Assembly: GCA_028583605.1 (NCBI GenBank)
Contig: CM053331.1
Coordinates: 8,308,091-8,372,090, forward strand
Length of the DNA stretch: 64,000 nucleotides
Direction of reading: 5' to 3'
Source of the DNA: Dastarcus helophoroides
Lineage: Eukaryota; Arthropoda; Insecta; Coleoptera; Bothrideridae
The position numbers and the translations under genes are program-made. Every line of letters begins with the position of its first letter. Position 1 is the first letter of the stretch. Under the pieces are notes generated by a model, which saw nothing but the letters and a program-made list of their open reading frames with translations, had not been told where the DNA came from and did no database searches. Below, piece after piece: positions 1-64,000 of the stretch.

Positions 1-2690
1 TTTTTAAAATTTCGACTTTTTGACAAATTTTTAACTTTTGTCAAAATTCCGACTTCTTAAAATACTGAATTTTGATTTGAAAATTACGAACTTTTCAATG
101 CTCGATGTTCAAAACTTCGGTTTTTTGAAAATTTTAATTCTATAACAATTTCAATCTTTTTTAATATTTTAGACTTTTTTTTCAAAATTTGGATTATTTC
201 TCATCTAGTTTTGAAAATTTTGTTTTTTTTTGAAAAACTCAAGATTCCTTTAAATTTGAAATGTTTTAAAATCTAATATAGGTTGTTCTATAGAAATTTC
301 CACATATTCTAGAAAATTTGATTTTTTTTTTGAAAATTTCGACTCCAAATTTTAACTTTCTTTAAATTTCTGACTTATTACTTATTTTATATTATTTACT
401 TTATTTAGTTTATTGATATATGTTTTAATTATTAAAATTTTATATAGTTTATCCTTTTCCAAAATGTTGGCTTTTTTAAAATATCGACTTTTTGACAAAT
501 TTCCAACTTTTGTCAAAATTCCGACTTCTCGAAATGTCGAATTTCGTTTTGAAAATTACGAACTTTTTTAAAGCTCGATTTCCAAAATTTCGATATTTTT
601 AAAATTTTGTTTCTGTAACAATTTCAAACTTTTTCGATACTTTGGACTTTTTTTCCAAATTTGAATTGTTTCTTAACTAGCGTTGGAAATTTTGCTTTTT
701 TGAAAAATTCAAGTTTTCTTAAAATTTTAAATGTCTCAAAATTTAATTTAGGTTGTTCTATAAAAATTTCCCTTTATTCTAGAAGATTTGAGTTTTTTTT
801 GAAAATGTCGACTCCAAATTTTAACTTTCTTTAAATTTCTGACTTATTACTTATTTTATATTATTTACTTTATTTAGTTTATTGCTATGTATTTTAATTA
901 TTAAAATTTTATATAGTTTATCCTTTTCCAAAATGTTGGCTCTTTTAAAATATCGACTTTTTGACAAGTTTCCAACTTTTGTCAAAATTTCGACTTCTTG
1001 AAATGTCGAATTTCGTTTTGAATATTGCGAACTTTTTTGAAGCTCGATTTCCATAATTTCGATATTTTTAAAATTTCGTTTCTATAACAATTTCAATCTT
1101 TTTCGATACTTTAGACTTTTTTTTCCAAATTTGAATTGTTTCTCAACTAGCGTTCAAAATCTTGCTTTTTTTGAAAAATTCAAGTTTTCTTGAAATTTCA
1201 AATGTCTCAAAATTTAATTTAGATTGTCTTTAGAAATTTTCCTTCATTCTAGAAGATTTGATTTTTTTTTTGAAAATTTCGGCTCCAAATTTTAATTTTC
1301 TTTAAATTTCTGACTTATTATTTATTTTATATTATTTACTTTATTTAGTTTATTGCTATGTATTTTAATTATCAAAATTTTATACAGTTTATCCTTTTCC
1401 AAAATGTCGGCTTTTTTAAAATATCGACTTTTTGACAAATTTCCAACTTTTATCAAAATTCCGACTTCTCGAAATGTCGAATTTTGTTTTGAAAATTACG
1501 AACTTTTTTAAAGCTCGATTTCCAAAATTTCGATATTTTCAAAATTTCGTTTCTTAAACAATTTCGAACTTTTTCGATACTTTAGACTTTTTTTCCCAAA
1601 TTTGAATTATTTCTTAACTAGCGTTGGAAATTTTGCTTTTTTTGAAAAATTCAAGTTTTCTTGAAATTTCAAATGTCTCAAAATTTAATTTAGGTTGTTC
1701 TATGAAAATTTCCCTTTATTCTAGAAGATTTGATTTTTTTTGAAAATTTCGACTCCAAATTTATACTTTTTAAAATTTCTGACTTATTACTTACTTATTT
1801 TATATTATATACTTTAATTAGCTTAATGCTATGTATTTTAATTATTAAAATTTTATATAGTTTATCCTTTTCCAAAATGTTGGCTTTTTTAAAATATCGA
1901 CTTTTTGACAAATTTCCAACTTTTGTCAAAATTTCGACTTCTTGAAATGTCGAATTTCGTTTTGAAAATTGCGAACTTTTTTAAAGCTCGATTTCCATAA
2001 TTTCGATATTTTTAAAATTTCGTTTCTATAACAATTTCAAACTTTTTCGATACTTTGGACTTTTTTTTCCAAATTTGCTTTTTTTGAAAAATTCAAGTTT
2101 TCCTGAAATTTTAAATGTCTCAAAATTTAATTTAGGTTGTTCTATAGAAATTTCCCTTTATTCTAGAAGATTTGATTTTTTTTGAAAATTTCGACCTCAA
2201 ATTTAATCTTTTTAAAATTTCTGACTTATAACTTATTTTATATTAATTATCTTATTGCTATATATTTTAATTATTAAAATTTTTATATATTTTATCCTTT
2301 TCCAAAATTTCGACTTTTTAAAATTTCGACTTTTTAATAAATTTCTAACTTTTGTCAAAACTCCGACTTCTCAAAATGCCGAATTTTCTTTTGAAAATTA
2401 CGAACGTTTTCGAAGTTTGATTTCCTAAATTTCGATTTTTTTCAAAATTTCGTTTCTATAACAATTTCAACCTTTTTCGATATTTTAGACTTTTTTCATT
2501 TGGATTGTCTCTCAACTGGTTTTGGACATTTTGCTTTTATGTGAAAAATTCAAGTTTTCTTTAAATTTCGAATATTTTAAAAATTTAATTTATTTTGTTC
2601 TTAGAAATTTCCACTTGTTCTAGAAATATTGATTGTTTTTAATTTCGACTCCAAATTTTGACTTTTTTTAAATTTCTGACTTTTTTGACT
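1..2690. repeat. Tandem satellite, ~470 bp monomer (array A)
   Basis: A T-rich satellite runs off the left edge. The landmark ATCCTTTTCCAAAATG recurs at 451, 920, 1391, 1864 and 2294, so the monomers are about 469, 471, 473 and 430 bp. Each monomer repeats the same order: TTGACAAATTTCCAACTTTT, AACTTTTTTAAAGCTCG, TTCTAGAAGATTTGA and GACTTATTACTTATTTTA. The last monomer is divergent and grades into the next array near 2690. No gene is seen. The short open frames in both strands follow the monomer and are not coding. Confidence 0.9.
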
Positions 2691-5000
2691 GGATTACCTT
2701 TAAAAATTCGACTTCTCATATGTCAATTTGTTTAGATTTCGACAAATTTTACCTTTTTAAACAATTTCAACTTAAAAATTTTGCTTTTTTTAAACAATTC
2801 ATATTTTTGTAAATGTCGAAGATTTTTTGAATATTTCGACTTATTTTTGAAAAAAAAAACAATGCCAATCGAAATCCCTCAAAGTTTTTATTTTTCAAAT
2901 TTTGAAGCCCTCGACTTTTTTTGAAAATTCCGACTTTTTGAAAAACACTTTTTTTGTAATTTCAACTTTAACATTTTAAAAATTTAAGCTTAATTTTTTC
3001 AAAAGTTTCGAATTTTTCTCGAGATTTTATTATTTTGGAAATTTCGACTTTTGCAATTTCAATTTTTTTTTAATGCAATATTTCGAATATTTTTAAATTT
3101 TGAGATTTTTTGAAAATTTTAAGAGATTTTTTAAATTATCGGCTATTGAAAATTCGAATTTTTCTAAAGATTTTCCCTTTTTGAAACTTTTCTTTTTTTG
3201 AAACTTTTTGGCATATTTTTTTGACCTTTCAAAAATTCGATTTTACCTCGACTTTATTTATGTGGAACTTTTATAAAAAAAATTAATTACCAGGTTTTCG
3301 TAGATTTAAATTTTTTGAAAATTATGACTACAATTGGAATCTTTTTTCAGAATTCGTCGTTTTGTAGGTTTTATTATTATTTTTTTTTAAATTTAGACTG
3401 TTGTAACTTTTAAAATATTAGACTCTTCCATAAATCTCATTTTTTTTTAATTGGAATTTTCCTAAAGGAGTCACTTTTTTGACTAGATTGTCTTTAAAAA
3501 TTCGACTTTTCTTAGAAGTCAATTTGTTTAGTTTTCGACAAATTTTACCTTTTTAAAAAAAACTTCAACTTGAAAATTTCGCTTTTTTTGAACAATTTAT
3601 ATTTTTGTAAATTTCGAAGTTTTTTTTAGTATTTCGACTTATTTTTGAAAGAAAAACAATGCGAATTAAAATTCCTTAAAATTTTTATTTTTCAAATTTT
3701 GAAGCCCTCGACTCTTCGAAAATTCCTACTTTTTGAAAAACATTTTTTTTGTAATTTCAACTTTGACATTTTAAAAATTCAAACTGAATTTTTTCAAAAG
3801 TATTAGCCCTTTCGAAAATATCTCTTATTTTCAGTTTCGAATTTTTCTCGAGATTTTATTTTTTTGGAAATTTCGACTTTTGCACTTTCCATTTTTATTT
3901 AAATGCGACATTTCGATTTTTTAAACTTTAAGAAAAAAAACTTTTGAGATTCCTTGACAATTTCAAGAGATTTTTCAAATTATCGGCTACGAAAAATTCG
4001 AGTTTTTCTAAAGATTTTCCCTTTTTAAAACTCTTTGAGATTTTTTGACTTTTCAAAAGTTTGATTTTTTCTTGACTTTATTTATGTGGAAATCCGCGTT
4101 TTTTAAAAAAAAATCAATTACCAGGTTTTGGCAGAATTAAATTTTTTGAAAGTTGTGACTACAGTTTTAACCTTTTTTCAGAATTCATCGTTTTGTCGAT
4201 TTTTTTTGAATTTAGACTGTTGTAATTTCAATAATTTTTAAAATATTTGACCCTTCCCTAAATGTCATTTTTTTATTTGAATTTTTCTAAAGGAGTGACT
4301 TTGAAAATGGGAACTTTTTCAGAACTTCAATATTGTTTAATTTCAATTTTTGGGAAAAGTCCATTTTCTCGAAAATTTGAAACTTTTTAGAAACTTGGAT
4401 ATTTTTGAAAATGTTGCTTTTTTCAGAATTTCGACTTTTTAATTTTCGATATTTTGGAGAATTTTACTTTTTTTTTCATTTGTATATTTTTACTTTTTTT
4501 CTAAGGTACCACTATTTTTGAAAATTAAAAGTTTTTTGAAAAATTGATATTTTTACAAAATTTTGTTTTTTTGTTTATAAATTTCGAACATTTTTACATT
4601 TTATACCTTTTTCTTCAAAATGTCAACTTTTTAAAGAAATTCCACTATTTTTGAAAATTTCGAACTTTATTTAAATTTTGCCACTTTTTGAAAATTTTAA
4701 CTTTTTAAAAAATTCAACAATTTTCCAAAATGTTTACAATATTTATGTGGAAATCCGCATTTATGAAAAAATCAAAAATACAATTTTCGTAGATTTAAAA
4801 TTTTTGAAAGTTATGACTACAATTCCAACCTTTTTTCAGAATTCGTCGTTTTGTCGATTTTTTGTTTTTTTTTTTAATTTAGACTGTTGTAACTTCAACT
4901 TCTTTTGAAATATTTGACCCATTCCTTTTTTATTGGAATTTTTTAAAGAAGTGACTGAAAATGTGAACCTTTTCAGTTCTTCAATATTTATTTAATTTAA
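2687..5000. repeat. Second tandem repeat block, ~794 bp unit
   Basis: A different T-rich unit follows the 470 bp array. The segment starting at GACTGGATTACC (2687) recurs as GACTAGATTGTC at 3481, a period of about 794 bp. A further segment containing TTTATTTATGTGGAA, then GACTAC and TTTTTTCAGAATTC, recurs near 3250, 4078 and 4741, giving a partial third copy. Internally it is built from the same TTTCGAC-like words as the first array. No coding content is visible. Confidence 0.75.
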
Positions 5001-6603
5001 TTTTTTTAGAAAAGTCCATTTTTTTCCAAAGGAAAGGCAAGGAGTGTTCTTTGGAGTTGATTTCCTGAATTTGGATTGAAAATATCCAGATTCTAACGTT
5101 AGAAAACGCTGAGAAAAAAACATGTGGCTTCTTATTTTGATTTTTGTCTTTGTTCTTTTTTTTCTTTGTAGGTGAATTACATTTAAAAAAATGAATTGGT
5201 CGTCGGTTAATTTATTTAAATTTCCTCCAACTCCGCTGAAATACCTCAAGTGCTTGTCACAGAATATAATTTTAATGTATGTGAGTGTAAATAATTGTGA
5301 CATTATTTCCACAACACATTCGAATTCCGTATCTAATTTCCTCTAGAAATCGAAGGATTCCGTGTTGGAAAACAACGGTGCAATAAATTTAACTAAAATG
5401 GAGAGGAAAATCAACATGGAATGTCATTTATATGAGATTATTATTTCGAATTATATATCCTAGTAAATTGTTTACTCGTATAAATATCGCCAGAGCACGA
5501 CAAATATTGAATAAATATTGATTTCATTAGCTGTTAACTTACGTTATATTTGATCGTGAACAATAAAACTGCCGTAAAAGCGAAATAAATCAATTATATT
5601 TATATAGAACAAAACCAATCATAAAATTATTTACAGACCTCCACTATTTTGATGTGTCATTTTGATGGCCATAAAAATATATCGCATATTTATTCCGACA
5701 CAAATACCATATAGGAAACAGAGGAACATTACCATTGGTCAACTCACACTAAACTGGGACGCTCCCAAACTGTTTGGTCAATCGAACAAGTTAAAACAAA
5801 AATTTTCCACATCAAAATTACTTTTGATTAATAGATTGATGACTCAATCGAATTTTTTTGACTGTAAACTTGTTCATGTAAATAGTAGATTCTGTATCTT
5901 GTAGCAAAAGCAATACATTTCCGGACGACGATGTAATTGTGGCCAAGGTGTTAGCCGACGCTAACAAACAACGAGTCCAAGAATGTGCTTTTACTACAAG
6001 GTAAACATACTATTTTCTCTGAAATCGCAATCAATGTTACTTACATTCGGGAATTTTTATCAATTCATGACACTCTTCATTGTCATTGTAAAAGTCAATT
6101 TTCTGCTTAAGACGAAAAATAATTTTCTCGGGCTGCTTTGTGATGATTCCTTAGCGATGAAGTAAATTACTGAAATAGTATTTTGGGGCCTGAAATTCCG
6201 CGCTGAGAAAGTAAGCATTCCAGAGCGATTTCAGGAAAAAAAATGTAACTGAAAATTCGTTGACACGAAAACTGTTTAACATTGTTAGGGTACTGGGGTC
6301 ACTAAACTAATAATCTCATTTCGATTTTTCTGAAAATTGTGATCTTTTCGATCGACCTTTTGAAAATTTCGATAAGTTTTGAATATAGTAAGCTCCTCTT
6401 AATAGAATAACGTTGGTACATACGATTTTGATAACTAAGAACTTCCTTGTTTGTTTTTGTTTAATAGAATCTTCCTCGCGGGACATCCTCGCGATGCTAC
6501 TTGATAAGGTATTTCTGTAAGTATTTCTGGCTCAACATTTATTCCTCATTTGTCCTTCCTAATTGAATTCCCATAAAAAATGCAATGAGTTTGAAAAAAA
6601 TTA
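5001..6603. other. Low-copy intergenic DNA, no gene recognised
   Basis: This stretch is not made of the satellite words and looks like ordinary AT-rich low-copy sequence. Open frames of 60 to 106 codons exist at 4992-5312 (minus), 5662-5904 (plus) and 5983-6165 (plus). Their translations show no domain, signal or compositional pattern I recognise. No splice-bounded exon can be argued from the sequence alone. Confidence 0.5.
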
Positions 6604-6865
6604 GAAATTGAAATACAAATCTTGTCCCATGAAACCAAGAAAGATTAAAAAACACATCAAAGGTTGCTCTAACGCGTTTCGATAGCCAAGCTATCATCTT
6701 CAGAGAGATACACACTCTGAAGCTGTATCTCTCTGAAGGTGATAGCTTGGCTATCGAAAAGCGTTAGAGCAACCTTTGTTGCGTTTTTTAATCTTTCTTG
6801 TTTTCAGGGGACAAGTTTTGTATTTCAATTTTTGAAGATAACCAAAGACCAGTCCGCTCCACCAA
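6604..6865. mobile_element. PLE-derived inverted-pair hairpin, locus 1
   Basis: Two copies of the Penelope-type terminal repeat sit head to head around a short spacer (about 6711-6725). Each arm contains, in ribozyme sense, a hammerhead-like motif, then AGAGCAACCTTTGTTG, AATCTTTCTTG, GGGGACAAG and TTTGAAGATAACCAA. The minus-strand motif at 6667-6707 is intact: CTCT, CTGAAGA, helix GATAGC/GCTATC, GAAACGCGTT, AGAG. The plus-strand motif at 6729-6769 has CTGAAGG and an altered GAAAAGCG, so it is decayed. No protein is encoded. It is assigned to the PLE by identity with the ends of the GIY-YIG copies at 46330-46980 and 61173-61831. Confidence 0.85.
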
Positions 6866-8030
6866 AGAAAAAAGAAAAAAGAAAAAAAAAAAGAAAGGAA
6901 AAAGAAGAGAAAAAAGAAAACAAGAAAAAAATCTGATTCTTATAACCGGTAATTTCTACTTTATCAATTATTTTTCGTTTCCGTCCCCCAGCATTTGATT
7001 TTATTAAGCGGTTGATTCGATAAACCGGAGATTCTATTAATTTGCATCTACTATATTTAGCCCTTTTGGAATATTTTGCTTTTTATTTTAAACTAGAACG
7101 ATTGTTCAAAGTTTCGACTTTTTGAAAATTCTGGCACTCTTAAAGAATTCGACTCTTTTTTGAAAATTTGTCAAAACTTTCATTTTTTTCCCAAATTTAC
7201 AACTTTTAAAAGTGGAATTTTTTTGTCTAAGTTTTAATCTTTTTAAAAATGCTTTAAAAATTTGGGCCTTTTGAAAATATTTGAATTTTATTTAAAAATG
7301 AAGTCATTTTAAAGAATTCTACTTTTTTTTGGTGGAACGGACTGGTCCTTGGTGATCTTCAAAAGCTGAAATACAAATCTTATCCTTTGAAACCAAGAAA
7401 GATTAAGAAAAGAAATAGTGTATCTCTCTGAAGATAATAGCGTGTCTATCGAAACGCGTTAGAGCAACCTTTGATGCGTTTTTAAATCTTTCTTGTTTTC
7501 AGGGGACAAGTTTTGTATTTCAATTTTTGAAGATAACCAAGGACCAATCCGCTCCACCAAAAAAATGGAAAAAGAAAAAAAAAAGAAAAGAAAAAGAAGA
7601 GAAAAAGAAAACAAGGAAAAGTCTGATTCTTATAACCGGTAATTTCTACTTTATCAATTATCATTCGTTTCCGTCCCCCAGCATTTGAGTTTATTAAGCG
7701 GTTGATTCGATAAACCGGGGATTCTATTAACCTGAATCTACTATATTTCGACCTTTTTGAATATTTTGCTTTTTATTTTAAACTAGAACGATTGTTAAAA
7801 GTTTCGACTTTTTGAAAATTCTGGCACTCAAAGAATTCGCCTTTTTTTTGAAAATTTGTCAAAACTTTAATTTTTTTCCCAAATTTACAACTTTTAAAAG
7901 TGGAATTGTTTTGCCAAAATTTTATTCTTTTTAAAAAATGCTACATACTTTAAAAAATTGGACTTTTTGAAAATATTTGGATTTTATTTAAAAATAAAGT
8001 CATTTTGAAGAATTCTACTTTTGGTGGAAC
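6640..8030. repeat. Tandem duplication of ~690 bp including a PLE arm
   Basis: The block with TCTGATTCTTATAACCGG at 6932 recurs at 7622, an offset of 690 bp. The following GTTTCCGTCCCCCAGCATTT, GCGGTTGATTCGATAAACC and AACTAGAACGATTG also recur. Each unit runs from one PLE hairpin to the next, and each carries an A-rich AAGAAAAAAG tract. The duplication is direct and copies differ by scattered changes and small indels. Confidence 0.85.
7329..7560. mobile_element. PLE-derived inverted-pair hairpin, locus 2
   Basis: The left arm starts at GGTGGAACGGACTGGTCC and is cut short after AAGAAAGATTAAGAAA, so it lacks its ribozyme motif. The right arm carries CTCTCTGAAGATAATAGC, GCGTGTCTATC and GAAACGCGTTAGAG, then continues to GACCAATCCGCTCCACC. 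Helix II in this arm is weakened by substitutions. It lies at the junction of the 690 bp duplication. Confidence 0.8.
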
Positions 8031-8410
8031 GGACTGGTCCTTGGTTATCTTCAAAAACTGAAATACAAATCTTGTCCTTTGAAACCAAGAAAGATTAAGA
8101 AACACAACAAAGGTTGTTGTAATGCGTTTCGATAGCCAAGCCATCATCTTCAGAGAAATAGTGTATCTCTCTGAAGATAATAGCTTGGCTATCGAAATGC
8201 ATTATAGCAACCTTTGTTGTGTTTTTTAATATTTTGTTAAAAAACACAACAAAGGTTGCTCTAATACGTTCGAATAGCCAAGATATCATCTTCAGAGAGA
8301 TACTGTATCTCTCTGAAGATAATAGATTGGCTATCGAAACGCGTTATAGAAACCTTTGTTGTGTTTTTTAATCTTTCTTGGTTTCAGGGGACAAGATTTG
8401 TATTTCAAGA
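8021..8410. mobile_element. Nested double PLE hairpin, locus 3
   Basis: There are two successive inverted pairs. The first pair spans about 8023-8232, and the second begins with AAAAAACACAACAAAGGTTG near 8236. Four hammerhead-like motifs are therefore present in alternating orientation, most with substitutions in helix II or the CGCG helix III. The outer right arm ends abruptly after TTTGTATTTCAA near 8408. The sequence does not show whether it arose by insertion of one hairpin into another or by template switching. Confidence 0.8.
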
Positions 8411-10026
8411 ATTCTACTGTCCTGGAAAACTTCGAAATTTTTCACTTCTCTAAGAATTTCTACGTTTATCGAAATTTTGCCTTTTTATGCACCTTTTGAC
8501 ATTTTTGGATTACCGTTTTTTTTTCCAAATTTTTACTTTTTCAAAATTTGAACATTTCTTTTTCCAAAATTGGTTTCATAAATTTGAATTGAAAATTTTA
8601 AAATGTTGAAGTTATTAAAAGAAGCAAAATTTCGGGAAAAAAGTTGAAATTTTGAAAAAATGAAATTTATCAAAAATTGCAAATTTTCAAATGTCCAAAT
8701 TAAAAAATTTATCAAAATTTTCAAAAATTTGGATTCATCTCATTGGATATTTCAACTTTTTTGAAGTTATGAAAATGCAAATTTTTCTCAGAATCTCTAC
8801 TTTTTTTATAAATTAACACTTTTTTTGAGTATTTTGGCACTTGAAAGGTTTTTCCAAAATTTTTCCTTTTTATTTGAAACATGGAAATTTCGAATTTTGA
8901 TTCTTAAATTTTGACTTGTATTATCGACTCTTTGAAAATCTACTTTTTTGCAATGTTACGATTGACTAATTTTTGAAACATTGCCAGTGAATGCAGCGTA
9001 ATAAAAAAAACATTCATTCACTTAAATATAATTTGAATAAATTTTAAAATCTTCACATTGATAATTAACAAAGAAGTGAGTAATTAAACTAAAAAAAATG
9101 CCAAAATTTCAACTTCAGAAGAAAGCGTTGAAAATTTGGGCGTCGCCAATTTCTTCAAACTTCAATTTCAAGAAGAAAGAATTTCAAGAAATTTCGAGAT
9201 CGAAATAAAAATTGCTTGATAAATTTAAAGATACAATATTTCCTGAAATTTGAAGTGTTTTTTGAAAACTGTGAATCTTTCATTAATATTATTAATTTTT
9301 CGTAAAATATCAAAAAGAAATATCAAATTAAAGTTTCCTATTCATTTTTTTCCATTCAAATCGAAATTTGGATATTATTATAATCAATTTCGTAAATTGG
9401 ATCCCAAAATATTGCGATTAAAAACGAATTATTGAAAATAAACTTGGAATTTCCAGAAGAACTATAATTTAATAATAAATTTTGGAAGAAACATGTCAAT
9501 TCAAATTCTTAGAATTTCAAGTTAATAGGTTTATGACTAAATATGAAGTTTCAAGGTTAGAAGCCAGCATTTCAAATTTGGTTTCAAAACTCGCAAATTT
9601 TAACCATAAATTCTACTTGCTTGTGATTTTAGAATGGAAATATTAATATTAAAGTTAAAATTATCTAAAATACTGGACATTTATGCAGAATTCAAAATTT
9701 AAACAAAAAAGCTTACTTTGGAAAAAAGCTTACATTGTAAAAAAAAAGCATTTAATGGAGAAAACATGAATTAGGATGAAAAATATTTTCGATATAAAAA
9801 AATTAGCAAAAGGCGAAAAATTCATCCTTAAATTGATTTTTAGCAAAAACGAAAAATTCAATCATTTCGAGCATAATGAACCAAAAATCGTAAAGCTTTG
9901 AAATTTTTTGGATTTCTTTCAAATCCTTTGAAATTAAAAAGTTAAATTCATATCATTAGTCTAACCATTATTTATAAAGTTATGCCAAGTTAAACGAATA
10001 TTCCAAATTCATTACATTTTTTTAAT
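8411..10026. other. AT-rich degenerate DNA, no gene
   Basis: This stretch first resembles the TTTCGAC/AAAATTT satellite words, then becomes AT-rich sequence without a clear period. Short frames (for example 8533-8724 minus and 9250-9435 plus) are Phe/Leu/Lys/Asn-rich products of low-complexity DNA. I see nothing that supports a gene or RNA here. Confidence 0.5.
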
Positions 10027-10585
10027 CAACTTTCTAGTTTATTCTTCATGGTAGACCCTTATTGACCGGAAATATTATGTTTTTTTTCAATTTATTTAAC
10101 ATTTCTTCGGCCCAGTTTGGAAATATTTAATTTTTTATGGTTTGTTGACAATGTTCTAAACAGTTTTTGAAATGCGACTACATGATATTTAAATTTATTG
10201 AAAACGTCACCTCAGGACAGTCACAAATTAAGAGGTTAGTTTATTTTACATAGAATAGGAATAATGAAAAATAGGAGACCAAAAATTAGATATAAAAAAA
10301 AAATGTTTTTTTTATTTTTATACTTTCCTAATTTATCAAAAAAACAACTTTTTTTCCATATCTAATTTTTGGTCTCCTATTTTTCATTATTCCTATTCTA
10401 TGTAAAATAAATTAACCTCTTAATTTGTGACTGTCATTAGGTGACGTTTTCAATAAATTTAAATATCACGTAGTCGCATTTCAAAAACTGTTTAGAAAAT
10501 TGTCAACAAACCATAAAAATTTAAATATTTCCAAACTGGGCCGAAGAAATGTTAAATAAATTGAAAAAAAAAACAACTTTCTAGT
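10027..10585. mobile_element. Large foldback element with 12 bp flanking direct repeat
   Basis: Two arms of about 215 bp (10079-10293 and 10359-10571) are near-perfect reverse complements around a loop of about 65 bp. The arms carry CTTCGGCCCAGTTTGG / CCAAACTGGGCCGAAG and AATAGGAATAATGAAAAATA / its complement. The 12-mer CAACTTTCTAGT occurs at 10027-10038 and 10574-10585 and may be a target-site duplication. About 40 bp between the left 12-mer and the left arm has no partner on the right. No coding capacity is present. It could be a foldback MITE or an inverted duplication of one insertion. Confidence 0.75.
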
Positions 10586-10688
10586 ATTAATTTTTCTTCA
10601 AAACCCAATGACCAGAGCTTTTAGAGAATGCTTTCTGAAAGCTCTACTCGCATTTTCTGTACAATAATTATTTTCAGAGTTATTTTTT

Positions 10689-10881
10689 ATTTTTTTGGTG
10701 GAACGGAATGGTCCTTGGCTATCTTCAAAAATTGAAATACAGAACTTGTTCCCTGAAACCAAGAAAGATTAAAAAACGCAACAAACGTTGTGTTTTTTAA
10801 TCTTTCTTGGGTACAGGGGACAAGTTCTGTATTTCAATTTTTGAAGATAACCAAGGACTAGTCCTTTGCTCCGTTGCACCA
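10689..10881. mobile_element. Short PLE-derived hairpin lacking the ribozyme, locus 4
   Basis: The outer parts of two inverted PLE terminal repeats are joined directly at CGCAACAAACGTTGTG. The left arm starts GGTGGAACGGAATGGTCC and the right arm ends at GCTCCGTTGCACC. The central hammerhead-like motif is missing from both arms, so this copy is either internally deleted or a shorter derivative. A similar short form is at 52039-52155. Confidence 0.8.
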
Positions 10882-12757
10882 AAAATAAGGAGGATCAATC
10901 AAATTTTTAACAAAAAGAAAGCATGAGAAGTACATAAGCCATCGAAGTCATAAAGTCATCTTGTTCTAACGACGATACCTGAGCGAAAAATCATCGTAAG
11001 AATCTCGGAAACCGATGAAATTTAAGTAAATTAGATTTCAGCATAGTTTTACTGAAATTGCTGAAAAACATTGTTAAAATACGTTTTAAAGATAAACAGA
11101 AAATTGAAAAAATATTCAGTCAACCCTCAGGATTAATTAAAAACTGCTGGCCCTACAAATTTTTTATCTTAAGGTCTGAAAACTAGAAGCTTGGGATTTC
11201 AACTCTTTTTTTTTGGCTATTTTCATTCGTTACAGCCTTTTGAAAATAACCTAAAATTGTGTCTTTTTTATAACCGTTAATTTCTGGGCCTAGTGTAATA
11301 AGAAATTTGAACCATACACCAATCCGAATTTCGACGTTTTAACCCAGTGCAATGTTCAAGTCAAAACACAATAAAAGAACACGAAATTTTAAAAACATTT
11401 ATAATTGTGAGTTCAACTTTCAAAGATAAGTCACAATTTAGATAAAGTGGTTGAATTTCCAAATACTGCTTTGAAATTACTAAAAGTCGATTGTTTTAAA
11501 AATTGAAATCAAATTTTCAGCTATATATTCAAAACTTCGAAAAAAAAAAGCTCAATATTTGATATTTTTCATTTTCAACTCGAATTTTTTTGTAATTTAA
11601 AAGGGAAATGGAAATTGTGTGGAATTTTTTACTTTTCTAGCTACAACTCTGACTACGTTTTTCTGTCATGGAATTTGTTAAAACAGTTCCATTAACTCGG
11701 ATTAAAAACAAAGACAAGATTTAAAATAATTGGAATCCGTAAATATCTTACACAATCAGTGGCAATTGATTGACTTAATTGCAAGTCATTTTATTCTTAT
11801 CACTATCACAAACAACACTTTTCTTTTACAGCTAATTTATATGTTTTTTTCTGTGTAGTACAATCAATTAATATTTTAATATAAAGATGTTAACTTTTGT
11901 CGACTTGCCAAACAGTAAATAAAAACAACAAATCATATTGAAAATGATAAGGCAAAGAACATACTTTCATTTAGCTCGAATTCATTGTTTACTTTGTAAT
12001 CAAATACAAGCCTATGAACGAAAAAAAATTCTATAATGCTCAATACTAACGCTGCAATTGTTTTTTATGATCAATTTAAGGGGAAAGGTTGGGGTTTGTT
12101 TAATTAATCAGAGAGTCACCCGGAGGAAATTGTAGTTGTCAGTACTCGTGGATCGTTATGAAGCTTTGGGGGACGCAACGACGCAGAATTAACATCCTTT
12201 CGCGAACACCCTAACGTGGAGCATCCTTTAGGACAATTATATTTGTTGGCAAATGCGATTCTTTCTCAAGATACCTCCCGAAGCATAGTGCATAACGAAT
12301 ACTAAGCTGCAATTACACAACAGCAAACGAGAGAAGATTCCAGATGAAAAACTATCCTCAACTAGCATAGTGCATAACGAATGCTAAATTGCAATTAAAC
12401 AACAGCAAATGAGAGAACAGTCAAGATAAAAAACTATACTCAACTAGAATTTTAATGAAAAAGGCGGCTTTCAGGAGATACAGGCCGTTTCAGGAGATAA
12501 AGACCACTCTCCCTCAGGATCACCATCGAAGCATAGGTAGTGTATTTTGATTGTTGGATTACTAAACTAGAATTATCCAACAGCAAACAAGAGAACACTT
12601 AGAATAAAAAAAATGTCCGCAACTACAAAATTAATTTAAAGATGCAGATTTCGGAAGATAAAAGTTACTGAAGTAACCAAACCAGTGGTGCAAAAGCATA
12701 ATTAAGCAAACCTAACATTCGTAATTCGTCTTAGAACAGTTGTTCAAAACAATAAGG
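10882..12757. other. Low-copy DNA with a ~79 bp minisatellite
   Basis: Mostly unremarkable AT-rich DNA without a recognisable gene. Near 12284-12600 a unit of about 77-80 bp is repeated. GCATAGTGCATAACGAAT and AACAGCAAACGAGAGAA occur near 12287 and again near 12364, and a diverged third copy sits near 12530-12600. The rest shows no clear repeat, promoter or RNA structure. Confidence 0.55.
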
Positions 12758-13062
12758 AGGTTGAAATACAAATCTTGTCCCCTGAAACCAAGAAAGATTA
12801 AAAAATACAACAAAGGTTGCTCTAATGCGTTTCGATAGCCAATCTATCATCTTCGGAGAGATATCTCTCTAAAGATGATAGATGGTTATCTTCAAAAATT
12901 GAAATACAAATCTTGTCCCATCTTCAGAGAGATATCTCTCTTGGCTATCGAAACGCATTAGAGCAACCTTTGTTGTGTTATTTAACCTTTTTTTGATTTC
13001 AGGGGACAAGATTTGTATTTCAATTTTTGAAAATAACCAAGGACCAGTCGGTTGCACCAAAA
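12758..13062. mobile_element. Rearranged PLE hairpin, locus 5
   Basis: Inverted PLE terminal repeats are present, but the centre is scrambled. After the left motif, an outer-arm segment (GGTTATCTTCAAAAATTG) is repeated at about 12885-12920. A second truncated motif (AGAGAGATATCTCTC) then follows. The right arm runs through AGAGCAACCTTTGTTG and GGGGACAAGATTTGTATT to GACCAGTCGGTTGCACC. The order suggests template switching or nested insertion. No protein is encoded. Confidence 0.75.
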
Positions 13063-14993
13063 ACAAGGAGAATCAATCAAAGTTTTAACAAAAAGAAAGT
13101 CGATTTTGTGATAAGTACATAAGCCGCGGAAAAATGCAAAGTTATTTAAAAAATATGTATTTCCAAATAGAGTCACAATTAGGTAAAATCTAATACCGTC
13201 AACTAGAAGTAAAAGAGCACGAAAAGGCAAAAAAATTAAAAAGTAGAAGCAAAAGAACACGAAGAGGCAAAAAACTAAAGAGAGGTAGTTAAAGGAGAAT
13301 AAAAATTTCAACTCCGGTAACCACGCCAGTTTTAAAAATGTTCCCTCCTTTAATGCGTTGCTGAAGGAGCGTCCATAGTTTCTTTTAGTTTCAGAAGTAT
13401 CGTTTTTCGTACTTGCTTGTAGACCGGAGAATTTTTTGGAAGGGAATACGACTAATTTAAATCGACTTGTGCAATGATTGAATTAATACCAACTAAATAG
13501 TTAAATAGTTAAATAGTTATAAAATAATCGAATTCACTTATAAGCTGTCAATAAAATTATATGATTAAATACGCTCGTATCTAAGTCTAGGTGAAGAAAA
13601 AACCAACACTTCTAAATTACACCCTTTCTCTTTGAAATATTAAGGTCGTAATTTTCATAATTACATCTGTCAGTGTCTTCGAGCATAATAGCCGATCAAA
13701 CCTAATATTAGCGACAAGGATTGTCCATTTATAAGCTAGACTTTTTCCTTTATATGATAATCGCCTGAAAACTCGGCGATTTCGAGCCGCATTGCCGCTT
13801 TTTATGGATAATTGGGTATTACTTCAAATCTATTTATTGGCGACAGCTTCTCAAACCACTCCTTCGACTTCCAACATATACATGTATACGAAAATATTTT
13901 GCCTAATACGGATCGACCGTCATTTAAATCGCTTTATATCTTCGTTGTTTTTACTGTGTCTCAATACTGAGATATAGAGAAATGTAACAATAATTGTTTA
14001 ACACACGTGTCATAATTTTTTACACAATTCTGCATTTTTGCACTCTTCTGGTTAGAGAGAATAATAATTCTTATCAAATAAAAACGTCAGTTAGCCAAAG
14101 CCTATCGTGCAGATTAAATTTTCCCTTTTACAGTATTTCACTTACTCAGATCAAGCTTTTAGGACTAGCACAAGTTTATCAATTACTCGCAACACAGTAA
14201 GTAGGCCAGAGCAACCGTTACCGCCGGCATACACACCACAGCTAATTGAGACGTTGGGACTGACTCATTTAGCGCGATCTCATAAAATGTTTTAATCATT
14301 GTGAATGGGAATGCTTTTTATTTGAGACATTTTGATGTGCTGATATTATAAAAATTACCGGTTCCATAATTGTTATTAACGATTGAGTCTCCTCCGAAAA
14401 ATGGAAATATCTACTAGAAATGAGCGTCAATGGAGAATGAAAGTGATTCACAAGATTACCCAGCAATATTACACCTGATAAATCAACTCTTATCAAAGAA
14501 ACAAAATTTCGAATCAGGTTTGGATGGCTCTCACATATCACTCACGCAAGGATAGATGCTGAGGCTCTGATCCAAAATGTGCGTGTGAATCTCACACAGT
14601 TCAAAACAAAAACCCTTCTCTGCAGATCTCAGATAAATTTGCTCACATAGCGCCATCATAAGATGGAGTCAAATGATCATATCCCTCACTATCGCCCTTC
14701 AGCCCATCATTTGATAACGAAGGACGAAAGTGTCAATTAAATGTTCTGTGATGGAACAGCCGAAGGTGCTACAGTTGAAAATATAACAACCAACAGTCAA
14801 CAAGCGCAGGCGCGTTTCAGCCTTCACTCTTACATCAATAAGATCACATCAATATCACATCAATATGATTAAATTGGAGAAAGCAACACTGTTGCGTAAA
14901 ACATTTGGAATAAAGTCGAAATCACTTCTGGTGAAATTTTTAAACTTGCACTGGTACCAAATCAACTGCATTACAATGAGAGATGCATCATAA
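13063..14993. other. Low-copy intergenic DNA
   Basis: This is less repetitive than the flanks. It includes a short GTTAAATA run near 13500 and mixed-composition sequence from 13780 to 14830. Frames such as 12982-13311 (minus), 13792-13977 (plus) and 14296-14541 (minus) show no domain or motif that I recognise. It may include intron or regulatory sequence of a gene outside the window. Confidence 0.4.
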
Positions 14994-15961
14994 GGTAGGT
15001 ATCCATTTAACAGTAACTTGTCTCGAGAGAGTACTTGAAAATGAGTTGCCATTTGAGAGACTATTTCTGAAAGTTTAACTCTCGAAAGGTACGGAAATCT
15101 CTCGGATGAGGCTCTCGCGGAAAGACACTCTCCAAAGCGTATCCACTATTAGCGATCAGTTTCTGCGAGTTCCCGTATAATGTTGGTTGTGGTAAAAGGC
15201 AAAACTAAAAAGTGATCAAAAAATGAATAGTAAAAAACGGCGAGCGTTATTATTGCTTTTGGTTTAGTCAAGAAAACATAGGTGTTGGGTAAAGCCATGG
15301 ATTCAACGAAGTGCAAAATTAGGGGCATGCTCTATATTGACAAGTGAACTAAAAATTGAAAACGCTTAGCAATTCCGAAATGTTGTATGAATGAGCGCAG
15401 TTTAACTTCAATATATTTGATTCAATCGGGTCATCAGTGGGCAAATTGGACACAAAAAAAAGATGTAATTTCTGCTCATGATCGGATAATAGTAACATTG
15501 CGTTTTCTAGCATCAGGAAAATATATTGTCATACTAGGAATAAGTAGAAGCAAAAAACGTTATTAATTAAATTTAATTTAGGTGACTCGTACCCCAGTTT
15601 GCAGTATGTATACCTAAATGTAAATAATTTGGTTTCTTTTCCATCTCAGCTTGACATTTTAAATTTTTTAGTCCTATAGCGATTTTATTCATAAATGCTG
15701 ATTAAATTCATAATTTCGTTTTTCGATCACTCTTGTATGCCAGTCATTTTGAAAATAGTTCTGCAAGAACTAGCAAAATTTTCGCAAGTAACTCTCTGCT
15801 AGTGAAAAGAATTAATATCCACTTTAGATGCTACTATCGACACAAAACTCTCCGATAGTCACACTAATACTCTCGGACATATGCTCGCAAACATGTGTCG
15901 ACTTGCGAGAACACTCTCGAAAGTTACTTCCGCGAATTTTACTCTCAAATGGACACCTACC
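14994..15961. mobile_element. Non-autonomous DNA transposon with imperfect TIRs
   Basis: The left end reads GGTAGGTATCCATTTAACAG. The reverse complement of the right end reads GGTAGGTGTCCATTTGAGAG. The 968 bp between them carries many subterminal CTCTCGNNAG-like words on both sides, a feature of DNA transposons. No transposase is encoded. I cannot define a clean target-site duplication, so the superfamily is unassigned. Confidence 0.7.
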
Positions 15962-16430
15962 AATATGATACTAAATTTGTTTCGAAATAGGAACATAACA
16001 GAAAGCTGGAACAGTTTTAATTTTCCATCAATCGTCAAAATTTGAAGGGGAATAAATAACACGATGGCGAAACGTATGGTATTAAAAATATACATTTCTA
16101 AAGAAGTGGATCGACTTATTTATGTAACGAAATAATCCTAACAAACATTTGAAGGCGAACTCCATTATCAGAGACCAAGGAATGATTCCTGATAATGGCA
16201 ATTTACAGTAAAATATAACCACGATATCCATCAGGACAATGATAAGGTACGATCCACTCGTCAAGTACAGTTACAGTTACAGTTTTGAAATATGTTTAAA
16301 AAAAGAAAGCAGTTTTTCATTTTGTTATCGCAAAAGAATCTCAAAGTTTGTTATTTGCTGCCTTCTTCCCGGTTAGCTTCTTCACCTATCAGGACAGGTC
16401 ATTACAGTTACAGTTTTGAAATAGAGTCGT
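15962..16430. other. Low-copy DNA with a short duplicated motif
   Basis: ACAGTTACAGTTTTGAAATA occurs near 16269 and again near 16406. The rest shows no repeat structure or coding signal. The frame at 16082-16264 (minus) has no recognised features. Confidence 0.4.
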
Positions 16431-16559
16431 AGAGGCTTTTACACCTCTCAGCACTGCGACCCATTAGAATCTTTTGTGCGGACTATATTTTTTTTAATAA
16501 TTGTCCAAGATGTTTAGACTCTCTACATAGTCTATTATTTTTTAGGAGCCGTTTCTCCT

Positions 16560-16880
16560 ATTTCTTGGGGTGTCAGAGTCACCCTTTCAAAAATTTGAGC
16601 CTTTTACAGAACTGATCCATGCAGGTGTTCTGTTGTTTCTGTTGCTGCAATTTCTGAAATTTTCATCATCCACTTTTCCCATCTTCTTAAGGTGATACTT
16701 TACTGGGAAGTGTCCTGTGACAAGTCCTGCTATTATTCTTAAGTCGTTCTTTGTCAGTGCTGCTCAGACTTCAGAGATAGTGATGAACGTTTTCGAGTGT
16801 CTTAGGCCTGGAGTTTTCCACCAGTATGACAGCCTTTGGTTTGTCTCCCAAGGATCTATTTCACTTTTTACGTGGCTTTT
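16560..16880 (-). pseudogene. Non-LTR retrotransposon C-terminal region (post-RNase H), broken
   Basis: The minus-strand translation gives SYWWKTPGLRHSKTFI, then LRIIAGLVTGHF, then YHLKKMGKVDDENF. This is the segment that follows RNase H and leads into the terminal Cys/His motif in R1/I-group non-LTR elements. An in-frame stop separates the first two pieces. The expected zinc-binding cysteines are partly replaced. It is oriented like the RNase H fragment at 17211-17600 and probably belongs to the same insertion, with about 330 bp of rearranged sequence between them. Confidence 0.7.
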
Positions 16881-16944
16881 TGTAAGACCACATCACAAAA
16901 TAAATAACAACCAGAAGGCTAACTTTCATCACATGACCGTTTAA
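16871..16944 (+). pseudogene. Inverted scrap of the same retroelement
   Basis: The plus strand encodes PHHKINNNQKANFHHM. This parallels CDHKISNNQKVNSRLI, which is encoded on the minus strand by the RNase H fragment at about 17245-17300. The two DNA segments are therefore inverted relative to each other, indicating a local inversion or a second broken copy. It is too short to assign further. Confidence 0.55.
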
Positions 16945-17210
16945 GTCCCGCGACCTTCAAGCCCGTCTATGTTGAAAATCTATGTTGAAAGTGTCAATGC
17001 AGTAGAGATGGCAACGTCCGAGATGTTAAAGGAATCGAGTCCGGTTATGTATCCAACTCTTGGACCCTTTTCTTTGGAATTGAAATATATTTTATTCTAT
17101 CGATGTTAGTGTAAAATTTAATGCTTGAAAGAAATTCCCAGAATAACTCAAATATTATTAAAACACAATAATTGAAATAATGTGCATTACACTTATGTAA
17201 AAAAAGCTGT

Positions 17211-17600
17211 TTATAACAATTCGAGGTTACAGGTTGTCAGCATCGACCACAAAGAGATAAGGCGAGAGTTAACCTTCTGGTTGTTGCTTATTTTGTGATC
17301 ACAGTATGGCTCTGGGCCGACGAGAGGTGTGATTGAGGCCTCTTTTGCGAGTCTATCTGCCTCTTCGTTCCCTTCTGTGCCTTGATGCCTTGGAACCCAC
17401 ATCAAAATTACTTTGTTGTTTGCAGCCAGTTGTTTCAGGGATTGTTCGCATTCCCAGGCCATTTTTGACTCGGTTATTAAAGACTTTAGAGTCTTTAAAG
17501 CAACCTGGCTATCCGAAAGGATATAAACCTGTGCGTTTTTGAGAACTTTTTGAAGGCAGTATTTTGCACACAGAGTTATAGCGAGCTGCTTGGAAAATTG
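17211..17600 (-). pseudogene. RNase H domain of a non-LTR retrotransposon (R1/I group)
   Basis: The open frame at 17211-17462 can be extended upstream without a stop to about 17600. Reading 5' to 3' on the minus strand it gives AITLCAKYCLQKVL, VYILSDSQVALKTLKSL, then VILMWVPRHQGTEGNEEADR and LAKEAS. This is the second half of a type I RNase H: the catalytic Asp of the SDSQ motif and the Asp of the EEADRLA motif are both present. The first two acidic residues would lie upstream, where the frame is lost. In the intact family this domain degrades the RNA strand during target-primed reverse transcription. The fragment is truncated at both ends and non-functional. Confidence 0.85.
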
Positions 17601-17639
17601 TGGGAGTGTTTCCTAGGGGTTCAGAGGGTCTTAAATTAG

Positions 17640-18520
17640 GACCCCTTATTCATAGTCCTACTTCATCTATTTGTTTGGAACTCGAAATTACTCGCCATGT
17701 AACTTCTTCTGCTTGCCAACTCTGATCGAAATCGGTTCAGTGGTTAAGCCAGGACATGTTATCAAACAGGTAGAATTTGTAACTATAAAATGATAAACAA
17801 CAGCCTCATTGCCACCCACCAAGGGATATAAGCCATTTTATTGATCCAAAACTTTTTCTAATCCACCGCAATCTTACAGGAGATAGATGGATGGATTGAA
17901 AGTGTGTTTGTCTTTATGCTTGTTATCTCTTCGCTGCTTAACCACTGAAACGATTTGGACGAAATTTGGCAAGAAGATTCCTTAAAGCCCAGCAAACGAA
18001 TTCTTATTTCAGACATTGGTTCTCAATAAAGTTATATGTTTAATTCACTAGAAAAGGGCTTTTTAACCTGTCACAATTACTAAACACTTTTAAATATATA
18101 TTCCGATTTATATTTTTCATAATTTCATGACAGCTTTATTAACGAAGTTCACCAACGGGTCTCAACTGCATTGTGATTTTTTTGTAGGGCGAAATTACAT
18201 TATGGTTTGTTAGTAAAGTCCAAAAGAGAAGTAGATGCTGCCAATACAAATATGTACGAAGATGTTTGTGTCTATTCGAGGCCTACGTTAACGTAGGCCT
18301 CGGTCTATTGCTAATTCTTCATGCCTTCTTAACCACTGAACTGATTTTGATGAAAATTCGTAGACTGAATCTCTGAAGTAAGTGCTATTTGTTATCATTA
18401 TAACTGCTCGGTAGTTAAATATTTGTCAAAATTGATGCTACTATTTTTTAGGTAACTACAACAATCGCTTCTCATATAACAGAATATATTTGTTTTTGTT
18501 TATTTTGTCCCATTTGGTTA
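17640..18520. repeat. Degenerate 'ACTGAACCGATTT' repeat cluster, left part
   Basis: Diverged copies share a core like ACCACTGAAACGATTTGGA followed by AAATTTGGCAAGA and an AAGCCATTTTATTGATCC-type tail. Copies are at about 17725-17870 (one in reverse), 17930-18030 and 18325-18410. The same family continues at 19700-20290. This widespread arthropod repeat type has no coding capacity here. Confidence 0.6.
18277..18302. repeat. Perfect 26 bp palindrome
   Basis: The sequence from 18277 to 18302 is an exact palindrome centred on CGTTAACG, with GAGGCCTA on the left and TAGGCCTC on the right. There is no loop. It is GC-rich compared with its surroundings. Confidence 0.9.
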
Positions 18521-18523
18521 TTC

Positions 18524-18600
18524 ATATCTAATAAACTTTATTAACGATAAAATCGCAACAAAATTTAATAATCGTTAATAAAGTTTATTAGTCATGAATA
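18524..18600. repeat. Inverted repeat (hairpin) around a retroelement boundary
   Basis: CTAATAAACTTTATTAACGA near 18527 is followed about 30 bp later by TCGTTAATAAAGTTTATTAG, its exact reverse complement. The right arm runs directly into GAATATTAAAGAATTCCACG, which matches the end of the RT fragment at 37690-38230. It may be a terminal hairpin of that element. Confidence 0.75.
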
Positions 18601-18739
18601 TTAAAGAATTCCACGAAGTAAGGGTTGGAAATGTCAATCATTTGGTTATTTTATTGGGTTAATTGTTTCACAAACGCTTCTTCTTCTTCAGGTGCTTTCT
18701 TTATTCTGAAGGTTGATAATCATCAAGGCTACCTTAATT

Positions 18740-19110
18740 TTGATACGGCTGATCTAAATAGCTGGTTATTGGAGCAGTTGTACCACTCTCTTAATTTTTT
18801 TAACCAGGAGTATCGTTTTCTTCCTGTAATTTTTTTCTGCCGATTTTCCTCTCTATTATGAGTTGCAGCAAGCGATATCTTTCTTCTCTGATGATATGTC
18901 CCAAATACTGCAGTTTTCTTGTTTTGGTTGTTAGCAAGACCTTCCTCTGCTTTCTCATTCTTGTTAATACACTTTAATTAGTAACTTTTCTGTCCATGGT
19001 ATTCTCAGGATTCGACGGTACATCCACAATTTAAAACTATTCAGTCTTTGAGTATGCTTCTTCCTCATTGTCCATGTCTCACAAACACATTTTGTTATAT
19101 TTTATCGAAA
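18740..19110 (-). pseudogene. RT C-terminal tail fragment, duplicated copy 1
   Basis: Minus-strand translation gives ETWTMRKKHTQRLN, FKLWMYRRILRIPW, KTRKLQYLGHIIREERYRLL, QLIIERKIGRKKITGRKR and YSWLKKLREWY. This is the connection and C-terminal region of a non-LTR element of the RTE/Dong-like type, downstream of the RT palm. A stop and frameshift lie between RRILRIPW and KTRKLQ. A diverged copy follows in direct orientation at 19190-19530, and a related tail lies on the plus strand at 23515-24425. Confidence 0.8.
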
Positions 19111-19189
19111 AATTTTGCAGCCTCATTGTAAAATTAATATTTATCGTAGGTCAGAAATTTAGCCAGATGTTAATTTAGATTGAGTAAAG

Positions 19190-19530
19190 CAAAGTTAGCA
19201 AACAGTTATTTTTTAACCAGGAGTGTCGTTTTCTTCCTATACTTCTTTTTCTGGCGATTTTTCCCTTTATTATGAGTTGCAGCAAACGATATCTGTCTCC
19301 TCTGATGATATGTCCCAAATATTGCAGTTTTCTTGTTTTGATTGTTAGCAAGTCCTTCCCCTACTTTCTCATTCTTGTTAATACACTTTAATTAGTAACT
19401 TTTCTATCCATGCTATTCTCAGGATTCGACAGTACATCCACAATTAAAAACTCTCCAGTCTCTCTTCCTCACTGTCCATGTCTCACAAATACACTTTTTA
19501 ATATTTTATCGAAAAATGTTGCTGCCTTGT
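19190..19530 (-). pseudogene. RT C-terminal tail fragment, duplicated copy 2
   Basis: This is a direct duplicate of the preceding fragment. TAACCAGGAG lies at 18801 and again at 19214, an offset of 413 bp. It encodes KTRKLQYLGHIIRGDRYRLL, QLIIKGKIARKRSIGRK and RHSWLK on the minus strand. The upstream part corresponding to the tryptophan-rich segment is more damaged, with a deletion and several stops. Both copies start at the same internal point, so this is a segmental duplication rather than two insertions. Confidence 0.8.
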
Positions 19531-19599
19531 TGTAAAATTAATATTAATCGTATGTCAGAAATTTAACCAGATGTTAATTTAGGTTGTGTAAATCAAAGT

Positions 19600-20300
19600 T
19601 AGCAAAGAGTTATTTATCTCTGAAATGTTTCAGAAATGTTGCTATCTCCAATCCAAACCAATATTTTAATATTTGTAGGTTTGAGCATTGCTTGTTATTT
19701 CTTAACGGTTTAGCTGCTGAATTGATTGGAATGAAAATTTGCAAAGAGATTCTTCATAGAAATCAGATAACATTCAGGCAACAGATCATTTTATAATGGC
19801 AAAATGTTTGACTGAGTTTGTTACGTCTTCGTCGTTCAATTAGGTACTAAGGCGATATCAACGAAAATTTTCAAAGAGATTGAATAAAGTCCAATACATA
19901 ATATAAGCCATTTTATAAATCCAAGTACATTTGTCTGTCCGTGTGTTTGTTACACCATTTACCACTCAATTCATTAAAGAGATAAACGATATATTATGCC
20001 ATACAAATACAAAATTTGACTGTCAGTTTGTTTCTTCCTTCGCTCTTTTCCTACTGAACCGATTTCGGCTGGAATTGGAAAAAGGTTTACTGATGCCCAA
20101 TAAACCATTTTCAAAATCCAAAATTATGTTTATCCACTTGTTTGATATCTTTTTGTCAACTACTGAACCGACTTCGAGAAAAATTGGTAATAAAATTCAT
20201 GAAAGTTGGACGAAGGATATAAACCTCGAAAAACTGTTCCTACCGAAGTCATCTCAAATATTTGACAAAGTATGCCATCAATATTTTTAATAATCGAAAA
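19600..20300. repeat. Degenerate 'ACTGAACCGATTT' repeat cluster, right part
   Basis: Further diverged units of the family at 17640-18520 occur near 19700-19800, 19840-19925, 20040-20115 and 20150-20230. Each has a core such as CTACTGAACCGATTTCGGCT, an AAAGAGAT word and a tail resembling TAAGCCATTTTATAAATCC. The 119-codon plus frame at 19931-20290 runs through these repeats and is not considered a gene. Confidence 0.6.
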
Positions 20301-21050
20301 ATATCGATCTTTTATTGCATATTCCAAAACATATTTCTTGTAATTTTTTAAGGTTTTTATTTATTTTGTTTCTCTAACTCTTTCAAATTTCATAAGTTCT
20401 GATGATACGTAACTCAGCAATTCTTCCTATACATCTACCATAGTTGGTAATAATTACGAGATGTATCGATTCAAATCTTTAACTGGAGTTGGACCAGAGT
20501 TCAATTCTTCTTTTACTGATTAGTTCGGCCAGCTCCACTAGCGAAATACGTATAGCGTAGGTAGTTATTAAAAATGATCTCTGTAGTAATAGATAATGAG
20601 TAATGATCTATGTATCGTACTTAGTAAGAATTTATGTGCTGTTAGTAAAAATGAAATTCAGAATAGAAGACCGTAAATTGCGTATATGGGAAAATGCTTT
20701 GTATCTGTTGAAAATTAATTTGAAATTATTTATACACTTTGAGTCAACAGAAATAAAATCACAGAATTTGTGTTCAGTAGTTTTATTCAAACCACTCATC
20801 AAAGATTGATATAAGTAATCCATACAGAAGATTCTGTAAGCGTATTTTACATGGTGGTTAATTTAGATTCAATTTGTAAGATGTCGAAAAAAATTTGGGA
20901 ATAATGTTTTATCATTTGGTTAGCCCAAAGTTGTGAATGACATTAAAATGGTCACAAGTGGTTGAAGTTTAATTATCCCGACAAAGACACCTAATACACA
21001 TTCAGAAACTTTAAGGACACATGCATAGTAAAACATGGGTCCTAATGCCA
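20301..21050. other. Low-copy AT-rich DNA
   Basis: No repeat family is recognised. The minus-strand frame at 20920-21357 has a hydrophobic C-terminal half (about residues 95-145) that could be a chance membrane-like segment; I do not recognise it. The region approaches the GC-rich island on its right. Confidence 0.4.
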
Positions 21051-22030
21051 TGAATGCGAAGTGGGGCAAGTTTGGGATAAGGACACGCAAACAGGAAACA
21101 AGGATCGTCGAATAAGACGAGTCCGTGCGACTGAGGGGTTGAACGCGCAGGACGCCGAACGGACACCCCGTGGAGAGCCCGCTAAGATTGAGCAAGAGTA
21201 TCAAGTTTCCGTACCTGAGTATTCGGCGATGCTCGGAACCCAAACTGGGACATGGTTTTGTCCCAGCTATGGTGCACTCACAGAGTTGTCGTCGAGGGAA
21301 GCATGGCTCCCGGCTAACAACGCACTCGCAGCACAACACCACCACCCCAACTGTCACTGAATCGACACGGAAGCGAAGTCGTCGTTGTTGATACGGGCCA
21401 CGTGGGCGCGCGTTGTAAAAATCCGGTAGCAGTGGTCGTAGTTCAACACGAAACGTGTCTGTGCACCAGGTGATAATTGCGCTTCTTTCTGCGGCCGATT
21501 TTTGCGAGGCTGGTCGGTGGGTGGAGCGGAGTGGGGCAGTGGAAGGGGGGCTTCTGCGGTCACAGCGTCTCCGACGAGTCCTGTTTTTGCCACCGACAGA
21601 ACGCGACTACTGATGTCACGGAATTCTTTTAACGGCGACAAATTGTCGCGATCACACAACACAAGCGCAGTAGTCGAGGCGATCCGTAAAAAATCATCGG
21701 TATAGTGGCGGGGCACGGGCAGCTTTTCTCCGGGGACTGGAGCTCTCTTTCTGAGATGGATTTTTGTGGCCTCCCCTCGGCGGACCGATTGATCCACCAC
21801 CACTAAAAATCGCGCCCTACTTCTTTTTAAGTCCCCTCTTGGCGTTTCGCATTTTTCCCCTCTGGAGGGCGAGCCTCTGGCGTGGATTGAAGAGCGCGCC
21901 GTCGGTACCGCCCCGGCCCGCCCTCTCGTCTCGCCCAATCCAGCCGCGTGATAGATCGACCGCGTGCAGACAGCGGCCCTGTGTCTAACCGCTGCCCGTG
22001 TTCGCACCTCTAGACACGCTCAGGCCGCCA
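21050..22030. promoter_or_regulatory. Isolated GC/CpG-rich island, possible promoter or 5' exon
   Basis: Composition changes sharply from AT-rich to GC-rich with many CpG dinucleotides, for example GGGCCACGTGGGCGCGCG near 21398 and GTACCGCCCCGGCCCGCCC near 21906. A perfect E-box-like CCACGTGG lies near 21400. Pyrimidine-rich TTTTTTTTCCTCC follows on the right near 22046. Long frames exist on both strands (217 codons minus at 21354-22007; 99 codons plus at 21061-21360). They overlap antisense and look like Arg/Pro/Ala-rich by-products of GC content. A housekeeping-type promoter or 5' UTR is the most economical reading, but no TATA box, transcript or protein domain supports it. Confidence 0.45.
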
Positions 22031-22686
22031 CTGGGTTTTATTATTTTTTTTCCTCCTTATTTCTTCTTCTCATCGACAAGTTATTGCCTTTGCCCTGCCG
22101 CCACCGCTGCCCCTCGAAGCTCCATTCACCCTTGTTTCTATCTGACTTTTGAAGTTTGTACCACCGCTTCCGAAAGCTTTATTATTTTTCTTTCTCGTGC
22201 TACACATACACTTCTTTTCTTTCACTAATATCTTCTAGACCATAATTCTCTGCTTACAACGTTACAACAACTGCGAGGCTTATTGAGAGCTTCCAACATC
22301 GTGTTACCTTTATCTGAAGCAATTCTTTTGAACATCCATTGATATATTTTGGACTTTTTAAATTACCTACTTTTACTCCACATTAATACATCGTCTATCG
22401 TCAAATCTCAAATAAAGCAGTTGGCAAACTATACCATTTAGCGTTTCATATACCAGTGGTTCTTAAACTTTTTAAATCGCAACGGATTATGAATCTTGAA
22501 ATTTCATTTTTTTTTGTTGTTCTTGGTTTGACCACTTTCTCAGCATTATTTCCATTTTAATCTGCAATTTATAAATCTATTCTTTTAAAAAACTATGTCC
22601 AAATTGCAATTCTATATACGTATATAAAAATGTTAAATTTAAAGTTTTAAGTTTTAGAAGAAATAACCTTAAAACTACGTACTTAA
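22031..22686. other. Transition zone right of the GC island
   Basis: Pyrimidine-rich sequence (22045-22230) grades back to AT-rich DNA. A possible hAT-like word, ACCAGTGGTTCTTAAACTTT, lies near 22452, but no matching partner end was found. No gene is supported. Confidence 0.35.
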
Positions 22687-22990
22687 GGCTAGTACACACT
22701 AGTAGACACAATCGCTCGATTATCTATAGACAAATGGAGGACTTTGTCCCTAGAGAGCCCAGAACAAATTTTAAAATGATTTAAGGACTTTATCTGATAT
22801 TCATACCTGCGCATTTCAGCTAATCTAATTTCCAAGACATCATGACAAGTAGTACAGTGACTTATGAAATTGCTACTTATTCGCAAAGAATTGTAGAACA
22901 AGCGATTTGTTTCCCTTTTGTTTATAGACAATTGCAGAACTTTGTCTATAGTGACGAGTTCTGCGATTTTGTTGCTAGTGTCTACTAGCC
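22687..22990. mobile_element. MITE with imperfect TIRs, 304 bp
   Basis: The left end reads GGCTAGTACACACTAGTAGA. The reverse complement of the right end reads GGCTAGTAGACACTAGCAAC. Both continue into an AAxATCGC word. The interior has internally repeated words such as TATAGACAAATGGAGGACTT and TATAGACAATTGCAGAACTT. No transposase is encoded. The target-site duplication is unclear. Confidence 0.65.
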
Positions 22991-23514
22991 ATCAAAATTC
23001 AACTTTTCTAGAATTTTCTTTACAAATTTCTAATATTTTATGCAAATGTCAAATTTTTCTTAAGATGTCAAGTTAACACTGTCAGTTCTTATTCTCATCT
23101 TACAATTTCGATTTTAAACCTAAAATTCCAAATGTTGTATCCTTTTGTTTAAATTTCTACCCTAAACTAAAGAATTAGGACTATTTTATGGAAATTTGGA
23201 ATGAAAACTCTAAATTTTATTTTATTTTTTTATTTTTTTATTTTATTTTTTTTAACGTTTTTACTTTGAAATGAAAGTTTGAGTTTAAATGATATTTTTG
23301 ACTTTTTAAATTTGGTTTTGATTTTCAAAATTTTCAGAAATTTTCATTGAATTCGTATATAAATTACAGGAAACTTCTCTTTCTAAAAAAAAACTTTGAA
23401 TTATTAATACATGAGTGTCGTTCAACTCAATCCAGAACTTTTTTTTTTCGCCCTTACATGGACTCCCAGCTAGAGGTTTTGTATGCAGTAGAAAGTGGCT
23501 AGATGACAGTGTTA
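22991..23514. other. AT-rich spacer
   Basis: T-rich simple sequence, including a TTTTATTTTATTTTTTT run around 23217-23250. No element ends or gene signals are seen. The frame at 23306-23569 (minus) overlaps the start of the RT fragment antisense and is not a gene. Confidence 0.5.
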
Positions 23515-24425
23515 CAGATGAAATAACAATAAGACGCCGTGTAAGACAAAGATTTGTTATGTCACCCATGTTATTGAACCTTTACTCTGAAAACATATTT
23601 CACAAGACTTTATATGGCACGACAGGGGGTGCAAAGATCGGAGGCGAAATTATAACAACATAAAATACGAAAATGACGCTGCCATCATTGCAGAATCCAC
23701 GAATGACTTGCAAATATTACTGAATAGAGTGTACCAAGCTGGACGAAGATGAGATATTAATCTAAACATAAAAAAAAGCGAAAGGAATGGCGGAGGGTAA
23801 ACTCGGGAACCAATCCCTATAGTTATCAACGGACATAATATCGAATTAGTGTCACATTTCAAATATTTGGGAAGTTGGCTGAACAATGAGATAACATGTG
23901 GCGAGGAGGTAAAAACGAGGATTGGAGTGGCACGTAGGGCGTTTAGTAAATGGAAATCTACTCGTATCAATAAAAACCCAGCAGGTCAAACGCGTCTATG
24001 AACACTCCGCTATTACATATGGAACATTCTTCTGTATGGATGTGAGACATGGGCGCTTAAAATTGACACCATGAATAGGATAGAGGCCTTCAAAATGTGG
24101 TGTAATTGGAGAATCCTCAACATCTCTTGGAATACACATACTAGTAATGAAGAAGTTCTCAGAGAGCTACATAAAGATCTGGAACTCCTGAATACCATAA
24201 AAACAAATAAGGCTAGCTATTTTGGTGATATAATGCGAGGCACCAAATACCACATTTTCCACCTGATCATTCAGGGAAAAGCTGAGGGCAGAGATGGATA
24301 GGCAGCAAAAGCTATCGTGGCTATGAAATATCAGAAATTGGACCGGACTGAGATAGAGAACTATTCAATGATTTGTCATGGAGATAACCCACACTTGAAG
24401 ACAGGCACGACATCGAAAGAAGAAA
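23515..24425 (+). pseudogene. Non-LTR reverse transcriptase fragment (RTE/Dong-like), broken
   Basis: The fragment begins at RT motif B (ITIRRRVRQRFVMSPMLLNL), shifts frame, and continues with YENDAAIIAESTNDLQ, where the YADD catalytic box has become YEND. Thumb and connection follow: HNIELVSHFKYLGSWLN, then NILLYGCETWALKID, WRILNISWNTHTSNEEV, NKASYFGDIMRGTKYH and LIIQGKAEGR. Several stops and frameshifts interrupt it. The palm N-terminal half and the endonuclease are missing, as expected for a 5'-truncated insertion. It is related to the tails at 18740-19530. It is followed directly by mariner-like sequence. Confidence 0.85.
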
Positions 24426-24498
24426 AAACTAGCATCTGTATTCTGTTACTTGTAGTCAACGCACCTTTCCCGCGCTTTTGGATAGCTTGATATTCAAA

Positions 24499-24890
24499 AT
24501 GGCTAACAACAGTGTGCAACAGCGTGTTGTGATAAAATCTTTGGTTGATGAGGGCATAAAACCTGCTGAAATTTACAGAAGCCTTTAGGCAGACAGTACG
24601 GTGATGAGACACTCAATCGTAGTAAGACATTAACATTTCATTACAAGGGGTGTGGCTTTTTTGCAAGACAATGCACAATCTTATACCGCTCAACGCATAT
24701 TCCAAATAATCGAGGAATTTGTCTGAGAGATATTACCACACCTTCCTATAGTCCTGACTTATCACCAAGAGATTTCCAGCTGTTTAAATCCTGAGGGAAT
24801 TCCTTGCAGGAAAACACTTCAACTCTAATGACGAAGTAAAGATTGATGTTCTACAATGGTTCCATCGTACGAGTGTAAATGAAATATGAA
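24499..24890 (+). pseudogene. Mariner-family transposase remnant, internally deleted
   Basis: An ATG at 24499 opens MANNSVQQRVVIKSLVDEGI, then KPAEIYRSL, a stop, and after a one-base shift RQYGDETLNRSKT. This is the N-terminal helix-turn-helix of a mariner transposase. The text jumps to FLQDNAQSYTAQRIFQIIEE, containing the second catalytic Asp, and then to YSPDLSPRDFQLF, containing the third, and REFLAGKHFNSNDEVKIDV. The part carrying the first catalytic Asp is deleted. In the family this DDD/E enzyme cuts and joins element ends. This copy cannot be active. Confidence 0.85.
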
Positions 24891-24940
24891 CCGGAAATTT
24901 TTTTAAAAAATTTATCGATATCAGATACATATATGACAGT

Positions 24941-25600
24941 TAATAACTATTTTTCTACATACTCTCCTGATTTGGTTATACATTTTTCCCAATGGATCGG
25001 GAGTTTTTTATTGCCAGCATCATAAAAAGAAGGGAGGCGTGTTGGCAGCCAATTGCACACAAATGTCTCAATAGCAGCATCATCGTGGGATCCCTCACCT
25101 CCTAGAGACGGGTGCACCTTCCCCACTTTCTTCTCCACTTTATATTTGCTTGTTTAGAATCAGAGGTGTAATGGTGGACCAAAATCTGATCAGACGTAAC
25201 GATACGTTGCAAAAAACCATTACCTTCACATTAAAAACGTCCAAGATGGCGCTGACAAATCTCCAGACGTTGTTGTTTTTGTTCTTCAGTCAAAAGAAGA
25301 GGTACCCACCTCGAAGAGAATTTTTGAAACCCCAGCTTATCTGTAATTATCTGTAATGATGGATTGAACACCTCCAACAGTTATCCCTATCTGAGCTGCA
25401 ATTTTACCTTTTAAAAGGTCTTAAACAGCTTAATCTTGTCAGCAGTCACACTGGTCCGAGGACGAAGGGCATGGAATTCATTTTCAACTTGAGTTCGTCC
25501 TTCCAAAAATTGTTTGTGCAATTCATATACTTCTTCAAACAAGTATCCCCAAACTGTGCTTCTAGTCTACGAAGAATTTTGGCGTGCTTTACACCTTCAA
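24941..25600 (-). pseudogene. Second mariner-like transposase remnant, opposite strand
   Basis: Minus-strand reading from about 25600 gives ENEFHALRPRTSVTADKIK, WVPLLLTEEQKQQRLEICQR and FLQRIVTSDQIWVHHYTSDS, in which the Asp of VTSD corresponds to the first catalytic Asp. The C-terminal part is the frame at 24947-25138: AAIETFVCNWLPTRLPSFYD, then KLPIHWEKCITKSGEYVEK. The middle, with the other two catalytic Asp residues, is missing. Its sequence differs from the adjacent plus-strand remnant, so these are two insertions rather than one inverted copy. Confidence 0.8.
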
Positions 25601-25916
25601 CTAGAAGAATCTACTGACCTGTTCTTGGTCAGATATCAGAAAGTGTTTTCAAAAGCAAACATTTCAATTATTTAAATATCCCACAAACTGGACTTGGTAA
25701 ACTAAAAATAAAATGTTTTAAATAATTGTGGCTTGTCTTTTAAACATAAACACTATCTTAAAATCAGCATTTAACTTGAAATTTCGACTTTTACTGGAGT
25801 TTAGCCATTTTTAGAAATATCGTTCCTAATTTTCAAAAACTAGAAAATTTTTTTGGAATATTTATCTTAAATTCGGAAAGAACTTTCTCTGATAATTTGG
25901 ATTTTTATTTTCATTT
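25601..25916. other. AT-rich spacer
   Basis: No repeat ends, promoter or gene signals are visible. It separates the mariner remnant from the 3' end of the long non-LTR element. Confidence 0.5.
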
Positions 25917-26763
25917 AGCGTATGGCATTACAGAATTAAGAAATAATATAGATATAAGAATAGGGATTTCCTTTCATAGTTGTATGTCCAGCGACTCCAG
26001 CCTGTTGATTGCTGCTGGAGTTGCGTCAACAAAGTCCTTCCAGGTTCCTTCATATTTTCTTTTGGGACAGTCTTGTAAGGTGTGGCTTAGCGATTATTTC
26101 GGAAGCCCGCAGTCGCATTGGGCACTATCTATTATTCCCCTCTTGTTCAGTGTTGCTTTTGTCATGGCATGGCCAGTTCTTATCCGGTTAAGGGGGCTCC
26201 AGATCTTTCTTGAGAGGTTCATTCCTGGGGTGGTGGCGAGGGGGTGGATAATCGGATCTAGCTTTTCCCCTGTCGCTTGACCATGGTAGGATATCCATTG
26301 AGCTCCTCATTCTTCTTTTAAATGATAACCTTGCGGGCCGAGATTGTGGTTGCTTTCCCAGATTGGCTTTATAGATTTTAGCCTGGTATGTGGCAGGTTA
26401 TTCAGTGTTTCGTGGATTGATAAATCTTTGGGGAAGGATGGGCTGTTGATTTTGACCCATTCACGCGCTGTCGCTTGTTGGCGTCGTAGGTCAGGTGGCT
26501 GCAAGCTAGTACTGGCAGCCATGGGATTGGTGCAGATGTAAGGGTTTCAGTCATCCTCATTGCCTCATTTAAATGAACATCAACTTTGTTGAGGTGCTTG
26601 CTATTGGACCATACCGGAGAGCAGTATTTGACGATCGGATACAAGATGAATAGAACCGCAGTCCGCAGGGTTTTTGCATCGGATTCCCAGCTTACCTTGG
26701 CCCGTTTCCTGATTATGTTATTTCTTCTGTCCTAATAGTTCAAGGTGTTTTCTGAATGTAAGG
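25917..26763 (-). pseudogene. Non-LTR ORF2 C-terminal region (Jockey/I group), left of the insertion
   Basis: The minus strand continues the RT thumb and tail. MYPIVKYCSPVWSNSKHLNK with KVDVHLNEAMRMTETL lies at 26402-26644. RRQQATAREWVKINSPSF and NNLPHTRLKSIKPIWESNHN lie at 26307-26522. Then AMTKATLNKRGIIDSAQCD with CGLPK, HTLQDCPKRKYEG and AAINRLESLD follow down to about 25940. The Cys-x-Cys and His-x4-Cys spacing is the terminal zinc-type motif of these elements. Stops and frameshifts occur between blocks. The 3' end is placed near 25917 by loss of similarity. Confidence 0.85.
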
Positions 26764-27209
26764 GATCTATCAAGTATAATAACGAAGGCTTCCACGGCCA
26801 GAGTCAGTACAGGATATACTTCTTTCTGGATTGGACCGTGTGAAAGAACTACTAAAAGTGTTCGACGTTTCGCCCACCACCGTAGGGATCTTTTTCAGAA
26901 ACAAAGAAAAAAAAAAGTAAATGAAAAGAGGAATATGAGGGAATATGCAAAAATGAAAGAATGCAAAGGCCAATTTCAAAACATCAGAGCACGGTAACTC
27001 AGTATGTCCACCATACCAGAGACGAAACTCTTTTGAATTGAAAATTGTTACAAAGGATAAGAAGGTTTAGATAGAAGAGCACGGTAACTCAGCTTGTCCA
27101 CCATACCAGAGGCGAAACTCTTCTGGTATGGTGGGTGAAACGTCGAACACTTTTAGTAGTTCTTTGACACGGTCCAATCCCGGAAGAAGTATATCCTGAT
27201 CTATCAAGT
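26764..27209. mobile_element. PLE-like inverted insertion with 12 bp target-site duplication
   Basis: GATCTATCAAGT occurs at 26764-26775 and 27198-27209. The 422 bp between (26776-27197) interrupts the retrotransposon frame, and removing one 12-mer restores continuity. The insert has two inverted arms: AGGATATACTTCTTTC near 26811 and GAAGAAGTATATCCT near 27183, each with the shared word AGTAGTTCTT / AAGAACTACT. The minus-strand text from about 26905 reads CTGAAAAAGATCCC ... GGGCGAAACGTCGAACAC, a degenerate hammerhead-like motif as in PLE terminal repeats. AGAGCACGGTAACTCAG is duplicated at about 26987 and 27079. It is a different PLE family from the main hairpins. Confidence 0.8.
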
Positions 27210-28003
27210 GTCACACCTAAGTATCTGGGACACTGGTTATGGCGTAGCCTTTTGTTTCAGAATATCACGTTTAGTTCTTTGTTCGTCATTCTGTTATTGA
27301 GCTGAAATATGCTGACTTCGGTTTTCCCAGGGCTCGGGCATAACCTCCAGTTCCCATAAAGTAGTTCTAGCTTTTTCAGATTCTTGGTAAGTTTCTGCTC
27401 ACCTGCTTGGAATGTCTTGCTCTAAGTTACTATGACTAGGTTGTCGACGTAGCTGAACTTTAGGAAAATAGTGGCAACTATATCACTAGTGAACAAGGTA
27501 AATAAGAGTGGGGCCAAGATGCATCCCTGTGGGAGGCCGTTTTTTATGGTATAGGATTGACTTATGGTTTCACCGACAGTGACCTGACAGAGATTTATAA
27601 GCATGTTCTCCATTAGTACTGTGGTCTTAGAGCTCCGGGCGGTTTGATTTACTTTATGTAACAGCTCATCCGTCCAGACAGTATCGTATGCCACGGTCAA
27701 GTCGGTAAATGCCTCTAAAGTTTTCATATTTTTTCAGAAGCCTGCTTCTATAAGTGATATTAGGGCAAGCACTTGCTCAGAGCAGCTTCGTGTTTCTCGA
27801 AATCCTGCTTGGTGTTGTGGAGTTATAGAGACAATTGTTTGATATAATCTATTGTACAGGAGTCCCTCGAGCATCTTGTAGCAGATGTTTAGCAATGCAT
27901 TTGGGTGGTGGCACGCCGGGTGGTCTTTGGGTTTCGCTGGTTTAAGGATTGCAATAGTTCTCGCTACCTTAAATTGGTGAGGGACTCTTCCCCTTTGTAA
28001 CAT
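27210..28003 (-). pseudogene. Non-LTR ORF2 reverse transcriptase domain (Jockey/I group)
   Basis: Minus-strand frame 27734-28003 holds the start of the RT: FKVARTIAILKPAKPKD, then LLNICYKMLEGLLYNRLY and HQAGFRETRSCSEQVLALI. Frame 27422-27727 continues with FTDLTVAYDTVW (catalytic Asp at residue 9 retained), NGLPQGCILAPLLF (template-gripping motif B) and YVDNLVIV at residues 93-96, in place of YADD. The second Asp of the catalytic pair is therefore lost. The thumb follows as QKLTKNLKKLELLYGNW and LCPSPGKTEVSIFQLNNR to about 27215, with a stop at 27425. In active relatives this enzyme copies the element RNA at the nicked target. Confidence 0.9.
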
Positions 28004-28660
28004 TTCTTTGCAAAGTTGTAATAGCCATTGTCGTGCTCTCTGCCCTAGGTGTTTAATGACCTCTGGGAATATGCCATCTATTTCGGCGGCTTTCCCGTTT
28101 TTGAGAGATTTGATTATTATATAAATTCCCTCCTTGGTGAAAGGTAGTGATAGACCAGGGTCCTCTATTTTTTCCCTTTTGTTATATCTGAGTTGTTTCT
28201 TTATTTCTTTTTTAGAAGCAGGATCAGTTTGTATGCTTTCTGCGCGATTCTTTATGTGTCGCGATACTTAAGTGGCTGTTATTTTGGTTTTCTGGTTTAG
28301 AATGGCTGTAGTAGCTTCCAGCTTTCTTAAGAGAGAATATGCTTTTCAACTGATTTTGGTAAAATTCAGATTTTCCGTTGTTTTGGCCCATCTTTCTCTG
28401 CGTGTCTAGTTTATGGATTGTAGAATCCTGTCTCCCATGGATAGGTTGCCCGTTCCTTGGTACTCTTTGTGAAGCTGTTCTGCCTCCTTGTTCCAGCAGA
28501 GGGTGTAAACTTACCGAAAACCTCGGGGAATGTGGCGTTTCGCCGCTGCAATTATCATTTCGACAAATCGCAGGTGGAGTCGTGTGTATGTTTAAATCCA
28601 TCTCTTTTCGGTATAATTCCCAGTTCGCCTTTCATAGGTTTCACTGTTCTTCCGTTCTTA
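28004..28660 (-). pseudogene. Linker between endonuclease and RT of the same ORF2, frameshifted
   Basis: The segment between the EN and RT domains is the most damaged part of the element. The minus frame 28224-28601 contains a few recognisable pieces and several frame changes. Downstream the other frames give text leading into the LLQRGRVPHQFKVA start of the RT. No separate gene is supported here; the plus-strand frames at 28378-28714 are antisense shadows. Confidence 0.7.
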
Positions 28661-29411
28661 TTAACGAAATTTGTATGCCGATTCAGTAGAATTGGGAGCG
28701 TGGAAATCCGGTAGGACCCTTCTTGAGTTGGCAGTAGGGATCGTCATGGTGTTAGTTGTTATTATGCAAAGATCTGGGTTCGTGTCAGTTTTCCATCTTG
28801 CTGACCGGAACGTTATTCGGTCTTTGGCATCACAGGCTACATAGAGGTTGTTCTCTTTTATCCAGTTGACGAGTACCTCATCGTTTTGATTGTTTGAGGC
28901 GTATATCTCTAATTGATATGGTGACAGTTGAAGTCTCCGATATATATGGCTTGGTGGTTTAGCGTTGGCAGTGGTGGATTTGGCCAATGGGGGTTAGAAG
29001 GTTTAGATATAGACATTACTCTTAGCTCAGACATCTCGAGGGAAATTGTTTTTATATCATGTTCATTGCTTATGTCAATAATTTTGTAATGGTTGATGTC
29101 GTTATGGTGATACATTGTGGAGCCATAGGTTTTTGAGGCTATACTTTCAACAATGTTATATCCTCCGCTGTAAAAAGGATTTGTTCTTCATTCAATATAT
29201 GTGTTTCTCTAAGTGTAATGACGTTAACCTTGTTTTCTATACCTATTCTGCTCAGTTGTTCTCCTTTGCTTCGGCTTAGGCCTTGAATTCGGATTTGTGG
29301 GCCTATATCCTTTGTCAGTGAGTTCTTGCACGAACTGTTATTTTCTGTGTTCACTTTAGAGCTTTTGAAATTCTGTTTCTCTTGACCGAGATCGGCTGGT
29401 TCGGCTGCCAC
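28661..29411 (-). pseudogene. Non-LTR ORF2 AP-like endonuclease domain
   Basis: Three minus-strand frames make up the N-terminal endonuclease. 29139-29411 has RIQGLSRSKGEQLSRIGIEN and VNVITLRETHI (usual QETH, Glu retained, residues 68-70). 28909-29115 ends with HQAIYIGDFNCHHIN, the GDFN motif. 28661-28987 has VLVNWIKENNLYVACDAKD, TFRSARWKTDTNPDLC and the final VLPDFHAP, where the conserved S-x-H signature is lost. Two frame changes separate the pieces. In intact elements this domain nicks target DNA to prime reverse transcription. Confidence 0.88.
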
Positions 29412-29560
29412 ATATGTAAAGTTTTCGCCGCTCTGAATAAGCAGAGCGTTGCCCGGGATGCACCTTCTTGGAAGTGGTCTATACTTCGCTCCCCAATTTT
29501 TATTTTTATTTCGGATATCATCTTGCTAATGACTTTTTCCTCCATGTTTTAAGAATTGTT
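29412..29560 (-). pseudogene. 5' edge of the non-LTR element (possible ORF1/ORF2 junction)
   Basis: The minus frame 29351-29545 (64 codons) begins near 29545 and overlaps the endonuclease frame. Its translation is not a recognised gag domain. Similarity is lost to the right of about 29560, so the element is probably 5'-truncated here and lacks most of ORF1. Confidence 0.4.
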
Positions 29561-30280
29561 TTTTATTCAAATTTCGAATATTATTTCGAAACCTCGATTT
29601 TGCTTTCTATCTTGACATTATTAATTTTTGTAAAATTTCAACTACTACTCTCAAAAGTTGCCTTGGGTTTATTTTTATAGTTCCGGGTGATAAATTAGGA
29701 AAATTTTGGTTTAATTATCTCCTAATAATTTCACATACAGCTCGTAACACAACGATTGCTTAATGTACCTAATGCAAGCATAATGCGGCCTCTAGTCGTT
29801 TTCTTGTCGCTCTTTTTCCAACGTTCTTCGCCGGGCACCAGCGAGACGATACCTTCCAACTTAATGTTCAAGTTTAAACATTAATCTTTCCAAGATTGAT
29901 GAGGTATCTGTTTCCTTCTCGTTACTTTATCTTGAATTTAGAAGGCACTCACTCGGTATTACCAGCTTACGATCCGTCTAATTTAGTTATTCGCGCTCCA
30001 GGGCCTGCAAGACCAATTGAATTACGCCTCACATTGCAGCAAATGAAGTGACGAATTGTTGGACGAAATACGTGACAAAGCAGGTATATGTTACTGTGAA
30101 ATATTCTGAAATTGTTTAAAATAAAGAAGTCCCGACTATAGTTCCTTTAGAGAAATAATCAATTAAGCAAACCCTAAACGACTTATTGATTTTCTTGGCA
30201 TCTCTATCTAAGATGTAGAGAAGTCTAATTTCTTGTATTTGGAAAATATCTTGTATTTAGGGAGTTTTATTTAAGTAAAT
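29561..30280. other. Low-copy mixed-composition DNA
   Basis: From about 29690 to 30100 the sequence is less AT-rich and not repetitive (for example CTTCGCCGGGCACCAGCGAG near 29827). No open frame of note, RNA structure or transposon end is seen. It could be conserved non-coding or intronic sequence; composition alone cannot decide. Confidence 0.35.
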
Positions 30281-30284
30281 ACTT

Positions 30285-30345
30285 TTGTAGGCGCATTGGA
30301 CGATTACTGGTAAGGAAAAATCTTATGGGTTCGAGTTACCAATAT
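30285..30345 (+). repeat. Possible tRNA-derived SINE head (degenerate)
   Basis: TAGGCGCATTGG at about 30288 resembles a pol III A box. GGTTCGAGTTACC at about 30328 resembles a B box. The spacing is about 40 bp. The sequence between does not fold into a convincing tRNA, so it is read as a degenerate SINE promoter at best. Confidence 0.35.
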
Positions 30346-31781
30346 GCCGACAAAACACCAACATGCTAATGTTGCATCACAAACATAATAATAGTAACAG
30401 TAGCTGCAAATAGGACGTGTAATAAAATTTTGAATCATAATTCTTAACAAAACCGTACATTTGGTAATGCTCATACTAAGTTAAACTGATTACGTGGAAA
30501 GATCAATGTGTGCATAATCTGCATTGTTTAAATTGAATTTTAGTTTGATTATTATTTTAATTGTTTAATTGTAGAATCAGTGCTATACAACAGTAACAAT
30601 ACTAAATAGGTCAATATTTTTAAATATAGAAAAATAAATAACAAAACAAAGTATTTTTTTTTGAAATATTTCCAATATTCTAATCGAGATTGGATTTAAA
30701 AATTTGATATTACATTTTTATTTTTATATAAATTATATATTTTTAACTTGTTTTTATTAGCTCGATTTCTTGTCTGTCGCTGATAAATGCCTAATATCAA
30801 ATTCTGTTTAATTATTTTTTAAGAATTTCAACCGTTCTTCGCTTATTTATTTATTTATTTAAAAAATTCGGCTTCTTTTCTAAAAATTCTAAAGATCCGA
30901 CTCTTAAAAAATGTTTCTTTGATAAGGTCAACTTTTTAAAAGGGTTCGATTTTTTGTACATTTTGATTTTTGCTTAAATTTTACAAATTTTTAAAAATCT
31001 TTAGTTATTTGAAAAATGTGCAATTTTTTAGAAAATGTGCAATTTTTTAGAAAATGTTGCCTTTTTTAGTTTCACCTTTTGCTAATACTCAGAAATACTA
31101 TTTTTAATTTTGAATATCAAAATTTTACCTTTTTTCAAAGTTTTGATCTGTTCTGAATAATTCTTTTTTGTATTTCCTAAATATTTCTGGTTTTTTTTTT
31201 AGTAGATTTGATATTTTTAAAAAATTCCACATTTACAAAAATCTTGACTTCGAAAATTTTAGATTTTTTTTGTAAGTTCCCCATTTTGGAATTATTTCAA
31301 ATAAACAATTTTCATTTTTTTTGTTGAACTCTTTCGAAAACCTCCCCCCTTTTATAAAAACTAAACTTTTGGGAAAATTTTGAATTTTTTGAAAATTTTA
31401 ACTCTTGAAAATTTCGATAAAGGCTTTTCATAATTTCAACATTTTTCTAGGGAGCGAATTTATAAATGTGTTTTTCTGAACATTTCAACTTAGTTTGGAG
31501 ACTCTGACTTTTTTTAACAATTTCGAGAATTTTACCCTGTCAAAAATTTTGATTTTTTGAAAAATAAAACTTTTTGAAAAATTCAACTTCTTGAAAATTT
31601 TGTCAATTAAAAAAGTTAACACTTTTTTTTTTTTAAATTTTGACTTTTGTTGAAATTGTTCAAAAAGTTTCTATATTGCTTGAAATTTTCGACATTTGTT
31701 AAAAGCTAGGTTTTATTTCATTATTTATACCTCTTCTCAATATTTCGATTTTCTATTTCTCAATATTTCGATTTTCTATGT
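30346..31781. repeat. AT-rich DNA passing into T-rich degenerate satellite
   Basis: From about 30860 rightwards the TTTCGAC/AAAATTT words of the left-edge satellite reappear with the same strand polarity. Small local duplications are present: ATGTGCAATTTTTTAGAAA twice near 31016-31055 and TCTCAATATTTCGATTTTCT twice near 31736-31780. No gene is supported. Confidence 0.55.
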
Positions 31782-31895
31782 CAAAATGCGTTAGAGTAAC
31801 TTTTCTTGTGTTTTTTAATTTTCCTTGGTTTTAGGGGACAAGATTTGTATTTCAATTTTTGAAGATTACCAAGGACCAATCCGTTTCACCAAAAT
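31782..31895 (+). mobile_element. Solo half of a PLE terminal repeat, locus 6
   Basis: Only one arm is present. It begins inside the motif (AAAATGCGTTAGAGTAAC) and runs through GGGGACAAGATTTGTATT and GAAGATTACCAAGGACCA to CGTTTCACCAAA. There is no inverted partner nearby. Confidence 0.85.
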
Positions 31896-32384
31896 TCTCT
31901 AAATTTGACCTTAGAAAAAAACATTATTTATGGCTCTCCTCGACATTTTCTTTTTTTTGTGAATATAATTTTTGAAAAATGTTTTTTTTTTTGTATTGAT
32001 TATTCATTTGAAAATTTTGATGTTTTTTCTAAAAATTTCAAGTTTTTTAAAAATTTTTAAATTTTGATTATTTTTAAAATTTTAGTTTTTTTTTTAATTT
32101 CTAGAATCCCACTTTATTTTAAAATTATTGATTTTAGAAATTTGACTTTAAAATTTCTACTTTTTTCAAAATGTTAAAATTTTCTCAATCCTGTTTCATA
32201 AATCTGGCTTTTTTTAGTTTCAACTTTTTGGAAAATTTAGACCATTTTGAATTGCTTAAATTTGAAAAAAGTGGAAACTTTAAAATGTTGAAACAATGTG
32301 TAAAAAAGGTCAAGATCTAAGATTTTTGTCAAATAAATAAAAATTTAAGAAAAGTGAAAATCGAATGATTAAAATATTTTGATA

Positions 32385-32565
32385 TGCAAGAAGAATGTAA
32401 CCTAGACTACAAATTCATGCAGCCCTTCAGGCGTGTATAGTGAATCATAGGTAGCTGAACTACCAACAGTTGAAACACTGCCACCTAGCGAAGCGGTTGC
32501 TCTCTAGGAGAGTTCCCAGAAGAATCTAATAAATGTTCAAACCTATTGGTCTGTGCATTATAAAA
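32385..32565. repeat. Hammerhead-repeat fragment, ribozyme deleted (copy D)
   Basis: This matches the 5' half of the ~370 bp hammerhead repeat on the plus strand, from GCAAGAAGAATGTAACC through AGTGAATCATAGGTAGCTGA to GAGAGTTCCCAGAAGA. At about 32523 it jumps to ATCTAATAAATGTTCAAACC, which belongs to the opposite orientation. The ribozyme core between these points is absent. It appears to be a collapsed head-to-head pair. Confidence 0.8.
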
Positions 32566-35500
32566 TATTTTGAAATTAATAACTTTTAAAAATCGAATAG
32601 TTTAAAATTTTCCAAAAAAGGCAAATTTCTTTTGAAGCGCCGAAATATTTTTCGGAATAAGTAACAATTTCAGAAAGTCAAAGCCTTTAAGGCAGTCATA
32701 ATTTTGAAAAAAATTGAAATTTTTGAAAAAAATTGAAATTTTTGAAAAAAATTGAAATATTTATAGAAAATCGAAATTTTTAACATTAAAAAAAAATAAC
32801 GAATTCTCGAAAATATATTGAAATTGTTAAAAACATTTGAATTTTTCAAAATAAATGTTTTTCAAAGTATAGGTAAAAATTTGGAAAAAAGTCGAGATTT
32901 TAAAAATGGTGTAAATATTTTAAAAATATGTTGCCAAAAATTTTGCAAAAAAGGCCAAAGTTTTGAAAAACCAGGATATTCTAAAAAAAATGAGAAATTT
33001 TATAAAAAGTGATAATTTTGAATTGTCAAAGCTCCTAAAAATTAAAAATTAAAAAAAGTCAAATTTTTTCGAAAAATCAAAATGTTTTTTAGAGTTGGTA
33101 ACATTTCGAGAAACTTAAAATCTTTAAAATAGGCCAAACTTTAAAAATGGTTACAATTTTCATAAAAAATCTCCTTTTTCAACATTTATAAAATTATACA
33201 AATTTCGAGAGTAAAAATTGTGTAAAAAGGTGGAATATTTCAAAATGTAATACAAAATTTTGAGAATGGGTCAGAATTTTTAGAAAGATGTAGACATTTT
33301 CAGAATAAGTGAACATTTTTGGAGTCCACTAAGTGGAAATTAAAAAAAAAAATAGAAATTTTGGAAACAGGAAAATTTTGTATTTCGAAAAATTAAATGA
33401 AAACTTTAAATTTTTAAAAGAATATTAAAATGCTGAATCGTGAATTTTTTCAAAAAAAGTCGAGATTTTGAAAATGGTGTGAATATTTTGAAAATATGTA
33501 GGTAAAAATTTTGAAAAAAAGGCTAAACTTTGGAAAAACAGGATATTTTGAACAAAAAACAGAAATTTTGTAAAAAGTGAGAATTTGAATTATCAGAGTT
33601 TCCAAAAATTAAAAATTAAAAAAAAGGTCAAATTTTTTTGAAAAATCAAAATACTTTTTGGAATTGGTAACATTACGCAAAACTCAAAATCTTTAAAAGG
33701 GCCAAACTTTGAAAATGGTCAAAAAAGTCGAGATTTTGAAAATGGTGTGAATATTTTGAAAATATATAGATAAAAATTTTGAAAAAACGGCCTAATTTAA
33801 AAAAAAAACAGAATATTTTGAAAAAATTAGAAATTGTGTAAAAAGTGATAACTTTGATTATCAAAGTTTCTAAAAATTAAAAAAAGCCAAATTTTTTCGA
33901 ACAATCAAAATGTTTTTTAGAATTTGTAACATTTCGAGAAACTCAAAATCTTATGAAAGGACCAAACTTTGAAAATTCTCGAAATTTTCATAAAAAATCT
34001 ACTTTTTCAAGATTTATAAAAATATGGAAATTTCGAGAAAGTTAAAATTGTGTAAAAAGCTGAAATCATTCAAATATAAAAACAAAATTTTAAAAATGGA
34101 TCAAAATTTTTAGAAAGATATAGACATTATTTGAATAAGTCAAAATTTTGATAAGTCATCTAACTTTGAAAAAAGTGAAAACTTTTAAGAGAGTTTCGAA
34201 AAAATCTGAAATTTTTACAAAGAAATCGAAGTGTTTGAAATTTAAAAAAATAACAAATTCTCAAAAATAAATTAAAATTGTTAAAAACCCTTAAACTTTT
34301 CAAAATATAGGTCAAAATTTAAAAAAAAGTCGTGATTTTGAAAATGGTGTGAATATTTTGAAAATAGGTTCATAAAAATTTTGAAGAAAAGGACTACATT
34401 TCGAAATCAGGATATTCTAAACAGAATAGAAAATTTTGTAAAAAGTGATAATTTTGGGTTGTCAAAGTTTGTAACAATTTTAAAAAAATCAAATTTTTTC
34501 GAAAAATCAAAATATCTTTTAGAATTGGTAACATTTCGAGAAACTCGAAACATTTAAAAAGGCCAAACCTTGAAGATGGTCAAAATTTTAATAAAAAATC
34601 TACTTTTTCAACATGTACAAAAATATGCAAATTTCTAGAAAGTCAAAATTGTGTAAAAATTGGAATATTTCAAAATATAAAACAAAATTTTGAGAATGGG
34701 TCAGAATTTTTAGAAAGATGTAGCCAAATTTTGATTAAACGACTTATTTTGAAAAAAAGTGGAAAGTTTGAAAAAAGTAGAAATTTTGAAAACAGGAAAA
34801 TTTTGAATTTCAAAAAATTAAAAGAATTTAAACTTTTATTAGAACATTAAACTGATCAAATGTCGATTTTTTTCAAAATAAGTCCAAAATTTGAAAATGA
34901 TGTAAATATTGTGAAAACATGTAGATATAAATTTTGAAAAAGGGCCAAATTTTGTAAAAATTGAATATTTTGATAAAAATGAGAAGTCTTGTGTGATAAT
35001 TTCTAATTATTACAGTTTTTAAAAATTAGAACATAAAATAAAGTCAAGTTTTTTCGAAAATTCAAAATATTTTTTAGAATAGGTAACATTTCGAGAAACC
35101 TCAAAATTTTTAAAAAGGGCCAGACTTTGAAAACGGGCCAAACTTTAAATGTGGTCAAAATTTTCGTTAAAAAAATCTCCTTTCTCAACATTTACAAAAA
35201 TATGCAAATTTCAAGAAAATCAAAATTGTGTAAAAAAGTGGAATTTTTAAAAATATAAAACAAAGTTTTGAGAATCGGTCAGAATTTTTAGAAAAATGTA
35301 GACATTTTTAGAATAAGTAAAAATTCTGATAAAACGTCCAATTTTGAAAAAAGTGGAAATTTTGAAAAACGTATAATTTTGAGAACAGAAAAATTTTAAA
35401 TTTCGAAAAATTAAGAAAACTTCAAATGTGTAAAGGAATATTAAAATACTTAAGCGTGGATTTTTTTCAAAAAAATTCCAATTCTTCCGGAACGAGTTGA

Positions 35501-36335
35501 TTTATTTTTCAAAATAAGTAACATTTTGAGAAAGACAAAATCTCTAAAATAGTCCAAATTTTAAAAAGTTAAAATATTTCTAAACACTCCAATATTGTAA
35601 CTATTATAAAATTACCAAAACTTCCAGACAAAAAACTGGGGAAATTGTGAAGAAAACCGAACATGTTCAAAATAAGTCAACATTTTGAGAAAACATACAA
35701 ATTTTTGAAAAAAGTGTTAACTTTAAAAAATTGGAAATTGTAAACTGTCCAAGTTTGAAAAAAGTCGAAACTTTCCAAAAACCTTCAAATTTTGAAACGT
35801 CAACATTTTGTAAGAAATTCACAATTTTTGACAACGTCGGAATTTTAAGAGATCAATATTTTTAAAAAGTTCGATATTTTCATTAGTCGTAATTTATCTG
35901 ACTTTTTAAAACGATCAAAGTCAAAAACAAATAACGAAATTTTTCAAGAAAGATTGAATTAATATGGGGAAAAGGCATAATTTTTAGAAAAATTAAATTT
36001 CGAGAAAAAGTCGAAATCTTTAAAAAGTCAAAATTTTGAAAGAGCTGATATTTTTCAACAAAAAAGTTAAGACTTCGAGAGAAATTCGAAATTTGAAGCT
36101 TTCAAATTTTGAAAATATAAAATCTTGAGATTAGGAATGGTATAGAAATGTTCAAAATGTGTATGTCAAAATTCTGGAAAAAGAAAAATTTTGAAATTTG
36201 GAAATTCTGGAAAAAAATTTTGAATAAAATTGAAATTCTCAGAAGTTTCAATTCTAAGGAGATTTGAAGTTTCCAAATAGAATCAAATTCCTCAAAAGTC
36301 AAAATTCAAAAAAAACTAGAAAATATTTAAAACAG
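32566..36335. repeat. A-rich tandem satellite, ~555-600 bp unit (opposite polarity)
   Basis: The landmark GTCGAGATTTTGAAAATGG and its variants occur at 32891, 33459, 33727, 34329 and 34882. The spacings are 568, 268, 602 and 553 bp, so one unit is shortened or partly duplicated. Shared words include AAAATTGTGTAAAAA, TTTTTAGAAAGATGTAGACA and GGTAACATTTCGAGAAACT. The words are the complement of those in the 1-5000 arrays, so polarity is reversed. After about 35500 the period is lost. Frames here are Lys/Asn/Phe-rich and not coding. Confidence 0.75.
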
Positions 36336-37473
36336 TTTAAAGTAAAAAAAACATCTGGACTACAGAGCTTTATAAGAACCCTTTTTTTCTCTATAATTCT
36401 CAAATTGTGGAATTCGTTTCGAAGCAGAATTTTCCTGAGTAAGTACAATTTATCCTTAGCAGGTTACCAAAAATATTCTGAATTCTATGGGGTGTTATTG
36501 TTGGTGAATGGGTTGGGAAAGCATTTGTTGTCTCCAATATTCATGTTAACCTTCTGTGCTATTCAGTTTTGTTCATTAAAATTTCATTAAAACAAATGAC
36601 TAGACGAAGCCTTCACTGATCGAAATCTTCGAATTGACTTTATGACATTTGATCTCGTGTTAAGTAATTTTTATTGTTCGTATTACGCATTGTTAGAAAA
36701 TCTCTGGTGTAATTACGAAAACAGCATAATTAACACTGCTTATGGTGTGCCCTAAAAATCGCCGGTACATTGTAAAGCTGTACTTAAACATTTCTATTAT
36801 GCATTTAGAAGGCGATAACCATCAACTCTGTTCTAAGTACATCCATAATGTATTACTTGGGGATCAGTGACTCAAACTAAACGAACATGGCATTATTTTG
36901 AATTACAAAACTATACTAATAAGTGCTTTGTATGGTAATACGTGCTAATATTTTTAGTTATTTACATATCAATTGTCTGAATTTACAGCGCTATACATCT
37001 GATTAAAATGTTGTGCCGCCTTTTTATTATGTAATGTTTTAGTAAACTGTGTTACTCATAGCGTATATTTCATTAAAAGAGCAAAACATTGACTTGGGAG
37101 TACACGAGAACTTTACTTCTCGTTAAAAACATGCAAAACATATTTATGCTCAAGGTCTCAGACATTGAATTTGTGCCTTTTCTAGCCAAATTGCGATTTG
37201 GGGCTGAAGTTCAAACATGAGATTAGCATTCCAGTGTGGGGCTAACTCTATCTTGCTTCGTCGTCGAGTCAGCATGCTGACTCTCTTTAGCTGCAGCTGA
37301 TAAAATGTGAAGTACTTTTTAGCTCTAAAAGGAAAGTTCAGCTTCTGAGAGATTAATTCAGTACTCACATGATCGTTTTAAGAGAAGTTGTGCTTGCATT
37401 TACGTCTAATATGATATTCATAACTATTAAATTTTATTAACGACAAAAAAAACAACAGAAAATCTTCAAAATT
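36336..37473. other. Low-copy AT-rich DNA, no gene recognised
   Basis: This stretch contains no satellite words. Frames at 36264-36590 (plus) and 37150-37368 (minus) are of chance length and unrecognised. Nothing else is supported. Confidence 0.45.
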
Positions 37474-37660
37474 CCAGTATGTTTCTATAAATATTTGCTA
37501 TGGCTGGACCTCGTTTCGCTTTTCAGCATCATCGACAGTTGCACCACCATATTTGTTTGGCCGTTGTTATGCTCACAAGCTCCATGGAACACAGACTCCT
37601 ACGAATATTCCATCTAATCCGGTTATAGCAAATATTTATAGAAACATCGTGGAATTTTTA
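37474..37660. repeat. Inverted repeat flanking ~100 bp
   Basis: TATGTTTCTATAAATATTTG near 37479 is matched in inverse near 37631 by CAAATATTTATAGAAACATC. The similarity extends into GCTATGGCTGGA and its imperfect counterpart. The minus strand of the spacer reads GATGCTGAAAAGCGAAACG, which resembles PLE terminal sequence but lacks a helix II. The element type is uncertain. Confidence 0.6.
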
Positions 37661-37689
37661 ATATCTTTTTTTGTTTTAATATTCAATAA

Positions 37690-38230
37690 GGTTTAATAGT
37701 TATGAATATTGAAGAATTCCACAAAGTAAGGGTTAGAAATGTCAATTATCTAATAGGAAAGACAGATTAGATCCCATAGTGAGGATTGTACCGTCCATGA
37801 ATATATTGGTTGTTTTGATGTTTTTCCAGAAAGAACAGCAGCTTGAGTTTTTGAGGCATTAAAATCAACCAGATTTTTTTTTCCATTCTAGAACGATTTC
37901 TAAATTGAGATTAATCATCTGTATCTCCTGCTGTTCTTACATTCTATCTGTCACAACGACAGGGGTAGTGGAGAAAAAGGATGACACCTAACTACTAGCG
38001 TCTGCAGAGCTATATACTGGATTGGAAGTTGAAGCTAAGACATTGTTTATGTGCAACAGAAACAGAGTAGGTAACAGAACAGATCCCTGATGCACCCCTG
38101 CATTAATTGCCAATGTCTTAGATGAGATACCATTGACGAAGACCCGAAGAAATCTGTCATTGAGAAAGCTGGTTATCAAAAAATGACAGCAGCTGTTAAT
38201 TTGGCGAAAAGAGATCATTACCAGACTCTA
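37690..38230 (-). pseudogene. Non-LTR reverse transcriptase palm/thumb fragment
   Basis: The minus frame 37988-38218 encodes FLNDRFLRVFVNGISSKT, then INAGVHQGSVLLPTLFLLHI (motif B) and NNVLASTSNPVYSSADASS, in which the expected YADDS box has become SADAS. Farther downstream, another frame gives LEIVLEWKKKNLVDFNASKT and QAAVLSGKTSKQPI, the start of the thumb. The catalytic pair is broken and the domain truncated. The downstream end matches a short segment at 18590-18625, so at least two copies of this lineage are in the window. Confidence 0.8.
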
Positions 38231-38670
38231 TCGAGGACTTTTGCGCCACAATCCAAACCTAACCATATCTTAGATATAAATATTGATATCATGTTTAAAA
38301 TGTGCAGTAAACAGAAAGGATCACACTGAAATTGCTAAGCTATGTATTGACCAATTTCCTAGTAGTATAATAATAAAAAAGATATCTATTTTTAACAAGA
38401 GAACCAACTTCATAGGCACCAGATACAATAGGCTCTATAATAAATCATTTGTTAACTCACTTACCAATGGAAGTAGAGAAATTGCTTGGTCACCAAGATG
38501 GTTTTGCCTTCCGACTTCTTCTTGTAGCCACACCTAATAAACAAAATTAGCGCTAGTTTTAATTTTTTTGCAGACTTTCCATACTTTGCTCTCTTGGACA
38601 TCTGTAAACATGAGAACTTCTAGAGCAGACTAAAATGTTTATAGACTGAGGTCCAATTTAAGTGAACGTT
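38231..38670. other. Low-copy spacer before the ribozyme array
   Basis: This holds an 84-codon plus frame at 38283-38537 containing SLTNGSREIAWSPRWFC-like text. It has no recognised domain. No repeats were identified. Confidence 0.35.
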
Positions 38671-38859
38671 TATGCAAGTAGAATACAACCTAGACTGCAA
38701 ATTAATGCAGCTCTCCAGGCCTGTATAGTGGTGAATCATAGGTAGCTGAACTGCCAACAGTTTAAACACTGCCACCTAGCAAAGCGGTTGCCTTCTAGGA
38801 AAGTTCCCAAAAGACAAGACCAATAGGTTTGAACATTTATTAGATTCGAAGTTTCCAAA

Positions 38860-38900
38860 CCAAAGACCGGTTTCGATCTCGTTAGATCTCTTCAGTTTGG
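38860..38900 (-). ncRNA. Type I hammerhead ribozyme core, array A monomer 1
   Basis: In ribozyme sense: helix I strand CCAAA, core CTGAAGA, helix II GATCT-AACG-AGATC, core GAAA, minimal helix III ACCGGT (its first A shared with GAAA), cleavage base C, helix I return strand TTTGG. All invariant core bases (C3, G5, A6, G8, A9, G12, A13, A14) are present and the cleavage triplet is GUC. Helix III has no loop, so efficient cleavage would be expected in dimeric RNA, which fits the tandem array. Confidence 0.85.
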
Positions 38901-39235
38901 TATATCCAACTTAAATGCTAACAAAGGCTCCGACAGGTAAGTACTAAAGAGTCAACGAACGTCAAAGGTGTGACTCTCAGACTACCACCACCTATTGGTC
39001 CATAAAGAAAACTATGGCCATCGCCAACAATGTCGTATGCAAGTAGAATACAACCTAGACTGCAAATTCATGCGGCCTCCAGGTGTGTATAGTGAATCAT
39101 AGGTGGCTGAATTATCAACAGTTAAAACACTGCCACCTAGTGAAGCGGTTGCTCTCTAGGAAAGTTCGCAGAAGACAAGGATTCTAATGCACAGACCAAT
39201 AGGTTTAAACATTTATCCGATTCGAAGTTTGGAAA

Positions 39236-39276
39236 TCAAAAACCGGTTTCGATCTTGTTAGATCTCGTCAGTTTGG
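39236..39276 (-). ncRNA. Hammerhead ribozyme core, array A monomer 2
   Basis: CCAAA, CTGACGA, GATCT-AACA-AGATC, GAAA, ACCGGT, cleavage base T, TTTGA. The catalytic core is intact. The outermost pair of helix I is lost (TTTGA in place of TTTGG). Confidence 0.85.
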
Positions 39277-39604
39277 TATATCCAACTTGAATGCTAACAA
39301 ATGTTCCGGCAAGTAAGTACTAAAGAGTTCACAGACGTCAAACGTGTGACTCTTAGTACTATCACCTATTGGTCCATAGAGAAACTATGGCCATCGCCAA
39401 CAATGTCGTATGCAAGTAGAATGCAACCTAGACTACAAATTCCTGCAGCTCTCTAGGCATGTATAGTGAATCATAGGTAGCTGAACTACTAACCGTTGAA
39501 ACACTGCCACCTAGCGAAGACGTTGCTCTCTAGGAAACATTTCCCAGAAGACAAGAATTCTAATGCACAGACCAATAGGTATGAACATTTATTCGATTTG
39601 GAAA

Positions 39605-39645
39605 CCAAAGACCGGTTTCGATCTTATTAGATCTTGTCAGTTAGG
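39605..39645 (-). ncRNA. Hammerhead core with lost G8, array A monomer 3
   Basis: CCTAA, CTGACAA, GATCT-AATA-AGATC, GAAA, ACCGGT, C, TTTGG. The base corresponding to G8, whose 2'-OH acts in catalysis, is A. Helix I also has a mismatch. This copy is expected to be inactive or strongly impaired. Confidence 0.8.
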
Positions 39646-39897
39646 TATATCCACCTCGAATGTTAACAAATGTTCCGACAAGTAAGTACTAAAGAATCAA
39701 CGAACGTCAAGCGTGTGACTCTCAGACTACGTCCATAGAGAAAACTGTGGCCATCGCTATGATTAAGTTTTACTAGAAATTAGATTCGAAATTTTATGAT
39801 TTTTGCAGTGAAAACTTCTTTAATCGCCTTAAGCGACTGTTGTTAGGGAGAGAATTTTAAGGTATTTCAAAAAAAGATGTTTTCAATGTACTGATTT

Positions 39898-40265
39898 TTC
39901 GGATTAGCGAGCGCGGGATAAACGAATGTCGGATTATCAAAATTGGAAATTAATTGGAAAGAATATTGCAATTTTGTTTAAATTTTCCATATTTTCGAAT
40001 AACAGTTTTATTTCGGTAATCCGGCACTTCTAATCGGGCACTTTGGTAATCCGACACGTTCCATAATCCGTTACCAATGTCAACAGTCCAAATTTTGAAA
40101 AAGCACACGAATTCTGGGAAAAGAACTACTTTCGGATTAGTGGCGCGTCGGATTACTAAAATTATGCAGTAGTTCCAAAAAAACTGCAATTTTGTAAAAT
40201 CTTCCATATTTTCGAATTACGGTCTCATCTCGATAATACGACGCATTCAGTAATTCAGTGTCAAT
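39898..40265. repeat. Duplicated repeat with CGGATTA/TAATCCG words
   Basis: Two related blocks, about 39898-40080 and 40132-40265, are offset by roughly 234 bp. Each starts near TTTCGGATTAG and later has GCAATTTTGT, TTCCATATTTTCGAAT and a TAAT(C)CG-containing end. The words CGGATTA and TAATCCG in opposite orientation resemble ends of pogo/Tigger-like DNA transposons. No transposase is present and the assignment is tentative. Confidence 0.55.
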
Positions 40266-40369
40266 TTAAAAAGTCGTCGAAAAACACGAATTTAAAAAAA
40301 ATAAAAATTTTCGAAACATAGTTATACATATCTACGAGACACTAGAGCATGTCGGTAGTTCAAATTAAC

Positions 40370-40560
40370 GTTATTGGTAACGCGAAGTCTTTCGTTCGTC
40401 CCCTATCTTTGGTCGCTCAACGCAGCTAGAGAAGTTCTCACTTTAAAAAACGCGCAATCGGCGCAGCGGGGTTTAAACTGCGACCCACCACGCAAGGGGC
40501 AACCATCCTGTGCATTAAGCCAATTGGGAACGAAAAGCTTAAGTCGCTTGATAACTTATC
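40370..40560 (-). repeat. tRNA-derived SINE-like element
   Basis: On the minus strand TGGCTTAATGC (complement at 40512-40522) matches the pol III A box with one mismatch. AGTTTAAACCC (complement at 40469-40479) matches the B box with one mismatch. They are 43 bp apart, the spacing found in tRNA genes. The text between them (GGATGGTTGCCCCTTGCGTG, then GTGGGTCGC) does not give a full tRNA cloverleaf, so a SINE head is preferred over a functional tRNA. The 3' end is unclear. Confidence 0.55.
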
Positions 40561-40689
40561 CTTACTCCTACAATATTCTAAGTTAAATTGTCGAAAATGT
40601 GTATGTTATAATTGTTTAAATTGTGTTTTAATTTGATTGTTATTATTTCTGTTCTCTTTGAACTTTCATTGCGCGAGACTATACACGTT

Positions 40690-41118
40690 TTGGTGCATCG
40701 GACTGGTCCTTGGTTATCCTCAAAAATTGAAAAACAAATCTTGTCCCCTGAAACCAAGAAAGATTAGAAAACACAACAAAGGTTGCTCTAACGCGTTTCG
40801 ATAACGAAGCTATCATCTTCAGCGAGATACTAACTCAACTTAATTAGTATCTCCATGAAGATGATAACTTAGCTATCGAAAAGCGTTAGAGCAAACTTTG
40901 TTGTGTTTTCTAATCTTTCTGAAACCAGGAAAGATTAGAAAACACAACAAAGGTTGCTCTAAAGTGTTTTGATAACCAAACTATCATCTTCAGAGAGATA
41001 CTAACTCAACTTAGTATCTCTCTGAAGATGATAGCTTGGCTATCGAAACGCGTTAGAGCAACCTTTGTTGTGTTTTCTAATCTTTGTTGGTTTCAGGGAA
41101 CAAGATGAGTATTTCAAT
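40690..41118. mobile_element. Double PLE hairpin with four hammerhead-like motifs, locus 7
   Basis: Two inverted pairs follow one another: the first spans about 40690-40920 and the second 40921-41118. The outer left arm starts at TTGGTGCATCGGACTGGTCC. The best motif is plus-strand 41018-41058: CTCT, CTGAAGA, one extra T, GATAGC-TTG-GCTATC, GAAA, CGCGT, T, AGAG. The other three have substitutions in helix II or helix III. The spacer between arms is CTAACTCAACTTAGT-like in both hairpins, so the second probably arose from the first. No coding capacity is present. Confidence 0.85.
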
Positions 41119-42949
41119 AGTTTAACCTCTTTGCACATCTCCGTGGTAATGACGTTAAGTTATTGTTTGCTACGAACTTATTAATGTTTTCATTATATTG
41201 TTCGCCTGTCAATTTTGGAGGTTATTTGAGTTATGAAACTAATTGTTCTTTGAGAGTGAAATCTCGTAAAGATGAAAATTACAAAGAAACGGTTAGCACA
41301 TTTTTATTATATATCAATTGCTGTTTATTTATACAGAAGGAGGCAGAGGTAAAACTTCGTTAGCGAACGAGACTTTGATGATAGAAGAAGGCAGTTAAAA
41401 TCTAATGAGTCATAAGATTGGAAAATACCCAAAAATTTATAAAAAAAAGAAATCAGAATAAAAGAAAATTTTAAAAAAAGTCAAAATTTCGAGAATAATT
41501 TGGAAGCGGAAAAAATTTCCGAGTTTTTGGATTTAAAAACTTTATTTGGTTAATTAAATATTTTACAATTTTTTAATTTTTTTTACTGAAAACTTCACAC
41601 CTTTTATTAAATGCCTACATTTTGAGAATGAACTGGGAATTTGTTTAATAAATTAAGATTTTCTTTGGTGGTTTTTATTTTGGCGAGAAATATAGGCTTG
41701 TTGTACAAAATAATTTTTGCTTCGCTAATTAAAATTCGTAATGAAAAGCTTAAATTTTGAGAAAATAGTCAAAATGTAAAAGAAAAACAGAAGTTGTTTA
41801 AATTCCAAATTTCGAGAAAAAAAGTCGAAATTTTGCTAAAAAATTAAAAACCACTAAAAAGATATTACGCCACACATTTATTTCTAAGGAGATACTGTAA
41901 GATTTAAAATTAGAAAGAGGTGATTCAAGAATTCCTTCTCTTGGCTTCTTGTTTCCCCCTTTTTCTTTTTTAGACAAAAGCAATGCATCCTGTCATTCCA
42001 AAAAGGGAAGTGACTCAAGAATCCATTCTCTTGGCTTCTTGTTTTCCCCTTCTTTCTTTTAAAATATAAAGAATGCAGCCTGTCATTCTATAAGGGAAGC
42101 TGTGCTTCCCTAGCTTCCATGGAGAACAGGCCACTGGTATACATCTACGTTTCAAATAATTTAAAGTACTGTTAAATATGGCACAACCACTGGCAATTTT
42201 ACTAGTACTTAAAAATATTCTTATCTTTAATAGAGGATTCGTATTTTCTTGGAGACTTGGAATTTAATTCTATGCCAGAACTACCTACAATTTTCAAATG
42301 GGCAAGACAATTGTGTCATGATAGATATTGTTATAAAAATCCAGAGAGTGTATCGTGTTTTAGAGTTCAAAATGGCAGTTACCAGCAATGGTGCCTCTAT
42401 TGAGCCCAACAAGGTAAATTTCCAAAATGCAGCGACATAAAAGTTTTAGAGTTAGAACAACCTGACGTATTTTAAGCGAGCATGTTCCCCTTCGTTAATT
42501 TATTCTGGTAGTTTTTTATAATTTCGCTATGTAAAAAGTCGGAAAAGCTACCTGGCGTTTCTTTATACTCGAATATTTACAGACGTGTGTTGCTTTTTTC
42601 CATCAGAAAGCTGTTACCACAAAGAAACGAAATGTTTTTCACTTGCATTTCTTTGCTTACGTGCAAGTTAGTAAAATAGGTTACCATTGGGTCCTCGAAA
42701 CTCAGCCCTTGACATATAAAAGTTGGTGTTCCTTCGATTCGTTAATCGGTGATTGTAGAAAAAATCTTCAATATTTTATAGTGGTACTTATTATTCCTTT
42801 ACACCAGAATACTGCAAAAATGCTGTAACAATTATCTACACATGGATTTACTTTACTGAGGTGCCGATAACACTTGAATAAAATAATTTAAGAGGTTCAA
42901 TTTAGGAGGCATTTCAATTTGGGCTTCTTCAAGCTATCCAGAAAAGTAA
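41119..42949. other. Low-copy DNA with a ~80 bp direct duplication
   Basis: CTCTTGGCTTCTTGTTT occurs near 41937 and again near 42029. The flanking GCATCCTGTCATTC and GCAGCCTGTCATTC words show an ~85 bp duplication between 41921 and 42110. Frames at 42249-42440 and 42643-42828 (plus) are unrecognised. An A-rich satellite-like patch lies at 41400-41860. Confidence 0.45.
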
Positions 42950-43420
42950 CACGTCTGGGATTTGGATTCGTTGTGGGTTGCCTAAAGTTTATGCCAGCAC
43001 TTAGGCCACCCTTTTGGGGCCCATTGTGCTATCCCCGTGATTGAGGTGTCCTTAGTCATTCATTCAGCCACCCAAACTTGTTGAGAAATTAAAGAACGTC
43101 CCTTGGATACGCCTCTCTCAAACTGGCCACACTAGGCCAGAAGTCCCCGAGCGTGGATCCTCTGATTGATGCTAGTGCCGGGCAGTGACACATCACTCTT
43201 ATCTTCTTCTAAACACCCTCCACAACTCGCGTCGTTTATAATTCCCATTCTGTGGAGGTGTTTGTTTAATCGACAGTGACTTGTCCAAATCCCTACAAGT
43301 TTTCTGAGATTATTTCTTGAGAGTTGTAGGCATAGTTTTGACCTTTTCCTGCACGGCATTCTAATGAATGCGCGAGTTTTGTCGGCATGTTGTTATTGAT
43401 GCCCATATGATGGCTTTGTG
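42950..43420 (-). pseudogene. Non-LTR C-terminal zinc-type region and 3' UTR
   Basis: The minus frame 43132-43359 encodes LSRNNLRKLVGIWTSHCRLN, KHLHRMGIINDASCGGCLEE and DK. After a frameshift it continues as CHCPALASIRGSTLGDFWPS and VASLREAYPRDVL, then a stop. The C-x2-C ... H-x-C arrangement and the spacing to CPAL are typical of the end of R1/I-group ORF2 after RNase H. The 3' flank (about 42950-43040) resembles a short UTR containing a GGGCCCCAAAAGGG palindrome-like word. Together with 43440-43865 it forms one insertion in which the RNase H core is deleted. Confidence 0.85.
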
Positions 43421-43439
43421 TTTACGATAAATTTCTTCG

Positions 43440-43865
43440 CTAAGTAGGGATCTTACGGTTATCTCGCCAGGGGAAGGGTTGGTTCTGGTCCAACGAATTG
43501 TCCCTAGCTTCAAAGGTTGTTAAGTATTTATCTAACTTAATACTTACATTTAGGTTCAGGTCCGTGTATATACTTACGTCTGGTATTCTTGCTTTTAGGG
43601 CATCCATTTTTATACTGTAGGATTTTGTAAAGTTATATTTCACCAGTAGATGGTCCATCGGCGCACCCAGAATTGGTGTCTTTTGGAGCGCTCCCTCCTT
43701 TATTCTCCGGTGACCTACCGCATTCCACGTTCCTCCTGCTTGCAAGCGGAGTGCAGAAGCCTGTGTCGCCCCCTCAAGAAATACATCGAGAGGTGGCAGG
43801 CACAAGATTGCCTCCATTGCTGCTGTTAGAGCAATTTCATTGTTCCTATCACTGCCAGACACGCT
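43440..43865 (-). pseudogene. Non-LTR post-RT region (R1/I group)
   Basis: Within a long minus-strand frame, the part from about residue 90 reads EIALTAAMEAILCLPPLDVF, LEGATQASALRLQAGGTWN and DHLLVKYNFTKSYS. This is the region between RT and RNase H of RNase H-bearing non-LTR elements. The frame's first ~75 residues are antisense of the PLE repeat at 43905-44071 and are unrelated. The segment ends at a stop near 43440, where the RNase H domain should begin, so it is internally deleted. Confidence 0.8.
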
Positions 43866-43904
43866 GGTCTCTGAATAAAAAGTAACACGTAACAATTTTT
43901 GTTT

Positions 43905-44071
43905 AAAATACAAATCTTGTCCCGTGAAACCCAAAAATATTAAAAACAAATCAAATGCTGCTGTTACGCGTTTCGATAGCCAAGGTATCTCTTCAGAGAG
44001 TATCTCTGTGAAGACGATAGATTTGTATAACAATTTTTGGAGATAACCAAGGATCAGTCGGTTCCACCAAA
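43905..44071. mobile_element. Shortened PLE hairpin, locus 8
   Basis: The left arm starts at AAAATACAAATCTTGTCCCG and contains a recognisable CGCGTTTCGATAGCCAAG motif in minus sense. The right arm is cut, retaining CTCTGTGAAGACGATAG, then ATTTGTATAACAATTTTTGG and GGATCAGTCGGTTCCACC. Most of the right ribozyme half is missing. It abuts the retrotransposon fragment at 43440-43865. Confidence 0.75.
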
Positions 44072-44336
44072 ATTTTTCGTGATTGTTATTTTGACATGAA
44101 GAAGTGTTTCGCAAGCTATTTGTCAAATATCGTCGTTTTCATTAGGCAATAATATAGCAGTCTCTTTTTATTGTGAGCTTAGTTTTCTTTCCAGTGATCT
44201 CGGTTTTTGATTTAGTCTTTGGGCGAATTTTCGCTTCTTATTGCTTTTTTCTTCGTCTTCTACTATGTGCTACACTATAGGGCTTGTCTGGTCACCTATG
44301 ATGTAGATCCTTTACCAGAGATTTTACTTTACATAG

Positions 44337-44579
44337 ATCTTCTTCTTCTCCTTCTCCTTCTCCTTCTCCTTCTCCTTCTCCTTCTCCTTCTCCTTCTCCT
44401 TCTCCTTCTCCTTCTCCTTCTCCTTCTACTTCTCCTTCTCCTTCTCCTTCTCCTTCACCTTCACCTTCTCCTTCTCCTTCTCCTTCTCCTTCTCCTTCTC
44501 CTTCTCCTTCTCCTTCTCCTTCTCCTTCTCCTTCTCCTTCTCCTTCTTCTTCTTCTTCTTCTTCTTCTTCTTCTTCTTT
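44337..44579. repeat. Hexanucleotide/trinucleotide polypyrimidine microsatellite
   Basis: An almost uninterrupted pyrimidine strand of about 240 bp consists of CTTCTC hexamers, with two short interruptions (near 44428 and 44457), followed by about ten CTT triplets. The poly-Leu plus frame and the Glu/Gly minus frame come from this repeat and are not proteins. A long mirror-symmetric polypurine/polypyrimidine tract can form triplex (H-DNA). Confidence 0.95.
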
Positions 44580-44598
44580 ACTAAGAATAGTCGCCTGT

Positions 44599-44860
44599 TC
44601 ATTCTGGATTCCTCTTATTGTTGTTCCTGTGAATGCGACTGTCACGCCAGCGTTTCGGTGGTCTTCCTGGTGGTCTGGTCCATTGAGGCTTTCCGTTGCG
44701 TGCTATTTTCGCCAGCCTGTTGTCTGCCATTTGATTACCGTGTTCATTCCACTCTCGTCTTCTTCTTCTTGACCATCGTACCACATCTTCCAGTTTTCAT
44801 TTTTTCCTGATATGGACATTCCTACGTCGATCCCACGTTGTTAAATCCTGCCATGGTTCT
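44599..44860 (-). pseudogene. Non-LTR element C-terminal tail (RTE-like)
   Basis: The minus frame 44599-44784 encodes MVRWSRRRRREWNEHGNQMA, DNRLAKIARNGKPQWTRPPG and RPPKRWRDS. This basic segment ending in a GRP-x-KRW motif is typical of the extreme C-terminus of RTE-type retroelement proteins in insects. A short upstream stretch continues to about 44860 in another frame. The microsatellite lies immediately downstream of the coding end and may have grown from the element's simple 3' tail. Confidence 0.75.
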
Positions 44861-46034
44861 CAGGATTTTCATTTCCGTAGTTGTTATATATCTCTTGGTG
44901 GCAGTATCTTCTAAATGTAAGAAATATCAAGAGGTTTGTATATTTATTTTTTAAAAGCTTTTACAATCATATTTAACGCTTGATTCTAGTAAAGCAAAAT
45001 ACTTTATTCAACGAAATATTCTTACACAAAACACTCCCGTGTCAATTTAACAGTTTCATAGCGTAGAATGTTCATTCATTTCATCATTGTATTTATCTTG
45101 GAGCAAATAAAAATTTAGGTTAATGATTAAACTAAAATGATGGATGTGGTGTTACCATCTCTTTATGTTGTGTTTTTTTGTCCCACTGATAGATATCTTC
45201 TAAACATATTTGAATATAAAGGTAATATTTTATGATCATATTAGAGAGCCTCCAGATTTGCAATATAATAAATAAACAGGTTCGTATTCCGGTCAGAGCT
45301 TACCATACTTTTAAGTTATTAGCCGATTGAATTACTTAAGCCCTCTATTTCTATTGTTCCCAGACATAGATTCTCATTTCATTCCTTATCTTAACGAGTC
45401 CGCTCGACCAGAGCACCTCTAAAAGCCAAAAGCAACAAATCCACCAAACGAATCAGCCGCTCCATACCAACCGTGCATCTGCTTTCGTAACGACGTAACA
45501 TGTTCTGTAAGTAATGGACAGATCACGATTTAATGTTAGCGTTATGGGTGAAATGTATTAGAGGATCGAGAGGATCTCGACATGGTACGAGAGCAGCATG
45601 GGATGCACATTTTTTAAGGTGGCTGCGTTAGAGAGAAGAGTTGATCTGGACCAATAAGGATGGTGCATCGGCCGTATCGGTGCCACCTCTCATTAGAATG
45701 CACATTTAGTAAACGCCTCTTTCTGATTACACGTCAGGTGTGACTGATTACCTGGACTCAGCGCCGGAAGTACGCAACACACTCCTAAGACTGGTCCTGA
45801 TGGTCCGGTTTTTAGATTTATCTGGAGATGCTGTAAAGATCGGATAATGTTTAGTGAGTGCGTGGTTGTATAGTCTCATGACCAACGTTAGAGTCTGGCA
45901 CCTTTAACTTCATTCATATTCATATCTAATATTAAAATTATTTTACCATAACACCAATGAATTTAGACTTCCACTAAAATCACTCTTTTTCCCATCAGTA
46001 TTATTTCTTCCATGTACTTTGAGAATGACCATAG
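44861..46034. other. Low-copy DNA with a mixed-composition block
   Basis: From about 45380 to 45920 the sequence is GC-richer than its surroundings and not repetitive (for example TCGCGTTAGAG-type words and GGCCGTATCGGTGCCACC near 45668). No open frame or known element is present. A regulatory or non-coding conserved block is possible. The remainder is ordinary AT-rich DNA. Confidence 0.4.
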
Positions 46035-46259
46035 CAGTGGCGTAGATAGTTTTGCAATGGTTGGAGAGGGGTTTAATTGTTTCGACATTATCAATAAAAA
46101 TCATTTTTCATTTATGCAAAAAGAAGTCTACAGAAATTTCTGCAGACTTGTCCAATTGGACGCACTTATCAGGCAACAATTAAAGAGGAAATTCTCTTTA
46201 GGACTTATGATTATTTATGAAAAAGATTGATTCCCTTGATGCTCCTATCTACACCACTG
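46035..46259. mobile_element. hAT-like MITE, 225 bp
   Basis: The left end is CAGTGGCGTAGATAG and the right end is CTATCTACACCACTG, imperfect inverted repeats with the CAGTGGCGTAG start common among animal hAT elements. Flanking octamers GACCATAG and GACCCCAG match at six of eight positions, consistent with an aged 8 bp target duplication. The 72-codon frame at 46012-46230 crosses the left end and is not a gene. Confidence 0.75.
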
Positions 46260-46329
46260 GACCCCAGATTCATTGTAACTGGGTGTGGTAGCCAAGTTTG
46301 AAATTTGAGGTTAAAAATCCTCTATAATT

Positions 46330-46980
46330 TTGGTGAAATGGACTGGTCCTTGGTTATCTTCAAAAATTGAAATACAAATCGTGTCCCCTGAAACCAAGAA
46401 AAATTAAACAACATAACAAAGGTTGCTCTAACGCGTTTTGATAGCCAAGCTATCATTTTCAGAGAAATATTGATACCTGCGATCTCTTAAAATCAGACTG
46501 AAGGAGCATTTGGTTGTTTTTGAGGTACGTAAAAACTGAGAAGGCAAGTGTAGCTCCACATGCTATTGAATTACATCATAGGATAGATAAGAATACTCAA
46601 CTGTTAAGAGTAGTTAATAAGAATTCAAAGTTAAATGTTACGTTGCATGTGAAAGCTTAGCCATCCATAAGGCTGGAGACAACCTTATGAGTGGTGGCGC
46701 TGGGCAGTTAGCCATTCATCTCTGTTAAAAACAGTTAAGGTTGATAGATAAGGAATTGAGACACTACGACGTGTATGATTAGATGCACATGCGCATTCGG
46801 ATGTGGTCGATCATGCACGAAGTGAATATTCTTAGTATATAAGGGTCAGTTTTAGGTTAGGTGTTGGTATCTTTTTGAAGATGAAAGTTTGGCTATCGAA
46901 ACACGTTAGAGCAACCCTTGTTGTGTTTTTTAATCTTATTTGGCTTCAGGGAACAAAATTTGTATTTCAATTTTTAAAAA
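46330..46980 (+). mobile_element. Decayed Penelope-like element copy with both ends
   Basis: The left terminal repeat (46330-46474) lies inverted to the right terminal repeat (about 46862-46980). Between them, 46480-46755 is a broken GIY-YIG endonuclease end. The reading frame gives RLKEHLVVFE-like text, then after frame changes KASVAPHAIELHHRIDKNTQ, LLRVVNKNSKLNV and PSIRLETTL. These parallel KEHLAHL, SSVARHAFELDHRIDNN and LRVVNKNYMLN of the minus copy at 61394-61825. A TATATAAGGG word lies at about 46838. The right ribozyme motif is degraded (TTTTTGAAGATGAAAGTTTG, GAAACACGTTAGAG). The GIY and YVG segments are missing. Confidence 0.85.
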
Positions 46981-49640
46981 TTCTCCGTTAAATTCAAAAT
47001 TTTGAAAAAACAGCCAAATATATAAAAAATGTTTTTCTTTATTTTCGGTTTTTCTACTCTAAGCGTAATTCCATATTAAGAGTTAAAAATGTAAATTTCC
47101 TGTTTAAAGACGAGTTTCAAAAAGGTTCAACATTCTAAGATCAAATTGCGACATGCAATTCGGAATTTTAATGTATTTTGAGTTGAATTTATTTTCTTTA
47201 AAAATTTGACTAGTAAGATGAAATTTCGAGAAAAATTGTCTAAATTTGACATTTTCTAAAAACTGGTTCTAGAACTATTTTTTTTTTAGAAATTTTAAAT
47301 TCAGACCTTGAAATTACCAATTTTTTCTCAAAGTACCAGATTTTCAAAAATAAACCCTTTACAAAATTTGACTTACAATTGGTTTTTACTTTAAAAATTA
47401 AGTTATTGTTTTAACAAAATCTGATTTTTTTTTAATTTTTACTGGTCGATTCTTCTGGGAAATATAGAAACCTGAAAAAACGCAAAAATTATGGGATTTC
47501 TCCAAATATTTAACTTGGCATACCTTGTCCAGGATCGAAAATTTTAAAAAATGACGGGTTGAGAGATTTATTTGTTTAGAAAATTCACCATTTCATTTCG
47601 ATTCATTTTCTTGGAATGTTAAATTTAAACTTGATTATTTTTTTCTTTAAAATATTAACTTTGAAGTCAGAGTATCATAAAAAAATTGATAAATAATATA
47701 CTAACTTTAAGCGCTAATTTCCAATAGAATCAAACATTTCGCATTTAATTTGAAAATTTACTTGGGTGAAAGTTTACACTTAAGGTTTTCAGATGTCTTT
47801 ATTGAAAGTTTTACCAAATAGACAACATATCGGAAAAGACCCAAATTTCCAAGGTTTTTTGCTAAAAGTCTTAGGAACTTCGATTTCGTTTTTTTATAGA
47901 ATTTCAAAAGTTTAAACTGCTGGGTAGTTTCTATTAATTAGTTAAGTTTAACTTTAAATTCGAGCCTTGGGTATAAAATTAGAATATTAAAAAAATTGTT
48001 TATTCGAAGTTTGTAAATGTTTTCCCCAGAATTATAATTTCAATTTAATTTCGGAATTTCTCTCAATAGATAATTTAAGTTAATTTAGTGTAAGCTTGCT
48101 GTTTTTAAATTTTCTTTTAAATGCATTAAAAATATCGAGAAAAAATAAAAATATCAAGTTTTCTAGATTTTTTTTAGGAATTCGCTTTTTTGTAGAAATT
48201 AGAGTTCCTACAATAGAATTTTAGTTTTAAACTAAAAATTTCTCATTTTTTTTAATATTTTAAATATAAATTTGAAAAGAGATTTTTAAAAAAAATCGTT
48301 TTACAATATTTGGGTTAAGCTAGAAATTTTTAGTTTTTTTTTTCAGAATCTGATCCGAAATTTAATATTTTCACCAACTCTGAATTTATTTTTAATGTTA
48401 ACACATTGTTTCTTATTTTTGCTTTAAATTTTCGATAAGATTAAAATTTCGAGGTATGACACGAAATTTTGAAGCTTCTAGAATAATTTTAAACCTTTAA
48501 TTTTATTATTTCTCCTGTTTTAAATCTTAAATGTAAATTAGAATCTTTCATTTTTTATCTGCAAATATTGACTTTAAATTCAAACTTTTAAGAACAAGTC
48601 CTGAAATATGTAAAAAGTGTTTAGAAAATTGCAATTTTCTTGAAATCTTTTATTCAGAATCTAAAGTAAAACCTAATATTTCGTGAATTACGTTTAATTT
48701 TAAAATGTTTATTTTTATTTTAAATGAAAATTAAAGGTTTTCTATGAAAAACTAAAAGTTTCCAAATTTTTTATAAGTTTGTTAAAAAGTTCATTCATTT
48801 TTATCAAGGATTATTTTAAAATTTTAGCATAAAACTGTTTCTCGTTTTGCTTCTTAAATATTGGCTGCAGAGTAAATATTAAAAAAAAAACAACAGCTTT
48901 TTAAAACATTTTCTCATAAATTTTGGAATTTTCAAAAGCCTACGAATTTTTTCTTAAAATTGGAGTTTTAAACTCAAAATTTATCATTTTCTAACCAAAA
49001 TCTTTTTTAACTTCGAGATTTTGAAAAAAGTGAAAACATTTAAAATAAAATTTTGACAATTTTATTTTATTTTCAAAACGTTGATCCTATTTCTTAAAAA
49101 TTCAACTTAATCTCAAATTCTCTCTTATATTCGACATTTATGTTAATTTATTTTATACTCCTGATCTTCTAATTATGATTTGAGTTAAATTTTAGTTACA
49201 AAATTTACTAAAACGTGTTTGTTGTATACTTCTATTTTTATTTCTAAAAACTAGAAGTGTTATCCTTTGGATTTTAAATTTTACCTGAAAGTTTCTATTT
49301 TTTCTTTCCCCAAGATTTTGGTTTAAAAGCTGGTATATTGAGAAAAGTAGGAATATTTCCAGTTATTTAAAAAGTAGTCATTTTACGTTTGAATTAGGAA
49401 TTTAGGTCATTTCGAATTTTTTTAAAAATTGCGAGTTCCCCTCTTAGAATTCCAGTTTTTAACTAAGAACCCCTTATTTTATTTTTATAATTTTATAGAT
49501 TAGGGTTTTTGAAAAAAAGCAAAAGATGGAAGTATTATTAAAAAATCATCGAATATTTTAATTTTTTTTCGAAATTCTATTTCACAGAAATTTAATAAAA
49601 ATGAAAATTTTTCCTAATTCACGTAAATTTATTTTACTCC
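46981..49640. repeat. Degenerate AT-rich satellite-derived DNA
   Basis: Low-complexity sequence of the TTTCGAC/AAAATTT/ATTTTAAA type, without a period I can establish and without any gene. Polarity is mixed. Confidence 0.45.
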
Positions 49641-51760
49641 TGGTTTTCTAATTATATTGCCAAGAATTTTCATGTAGAACAAGGGTTGACTAAATTTTTT
49701 AGGTTGTGCCCTCCTAAGTATGCAAAATATACTTATACCCCCCTAGGTGGACAGTTAAAACAATTCCAAAAACTGTGAAAGTTTTCGAAATTTTAAAAAA
49801 CAGTAGAAACTCTTAATTCGAAAATTTGTTGAATATAAGAACATATATTCGGAAGAAACCAAATTTTTTAAAAAGTCGAAATTTCGATACGAACTTTCTA
49901 AAATAAGTTAAAATTTAGACTAAATACAATATTTTGAAAATAGACGAAATTTAAGTGTCAACGTTTTCATGAAATTTAAAATAAAAGGAAATCTAAATTT
50001 TGAGAAAATTTGAAATTTTAAGAAAAAGTCTTATTTAAGTTTGAAAAAAGTAAAAATAGTGAAAAATATGAAAACATTTCAAAAAAGAGTGAAATTATGA
50101 AAAAAATCAAAGCCTTCCAAAAAAGTTGACTAACTTTGAAAAGCAACCAAACCTTTAAACAATCTTCGGATATTTTAATTTTGTTTTTCGAAATTCTAAC
50201 TTATTTTCAGATATTCAACTTATCTCAAGTTTTTTTCAAATTCTTAATTTACGTAAATTTATTTTATTTCAGTTCAGGAGAATCCAAATTTTTAAAAAAT
50301 CGAAATTTCTATATAAAATGTTTAAAAAAAGCTAAAATTCAGATTAAATACAAAATTTTGAAAATGGAAGAAATTTTGAAGTGTCAAAAAAGGTGGAAAT
50401 AATCGAAATTTTGAAAAAAATTGCAATTCCGATAAAAAGTAGAAATTCTTAATTCGAAAATTTGTTGAATATAATAACACACGTTCAGGAAAATCCAAAT
50501 TTTTTAAAAAGCAGAAATTTCGATACGAACTGTTTTAAAACAGTTAAAATGTAAATTAAATACAAAATTTTGAAAATAGAACATATTTTAAAGTGTCAAA
50601 ATTTCTATAAGAATTAAAATTGAAAAAAATCAAAATTTAAAAAAAAAAATGAAATTTTGAAAAAAGTCTTATTTAAGTTTAAAAAAAGTCAGAATATTAA
50701 AAATTAGTCAAACATTCAAGATTTTAATTATTTTTTTCGAAATTCTATTTCTCAGAAATTAAACTTATCTCAATATTTTTTTCAAATTTTTAATTTACCT
50801 AATTTTATTTAAGCCCTGATTTTCTGATTATATTGTCTCGAATTTTTATGTAGAACAGGGGTTCCCAACATTTTTTAGGTTGTGCCCTCCGAAGTATGAA
50901 AAATATACTTATACCTCCCTTTAACATTTTTCAAAAAAGGCTGAAAATTCCAATCTAAGCGAATCGTTCACACAATCAAAATTTCAACAAGAAAAAGTGG
51001 AAGTAAACGAAATTTTGAAAAAAGTCGCAATTTTGATAAATAGTAAAAACTCCTAATTCGAAAATTTGTAGAATATAAGAACATACCTTCAGGAGAATCC
51101 GAATTTTTAAAAAGTCGCAATTTCGATATAAAATGTTTAAATAAAGCTAAAATTTACATTAAATACAAAATTTTCATAAAAATTAAAATTTAAAAAAATC
51201 ACAATTTTGAAAAAATTGATATTCTGAAAAAACGTCTTATTTGAAAAAAGTCAAAATTTTAAAAAATAGTCAAACATTTTAAGAAAAGAGTGAAATTATA
51301 AAAAAAAGTCAAAGTCTTCCAAAAAATTTATTAACGAAAACGGCCAAACTTCTAAAGCAATCATAATTTTTCAAAAAGTTTCGAGGAACATTGAAATTCT
51401 TAGAAAAATTCCATAATTTTAGAAGTCAAAATTTTGAAAAACAAAGTCCTTATTCTGAAACAAAATCACAAAAATACTTTATCGTTTTAAAAAACTCAAA
51501 ATTTTCAAAAAAAGCCTAAAAAGGCAGGTTTTTCTAAAAATGGCAATTTTTAAAATCAAATTTTAAAAAATTTTGGAGTTTTGAACAGAAACAAACATAT
51601 TCTAATAATGTTCAAATTTTGACGACAAATTTGAAAACAATCAAAATTTTGAAATATTTAATTTTTTTTTCAAAGTAGAGAATTTGAGAAAGCGAAATTA
51701 TGAACAAAAAAATTAAAATTTTGGAAAAGTCCAACCTTTGGAAAAAGTTTATATTTTCAA
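49641..51760. repeat. A-rich degenerate block with two hAT-end-like copies
   Basis: TTTTTTAGGTTGTGCCCTCC with a following AAATATACTTATACC occurs at about 49697-49740 and again at about 50870-50915, an offset near 1,170 bp. Each is preceded by AGAACAAGGGTTGACTA or AGAACAGGGGTTCCCAAC. The second resembles the GGGGTTCCCAAC end of animal hAT elements. The DNA between the copies repeats the same A-rich words (AATTCGAAAATTTGT, TTAAATACAAAATTTTGAAA), indicating duplication of a larger unit. No transposase is seen. Confidence 0.5.
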
Positions 51761-52038
51761 AAATGTCTAATGTCTAAACCGAACACACTTTTGGATACCA
51801 AACTCCTTGGGATATATTTGCGCCCGCTGGTTCCCAACCTTTGTCTTTGTCTTTGTTTCAATAGTAAAGTTTTTTTAAACTTTGTTAGAAATTTCTGGAT
51901 TTTTTTTTTGAAATTAGGAGTTTTATCCTTGGTACTGGAAACTTCTATTTTTTCCTGTAATGTTTTGATTTTAATGTCAAGGTGTGAAATGAAAATATTT
52001 AGAGATCTGTAAATAGAGCATTTTACTTTTAATTTTTT

Positions 52039-52155
52039 TTGGTGGAACAGACTGGTCCTTATCTTCAAAAATTGAAATACAAATCTTGCCCCCTGAAACC
52101 GAAAATCTTTGATTCTTTCTTGGTTTCAGGGGACAAGATTTGTATTTTAATTTAT
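52039..52155. mobile_element. Short PLE hairpin lacking the ribozyme, locus 10
   Basis: GGTGGAACAGACTGGTCC, CTTCAAAAATTGAAATACAA and CCCCTGAAACC are followed within a few bases by TTCTTTCTTGGTTTCAGGGG and ACAAGATTTGTATT in inverse orientation. Arms are about 45 bp and the motif-containing centre is absent, as at 10689-10881. Confidence 0.85.
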
Positions 52156-53089
52156 TTTTTAATCAACATTTTCTCTCCTTTTCTCGATATTTCAGTCCAA
52201 ACCTGCCTGCTACAAATTTAAATAAATTTAAAATTTTTATAATAATTATTTCTAATTTAAGCTTTAAGTGTTCCTTAAGAAAAAAAAAGATCAAAGTGAA
52301 AAAAGGGACGCTTCCAACATTTTTCTTTTTAAAAAAATTGATCTTTTTAGATTTTGCCTTTAAGTTCTTAATAGTTATGTTTAAAGCCAAATTTCGAATA
52401 AAACTTTGTAAATTTCAAATAATGAGAAAATTTCGGAAATAACAGTATTTTTCAAAAGTGAAAAATTTGATCTATTTTTTCTTTTAGAATATGATATTAA
52501 AATTAAGGCTTCACTTAAATTTATTTTAAATTTTTTAATTTTTTTCCTAAAATGTTTCACAGAGAGCCAACATTTTGAAAACAAAATCAAAATTTAGAGG
52601 TTACCAAGTTTTCTTATATCCATTTTTTAACAGAACTGCTTTATAAAATTATTTAACATTTAGTTCTATGAAATGCTCTATTTGCATTAAAAATAGATGT
52701 TCTCGAAATTCTGAAGACATTTTCAAGATTAGTTGCAACAAGAACCAAACTTAGCTATTTCAAAAACCCAATCTCTGAAGTTGACTTTCCAAAATAACTT
52801 TAGTGTGCACTTTTTTGCGAAAGAGTTCCAGACTAAATTCGTAATGTGGAAAATAAAATGCCAATATCTGCAGAAAAAAAGTTAAAGTTTTGAGTTTTCA
52901 AAATTTTAGGAAAACAAAATGCGAAGTTGTGACAATATTTGAAAAAAAGGACTTAAATTTACAGTCGAGATATGGCGAATAAAGTAAGTTTTCGAGATTA
53001 AAACGAAATTGCACAAATAAAATCCAACATCTTTAGAAAAGTTTAAATTTTGGAAAAACAACAATAGTGAAAAGTTTGAATATTAGGAA
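52156..53089. other. AT-rich DNA, no gene
   Basis: Lys- and Phe-rich frames on both strands (for example 52140-52442 plus and 52163-52390 minus) overlap antisense and lack motifs. Nothing else is supported. Confidence 0.5.
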
Positions 53090-53294
53090 AATGCAAGAAG
53101 AATGCAACCTAGACTACAAATTCATGCAGCCCTCCCAGGCGTTGTATAGTGAATCATAGGTAGCCGAACTACCAACAGTTGAAACACTGCCACCTAGCGA
53201 AACGGTTGCTCTCTAGGAGAGTTCCCAGAAGACAACGATTCTATAATGCACAGACCAATAGGTTTGAACATTTATTAGATTCGAGGTTTGGAAA

Positions 53295-53335
53295 CCAAAT
53301 ACCGGTTTCGATCTTGTTAGATCTCGTCAGTTTGG
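53295..53335 (-). ncRNA. Intact type I hammerhead core, array B monomer 1
   Basis: CCAAA, CTGACGA, GATCT-AACA-AGATC, GAAA, ACCGGT, cleavage base A, TTTGG. Both five-base-pair helices are fully paired and the catalytic core matches consensus. Farther out, GTTGG and CCAAAC can extend helix I beyond an internal loop, where natural type I ribozymes make the stabilising contact with loop II. Confidence 0.9.
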
Positions 53336-53671
53336 TATATCCAACTCGAATGCTAATAAATGTTCCGACAAGTAAGTACTAAAACATTCACAGGCGTCAA
53401 GCGAGTGACTCTTTATTACTACCACCTATTGGCCCATAGAGAAACTATGGCCATCGCCAACAATGTCGTATGCAAGAAGAATGCAACCTAGACTACAAAT
53501 TCATGCAGCTCTCCAGGCGTGTATAGTGAATCATAGGTAGCTGAACTACCAACAGTTGAAACACTCCCACCTAGCAAAACGATTGCTCTCTAGGAGAGTT
53601 TCCAGAAGACAAGGATTCTATAATGCACAGATCAATAGGTTTGAACATTTATTAGAATCGATGTTTGGAAA

Positions 53672-53712
53672 CCAAATACCGGTTTCGATCTTGTTAGATC
53701 TCGTCAGTTTGG
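53672..53712 (-). ncRNA. Intact type I hammerhead core, array B monomer 2
   Basis: It is identical in the 41 nt core to monomer 1 of this array: CCAAA, CTGACGA, GATCT-AACA-AGATC, GAAA, ACCGGT, A, TTTGG. The sequence just upstream in ribozyme sense is altered by the inversion point near 53720. Confidence 0.88.
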
Positions 53713-53741
53713 TATATTTATTAGCATTCGAGTTGGATATA

Positions 53742-53782
53742 CCAAACTGACGAGATCTAATAAGGTCAAAACCGGTATTTGG
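53742..53782 (+). ncRNA. Hammerhead core in inverse orientation, G12 lost
   Basis: CCAAA, CTGACGA, GATCT-AATA-AGGTC, AAAA, ACCGGT, A, TTTGG. Helix II still pairs through a G-U wobble, but the GAAA is AAAA, removing G12, the proposed general base. It is expected to be inactive. Confidence 0.8.
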
Positions 53783-53835
53783 TTTCCAAACCTCGAATCT
53801 AATAAATGTTCAAACCTATTGGTCTGTGCATTATA

Positions 53836-54659
53836 GTATTAGGAAAATGTCAAAAAAAGAACCTTCATATAAATAATTGTATAAATTATGAGTTTCCCAA
53901 TTTATATACCTTCCTGAAATCTTTAAAAATGTCAGTAAGTTAGGTTGATGCCAATATTTTGACAGTAAAGCTAAATTTTCTGCAAGAAATCAAGATTTCT
54001 CGAAAAATTTTGTAGTTACAACAACACTCAAGAAAAAATAAACTAAAATCTAAAAGTAATATTAAACGGGGCATTTTTTCTATTTAATTGTTTTAGGTGA
54101 AATAATACAAATTGTTAATTTAAGCTTTGCATTTCCAACCCTTGTTTGTATTTGAATTGCCGATTTCGCTGTTTGCTTGAATTTTAGCTTTACGAAAACG
54201 GGCAAAAAACTAAACCTTCGATTAGGTTCAAGTGATTTTATTTTAAAAATCCGTTTGCCAAGCTTTGTTACTTTTATGAAAAATAGTCCTTTAAAATTAT
54301 ACTTAATCTACTAAAGACCATATATTAAGTAAAAAACACTCGACATACAATGAGCTTTGGAAAATGTTGGGAAAAATGAACTTTTTACTTAAGTACATAC
54401 GAATAAAGTTTTGAAACGAGTCTTTCAGTTAAAAATTCACAAAAATTGACAAATACCCAGATTTCTCCAAACTGAAGACAAAGAAATTCTCCAGTGTGGA
54501 AGTAGTTGGAAACAAAGCACCCGAACATTAGAAGTTATTGTCCAAGTATACCGAGTTGAGAAATGAAGTTTACGATTAATTTTCGAGGTAAGGCGATTAA
54601 ATTTAATATTCCATAAAGTTAAACAAATTCATAAGCAAAACAAGAAGCAGACGTTAGAG
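53836..54659. other. Low-copy AT-rich DNA
   Basis: This is not satellite-like. No open frame, TIR, structured RNA or gene signal is recognised. Confidence 0.45.
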
Positions 54660-55335
54660 GGCAAGTTTTGATTTATTTCTTAGATTTCCCAAGCGCGACA
54701 ATCGTGCAGGCGCGCGCTCGGGAAGGGTTGCATTTTATTAAAACAACTTGTTAATTCAGAGCGTCGAGTGTTTAGAAGTTTGCGCGAGACATATTGCTAT
54801 ATAGTGTGAAGTAAAACTTACGACAACTTCACGTTTACTTGTCGAGAGAATCGAAGCGAAACGACAAACTTTGGAGGGTTGGGGCGACGAGCGAAGTTGC
54901 CAACTACTCGAGCACAATAAGTTACACTAATTAATATACATCAACGCATAAACGCATTAATTAAATAGCAGCTAATAATGATCGAACCAAGTGTCGCCCT
55001 CGCTATAACTTGACATCTCAAGTTATAATCGCAAAGAGCAAGATCCCGCTTAATTTCGCAATATTCGCGCTGCCCTCCATCCTTAGGCGAAAACCCTTTT
55101 AGCAAAATAATTTGATTTGTTCCTCCACCATTTTCGCGAGGTTTCCGGTAAGCTCCCGTTTGCTTTTGAGGGCTACCGCCTATAGGTGTGCAAGTTGTTC
55201 ACAGCCGACGGGAGGCTCATTTAGAGGGGCGGCATTCTGACTGATGACTTATGTCAGGTTTTCCTAACGATGCACAACCGGATTTATTTTGTAGGGTGGA
55301 TAATAATATTTAAAGCCTTAATCGTTATCAATTTA
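54660..55335. other. Mixed-composition low-copy block, candidate conserved non-coding DNA
   Basis: The sequence is richer in GC and complex words than the flanks, for example GCGCGCGCTCGGGAAGGG near 54712 and GACGGGAGGCTCATTTAGAG near 55209. An internal part (about 54915-54990) has several TAATTA/ATTAAT homeodomain-type words. No open reading frame or transposon end is present. A regulatory element of a neighbouring gene is possible but unproven. Confidence 0.4.
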
Positions 55336-55351
55336 GGAACATATTATTTTT

Positions 55352-55605
55352 CTGGTGCAACAGACTGGTCCTTGATTATCTTCAAAAATTGAAATACAAA
55401 TCTTTTCCTCTGAAACCAATAAAGGTTAAAAAACGCAACAAAAGTTGCTCTAACGCGTTTCCATAGCCAAGTTATCATCTTCAGATACATATTTGGTACT
55501 ACAGTATCGCTCTGAAGATGATAGCTTGACTATCAAAACTTGTTGGAGCAACCTTTGTTGTGTTTTTTAATCTTTCTTGGTTTCAGGAGACAAGATTCGT
55601 ATTTC
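55352..55605. mobile_element. PLE hairpin, locus 11
   Basis: The left arm starts GGTGCAACAGACTGGTCC and holds a minus-sense motif (CTCTAACGCGTTTCCATAG, CCAAGTTATCATCTTCAG). The spacer is ATACATATTTGGTACTACAG. The right arm has GCTCTGAAGATGATAGC, TTGACTATC and AAAACTTGTTGGAGCAAC, then the usual TTTGTTGTGTTTTTTAATC to GTATTTCAAATT. Both motifs are mutated in the GAAACGCG part, so neither is likely to cleave. Confidence 0.85.
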
Positions 55606-57880
55606 AAATTAGGAACAGCTTTTTCCGAAATTTTGATTTGTTTATAGGAACTTCATTTAAAATATAAATCGGAAAGGTTCAGAGAAAAGATTTAAATTTT
55701 GAAGGAAAAAGTCCAAACAGTAAAATTGAAAATTGCGAGAATAAAATCTGGAAAACAAGTTGAAATGGAAAGAAAATAAAATCATTATTTCAGCTTTAAT
55801 TAAATTTTGCATTCAAAGTCAAAATTTCTGGAACAAGTGCAAATTTAATTCGAAATGTTGGATAAAAATAGAAAAAAAAATGTAAAATAAATATAAAAAA
55901 AAAGAATAGTGGTCTATAATAACATCTCAACTCATTTAACTTTGCTTTTTTTAAATTTCAACTATAAATTCCAATTTGTTACTCAAAATCTCAACTAAAA
56001 ACCTATAAGGCTGACGAAAACAAAGGGACTAATTTTTTTTAAATCAAGTCAATGGTTAAAATTTTGTCCTTCGACAAAAAAATAACGTTTTAACATGTAT
56101 AAATTTTAAGATTACAGAGCAGATTTTAGGCAAAAAAAAACTAAAACTTGCTGGTTTACTGTAGGAATTTTGGAAAAAAAAAACCTTCCTTCTAATTTTG
56201 ATACTTTTTAATTTTTTCATAAAATTTCGAATGATTTTAAACTTTAAAATTTGCAAATCTTTAGAATTCAGGACATTCTCTAATCATATTCAATTCTTTT
56301 TTTCAATTTGAACAGTTAGAATTTTCCAAAGTTTTTGTTTTATGTTCAATCCACTCAATCCTATTATGCCTTCAAGGCACCGCAAGTAGGATGCGGAAAC
56401 AAGGATAGATGACGATGAACCGTCTTCTTAAACCAGGAGAGGTAGTGATTTTTGGGGAAAATCTCCTTCGGTAGCGAGTTTAGTTGCTTCTCTTCTAAGA
56501 GGAACTACGATAAGTAGTAAAAGTCGGATAAAAGGACGAAGTTTTGTAATGGATAAGTTGGAATTTAAAATGGGAAATATTTTTATAAAAAAAATTGAAC
56601 TTTTGAGAAAAACACCAGCAATTCGAATATAAAGTCAAAATATCCATTTTTTTACAACAAGCTATTTTTCGAAATTGTTACTGCTTCTTTTTCTAATTTT
56701 AGAAATAAACAAACACATTTTAAATGTAATGTAGGAAAATTAAAGTATCGATAAAAAATTGGAATTCGATAAATTAAAAATTTCTCGAAATTTCGACCTG
56801 CATCAGTCGACATTTCATTCGAAGTTTAAACTCCATAAATTGTAAAGCATATGATAAAATTAAAAAAAAAATAAGAAATTTTGATAGTTTAAATTTAAAT
56901 TTCTCAAAAGAAAACAAAAAATATTAGAAATTTAGTTACAATTTTTTGTTATTAAAATTTCAAATTTTTTTTATTTTCTTGAAATTTTGGGGTAAAATGT
57001 AAAATAAATATTTTGTAGAAAAATCGAAATATCGATAAAAAGATTGGAGTTTAATAAATTAAAAATGTCTCTAAATTTCGACCTGTATCAGTCGAAATTT
57101 CATTTAAAATTTAAATTCCATAATTTGTAAAGTACATAATAAAAATAAAAGAAAGATAAGTAACATTGATAGCTTACACTTAAAATTCTTAAAAGAAAAC
57201 AAAAATTATTCGAAATTTAATTACATTTTTTTCGACATTAAAATTTAAAAATTTCACTATTTTCTTGAAATTTTGCAGTGACAATTGAGAATTTTTTAGA
57301 ATAGTAATATAAAAATTTTGAGTTTAAAGGTTAAATTTTACAAGAAACTGTAAGAATTTTAAGGTTCATCTTTAATTTTGAATTTGTCCCACTTCATTTA
57401 AAGTTTTGAATTTGACGTTTCAGGAGATATCGAAATTTTGACATAAAAATCGAAAGAACCTTTGAGATGGAAGGACAGTGTATACATATAAAGTACAAAA
57501 ATACGAAGCATTTCTTGGAAAGAAGGTGGGTACAATTATTTAGAATTTTGCAAAAAAACCTTAAAATTTTGATAAAATATTAAATTTTGATAAAATATCA
57601 AAATTTAATTTTTTTCTCAGCATCTCTTTATTAAGATTATATTTAAACCATTCTTATTCAGTTTTGTATTTTTCTTAGAAATGTGCCTTAGAGAAAAAAT
57701 AATCGAAATTTTAATGCTTGAGTTAAATTACAAAAAAATTATAAATATCCAGTATAAAAATAAAATTTCAGGATTAAGGTTTTGAAAAAATACTATTTTT
57801 TTGTTTTGGAAATCTCTGGTTTTTAAATCTCTACTTTTTCTGAAAATTTTAGTTTAAAATGCATTTGTTTTTTTCTATAG
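55606..57880. repeat. AT-rich degenerate DNA with an ~300 bp near-repeat
   Basis: Much of this is A-rich low-complexity sequence. Two related blocks occur: AAATTTCGACCTGCATCAGT near 56791 and AAATTTCGACCTGTATCAGT near 57073, an offset of about 282 bp, with similar flanks. A separate non-repetitive patch at about 56345-56540 (GCACCGCAAGTAGGATGCGG, GGTAGCGAGTTTAGTTGC) is of unknown nature. No gene is recognised. Confidence 0.5.
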
Positions 57881-58245
57881 AATCAACGAATGTCCTTCGC
57901 GTGACTCCAAAGCACCGCCACTTATTGGTCCATAGATAAACTGTGGACAAGTCCAACAAGTGACGTAGGCAAGTAGAATGCAATCTAGACTGCGTAATGC
58001 AGCCCCCTAAGCATGCATAGTGGATCATAAGTAATATTTATTTGCCGGAATATTTATTAGCATTCGAGTGGGATACACCAAACTGACCAGACCTAATAAG
58101 ATTGAAACCAATCTTTGGTTTCCAAATTCCGAATCTGATAAGTGTTCAAACCTATTGGTCTGTGCACTAGAATCTAGACTTTTGGGACCTTCCTAGAGAG
58201 CAACTGATTTGCTAACCATTTGTGGTTCAACTGTTGGTAGTTCGA
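57881..58245. repeat. Isolated hammerhead repeat with internal inversion (copy C)
   Basis: From 57881 to about 58032 the repeat reads in the array A orientation (AATCAACGAATGTCC, TATTGGTCCATAGATAAAC, AGGCAAGTAGAATGC). It then turns around at ATATTTATTAGCATTCGAG and continues in the opposite orientation through a mutated core to CCTATTGGTCTGTGCAC and GCTAACCATTTGTGGTTCAA. The same word follows the inversion in array B, so inversions there and here may share a mechanism or ancestry. Confidence 0.8.
58078..58118 (+). ncRNA. Decayed hammerhead core, G8 lost
   Basis: CCAAA, CTGACCA, GACCT-AATA-AGATT, GAAA, ACCAAT, C, TTTGG. G8 is replaced by C and both helix II and helix III have mismatches. It is inactive by inspection. 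Confidence 0.8.
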
Positions 58246-58536
58246 AAAAGAGGATGAAATCGAATTTCGAGTTTGGTCTAAAACAAAATTAATAAAGCCT
58301 TTTATAAACTTAAATTTTTTAAATAATCTATAAAAGCAATAATGGAACCCCTAATTTGCTGATTTTAAAAATTCAAATTCTAAGGGAGTAAACAGGGGTA
58401 TTACAAGTTGACAAAAAAAAATAAAAAATCATTTCCTAACCCAAAATTTTGTACAAAGAATATATACTGTAACGCAATGTAAATAGATGAAATAGGATTT
58501 AGAATAGAATTGTAGAATTTAGTAAATAAAAAAAGT

Positions 58537-58549
58537 TTCTAGAAGGTTC
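58537..58549 (+). promoter_or_regulatory. Perfect three-unit heat-shock element in the LTR
   Basis: TTCTAGAAGGTTC contains three alternating TTC/GAA pentamer units at the spacing required for trimeric heat-shock factor. It lies about 125 bp upstream of the TATA box. Binding is inferred. Confidence 0.7.
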
Positions 58550-58634
58550 TGATAAGGGGAAAGCGGCCGCGATAACGAAACAAACGGCAGATAAGCGTTC
58601 CAGCAATGTCGGCATTCGATAAGCCTTATCTGCC

Positions 58635-58647
58635 GAAAATTCTGGAA
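58635..58647 (+). promoter_or_regulatory. Second perfect three-unit heat-shock element
   Basis: GAAAATTCTGGAA gives GAA-nn-TTC-nn-GAA with exact phase. It lies about 16 bp upstream of the TATA box. The inverted words GGCAGATAAG and CTTATCTGCC lie just upstream (about 58587-58634). Confidence 0.7.
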
Positions 58648-58662
58648 GCCGCGGGCCGAAAC

Positions 58663-58701
58663 TATAAAAAGGCGGTCAGTTTTCCCTCGAGTCAGTCAGT
58701 T
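58663..58701 (+). promoter_or_regulatory. TATA box and initiator of the LTR
   Basis: TATAAAAA at 58663-58670 is followed about 30 bp later by TCAGTCAGTT at 58692-58701, matching the arthropod initiator TCAGT. The spacing is that of a standard pol II core promoter. Confidence 0.75.
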
Positions 58702-58850
58702 AGAAGCAAGTGCAATAAGTTGGTTAGCAATTAGTAAATAATTAGTAAGTTACTGTTCAGTTGAAGTGTGCCGAGTTAATTCAGTAATAAAGTGGGTATT
58801 ATCTATCCCGTGTATCAATTCGAACCGATAAGCCCGTAACAATACCTTAA

Positions 58851-58939
58851 TAATTGAGTATATGGATGAGCGATTTTAATATTCAACTCTAACCCTTTCG
58901 GGGTTGAATATTAAAATCGCTCATACATATGCTCAATTA
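58851..58939. repeat. Long near-perfect hairpin, ~40 bp arms
   Basis: TAATTGAGTATATGGATGAG is the start of the left arm. GCTCATACATATGCTCAATT closes the right arm. The centre is AACCCTTTCGGGGTT. The arms differ at only a few positions. It lies six bases right of the LTR target duplication and outside the LTR. Confidence 0.85.
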
Positions 58940-60305
58940 TGCCCTCATCAAAGTGCAAAAAGAATTAAGACGGTGTTTGATAACTTAAAATTATATGCAA
59001 ATATTCTATGAAAAATATATATAAACAATATTTGGCTTATTTTAACAATTCAGCACGTAGGGGGAAAATGGGGGCGACTTTAACAGATCAATCTCTAAAA
59101 GAGCAAAAAAATGATCAAAAATTCAAAAATTCCAAAATTATAAAACGTTTTATTTTTTATTTAATTTTTGACATAATGTTCAAAAATCGAGAAAAGCAGA
59201 GATTTCCACTAATATTAATTATTCAATTTTTTTATTTCTTTTATTAACATGTCAACAAGTAACGAATTTTTAGAAAAAAGTCAGTAGTTTTTAGAAAATG
59301 TCTTTTCGATCTAACCGAAAATAATATTTTTAACAGAATGTTTAGTTTTTCTGACAACGGCCAAAACATTCAAAAAAAGCCCCTTTCGGGAGGAAAAGTA
59401 AAGTTTCCAAAATTAAATGTCTGAAGACTGAAAATTTCTATAAAAAACCACATTTTGAGAAAACTGAATAATTTGGAAGCAAAAGAAGATTTTAAAATAA
59501 ATCGAATTTTTAGAAAAAAAGTCGAAATTTTCCTGGCACAGTCAAATTTTAAGAAAATAAATCACGAACTTAAAAATTTCAGAAAAAATAGAATTTTGGG
59601 AAAATTTTTAAAATTTTGAAAGAAGAGACAAGTTTTGAAAGTAAACTTTAAGGACATTGTGGAACCTAAGAAACACTCCAAGTTTATTTAACAAAACTAG
59701 TATTTTAAGTTAATTTTCAGAATATTAACATTTTGAAAAAAAATTGTGAAAACGATTCAAAATTTCGACTTTCCTAGAAAACATTTTCTAGAGGAAGTTA
59801 AATTTTGATAGAAAACCACGAATTTTGAGAATAAATTAAAATTCAAGCAAAGGACAATTAAAAATAGAACTTAAAATGTAAAAGAAAATCGAGTTTTGGG
59901 AGGAATTGTACAATTTTTGAAGTAAAAACCGATTTAGAAAATAAACTCGAAATTTTGAGATTGTTGAATTTGAAAAAATTGAAATGTTGAGAATTAGACA
60001 AACTTAAAAAATTTAAAATTTAAACAAATGTCGAAATTAAGAAAATTGTCGAATTTTCCAGATGAAATCAAATTTTAAGAAAAAAAAGTAATTTTTTAAC
60101 CTAACAAAACACGACAAAAATGTCAACATTTTGAGCAATATGAAAAAATTTTTGAAAGGTGAATTTTGAGAAAAAAGTTGAAAAATCGAGAGATAGTTCG
60201 AGAAAAGTCTAAGATATCTCATTTTGATAAAAAAATCGAATCTTAAAAATGAATTCATTAAGAAGAAACGAATTTAAATGTATTAAATTTTTGAAAAAAT
60301 CTAGC
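58940..60305. repeat. A-rich degenerate satellite-type DNA
   Basis: AAAATTTCGA/GAAAATT words with A-rich polarity, no stable period established. Frames at 59008-59247 (plus) and 60037-60258 (minus) are low-complexity products. No gene is supported. Confidence 0.5.
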
Positions 60306-60307
60306 TT

Positions 60308-60408
60308 TGATGGAACGGACTGGTCCTTGGTTATCTTCAAAAATTGAAACACAGAACTTGTCCCCTGAAACCAAGAAAAATTAAAAAACACAACAAAGGT
60401 TGCTCTAG
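60308..60408 (-). mobile_element. Solo PLE terminal repeat half, locus 12
   Basis: It runs from TGGAACGGACTGGTCC through TTGGTTATCTTCAAAAATTG and CTTGTCCCCTGAAACC to CAACAAAGGTTGCTCTAG, then stops just before the ribozyme motif. It shares the variant AAACACAGAACTTGT with the copy at 61173, so the two are closely related. Confidence 0.85.
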
Positions 60409-61172
60409 CTTTGAGGAAAATTAAACAACTTTAAAACAAAAGATGAATTTGGAACATGAATTTTGCGAAAATGTTGAGCCTGAAAAAAAGCCAACACTTC
60501 TTAAAATGCAAATGTAACATAAAATAAATTAAACTTTGAAAATAGTTTATATTTAAAAATATTTACTTGCCAGGAAGAAATGGAATTTGAAAGATAATGA
60601 TTTTAACTTGTGAAAAAAAAAATTAATATGTTCCAAATTTGGAGAACCAGATGAATTAAATCAATCAAAACTTTTCAAAAAAAACAAATTCCGAAATGAA
60701 CAGTAAAATAACTTCGAAAATAATAACGAATTAATAAAAAATTGAAATTTTAAATTATGTGGAAACTGCAAATTTTCCAATAAAAGTCAAATTTAAAGAA
60801 ACTAAGGTTTGAGAATAGTGAAAATAGCGAGAAAAAGAGAAATTTCAAGAGAAAAGTAAAAATCTGCGAAAATATAAAACCTTGCAGGAAGTATAAATCA
60901 AATGAAAGTAATTTTTTTTAAAAAGTCGATTTTTAGGAAAACTGGAGAAGTCCAAAAAATTTGGATTTTGAGGATAAAGTCTAAATTTTGAGATTGTTGT
61001 ATCTGAAAAAATTTAAATGTCGAGAATTAGGCAAATTTAAAAAAATTGAAATTCAAAAAAGTGTCTAAATTAAGAAATTGTCGAATTTTCCTGATGAACT
61101 CAAATTTTAGGCAAAAAAAGGCAATTTTCTTACAATAAAATGATACTTAAAAGAAAACAACACAAAAATGTT
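60409..61172. repeat. A-rich degenerate DNA between two PLE ends
   Basis: AAAATTT/GAAAAA words dominate. A segment at about 60980-61110 resembles 59960-60070 (GAGATTGTTG..., GAATTTTCCAGATGAA/CCTGATGAA), indicating a duplication with an offset of about 1,020 bp. No gene is seen. Confidence 0.5.
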
Positions 61173-61393
61173 ACAAAAATTGAAACACAGAACTTGTTCC
61201 CTGAAACCAAGAAAAATTAAAAAACACAACAAAGGTTGCTCTAACGCGTTTCGACAGCCAAGCTGTCATCTTCAGAGAGAAACTAACATCTAATCTTAAA
61301 ATTAACCCTTATATACTAAGAATATTCACTTCGTGCGTGATCGGCCGCACCCGAACGCGCATCCAATCATACACGTCGTTGTGTCACAATTTC
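61173..61393 (-). mobile_element. PLE 3' region with terminal repeat
   Basis: This follows the endonuclease frame on the minus strand. It includes CACTTCGTGCGTGATCGG-type UTR, a TATATAAGGG word in minus sense near 61310, the hammerhead-like motif (61239-61279) and the AGAGCAACCTTTGTTG to GAACAAGTTCTGTG tail. The same UTR words, somewhat mutated, follow the endonuclease remnant at 46755-46862. This ties the scattered hairpins to an autonomous PLE. Confidence 0.85.
61239..61279 (-). ncRNA. Hammerhead-like motif of the PLE terminal repeat
   Basis: In minus sense: CTCT, CTGAAGA, one extra T, helix II GACAGC-TTG-GCTGTC, GAAA, CGCGT, T, AGAG. Helix I pairs CTCT with AGAG and helix III is the palindrome ACGCGT. 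Compared with the common GATAGC/GCTATC version, both strands of one helix II pair have changed together (T-A to C-G), which preserves pairing. The extra T before helix II departs from the consensus, so cleavage activity is not assured. Confidence 0.65.
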
Positions 61394-61825
61394 TTATCTA
61401 TCAACCTTAACTATTTTTAACAGAGATGAATGGCCTAAAGGTCCAGCGCAACCATTCATAAGGTTGTTTCCAGCCTTATGGATGGCTAAGCTCTCACATG
61501 CATTTAACATATAATTCTTATTAACTACTCTTAACAATTTAATATTATTATCTATCCTATGATCTAATTCAAAAGCATGTCGAGCCACACTTGACTTCTC
61601 AGTTCTTCCGTACCTCAAATGAGCCAAATGTTCTTTGAGTCGGATTTTAAGAGATCGTCTAGTTTGTCCGACATACTTTTGAGGACAATCCCTACATGAA
61701 ATTTGGTAAATACCAGACTTATCTGTTTGCTCTACTTTATCCTTTAAACTACCCAAAAGCGAATTTAATTTTCCATTAGAAGTATAAATAACCCGAAAAC
61801 CCTGATTTCGTAAAATTCCACCCAA
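61394..61825 (-). pseudogene. Penelope-like element GIY-YIG endonuclease domain, 5'-truncated
   Basis: This 143-codon minus frame encodes the C-terminal nuclease of a PLE. GIY lies at residues 38-40 and YVG at 51-53 (the usual YIG), followed by QTRRSLKIRLKEHL with the conserved Arg and His. Cysteines at 44 and 47 precede YVG, and SSVARHAFELDHRID supplies two histidines spaced by five residues, as in the zinc-finger-like motif typical of PLE nucleases. The end, SLAIHKAGNNLMNGCAGPLG, carries the catalytic-type region terminus. In active elements this enzyme nicks target DNA for priming. The frame is intact here, but the upstream reverse transcriptase is absent: sequence beyond about 61831 is unrelated A-rich DNA. 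Confidence 0.92.
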
Positions 61826-61831
61826 ACCCTA

Positions 61832-63589
61832 CGTGAGCGCAGAAGAAAAGAAACAAAATTTCTAGAAAAAAAACGCACTTTAAAGAGTCGAAAAAGTTGC
61901 TTATTAAAAAAAGAGCGATTTTGGGATGGAGTCGAAATTTTGAAAAAAGAGAAGACGAATTTTGAGAAAAAGTGAAAACAGCCCTGACATGTTTTTTTAA
62001 TAAATTTTCAATTTATTGTTTTTTTTCTTGTATAACATTTTTGGTAAAATGTGAATTTTTGACGGACAAATCTAAAGCAAAAAGTCGAATTGAAAAAATT
62101 CAAATTGCCAGACGCCGAATTTTCAGATTTTCAAATACTGAGCGAAAGTAGAATTTTGAAAATGAGTGGAATTCACAAAAAGAAAACAACGAATTTTGGA
62201 AAAAGCAAAAAAGTAGAAAACATCCACTGTTAATTACTTTAGTATTGTAAAAGTTAACTAGGTGGTGTAAGAGATTTGTTTGAAAGTAGAACTGTTTAAA
62301 ATAAATTTTCGTAATTAAATGATTGGCTTTCGAGGCAATGCTGAAAATCTATACATTTTAAACCCATTATGAATCATTACATAAATGCAGAATAGTGAAA
62401 AATATTAATAAAAATACAATCTACTTATTGCATTTGATGCAAGTAAATCATATCAAATTGTAGCCTAGATATTGTTCACCCAGGCGAAGACGGGCCAGTT
62501 TTTAATAAACGTTTTGACACTTATCGTTAGTTAAAAGAGAAACATTTAAGTTAAACGAAACAACGATTAAAATAGTAGTAAATATACAGCATGGACCATA
62601 AGTAATGCTACATATAGCAAGAGTAGATTCTTCGTATAAAAATAACGTGACTTAGCCACATTTACCTTTTATAAACCAGGGTAGAAGCCTTCAAAAACGA
62701 TAAAAAGTGAAAAAAAATTATAGTAGAATGAAACCTTTTAGAAAAAAAAGATAATGCAACAAAAATGAAAGGAAACATAAATTACGGGCGATCTGAGGTC
62801 GAGAAGGGGTAGGGGGTGAGTTTTTAAGGGTAAAAAACGGTTTATCTCGCTTTCTGACAAAATGGAAAATAATAAATATATATAAATAATAAATATGGAA
62901 AAAAATTAATTAGCAAAGTTGTAGGTAATAAGAAGGGCTACAACTTTTGTACCTACACTTTTTTAACATAACCTTAAAATTCACGTGAAAAATTCAAAAA
63001 ACCAGGTTTATGGTTTTTATTTTTATCTTGTACAAAATAAATGTTTTTTTTACAAAATTTGGTAAAAACTTACCTTGTTATATTTCAAAGACACTGTAAT
63101 TTTTTTGGATTAAAATATTTATTTTTTCACCTTATTTTGACTCAATATCGAAAAAGCACCCTAATTTTCAATCGAAAAATCTTACGTTAAAATTTTAGCT
63201 TTTTTAAAAAACTCGGTAAACTTTTTGTTTGTTAAAATGTCTACTTTCTGATGGTGTAAAAAAAATATACATTACTATAATAAATCTTCTACGAAAATTC
63301 AAAAAAACGAAGAGTACTCCAATTAGAATTTTTTTTTATCTTTATGTACAATTTTGAGCTATTTGTTAAAATTTATACTTTAATCACTCAAAAAACGTAA
63401 GATTCCATTTTAAATTGATAAACAAAAAATTGTAAATCAAAATGTACTACTATAATTAACAATCAAATAAGTTAATAAAGTTAATATTTAATAAGACATC
63501 TACAATATTTCGAGGAAGTTGTAGAATCGTCTTTAAATTATATGCGTAAACTCAGGAAAAATGTTAAATCCCAAATTTACGAATAATTT
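61832..63589. other. AT-rich DNA before the right-edge coding fragment
   Basis: From 61832 to 62230 the sequence is satellite-like and A-rich. From 62240 it is lower-copy AT-rich DNA. No element ends or gene signals are recognised. Confidence 0.45.
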
Positions 63590-63985
63590 GTGAGTGCGAA
63601 AGGATCGACGCACTCTGACGGTATTGTGCATGTCGTCGACGGTGGATTTTTACTCCACAAAGTAATTTCGCAGAAAAATGAAACGGTGGAAGAGATCATG
63701 AATAAATATTTGCACCATGTAGAAAAACATTACGCAGCAAGCAGCTATATCGCTTTTGATGGGTACCCCGAAATTGAAAATTCAGTTGTTGTGTCAAGAG
63801 TACCATCAGTTAATTCAACTAAAAGAGGAGAACGCAGTCGTAGAAAGACCTCAGACAATATTCTAGAGTTCACTTATCAAAACCATACAAAAATACCATT
63901 TGTGCAAGAAAAATTTTTATCTAACGAGAAAAACAAAGACAAAATAATAAAATCGCTAATGAAAATATTACAGTGACAAGGATTT
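63590..63985 (+). pseudogene. N-terminal fragment of an uncharacterised PIN-like arthropod protein
   Basis: The frame opens after a TAA at 63584 with no ATG and encodes GIVHVVDGGFLLHKVI, a spacer with YLHHVEKHYAASSYIAFDGY, and HTKIPFVQEKFLSNEKNKDK with IIKSLMKILQ. The pattern of an Asp early (VDGG), an FDGY after about 50 residues and an FLSNxxNK segment fits a family of uncharacterised arthropod proteins, possibly PIN/FEN-like. A TGA follows LMKILQ, but the frame goes on as QGFSCKQA, which looks like the continuation, so the TGA is probably a disabling mutation. The fragment is cut by the window edge. It may be a dispersed copy, since it sits in repeat-rich DNA. Confidence 0.55.
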
Positions 63986-64000
63986 TCCTGTAAACAAGCA

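Follow-up and report, generated by a model that had tools for sequence, protein, structure and literature searches.

A window of 64,000 nt from the beetle Dastarcus helophoroides contains three direct repeats, each with a hammerhead motif (38671-39757; locus A), that an initial annotation read as a retrozyme. This locus raises the question of how such a non-coding element enters new genomic sites. The helper of animal retrozymes was left open in 2020, when LINEs and Penelope-like elements (PLEs) were both considered and PLEs were called a strong candidate (PMC7229834). In the portion of that account drawn on here, Cervera and de la Pena favour PLEs because both kinds of element have type I hammerheads, are arranged in tandem and co-occur (PMC7229834). 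The insertion scars described below are a more direct link to PLEs than this co-occurrence argument.

A three-monomer array with type I hammerheads

Locus A comprises direct monomers at 38671-39035, 39036-39408 and 39409-39757, with the minus strand as the RNA strand. The monomers start at 38671, 39036 and 39409, the longest repeat family in the array shows spacings of 376 and 369 nt, and Tandem Repeats Finder reports a period of 376 (score 1355); the initial annotation was thus right about the three monomers of about 370 bp and their positions. Unit lengths of 365, 373 and about 377 nt, and a GC content of 0.41, fit the published size and GC content of metazoan non-LTR retrozymes. The claim that no protein is encoded was also borne out: the unit has no ORF, and in none of the six frames does it run for more than 56 codons without a stop. 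No LTR-like sequence was apparent around the locus in a general repeat analysis. The monomers share 79-84% pairwise identity, and no convincing target-site duplication flanks the array, whose flanks share a 6-bp off-boundary match of a length reached by about one-fifth of shuffled pairs. Locus A is an old, diverged copy of its family.

On the minus strand, each monomer contains CUGANGA, stem II (GAUC/GAUC), GAAACCGGU and H. This is a type I hammerhead with a loopless helix III formed by a palindrome of six bases, ACCGGU, just as first annotated. A pattern search located intact cores (CUGANGA..GAAACCGGUH) at 38865-38895 and 39241-39271. The core of monomer 3 reads CUGACAA and therefore has a changed G8, from which this hammerhead is expected to be inactive. 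The names G8 and H17 follow the hammerhead numbering.

All three motifs match the Rfam model Hammerhead_HH9 (RF02275; HH9). In a scan of 1,901 bases, the scores are 29.8 bits (E 6.3e-5) for monomer 1 (38842-38913; H17 = C), 29.7 bits (E 6.8e-5) for monomer 2 (39218-39289; H17 = U, one broken helix I pair) and 26.9 bits (E 5.3e-4) for monomer 3 (39587-39658). Together with the pattern search, these matches confirm one minus-strand motif per monomer and two complete cores, in monomers 1 and 2. A covariance-model check, as had been proposed, found every motif, but at scores below gathering; no Rfam match in the whole window attains its gathering score, which for HH9 is 52 bits. A scan of all 64,000 bases returns the same three matches at E 0.0021, 0.0023 and 0.018, outranked by miRNA-family matches that lie mostly on PLE foldbacks. 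The commonest hammerhead type in the genome likewise falls below 52 bits, scoring 34.4 bits in 4 of 4 loci scanned, which is the best score obtained. The core, stem II and two-part helix I align with HH9 end to end, whereas the helix III loop is missing here. Because the letters of helix I are largely different between HH9 and the motif, as is one stem II pair, the alignment favours a real structure.

By itself, the loose pattern CTGANGA-GAAA-TH is weak evidence, giving 39 overlapping rows in the window against a mean of 11 in shuffles, of which 1 in 100 was as high. A chance origin of the motif is excluded mainly by the genome count: a 30-nt core occurs in 3,288 exact copies in the 538.9-Mb genome, and the reversed control pattern in 0. 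Purifying selection on the core within copies did not reach significance; among 33 copies, after removal of one exact match from each locus to correct for the way in which loci had been picked, 13 of 363 core positions and 111 of 1,974 other positions differ (p 0.13).

The loopless palindrome in helix III suggests that cutting should be best when two copies pair, as they could in a multimeric transcript. Helix III is also loopless in the axolotl HHR_Amex1, whereas efficient cleavage by single motifs is described for most invertebrate hammerheads (PMC7229834). PLE hammerheads are described as acting as dimers (PMC7761336, in part). Minimum-energy folds of the unit pair core nucleotides across the junction and do not display the catalytic form; when folded as a circle, the monomer exceeds shuffled sequences in stability (z -5.6).

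The family is a non-LTR retrozyme, a class already known. As far as the consulted sections go, metazoan members have type I hammerheads, non-coding units of 170-400 nt, low GC content (below 45-50%), tandem arrangement and duplications longer than 4 bp (PMC7229834). The present family is like them in its type I hammerhead, its short non-coding unit, its low GC content and the presence of a PLE in the same genome. The proposed retrozyme organisation is accordingly supported by features of the DNA: the hammerhead type, a unit of 373-377 nt that encodes no protein, its repetition in tandem, a GC content near 41%, family duplications longer than 4 bp and the accompanying PLE. Plant LTR retrozymes are also non-coding, non-autonomous and hammerhead-bearing, but the same source, within the sections used, gives them type III hammerheads, LTRs and 4-bp duplications, in contrast to the type I motif and 12-13 bp duplications found here (PMC7229834).

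Two start sites at the ends of retrozyme insertions

Insertion ends were mapped in the window and in 40 regions of contig C1, each surrounding a core match taken from the top of a list of 100. The reference unit was window 39036-39408, with position 1 at TATGCAAG, and RNA was taken on the strand of the hammerhead. Of 63 insertions found, one was cut by a region end and dropped, leaving 62 that were scored. The sample, like the replicate below, is biased towards young copies, since an intact core was the basis for picking every region and a single contig supplied them all.

Outer ends at which cDNA must have started fall mostly at two places in the unit, S1 (unit 1; RNA ..UUGCAUA) and S2 (unit ~147; RNA ..GUGCAUUA). 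Among 95 such ends, 32 are at S1, 42 at S2 and 21 elsewhere, so that 74 of 95 use intervals that make up 9% of the unit, the share expected by chance. Outer ends of the opposite kind are spread (n = 29; 4 near S1, 2 near S2). Blocks longer than one unit read through the internal start sites; at least one unit is held by 24 of 103 blocks and at least two by 4 of 103. One end of locus A coincides with S1, and the opposite end is free and falls at unit 362.

The tandem array, which the initial annotation presented as the organisation of the element, describes locus A and is not the sole form of the family. Head-to-head foldbacks account for 33 of the 62 scored insertions, and the other 29 are one-way, 22 of them starting at S1 or S2. 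Adjacent block pairs (n = 40) are head-to-head in 33 cases, direct in 7 and in the reverse orientation in none. Ten foldbacks have at least one end at neither site and, like the 21 starts mapped elsewhere, are exceptions to the two-site rule. The remaining 23 have both ends classified, and 22 of these are mixed, with S1 at one side and S2 at the other (one is S2/S2), where about half would be expected to be mixed (p 2e-6). Foldbacks of this frequency with S1 and S2 at opposite ends set the family apart from the metazoan retrozymes, for which only tandem repeats are described in the portion of the 2020 account cited (PMC7229834). Among the open-licence PMC papers listed by literature searches, none was seen to report mixed two-site ends in retrozymes.

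Target-site duplications accompany these ends. They are mostly 12-13 bp long, fall between 12 and 15 bp for 15 of the 22 foldbacks of mixed type, and reach at least 10 bp in 21 of 62 insertions, compared with about 0.2% of shuffled flank pairs. A replicate used 20 more listed places, mostly ones with just one core, for which short regions were enough, and gave 24 insertions, one of which was cut and dropped. Its starts lie at S1 or S2 in 27 of 35 cases. Both ends could be classified in 7 of its 12 foldbacks, against 5 with an unclassified end; all 7 are mixed, and 6 of them have duplications of 12-13 bp.

Three further family loci in the window, along with the PLE copies and the PLE-type signature at insertion ends, were absent from the initial annotation. 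Locus B (53091-53836, both strands) joins a tandem arm that starts at S1 (53091-53717; RNA minus) to an inverted arm that starts at S2 (53716-53836; RNA plus). It holds hammerheads at 53277-53348 (minus), 53668-53716 (minus, truncated by the junction) and 53729-53800 (plus, core changed), and is flanked by a 13-bp duplication at 53081-53093, whose final bases are common to the element end, and 53837-53849. Locus C is a short foldback (32383-32560) with an arm from S1 (32383-32523), an inverted arm from S2 (32522-32560) and a 13-bp duplication at 32370-32382 and 32561-32573. Locus D (about 57875-58243) is an old foldback of the family, inverted at 58032, and neither of its ends coincides with a start site.

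The predicted hammerhead cut, at unit 205/206, is not where insertions begin or end: among 103 blocks, none starts and none ends within 3 nt of this position, although about 1.9 starts and as many ends would be expected there, and 72 of the blocks continue through it. Because blocks cross the cut while their ends avoid it, most templates would have been uncut or re-closed RNA, judging from the genomic copies. As to whether tandems derive from a single circle, monomers within one insertion share their derived changes partly, not wholly (6 pairs compared, from 4 arrays).

When 28 of 29 monomers are folded to a consensus, S1 and S2 pair with each other and close a domain of about 150 nt. Of the 28 monomers folded singly, 14 show this pairing, where 0.65 would be expected, a nominal figure as the rows are related. 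The S1-S2 helix has no compensatory double changes, which elsewhere occur in 5 of 133 consensus pairs. From this modelled pairing, S1 and S2 may be spatial neighbours.

Penelope-like elements of the same genome

The candidate kind of helper is represented in the window by a PLE piece at 61394-61828 (minus strand), a stop-free run of 144 codons with a GIY-YIG domain (PF01541, E 6.2e-6). Its genomic relatives combine RVT_1 and GIY-YIG in one frame in 3 of 3 tested; the best 150 of 4,874 candidate relatives were scored, all with at least 98% identity. Among the 120 of 972 matches listed for the PLE protein of this genome, those ranked highest are unnamed, and the closest named proteins are from Molorchus (63% over half of the query), Aromia (58%) and Tribolium (56%). 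Other retroelement remnants in the window are an RNase H match (17211-17612, E 3.7e-10) and a weak RVT_1 match (27734-28267, E 0.0084). A 471-bp tandem repeat occupies 1-2077 (4.4 copies, 90% matches, very AT-rich DNA), and a (CTTCTC)n array of about 40 copies lies at 44339-44577.

PLE copies end in the same fashion as the retrozyme. Neighbouring PLE matches within 6 kb of each other (n = 39 pairs, some in one duplicated stretch) are divergent in 36 cases, convergent in 1 and direct in 2. In the PLE 3' region, surveyed in the same 41 sequences, 102 starts divide into 53 long, 38 short and 11 elsewhere, the long and short starts lying about 38 nt apart, which is the PLE tail. Long ends pile up at position 1 because the query began there, yet the printed flanks differ between loci. 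Among 29 PLE foldbacks, 22 have one long and one short end, 3 are homotypic and 4 have an unclassified end, so 22 of 25 are mixed (p 5e-5); when an amplified copy at L043 is collapsed, 20 of 23 are mixed (p 1.5e-4). At that place (L043:1019-1575), a whole short PLE foldback with its flanks recurs in three copies 232 nt apart, a satellite-like array amplified later. Duplications at insertions of this PLE are about 9-11 bp long: only 1 of the 22 mixed foldbacks reaches 12 bp, and lengths of 9, 10 and 11 bp were read by eye in three young copies.

The window contains about ten foldbacks derived from PLEs, and in most of them a long end, which includes the tail, is paired with a short one: 6605-6866, 7327-7562, 8019-8408, 10693-10872, 12761-13062, 40688-41118 (long end left, short end right), 43903-44072, 46328-46975, 52037-52153 and 55350-55610. 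Below gathering, Rfam matches several of them to miRNA precursors of plants or animals, for which their palindromes are most likely responsible as an artefact. A hairpin closing the PLE tail was considered and discarded, as it formed in 2 of 3 isolated tails and in 0 of 7 folds in context. The hammerhead-like motif of the PLE, with ACGCGU as helix III, is a pattern match only, and Rfam reports none.

A second PLE family is abundant (L025:1671-4863, L048:3742-3978), with a protein 33-44% identical to that of the first; 150 of its 2,969 candidates were scored. It could be the helper of the retrozyme. A retrozyme lies inside a second-family PLE at L025:2085-2738.

The retrozyme resembles PLEs in its head-to-head ends, its two alternative internal start sites with one per side, its duplications and its loopless palindromic helix III. 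It differs in having no ORF, whereas a PLE itself would encode RT and GIY-YIG, and in sharing no sequence with PLEs: none common to the unit and 10 PLE loci was found at E 1. Its start sites are 146 nt apart rather than about 38, and its duplications exceed those of the first PLE by about 3 bp. A rotifer Penelope copy whose ends are inverted, only one of them bearing the tail, is described in the cited part of PMC3846280, where duplications are given as 8-10 bp. A purified Penelope-type protein, PAc, cleaves the two strands of its target, extends each of them and begins synthesis at two positions inside the RNA (PMC11167929).

Probable insertion by a Penelope-type reaction in trans

We consider it probable that locus A is an old metazoan-type non-LTR retrozyme and that its family spreads by a Penelope-type reaction in trans. 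RNA of the minus strand would carry the type I hammerhead of a non-coding, non-autonomous element. An enzyme with RT and GIY-YIG domains would cut both target strands about 12 bp apart, and both target 3' ends would prime cDNA inside the retrozyme RNA, each at its own fixed position, S1 for one and S2 for the other. Joining of the two cDNAs head-to-head would give the mixed foldback, while priming by one strand alone would give a one-way, sometimes tandem copy such as locus A. We infer transcription, cleavage, a circular or uncut multimeric template and the PLE enzyme as parts of this best explanation. That insertions end head-to-head at two fixed internal sites, one per side, is the feature expected of Penelope-type insertion, and the presence of one two-site rule in both PLE and retrozyme, as read from genomic copies, supports mobilisation of the latter by what would be PLE-type machinery; the greater length of the retrozyme duplications is a feature that departs from it. 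The absence of shared sequence, the core without significant conservation, the folds that lack the catalytic form and the starts and foldbacks that use neither site also weigh against this explanation.

LINEs produce duplications of about 12 bp and inverted segments, the latter by twin priming, and so might account for the foldbacks through target-primed reverse transcription from the RNA 3' end. The weak RVT_1 match in the window is a piece of LINE-type reverse transcriptase, and LINEs are among the possible helpers named in the consulted part of the 2020 account (PMC7229834). Twin priming, however, would place the far end anywhere, whereas it coincides with the other fixed site in 22 of the 23 classified foldbacks and in all 7 of the replicate, and the starts are internal to the unit, with longer blocks reading through them. 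We therefore regard movement by LINE machinery as unlikely and already disfavoured. Self-priming of cDNA on an antisense template, instead of priming by both target strands, was once proposed for the head-to-head repeats with junction palindromes of rotifer PLEs (PMC3846280, in the part cited). Self-priming gives no reason for the second outer end to coincide with the other fixed site, or for a duplication to link the two flanks, and purified PAc extends both strands (PMC11167929), which makes this origin of the foldbacks quite improbable.

An ordinary satellite or dead repeat, amplified as DNA and with the hammerhead as a functionless relic, would suit the lack of significant core conservation within copies, the age of locus A with its one broken core and the local amplification apparent at L018 and L074. 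Dispersed copies with fixed ends and a different duplication at each site are, in contrast, those of retrotransposition insertions, and the core is exact in 3,288 places; we hold a satellite origin to be similarly improbable. A Penelope-type reaction in trans is the reading that we prefer.

These scars tie a retrozyme to PLE-type chemistry, so far a hypothesis for animal retrozymes, and they offer a test applicable to genomes: do copies end at two fixed internal sites, one per side? In the PLE, the two-site rule is a genomic read-out of the use of both target strands by PLE enzymes. The picture in which hammerhead-cut ends define the insert is called into question. More tentatively, and with somewhat less than even confidence, we suggest that animal retrozymes may be parasites of PLEs, that the closing helix of an RNA docking domain of about 150 nt might juxtapose S1 and S2 so that a dimeric enzyme could prime one strand per site and regularly produce mixed head-to-head insertions, and that the hammerhead may free, and perhaps circularise, the template without defining the inserted ends.
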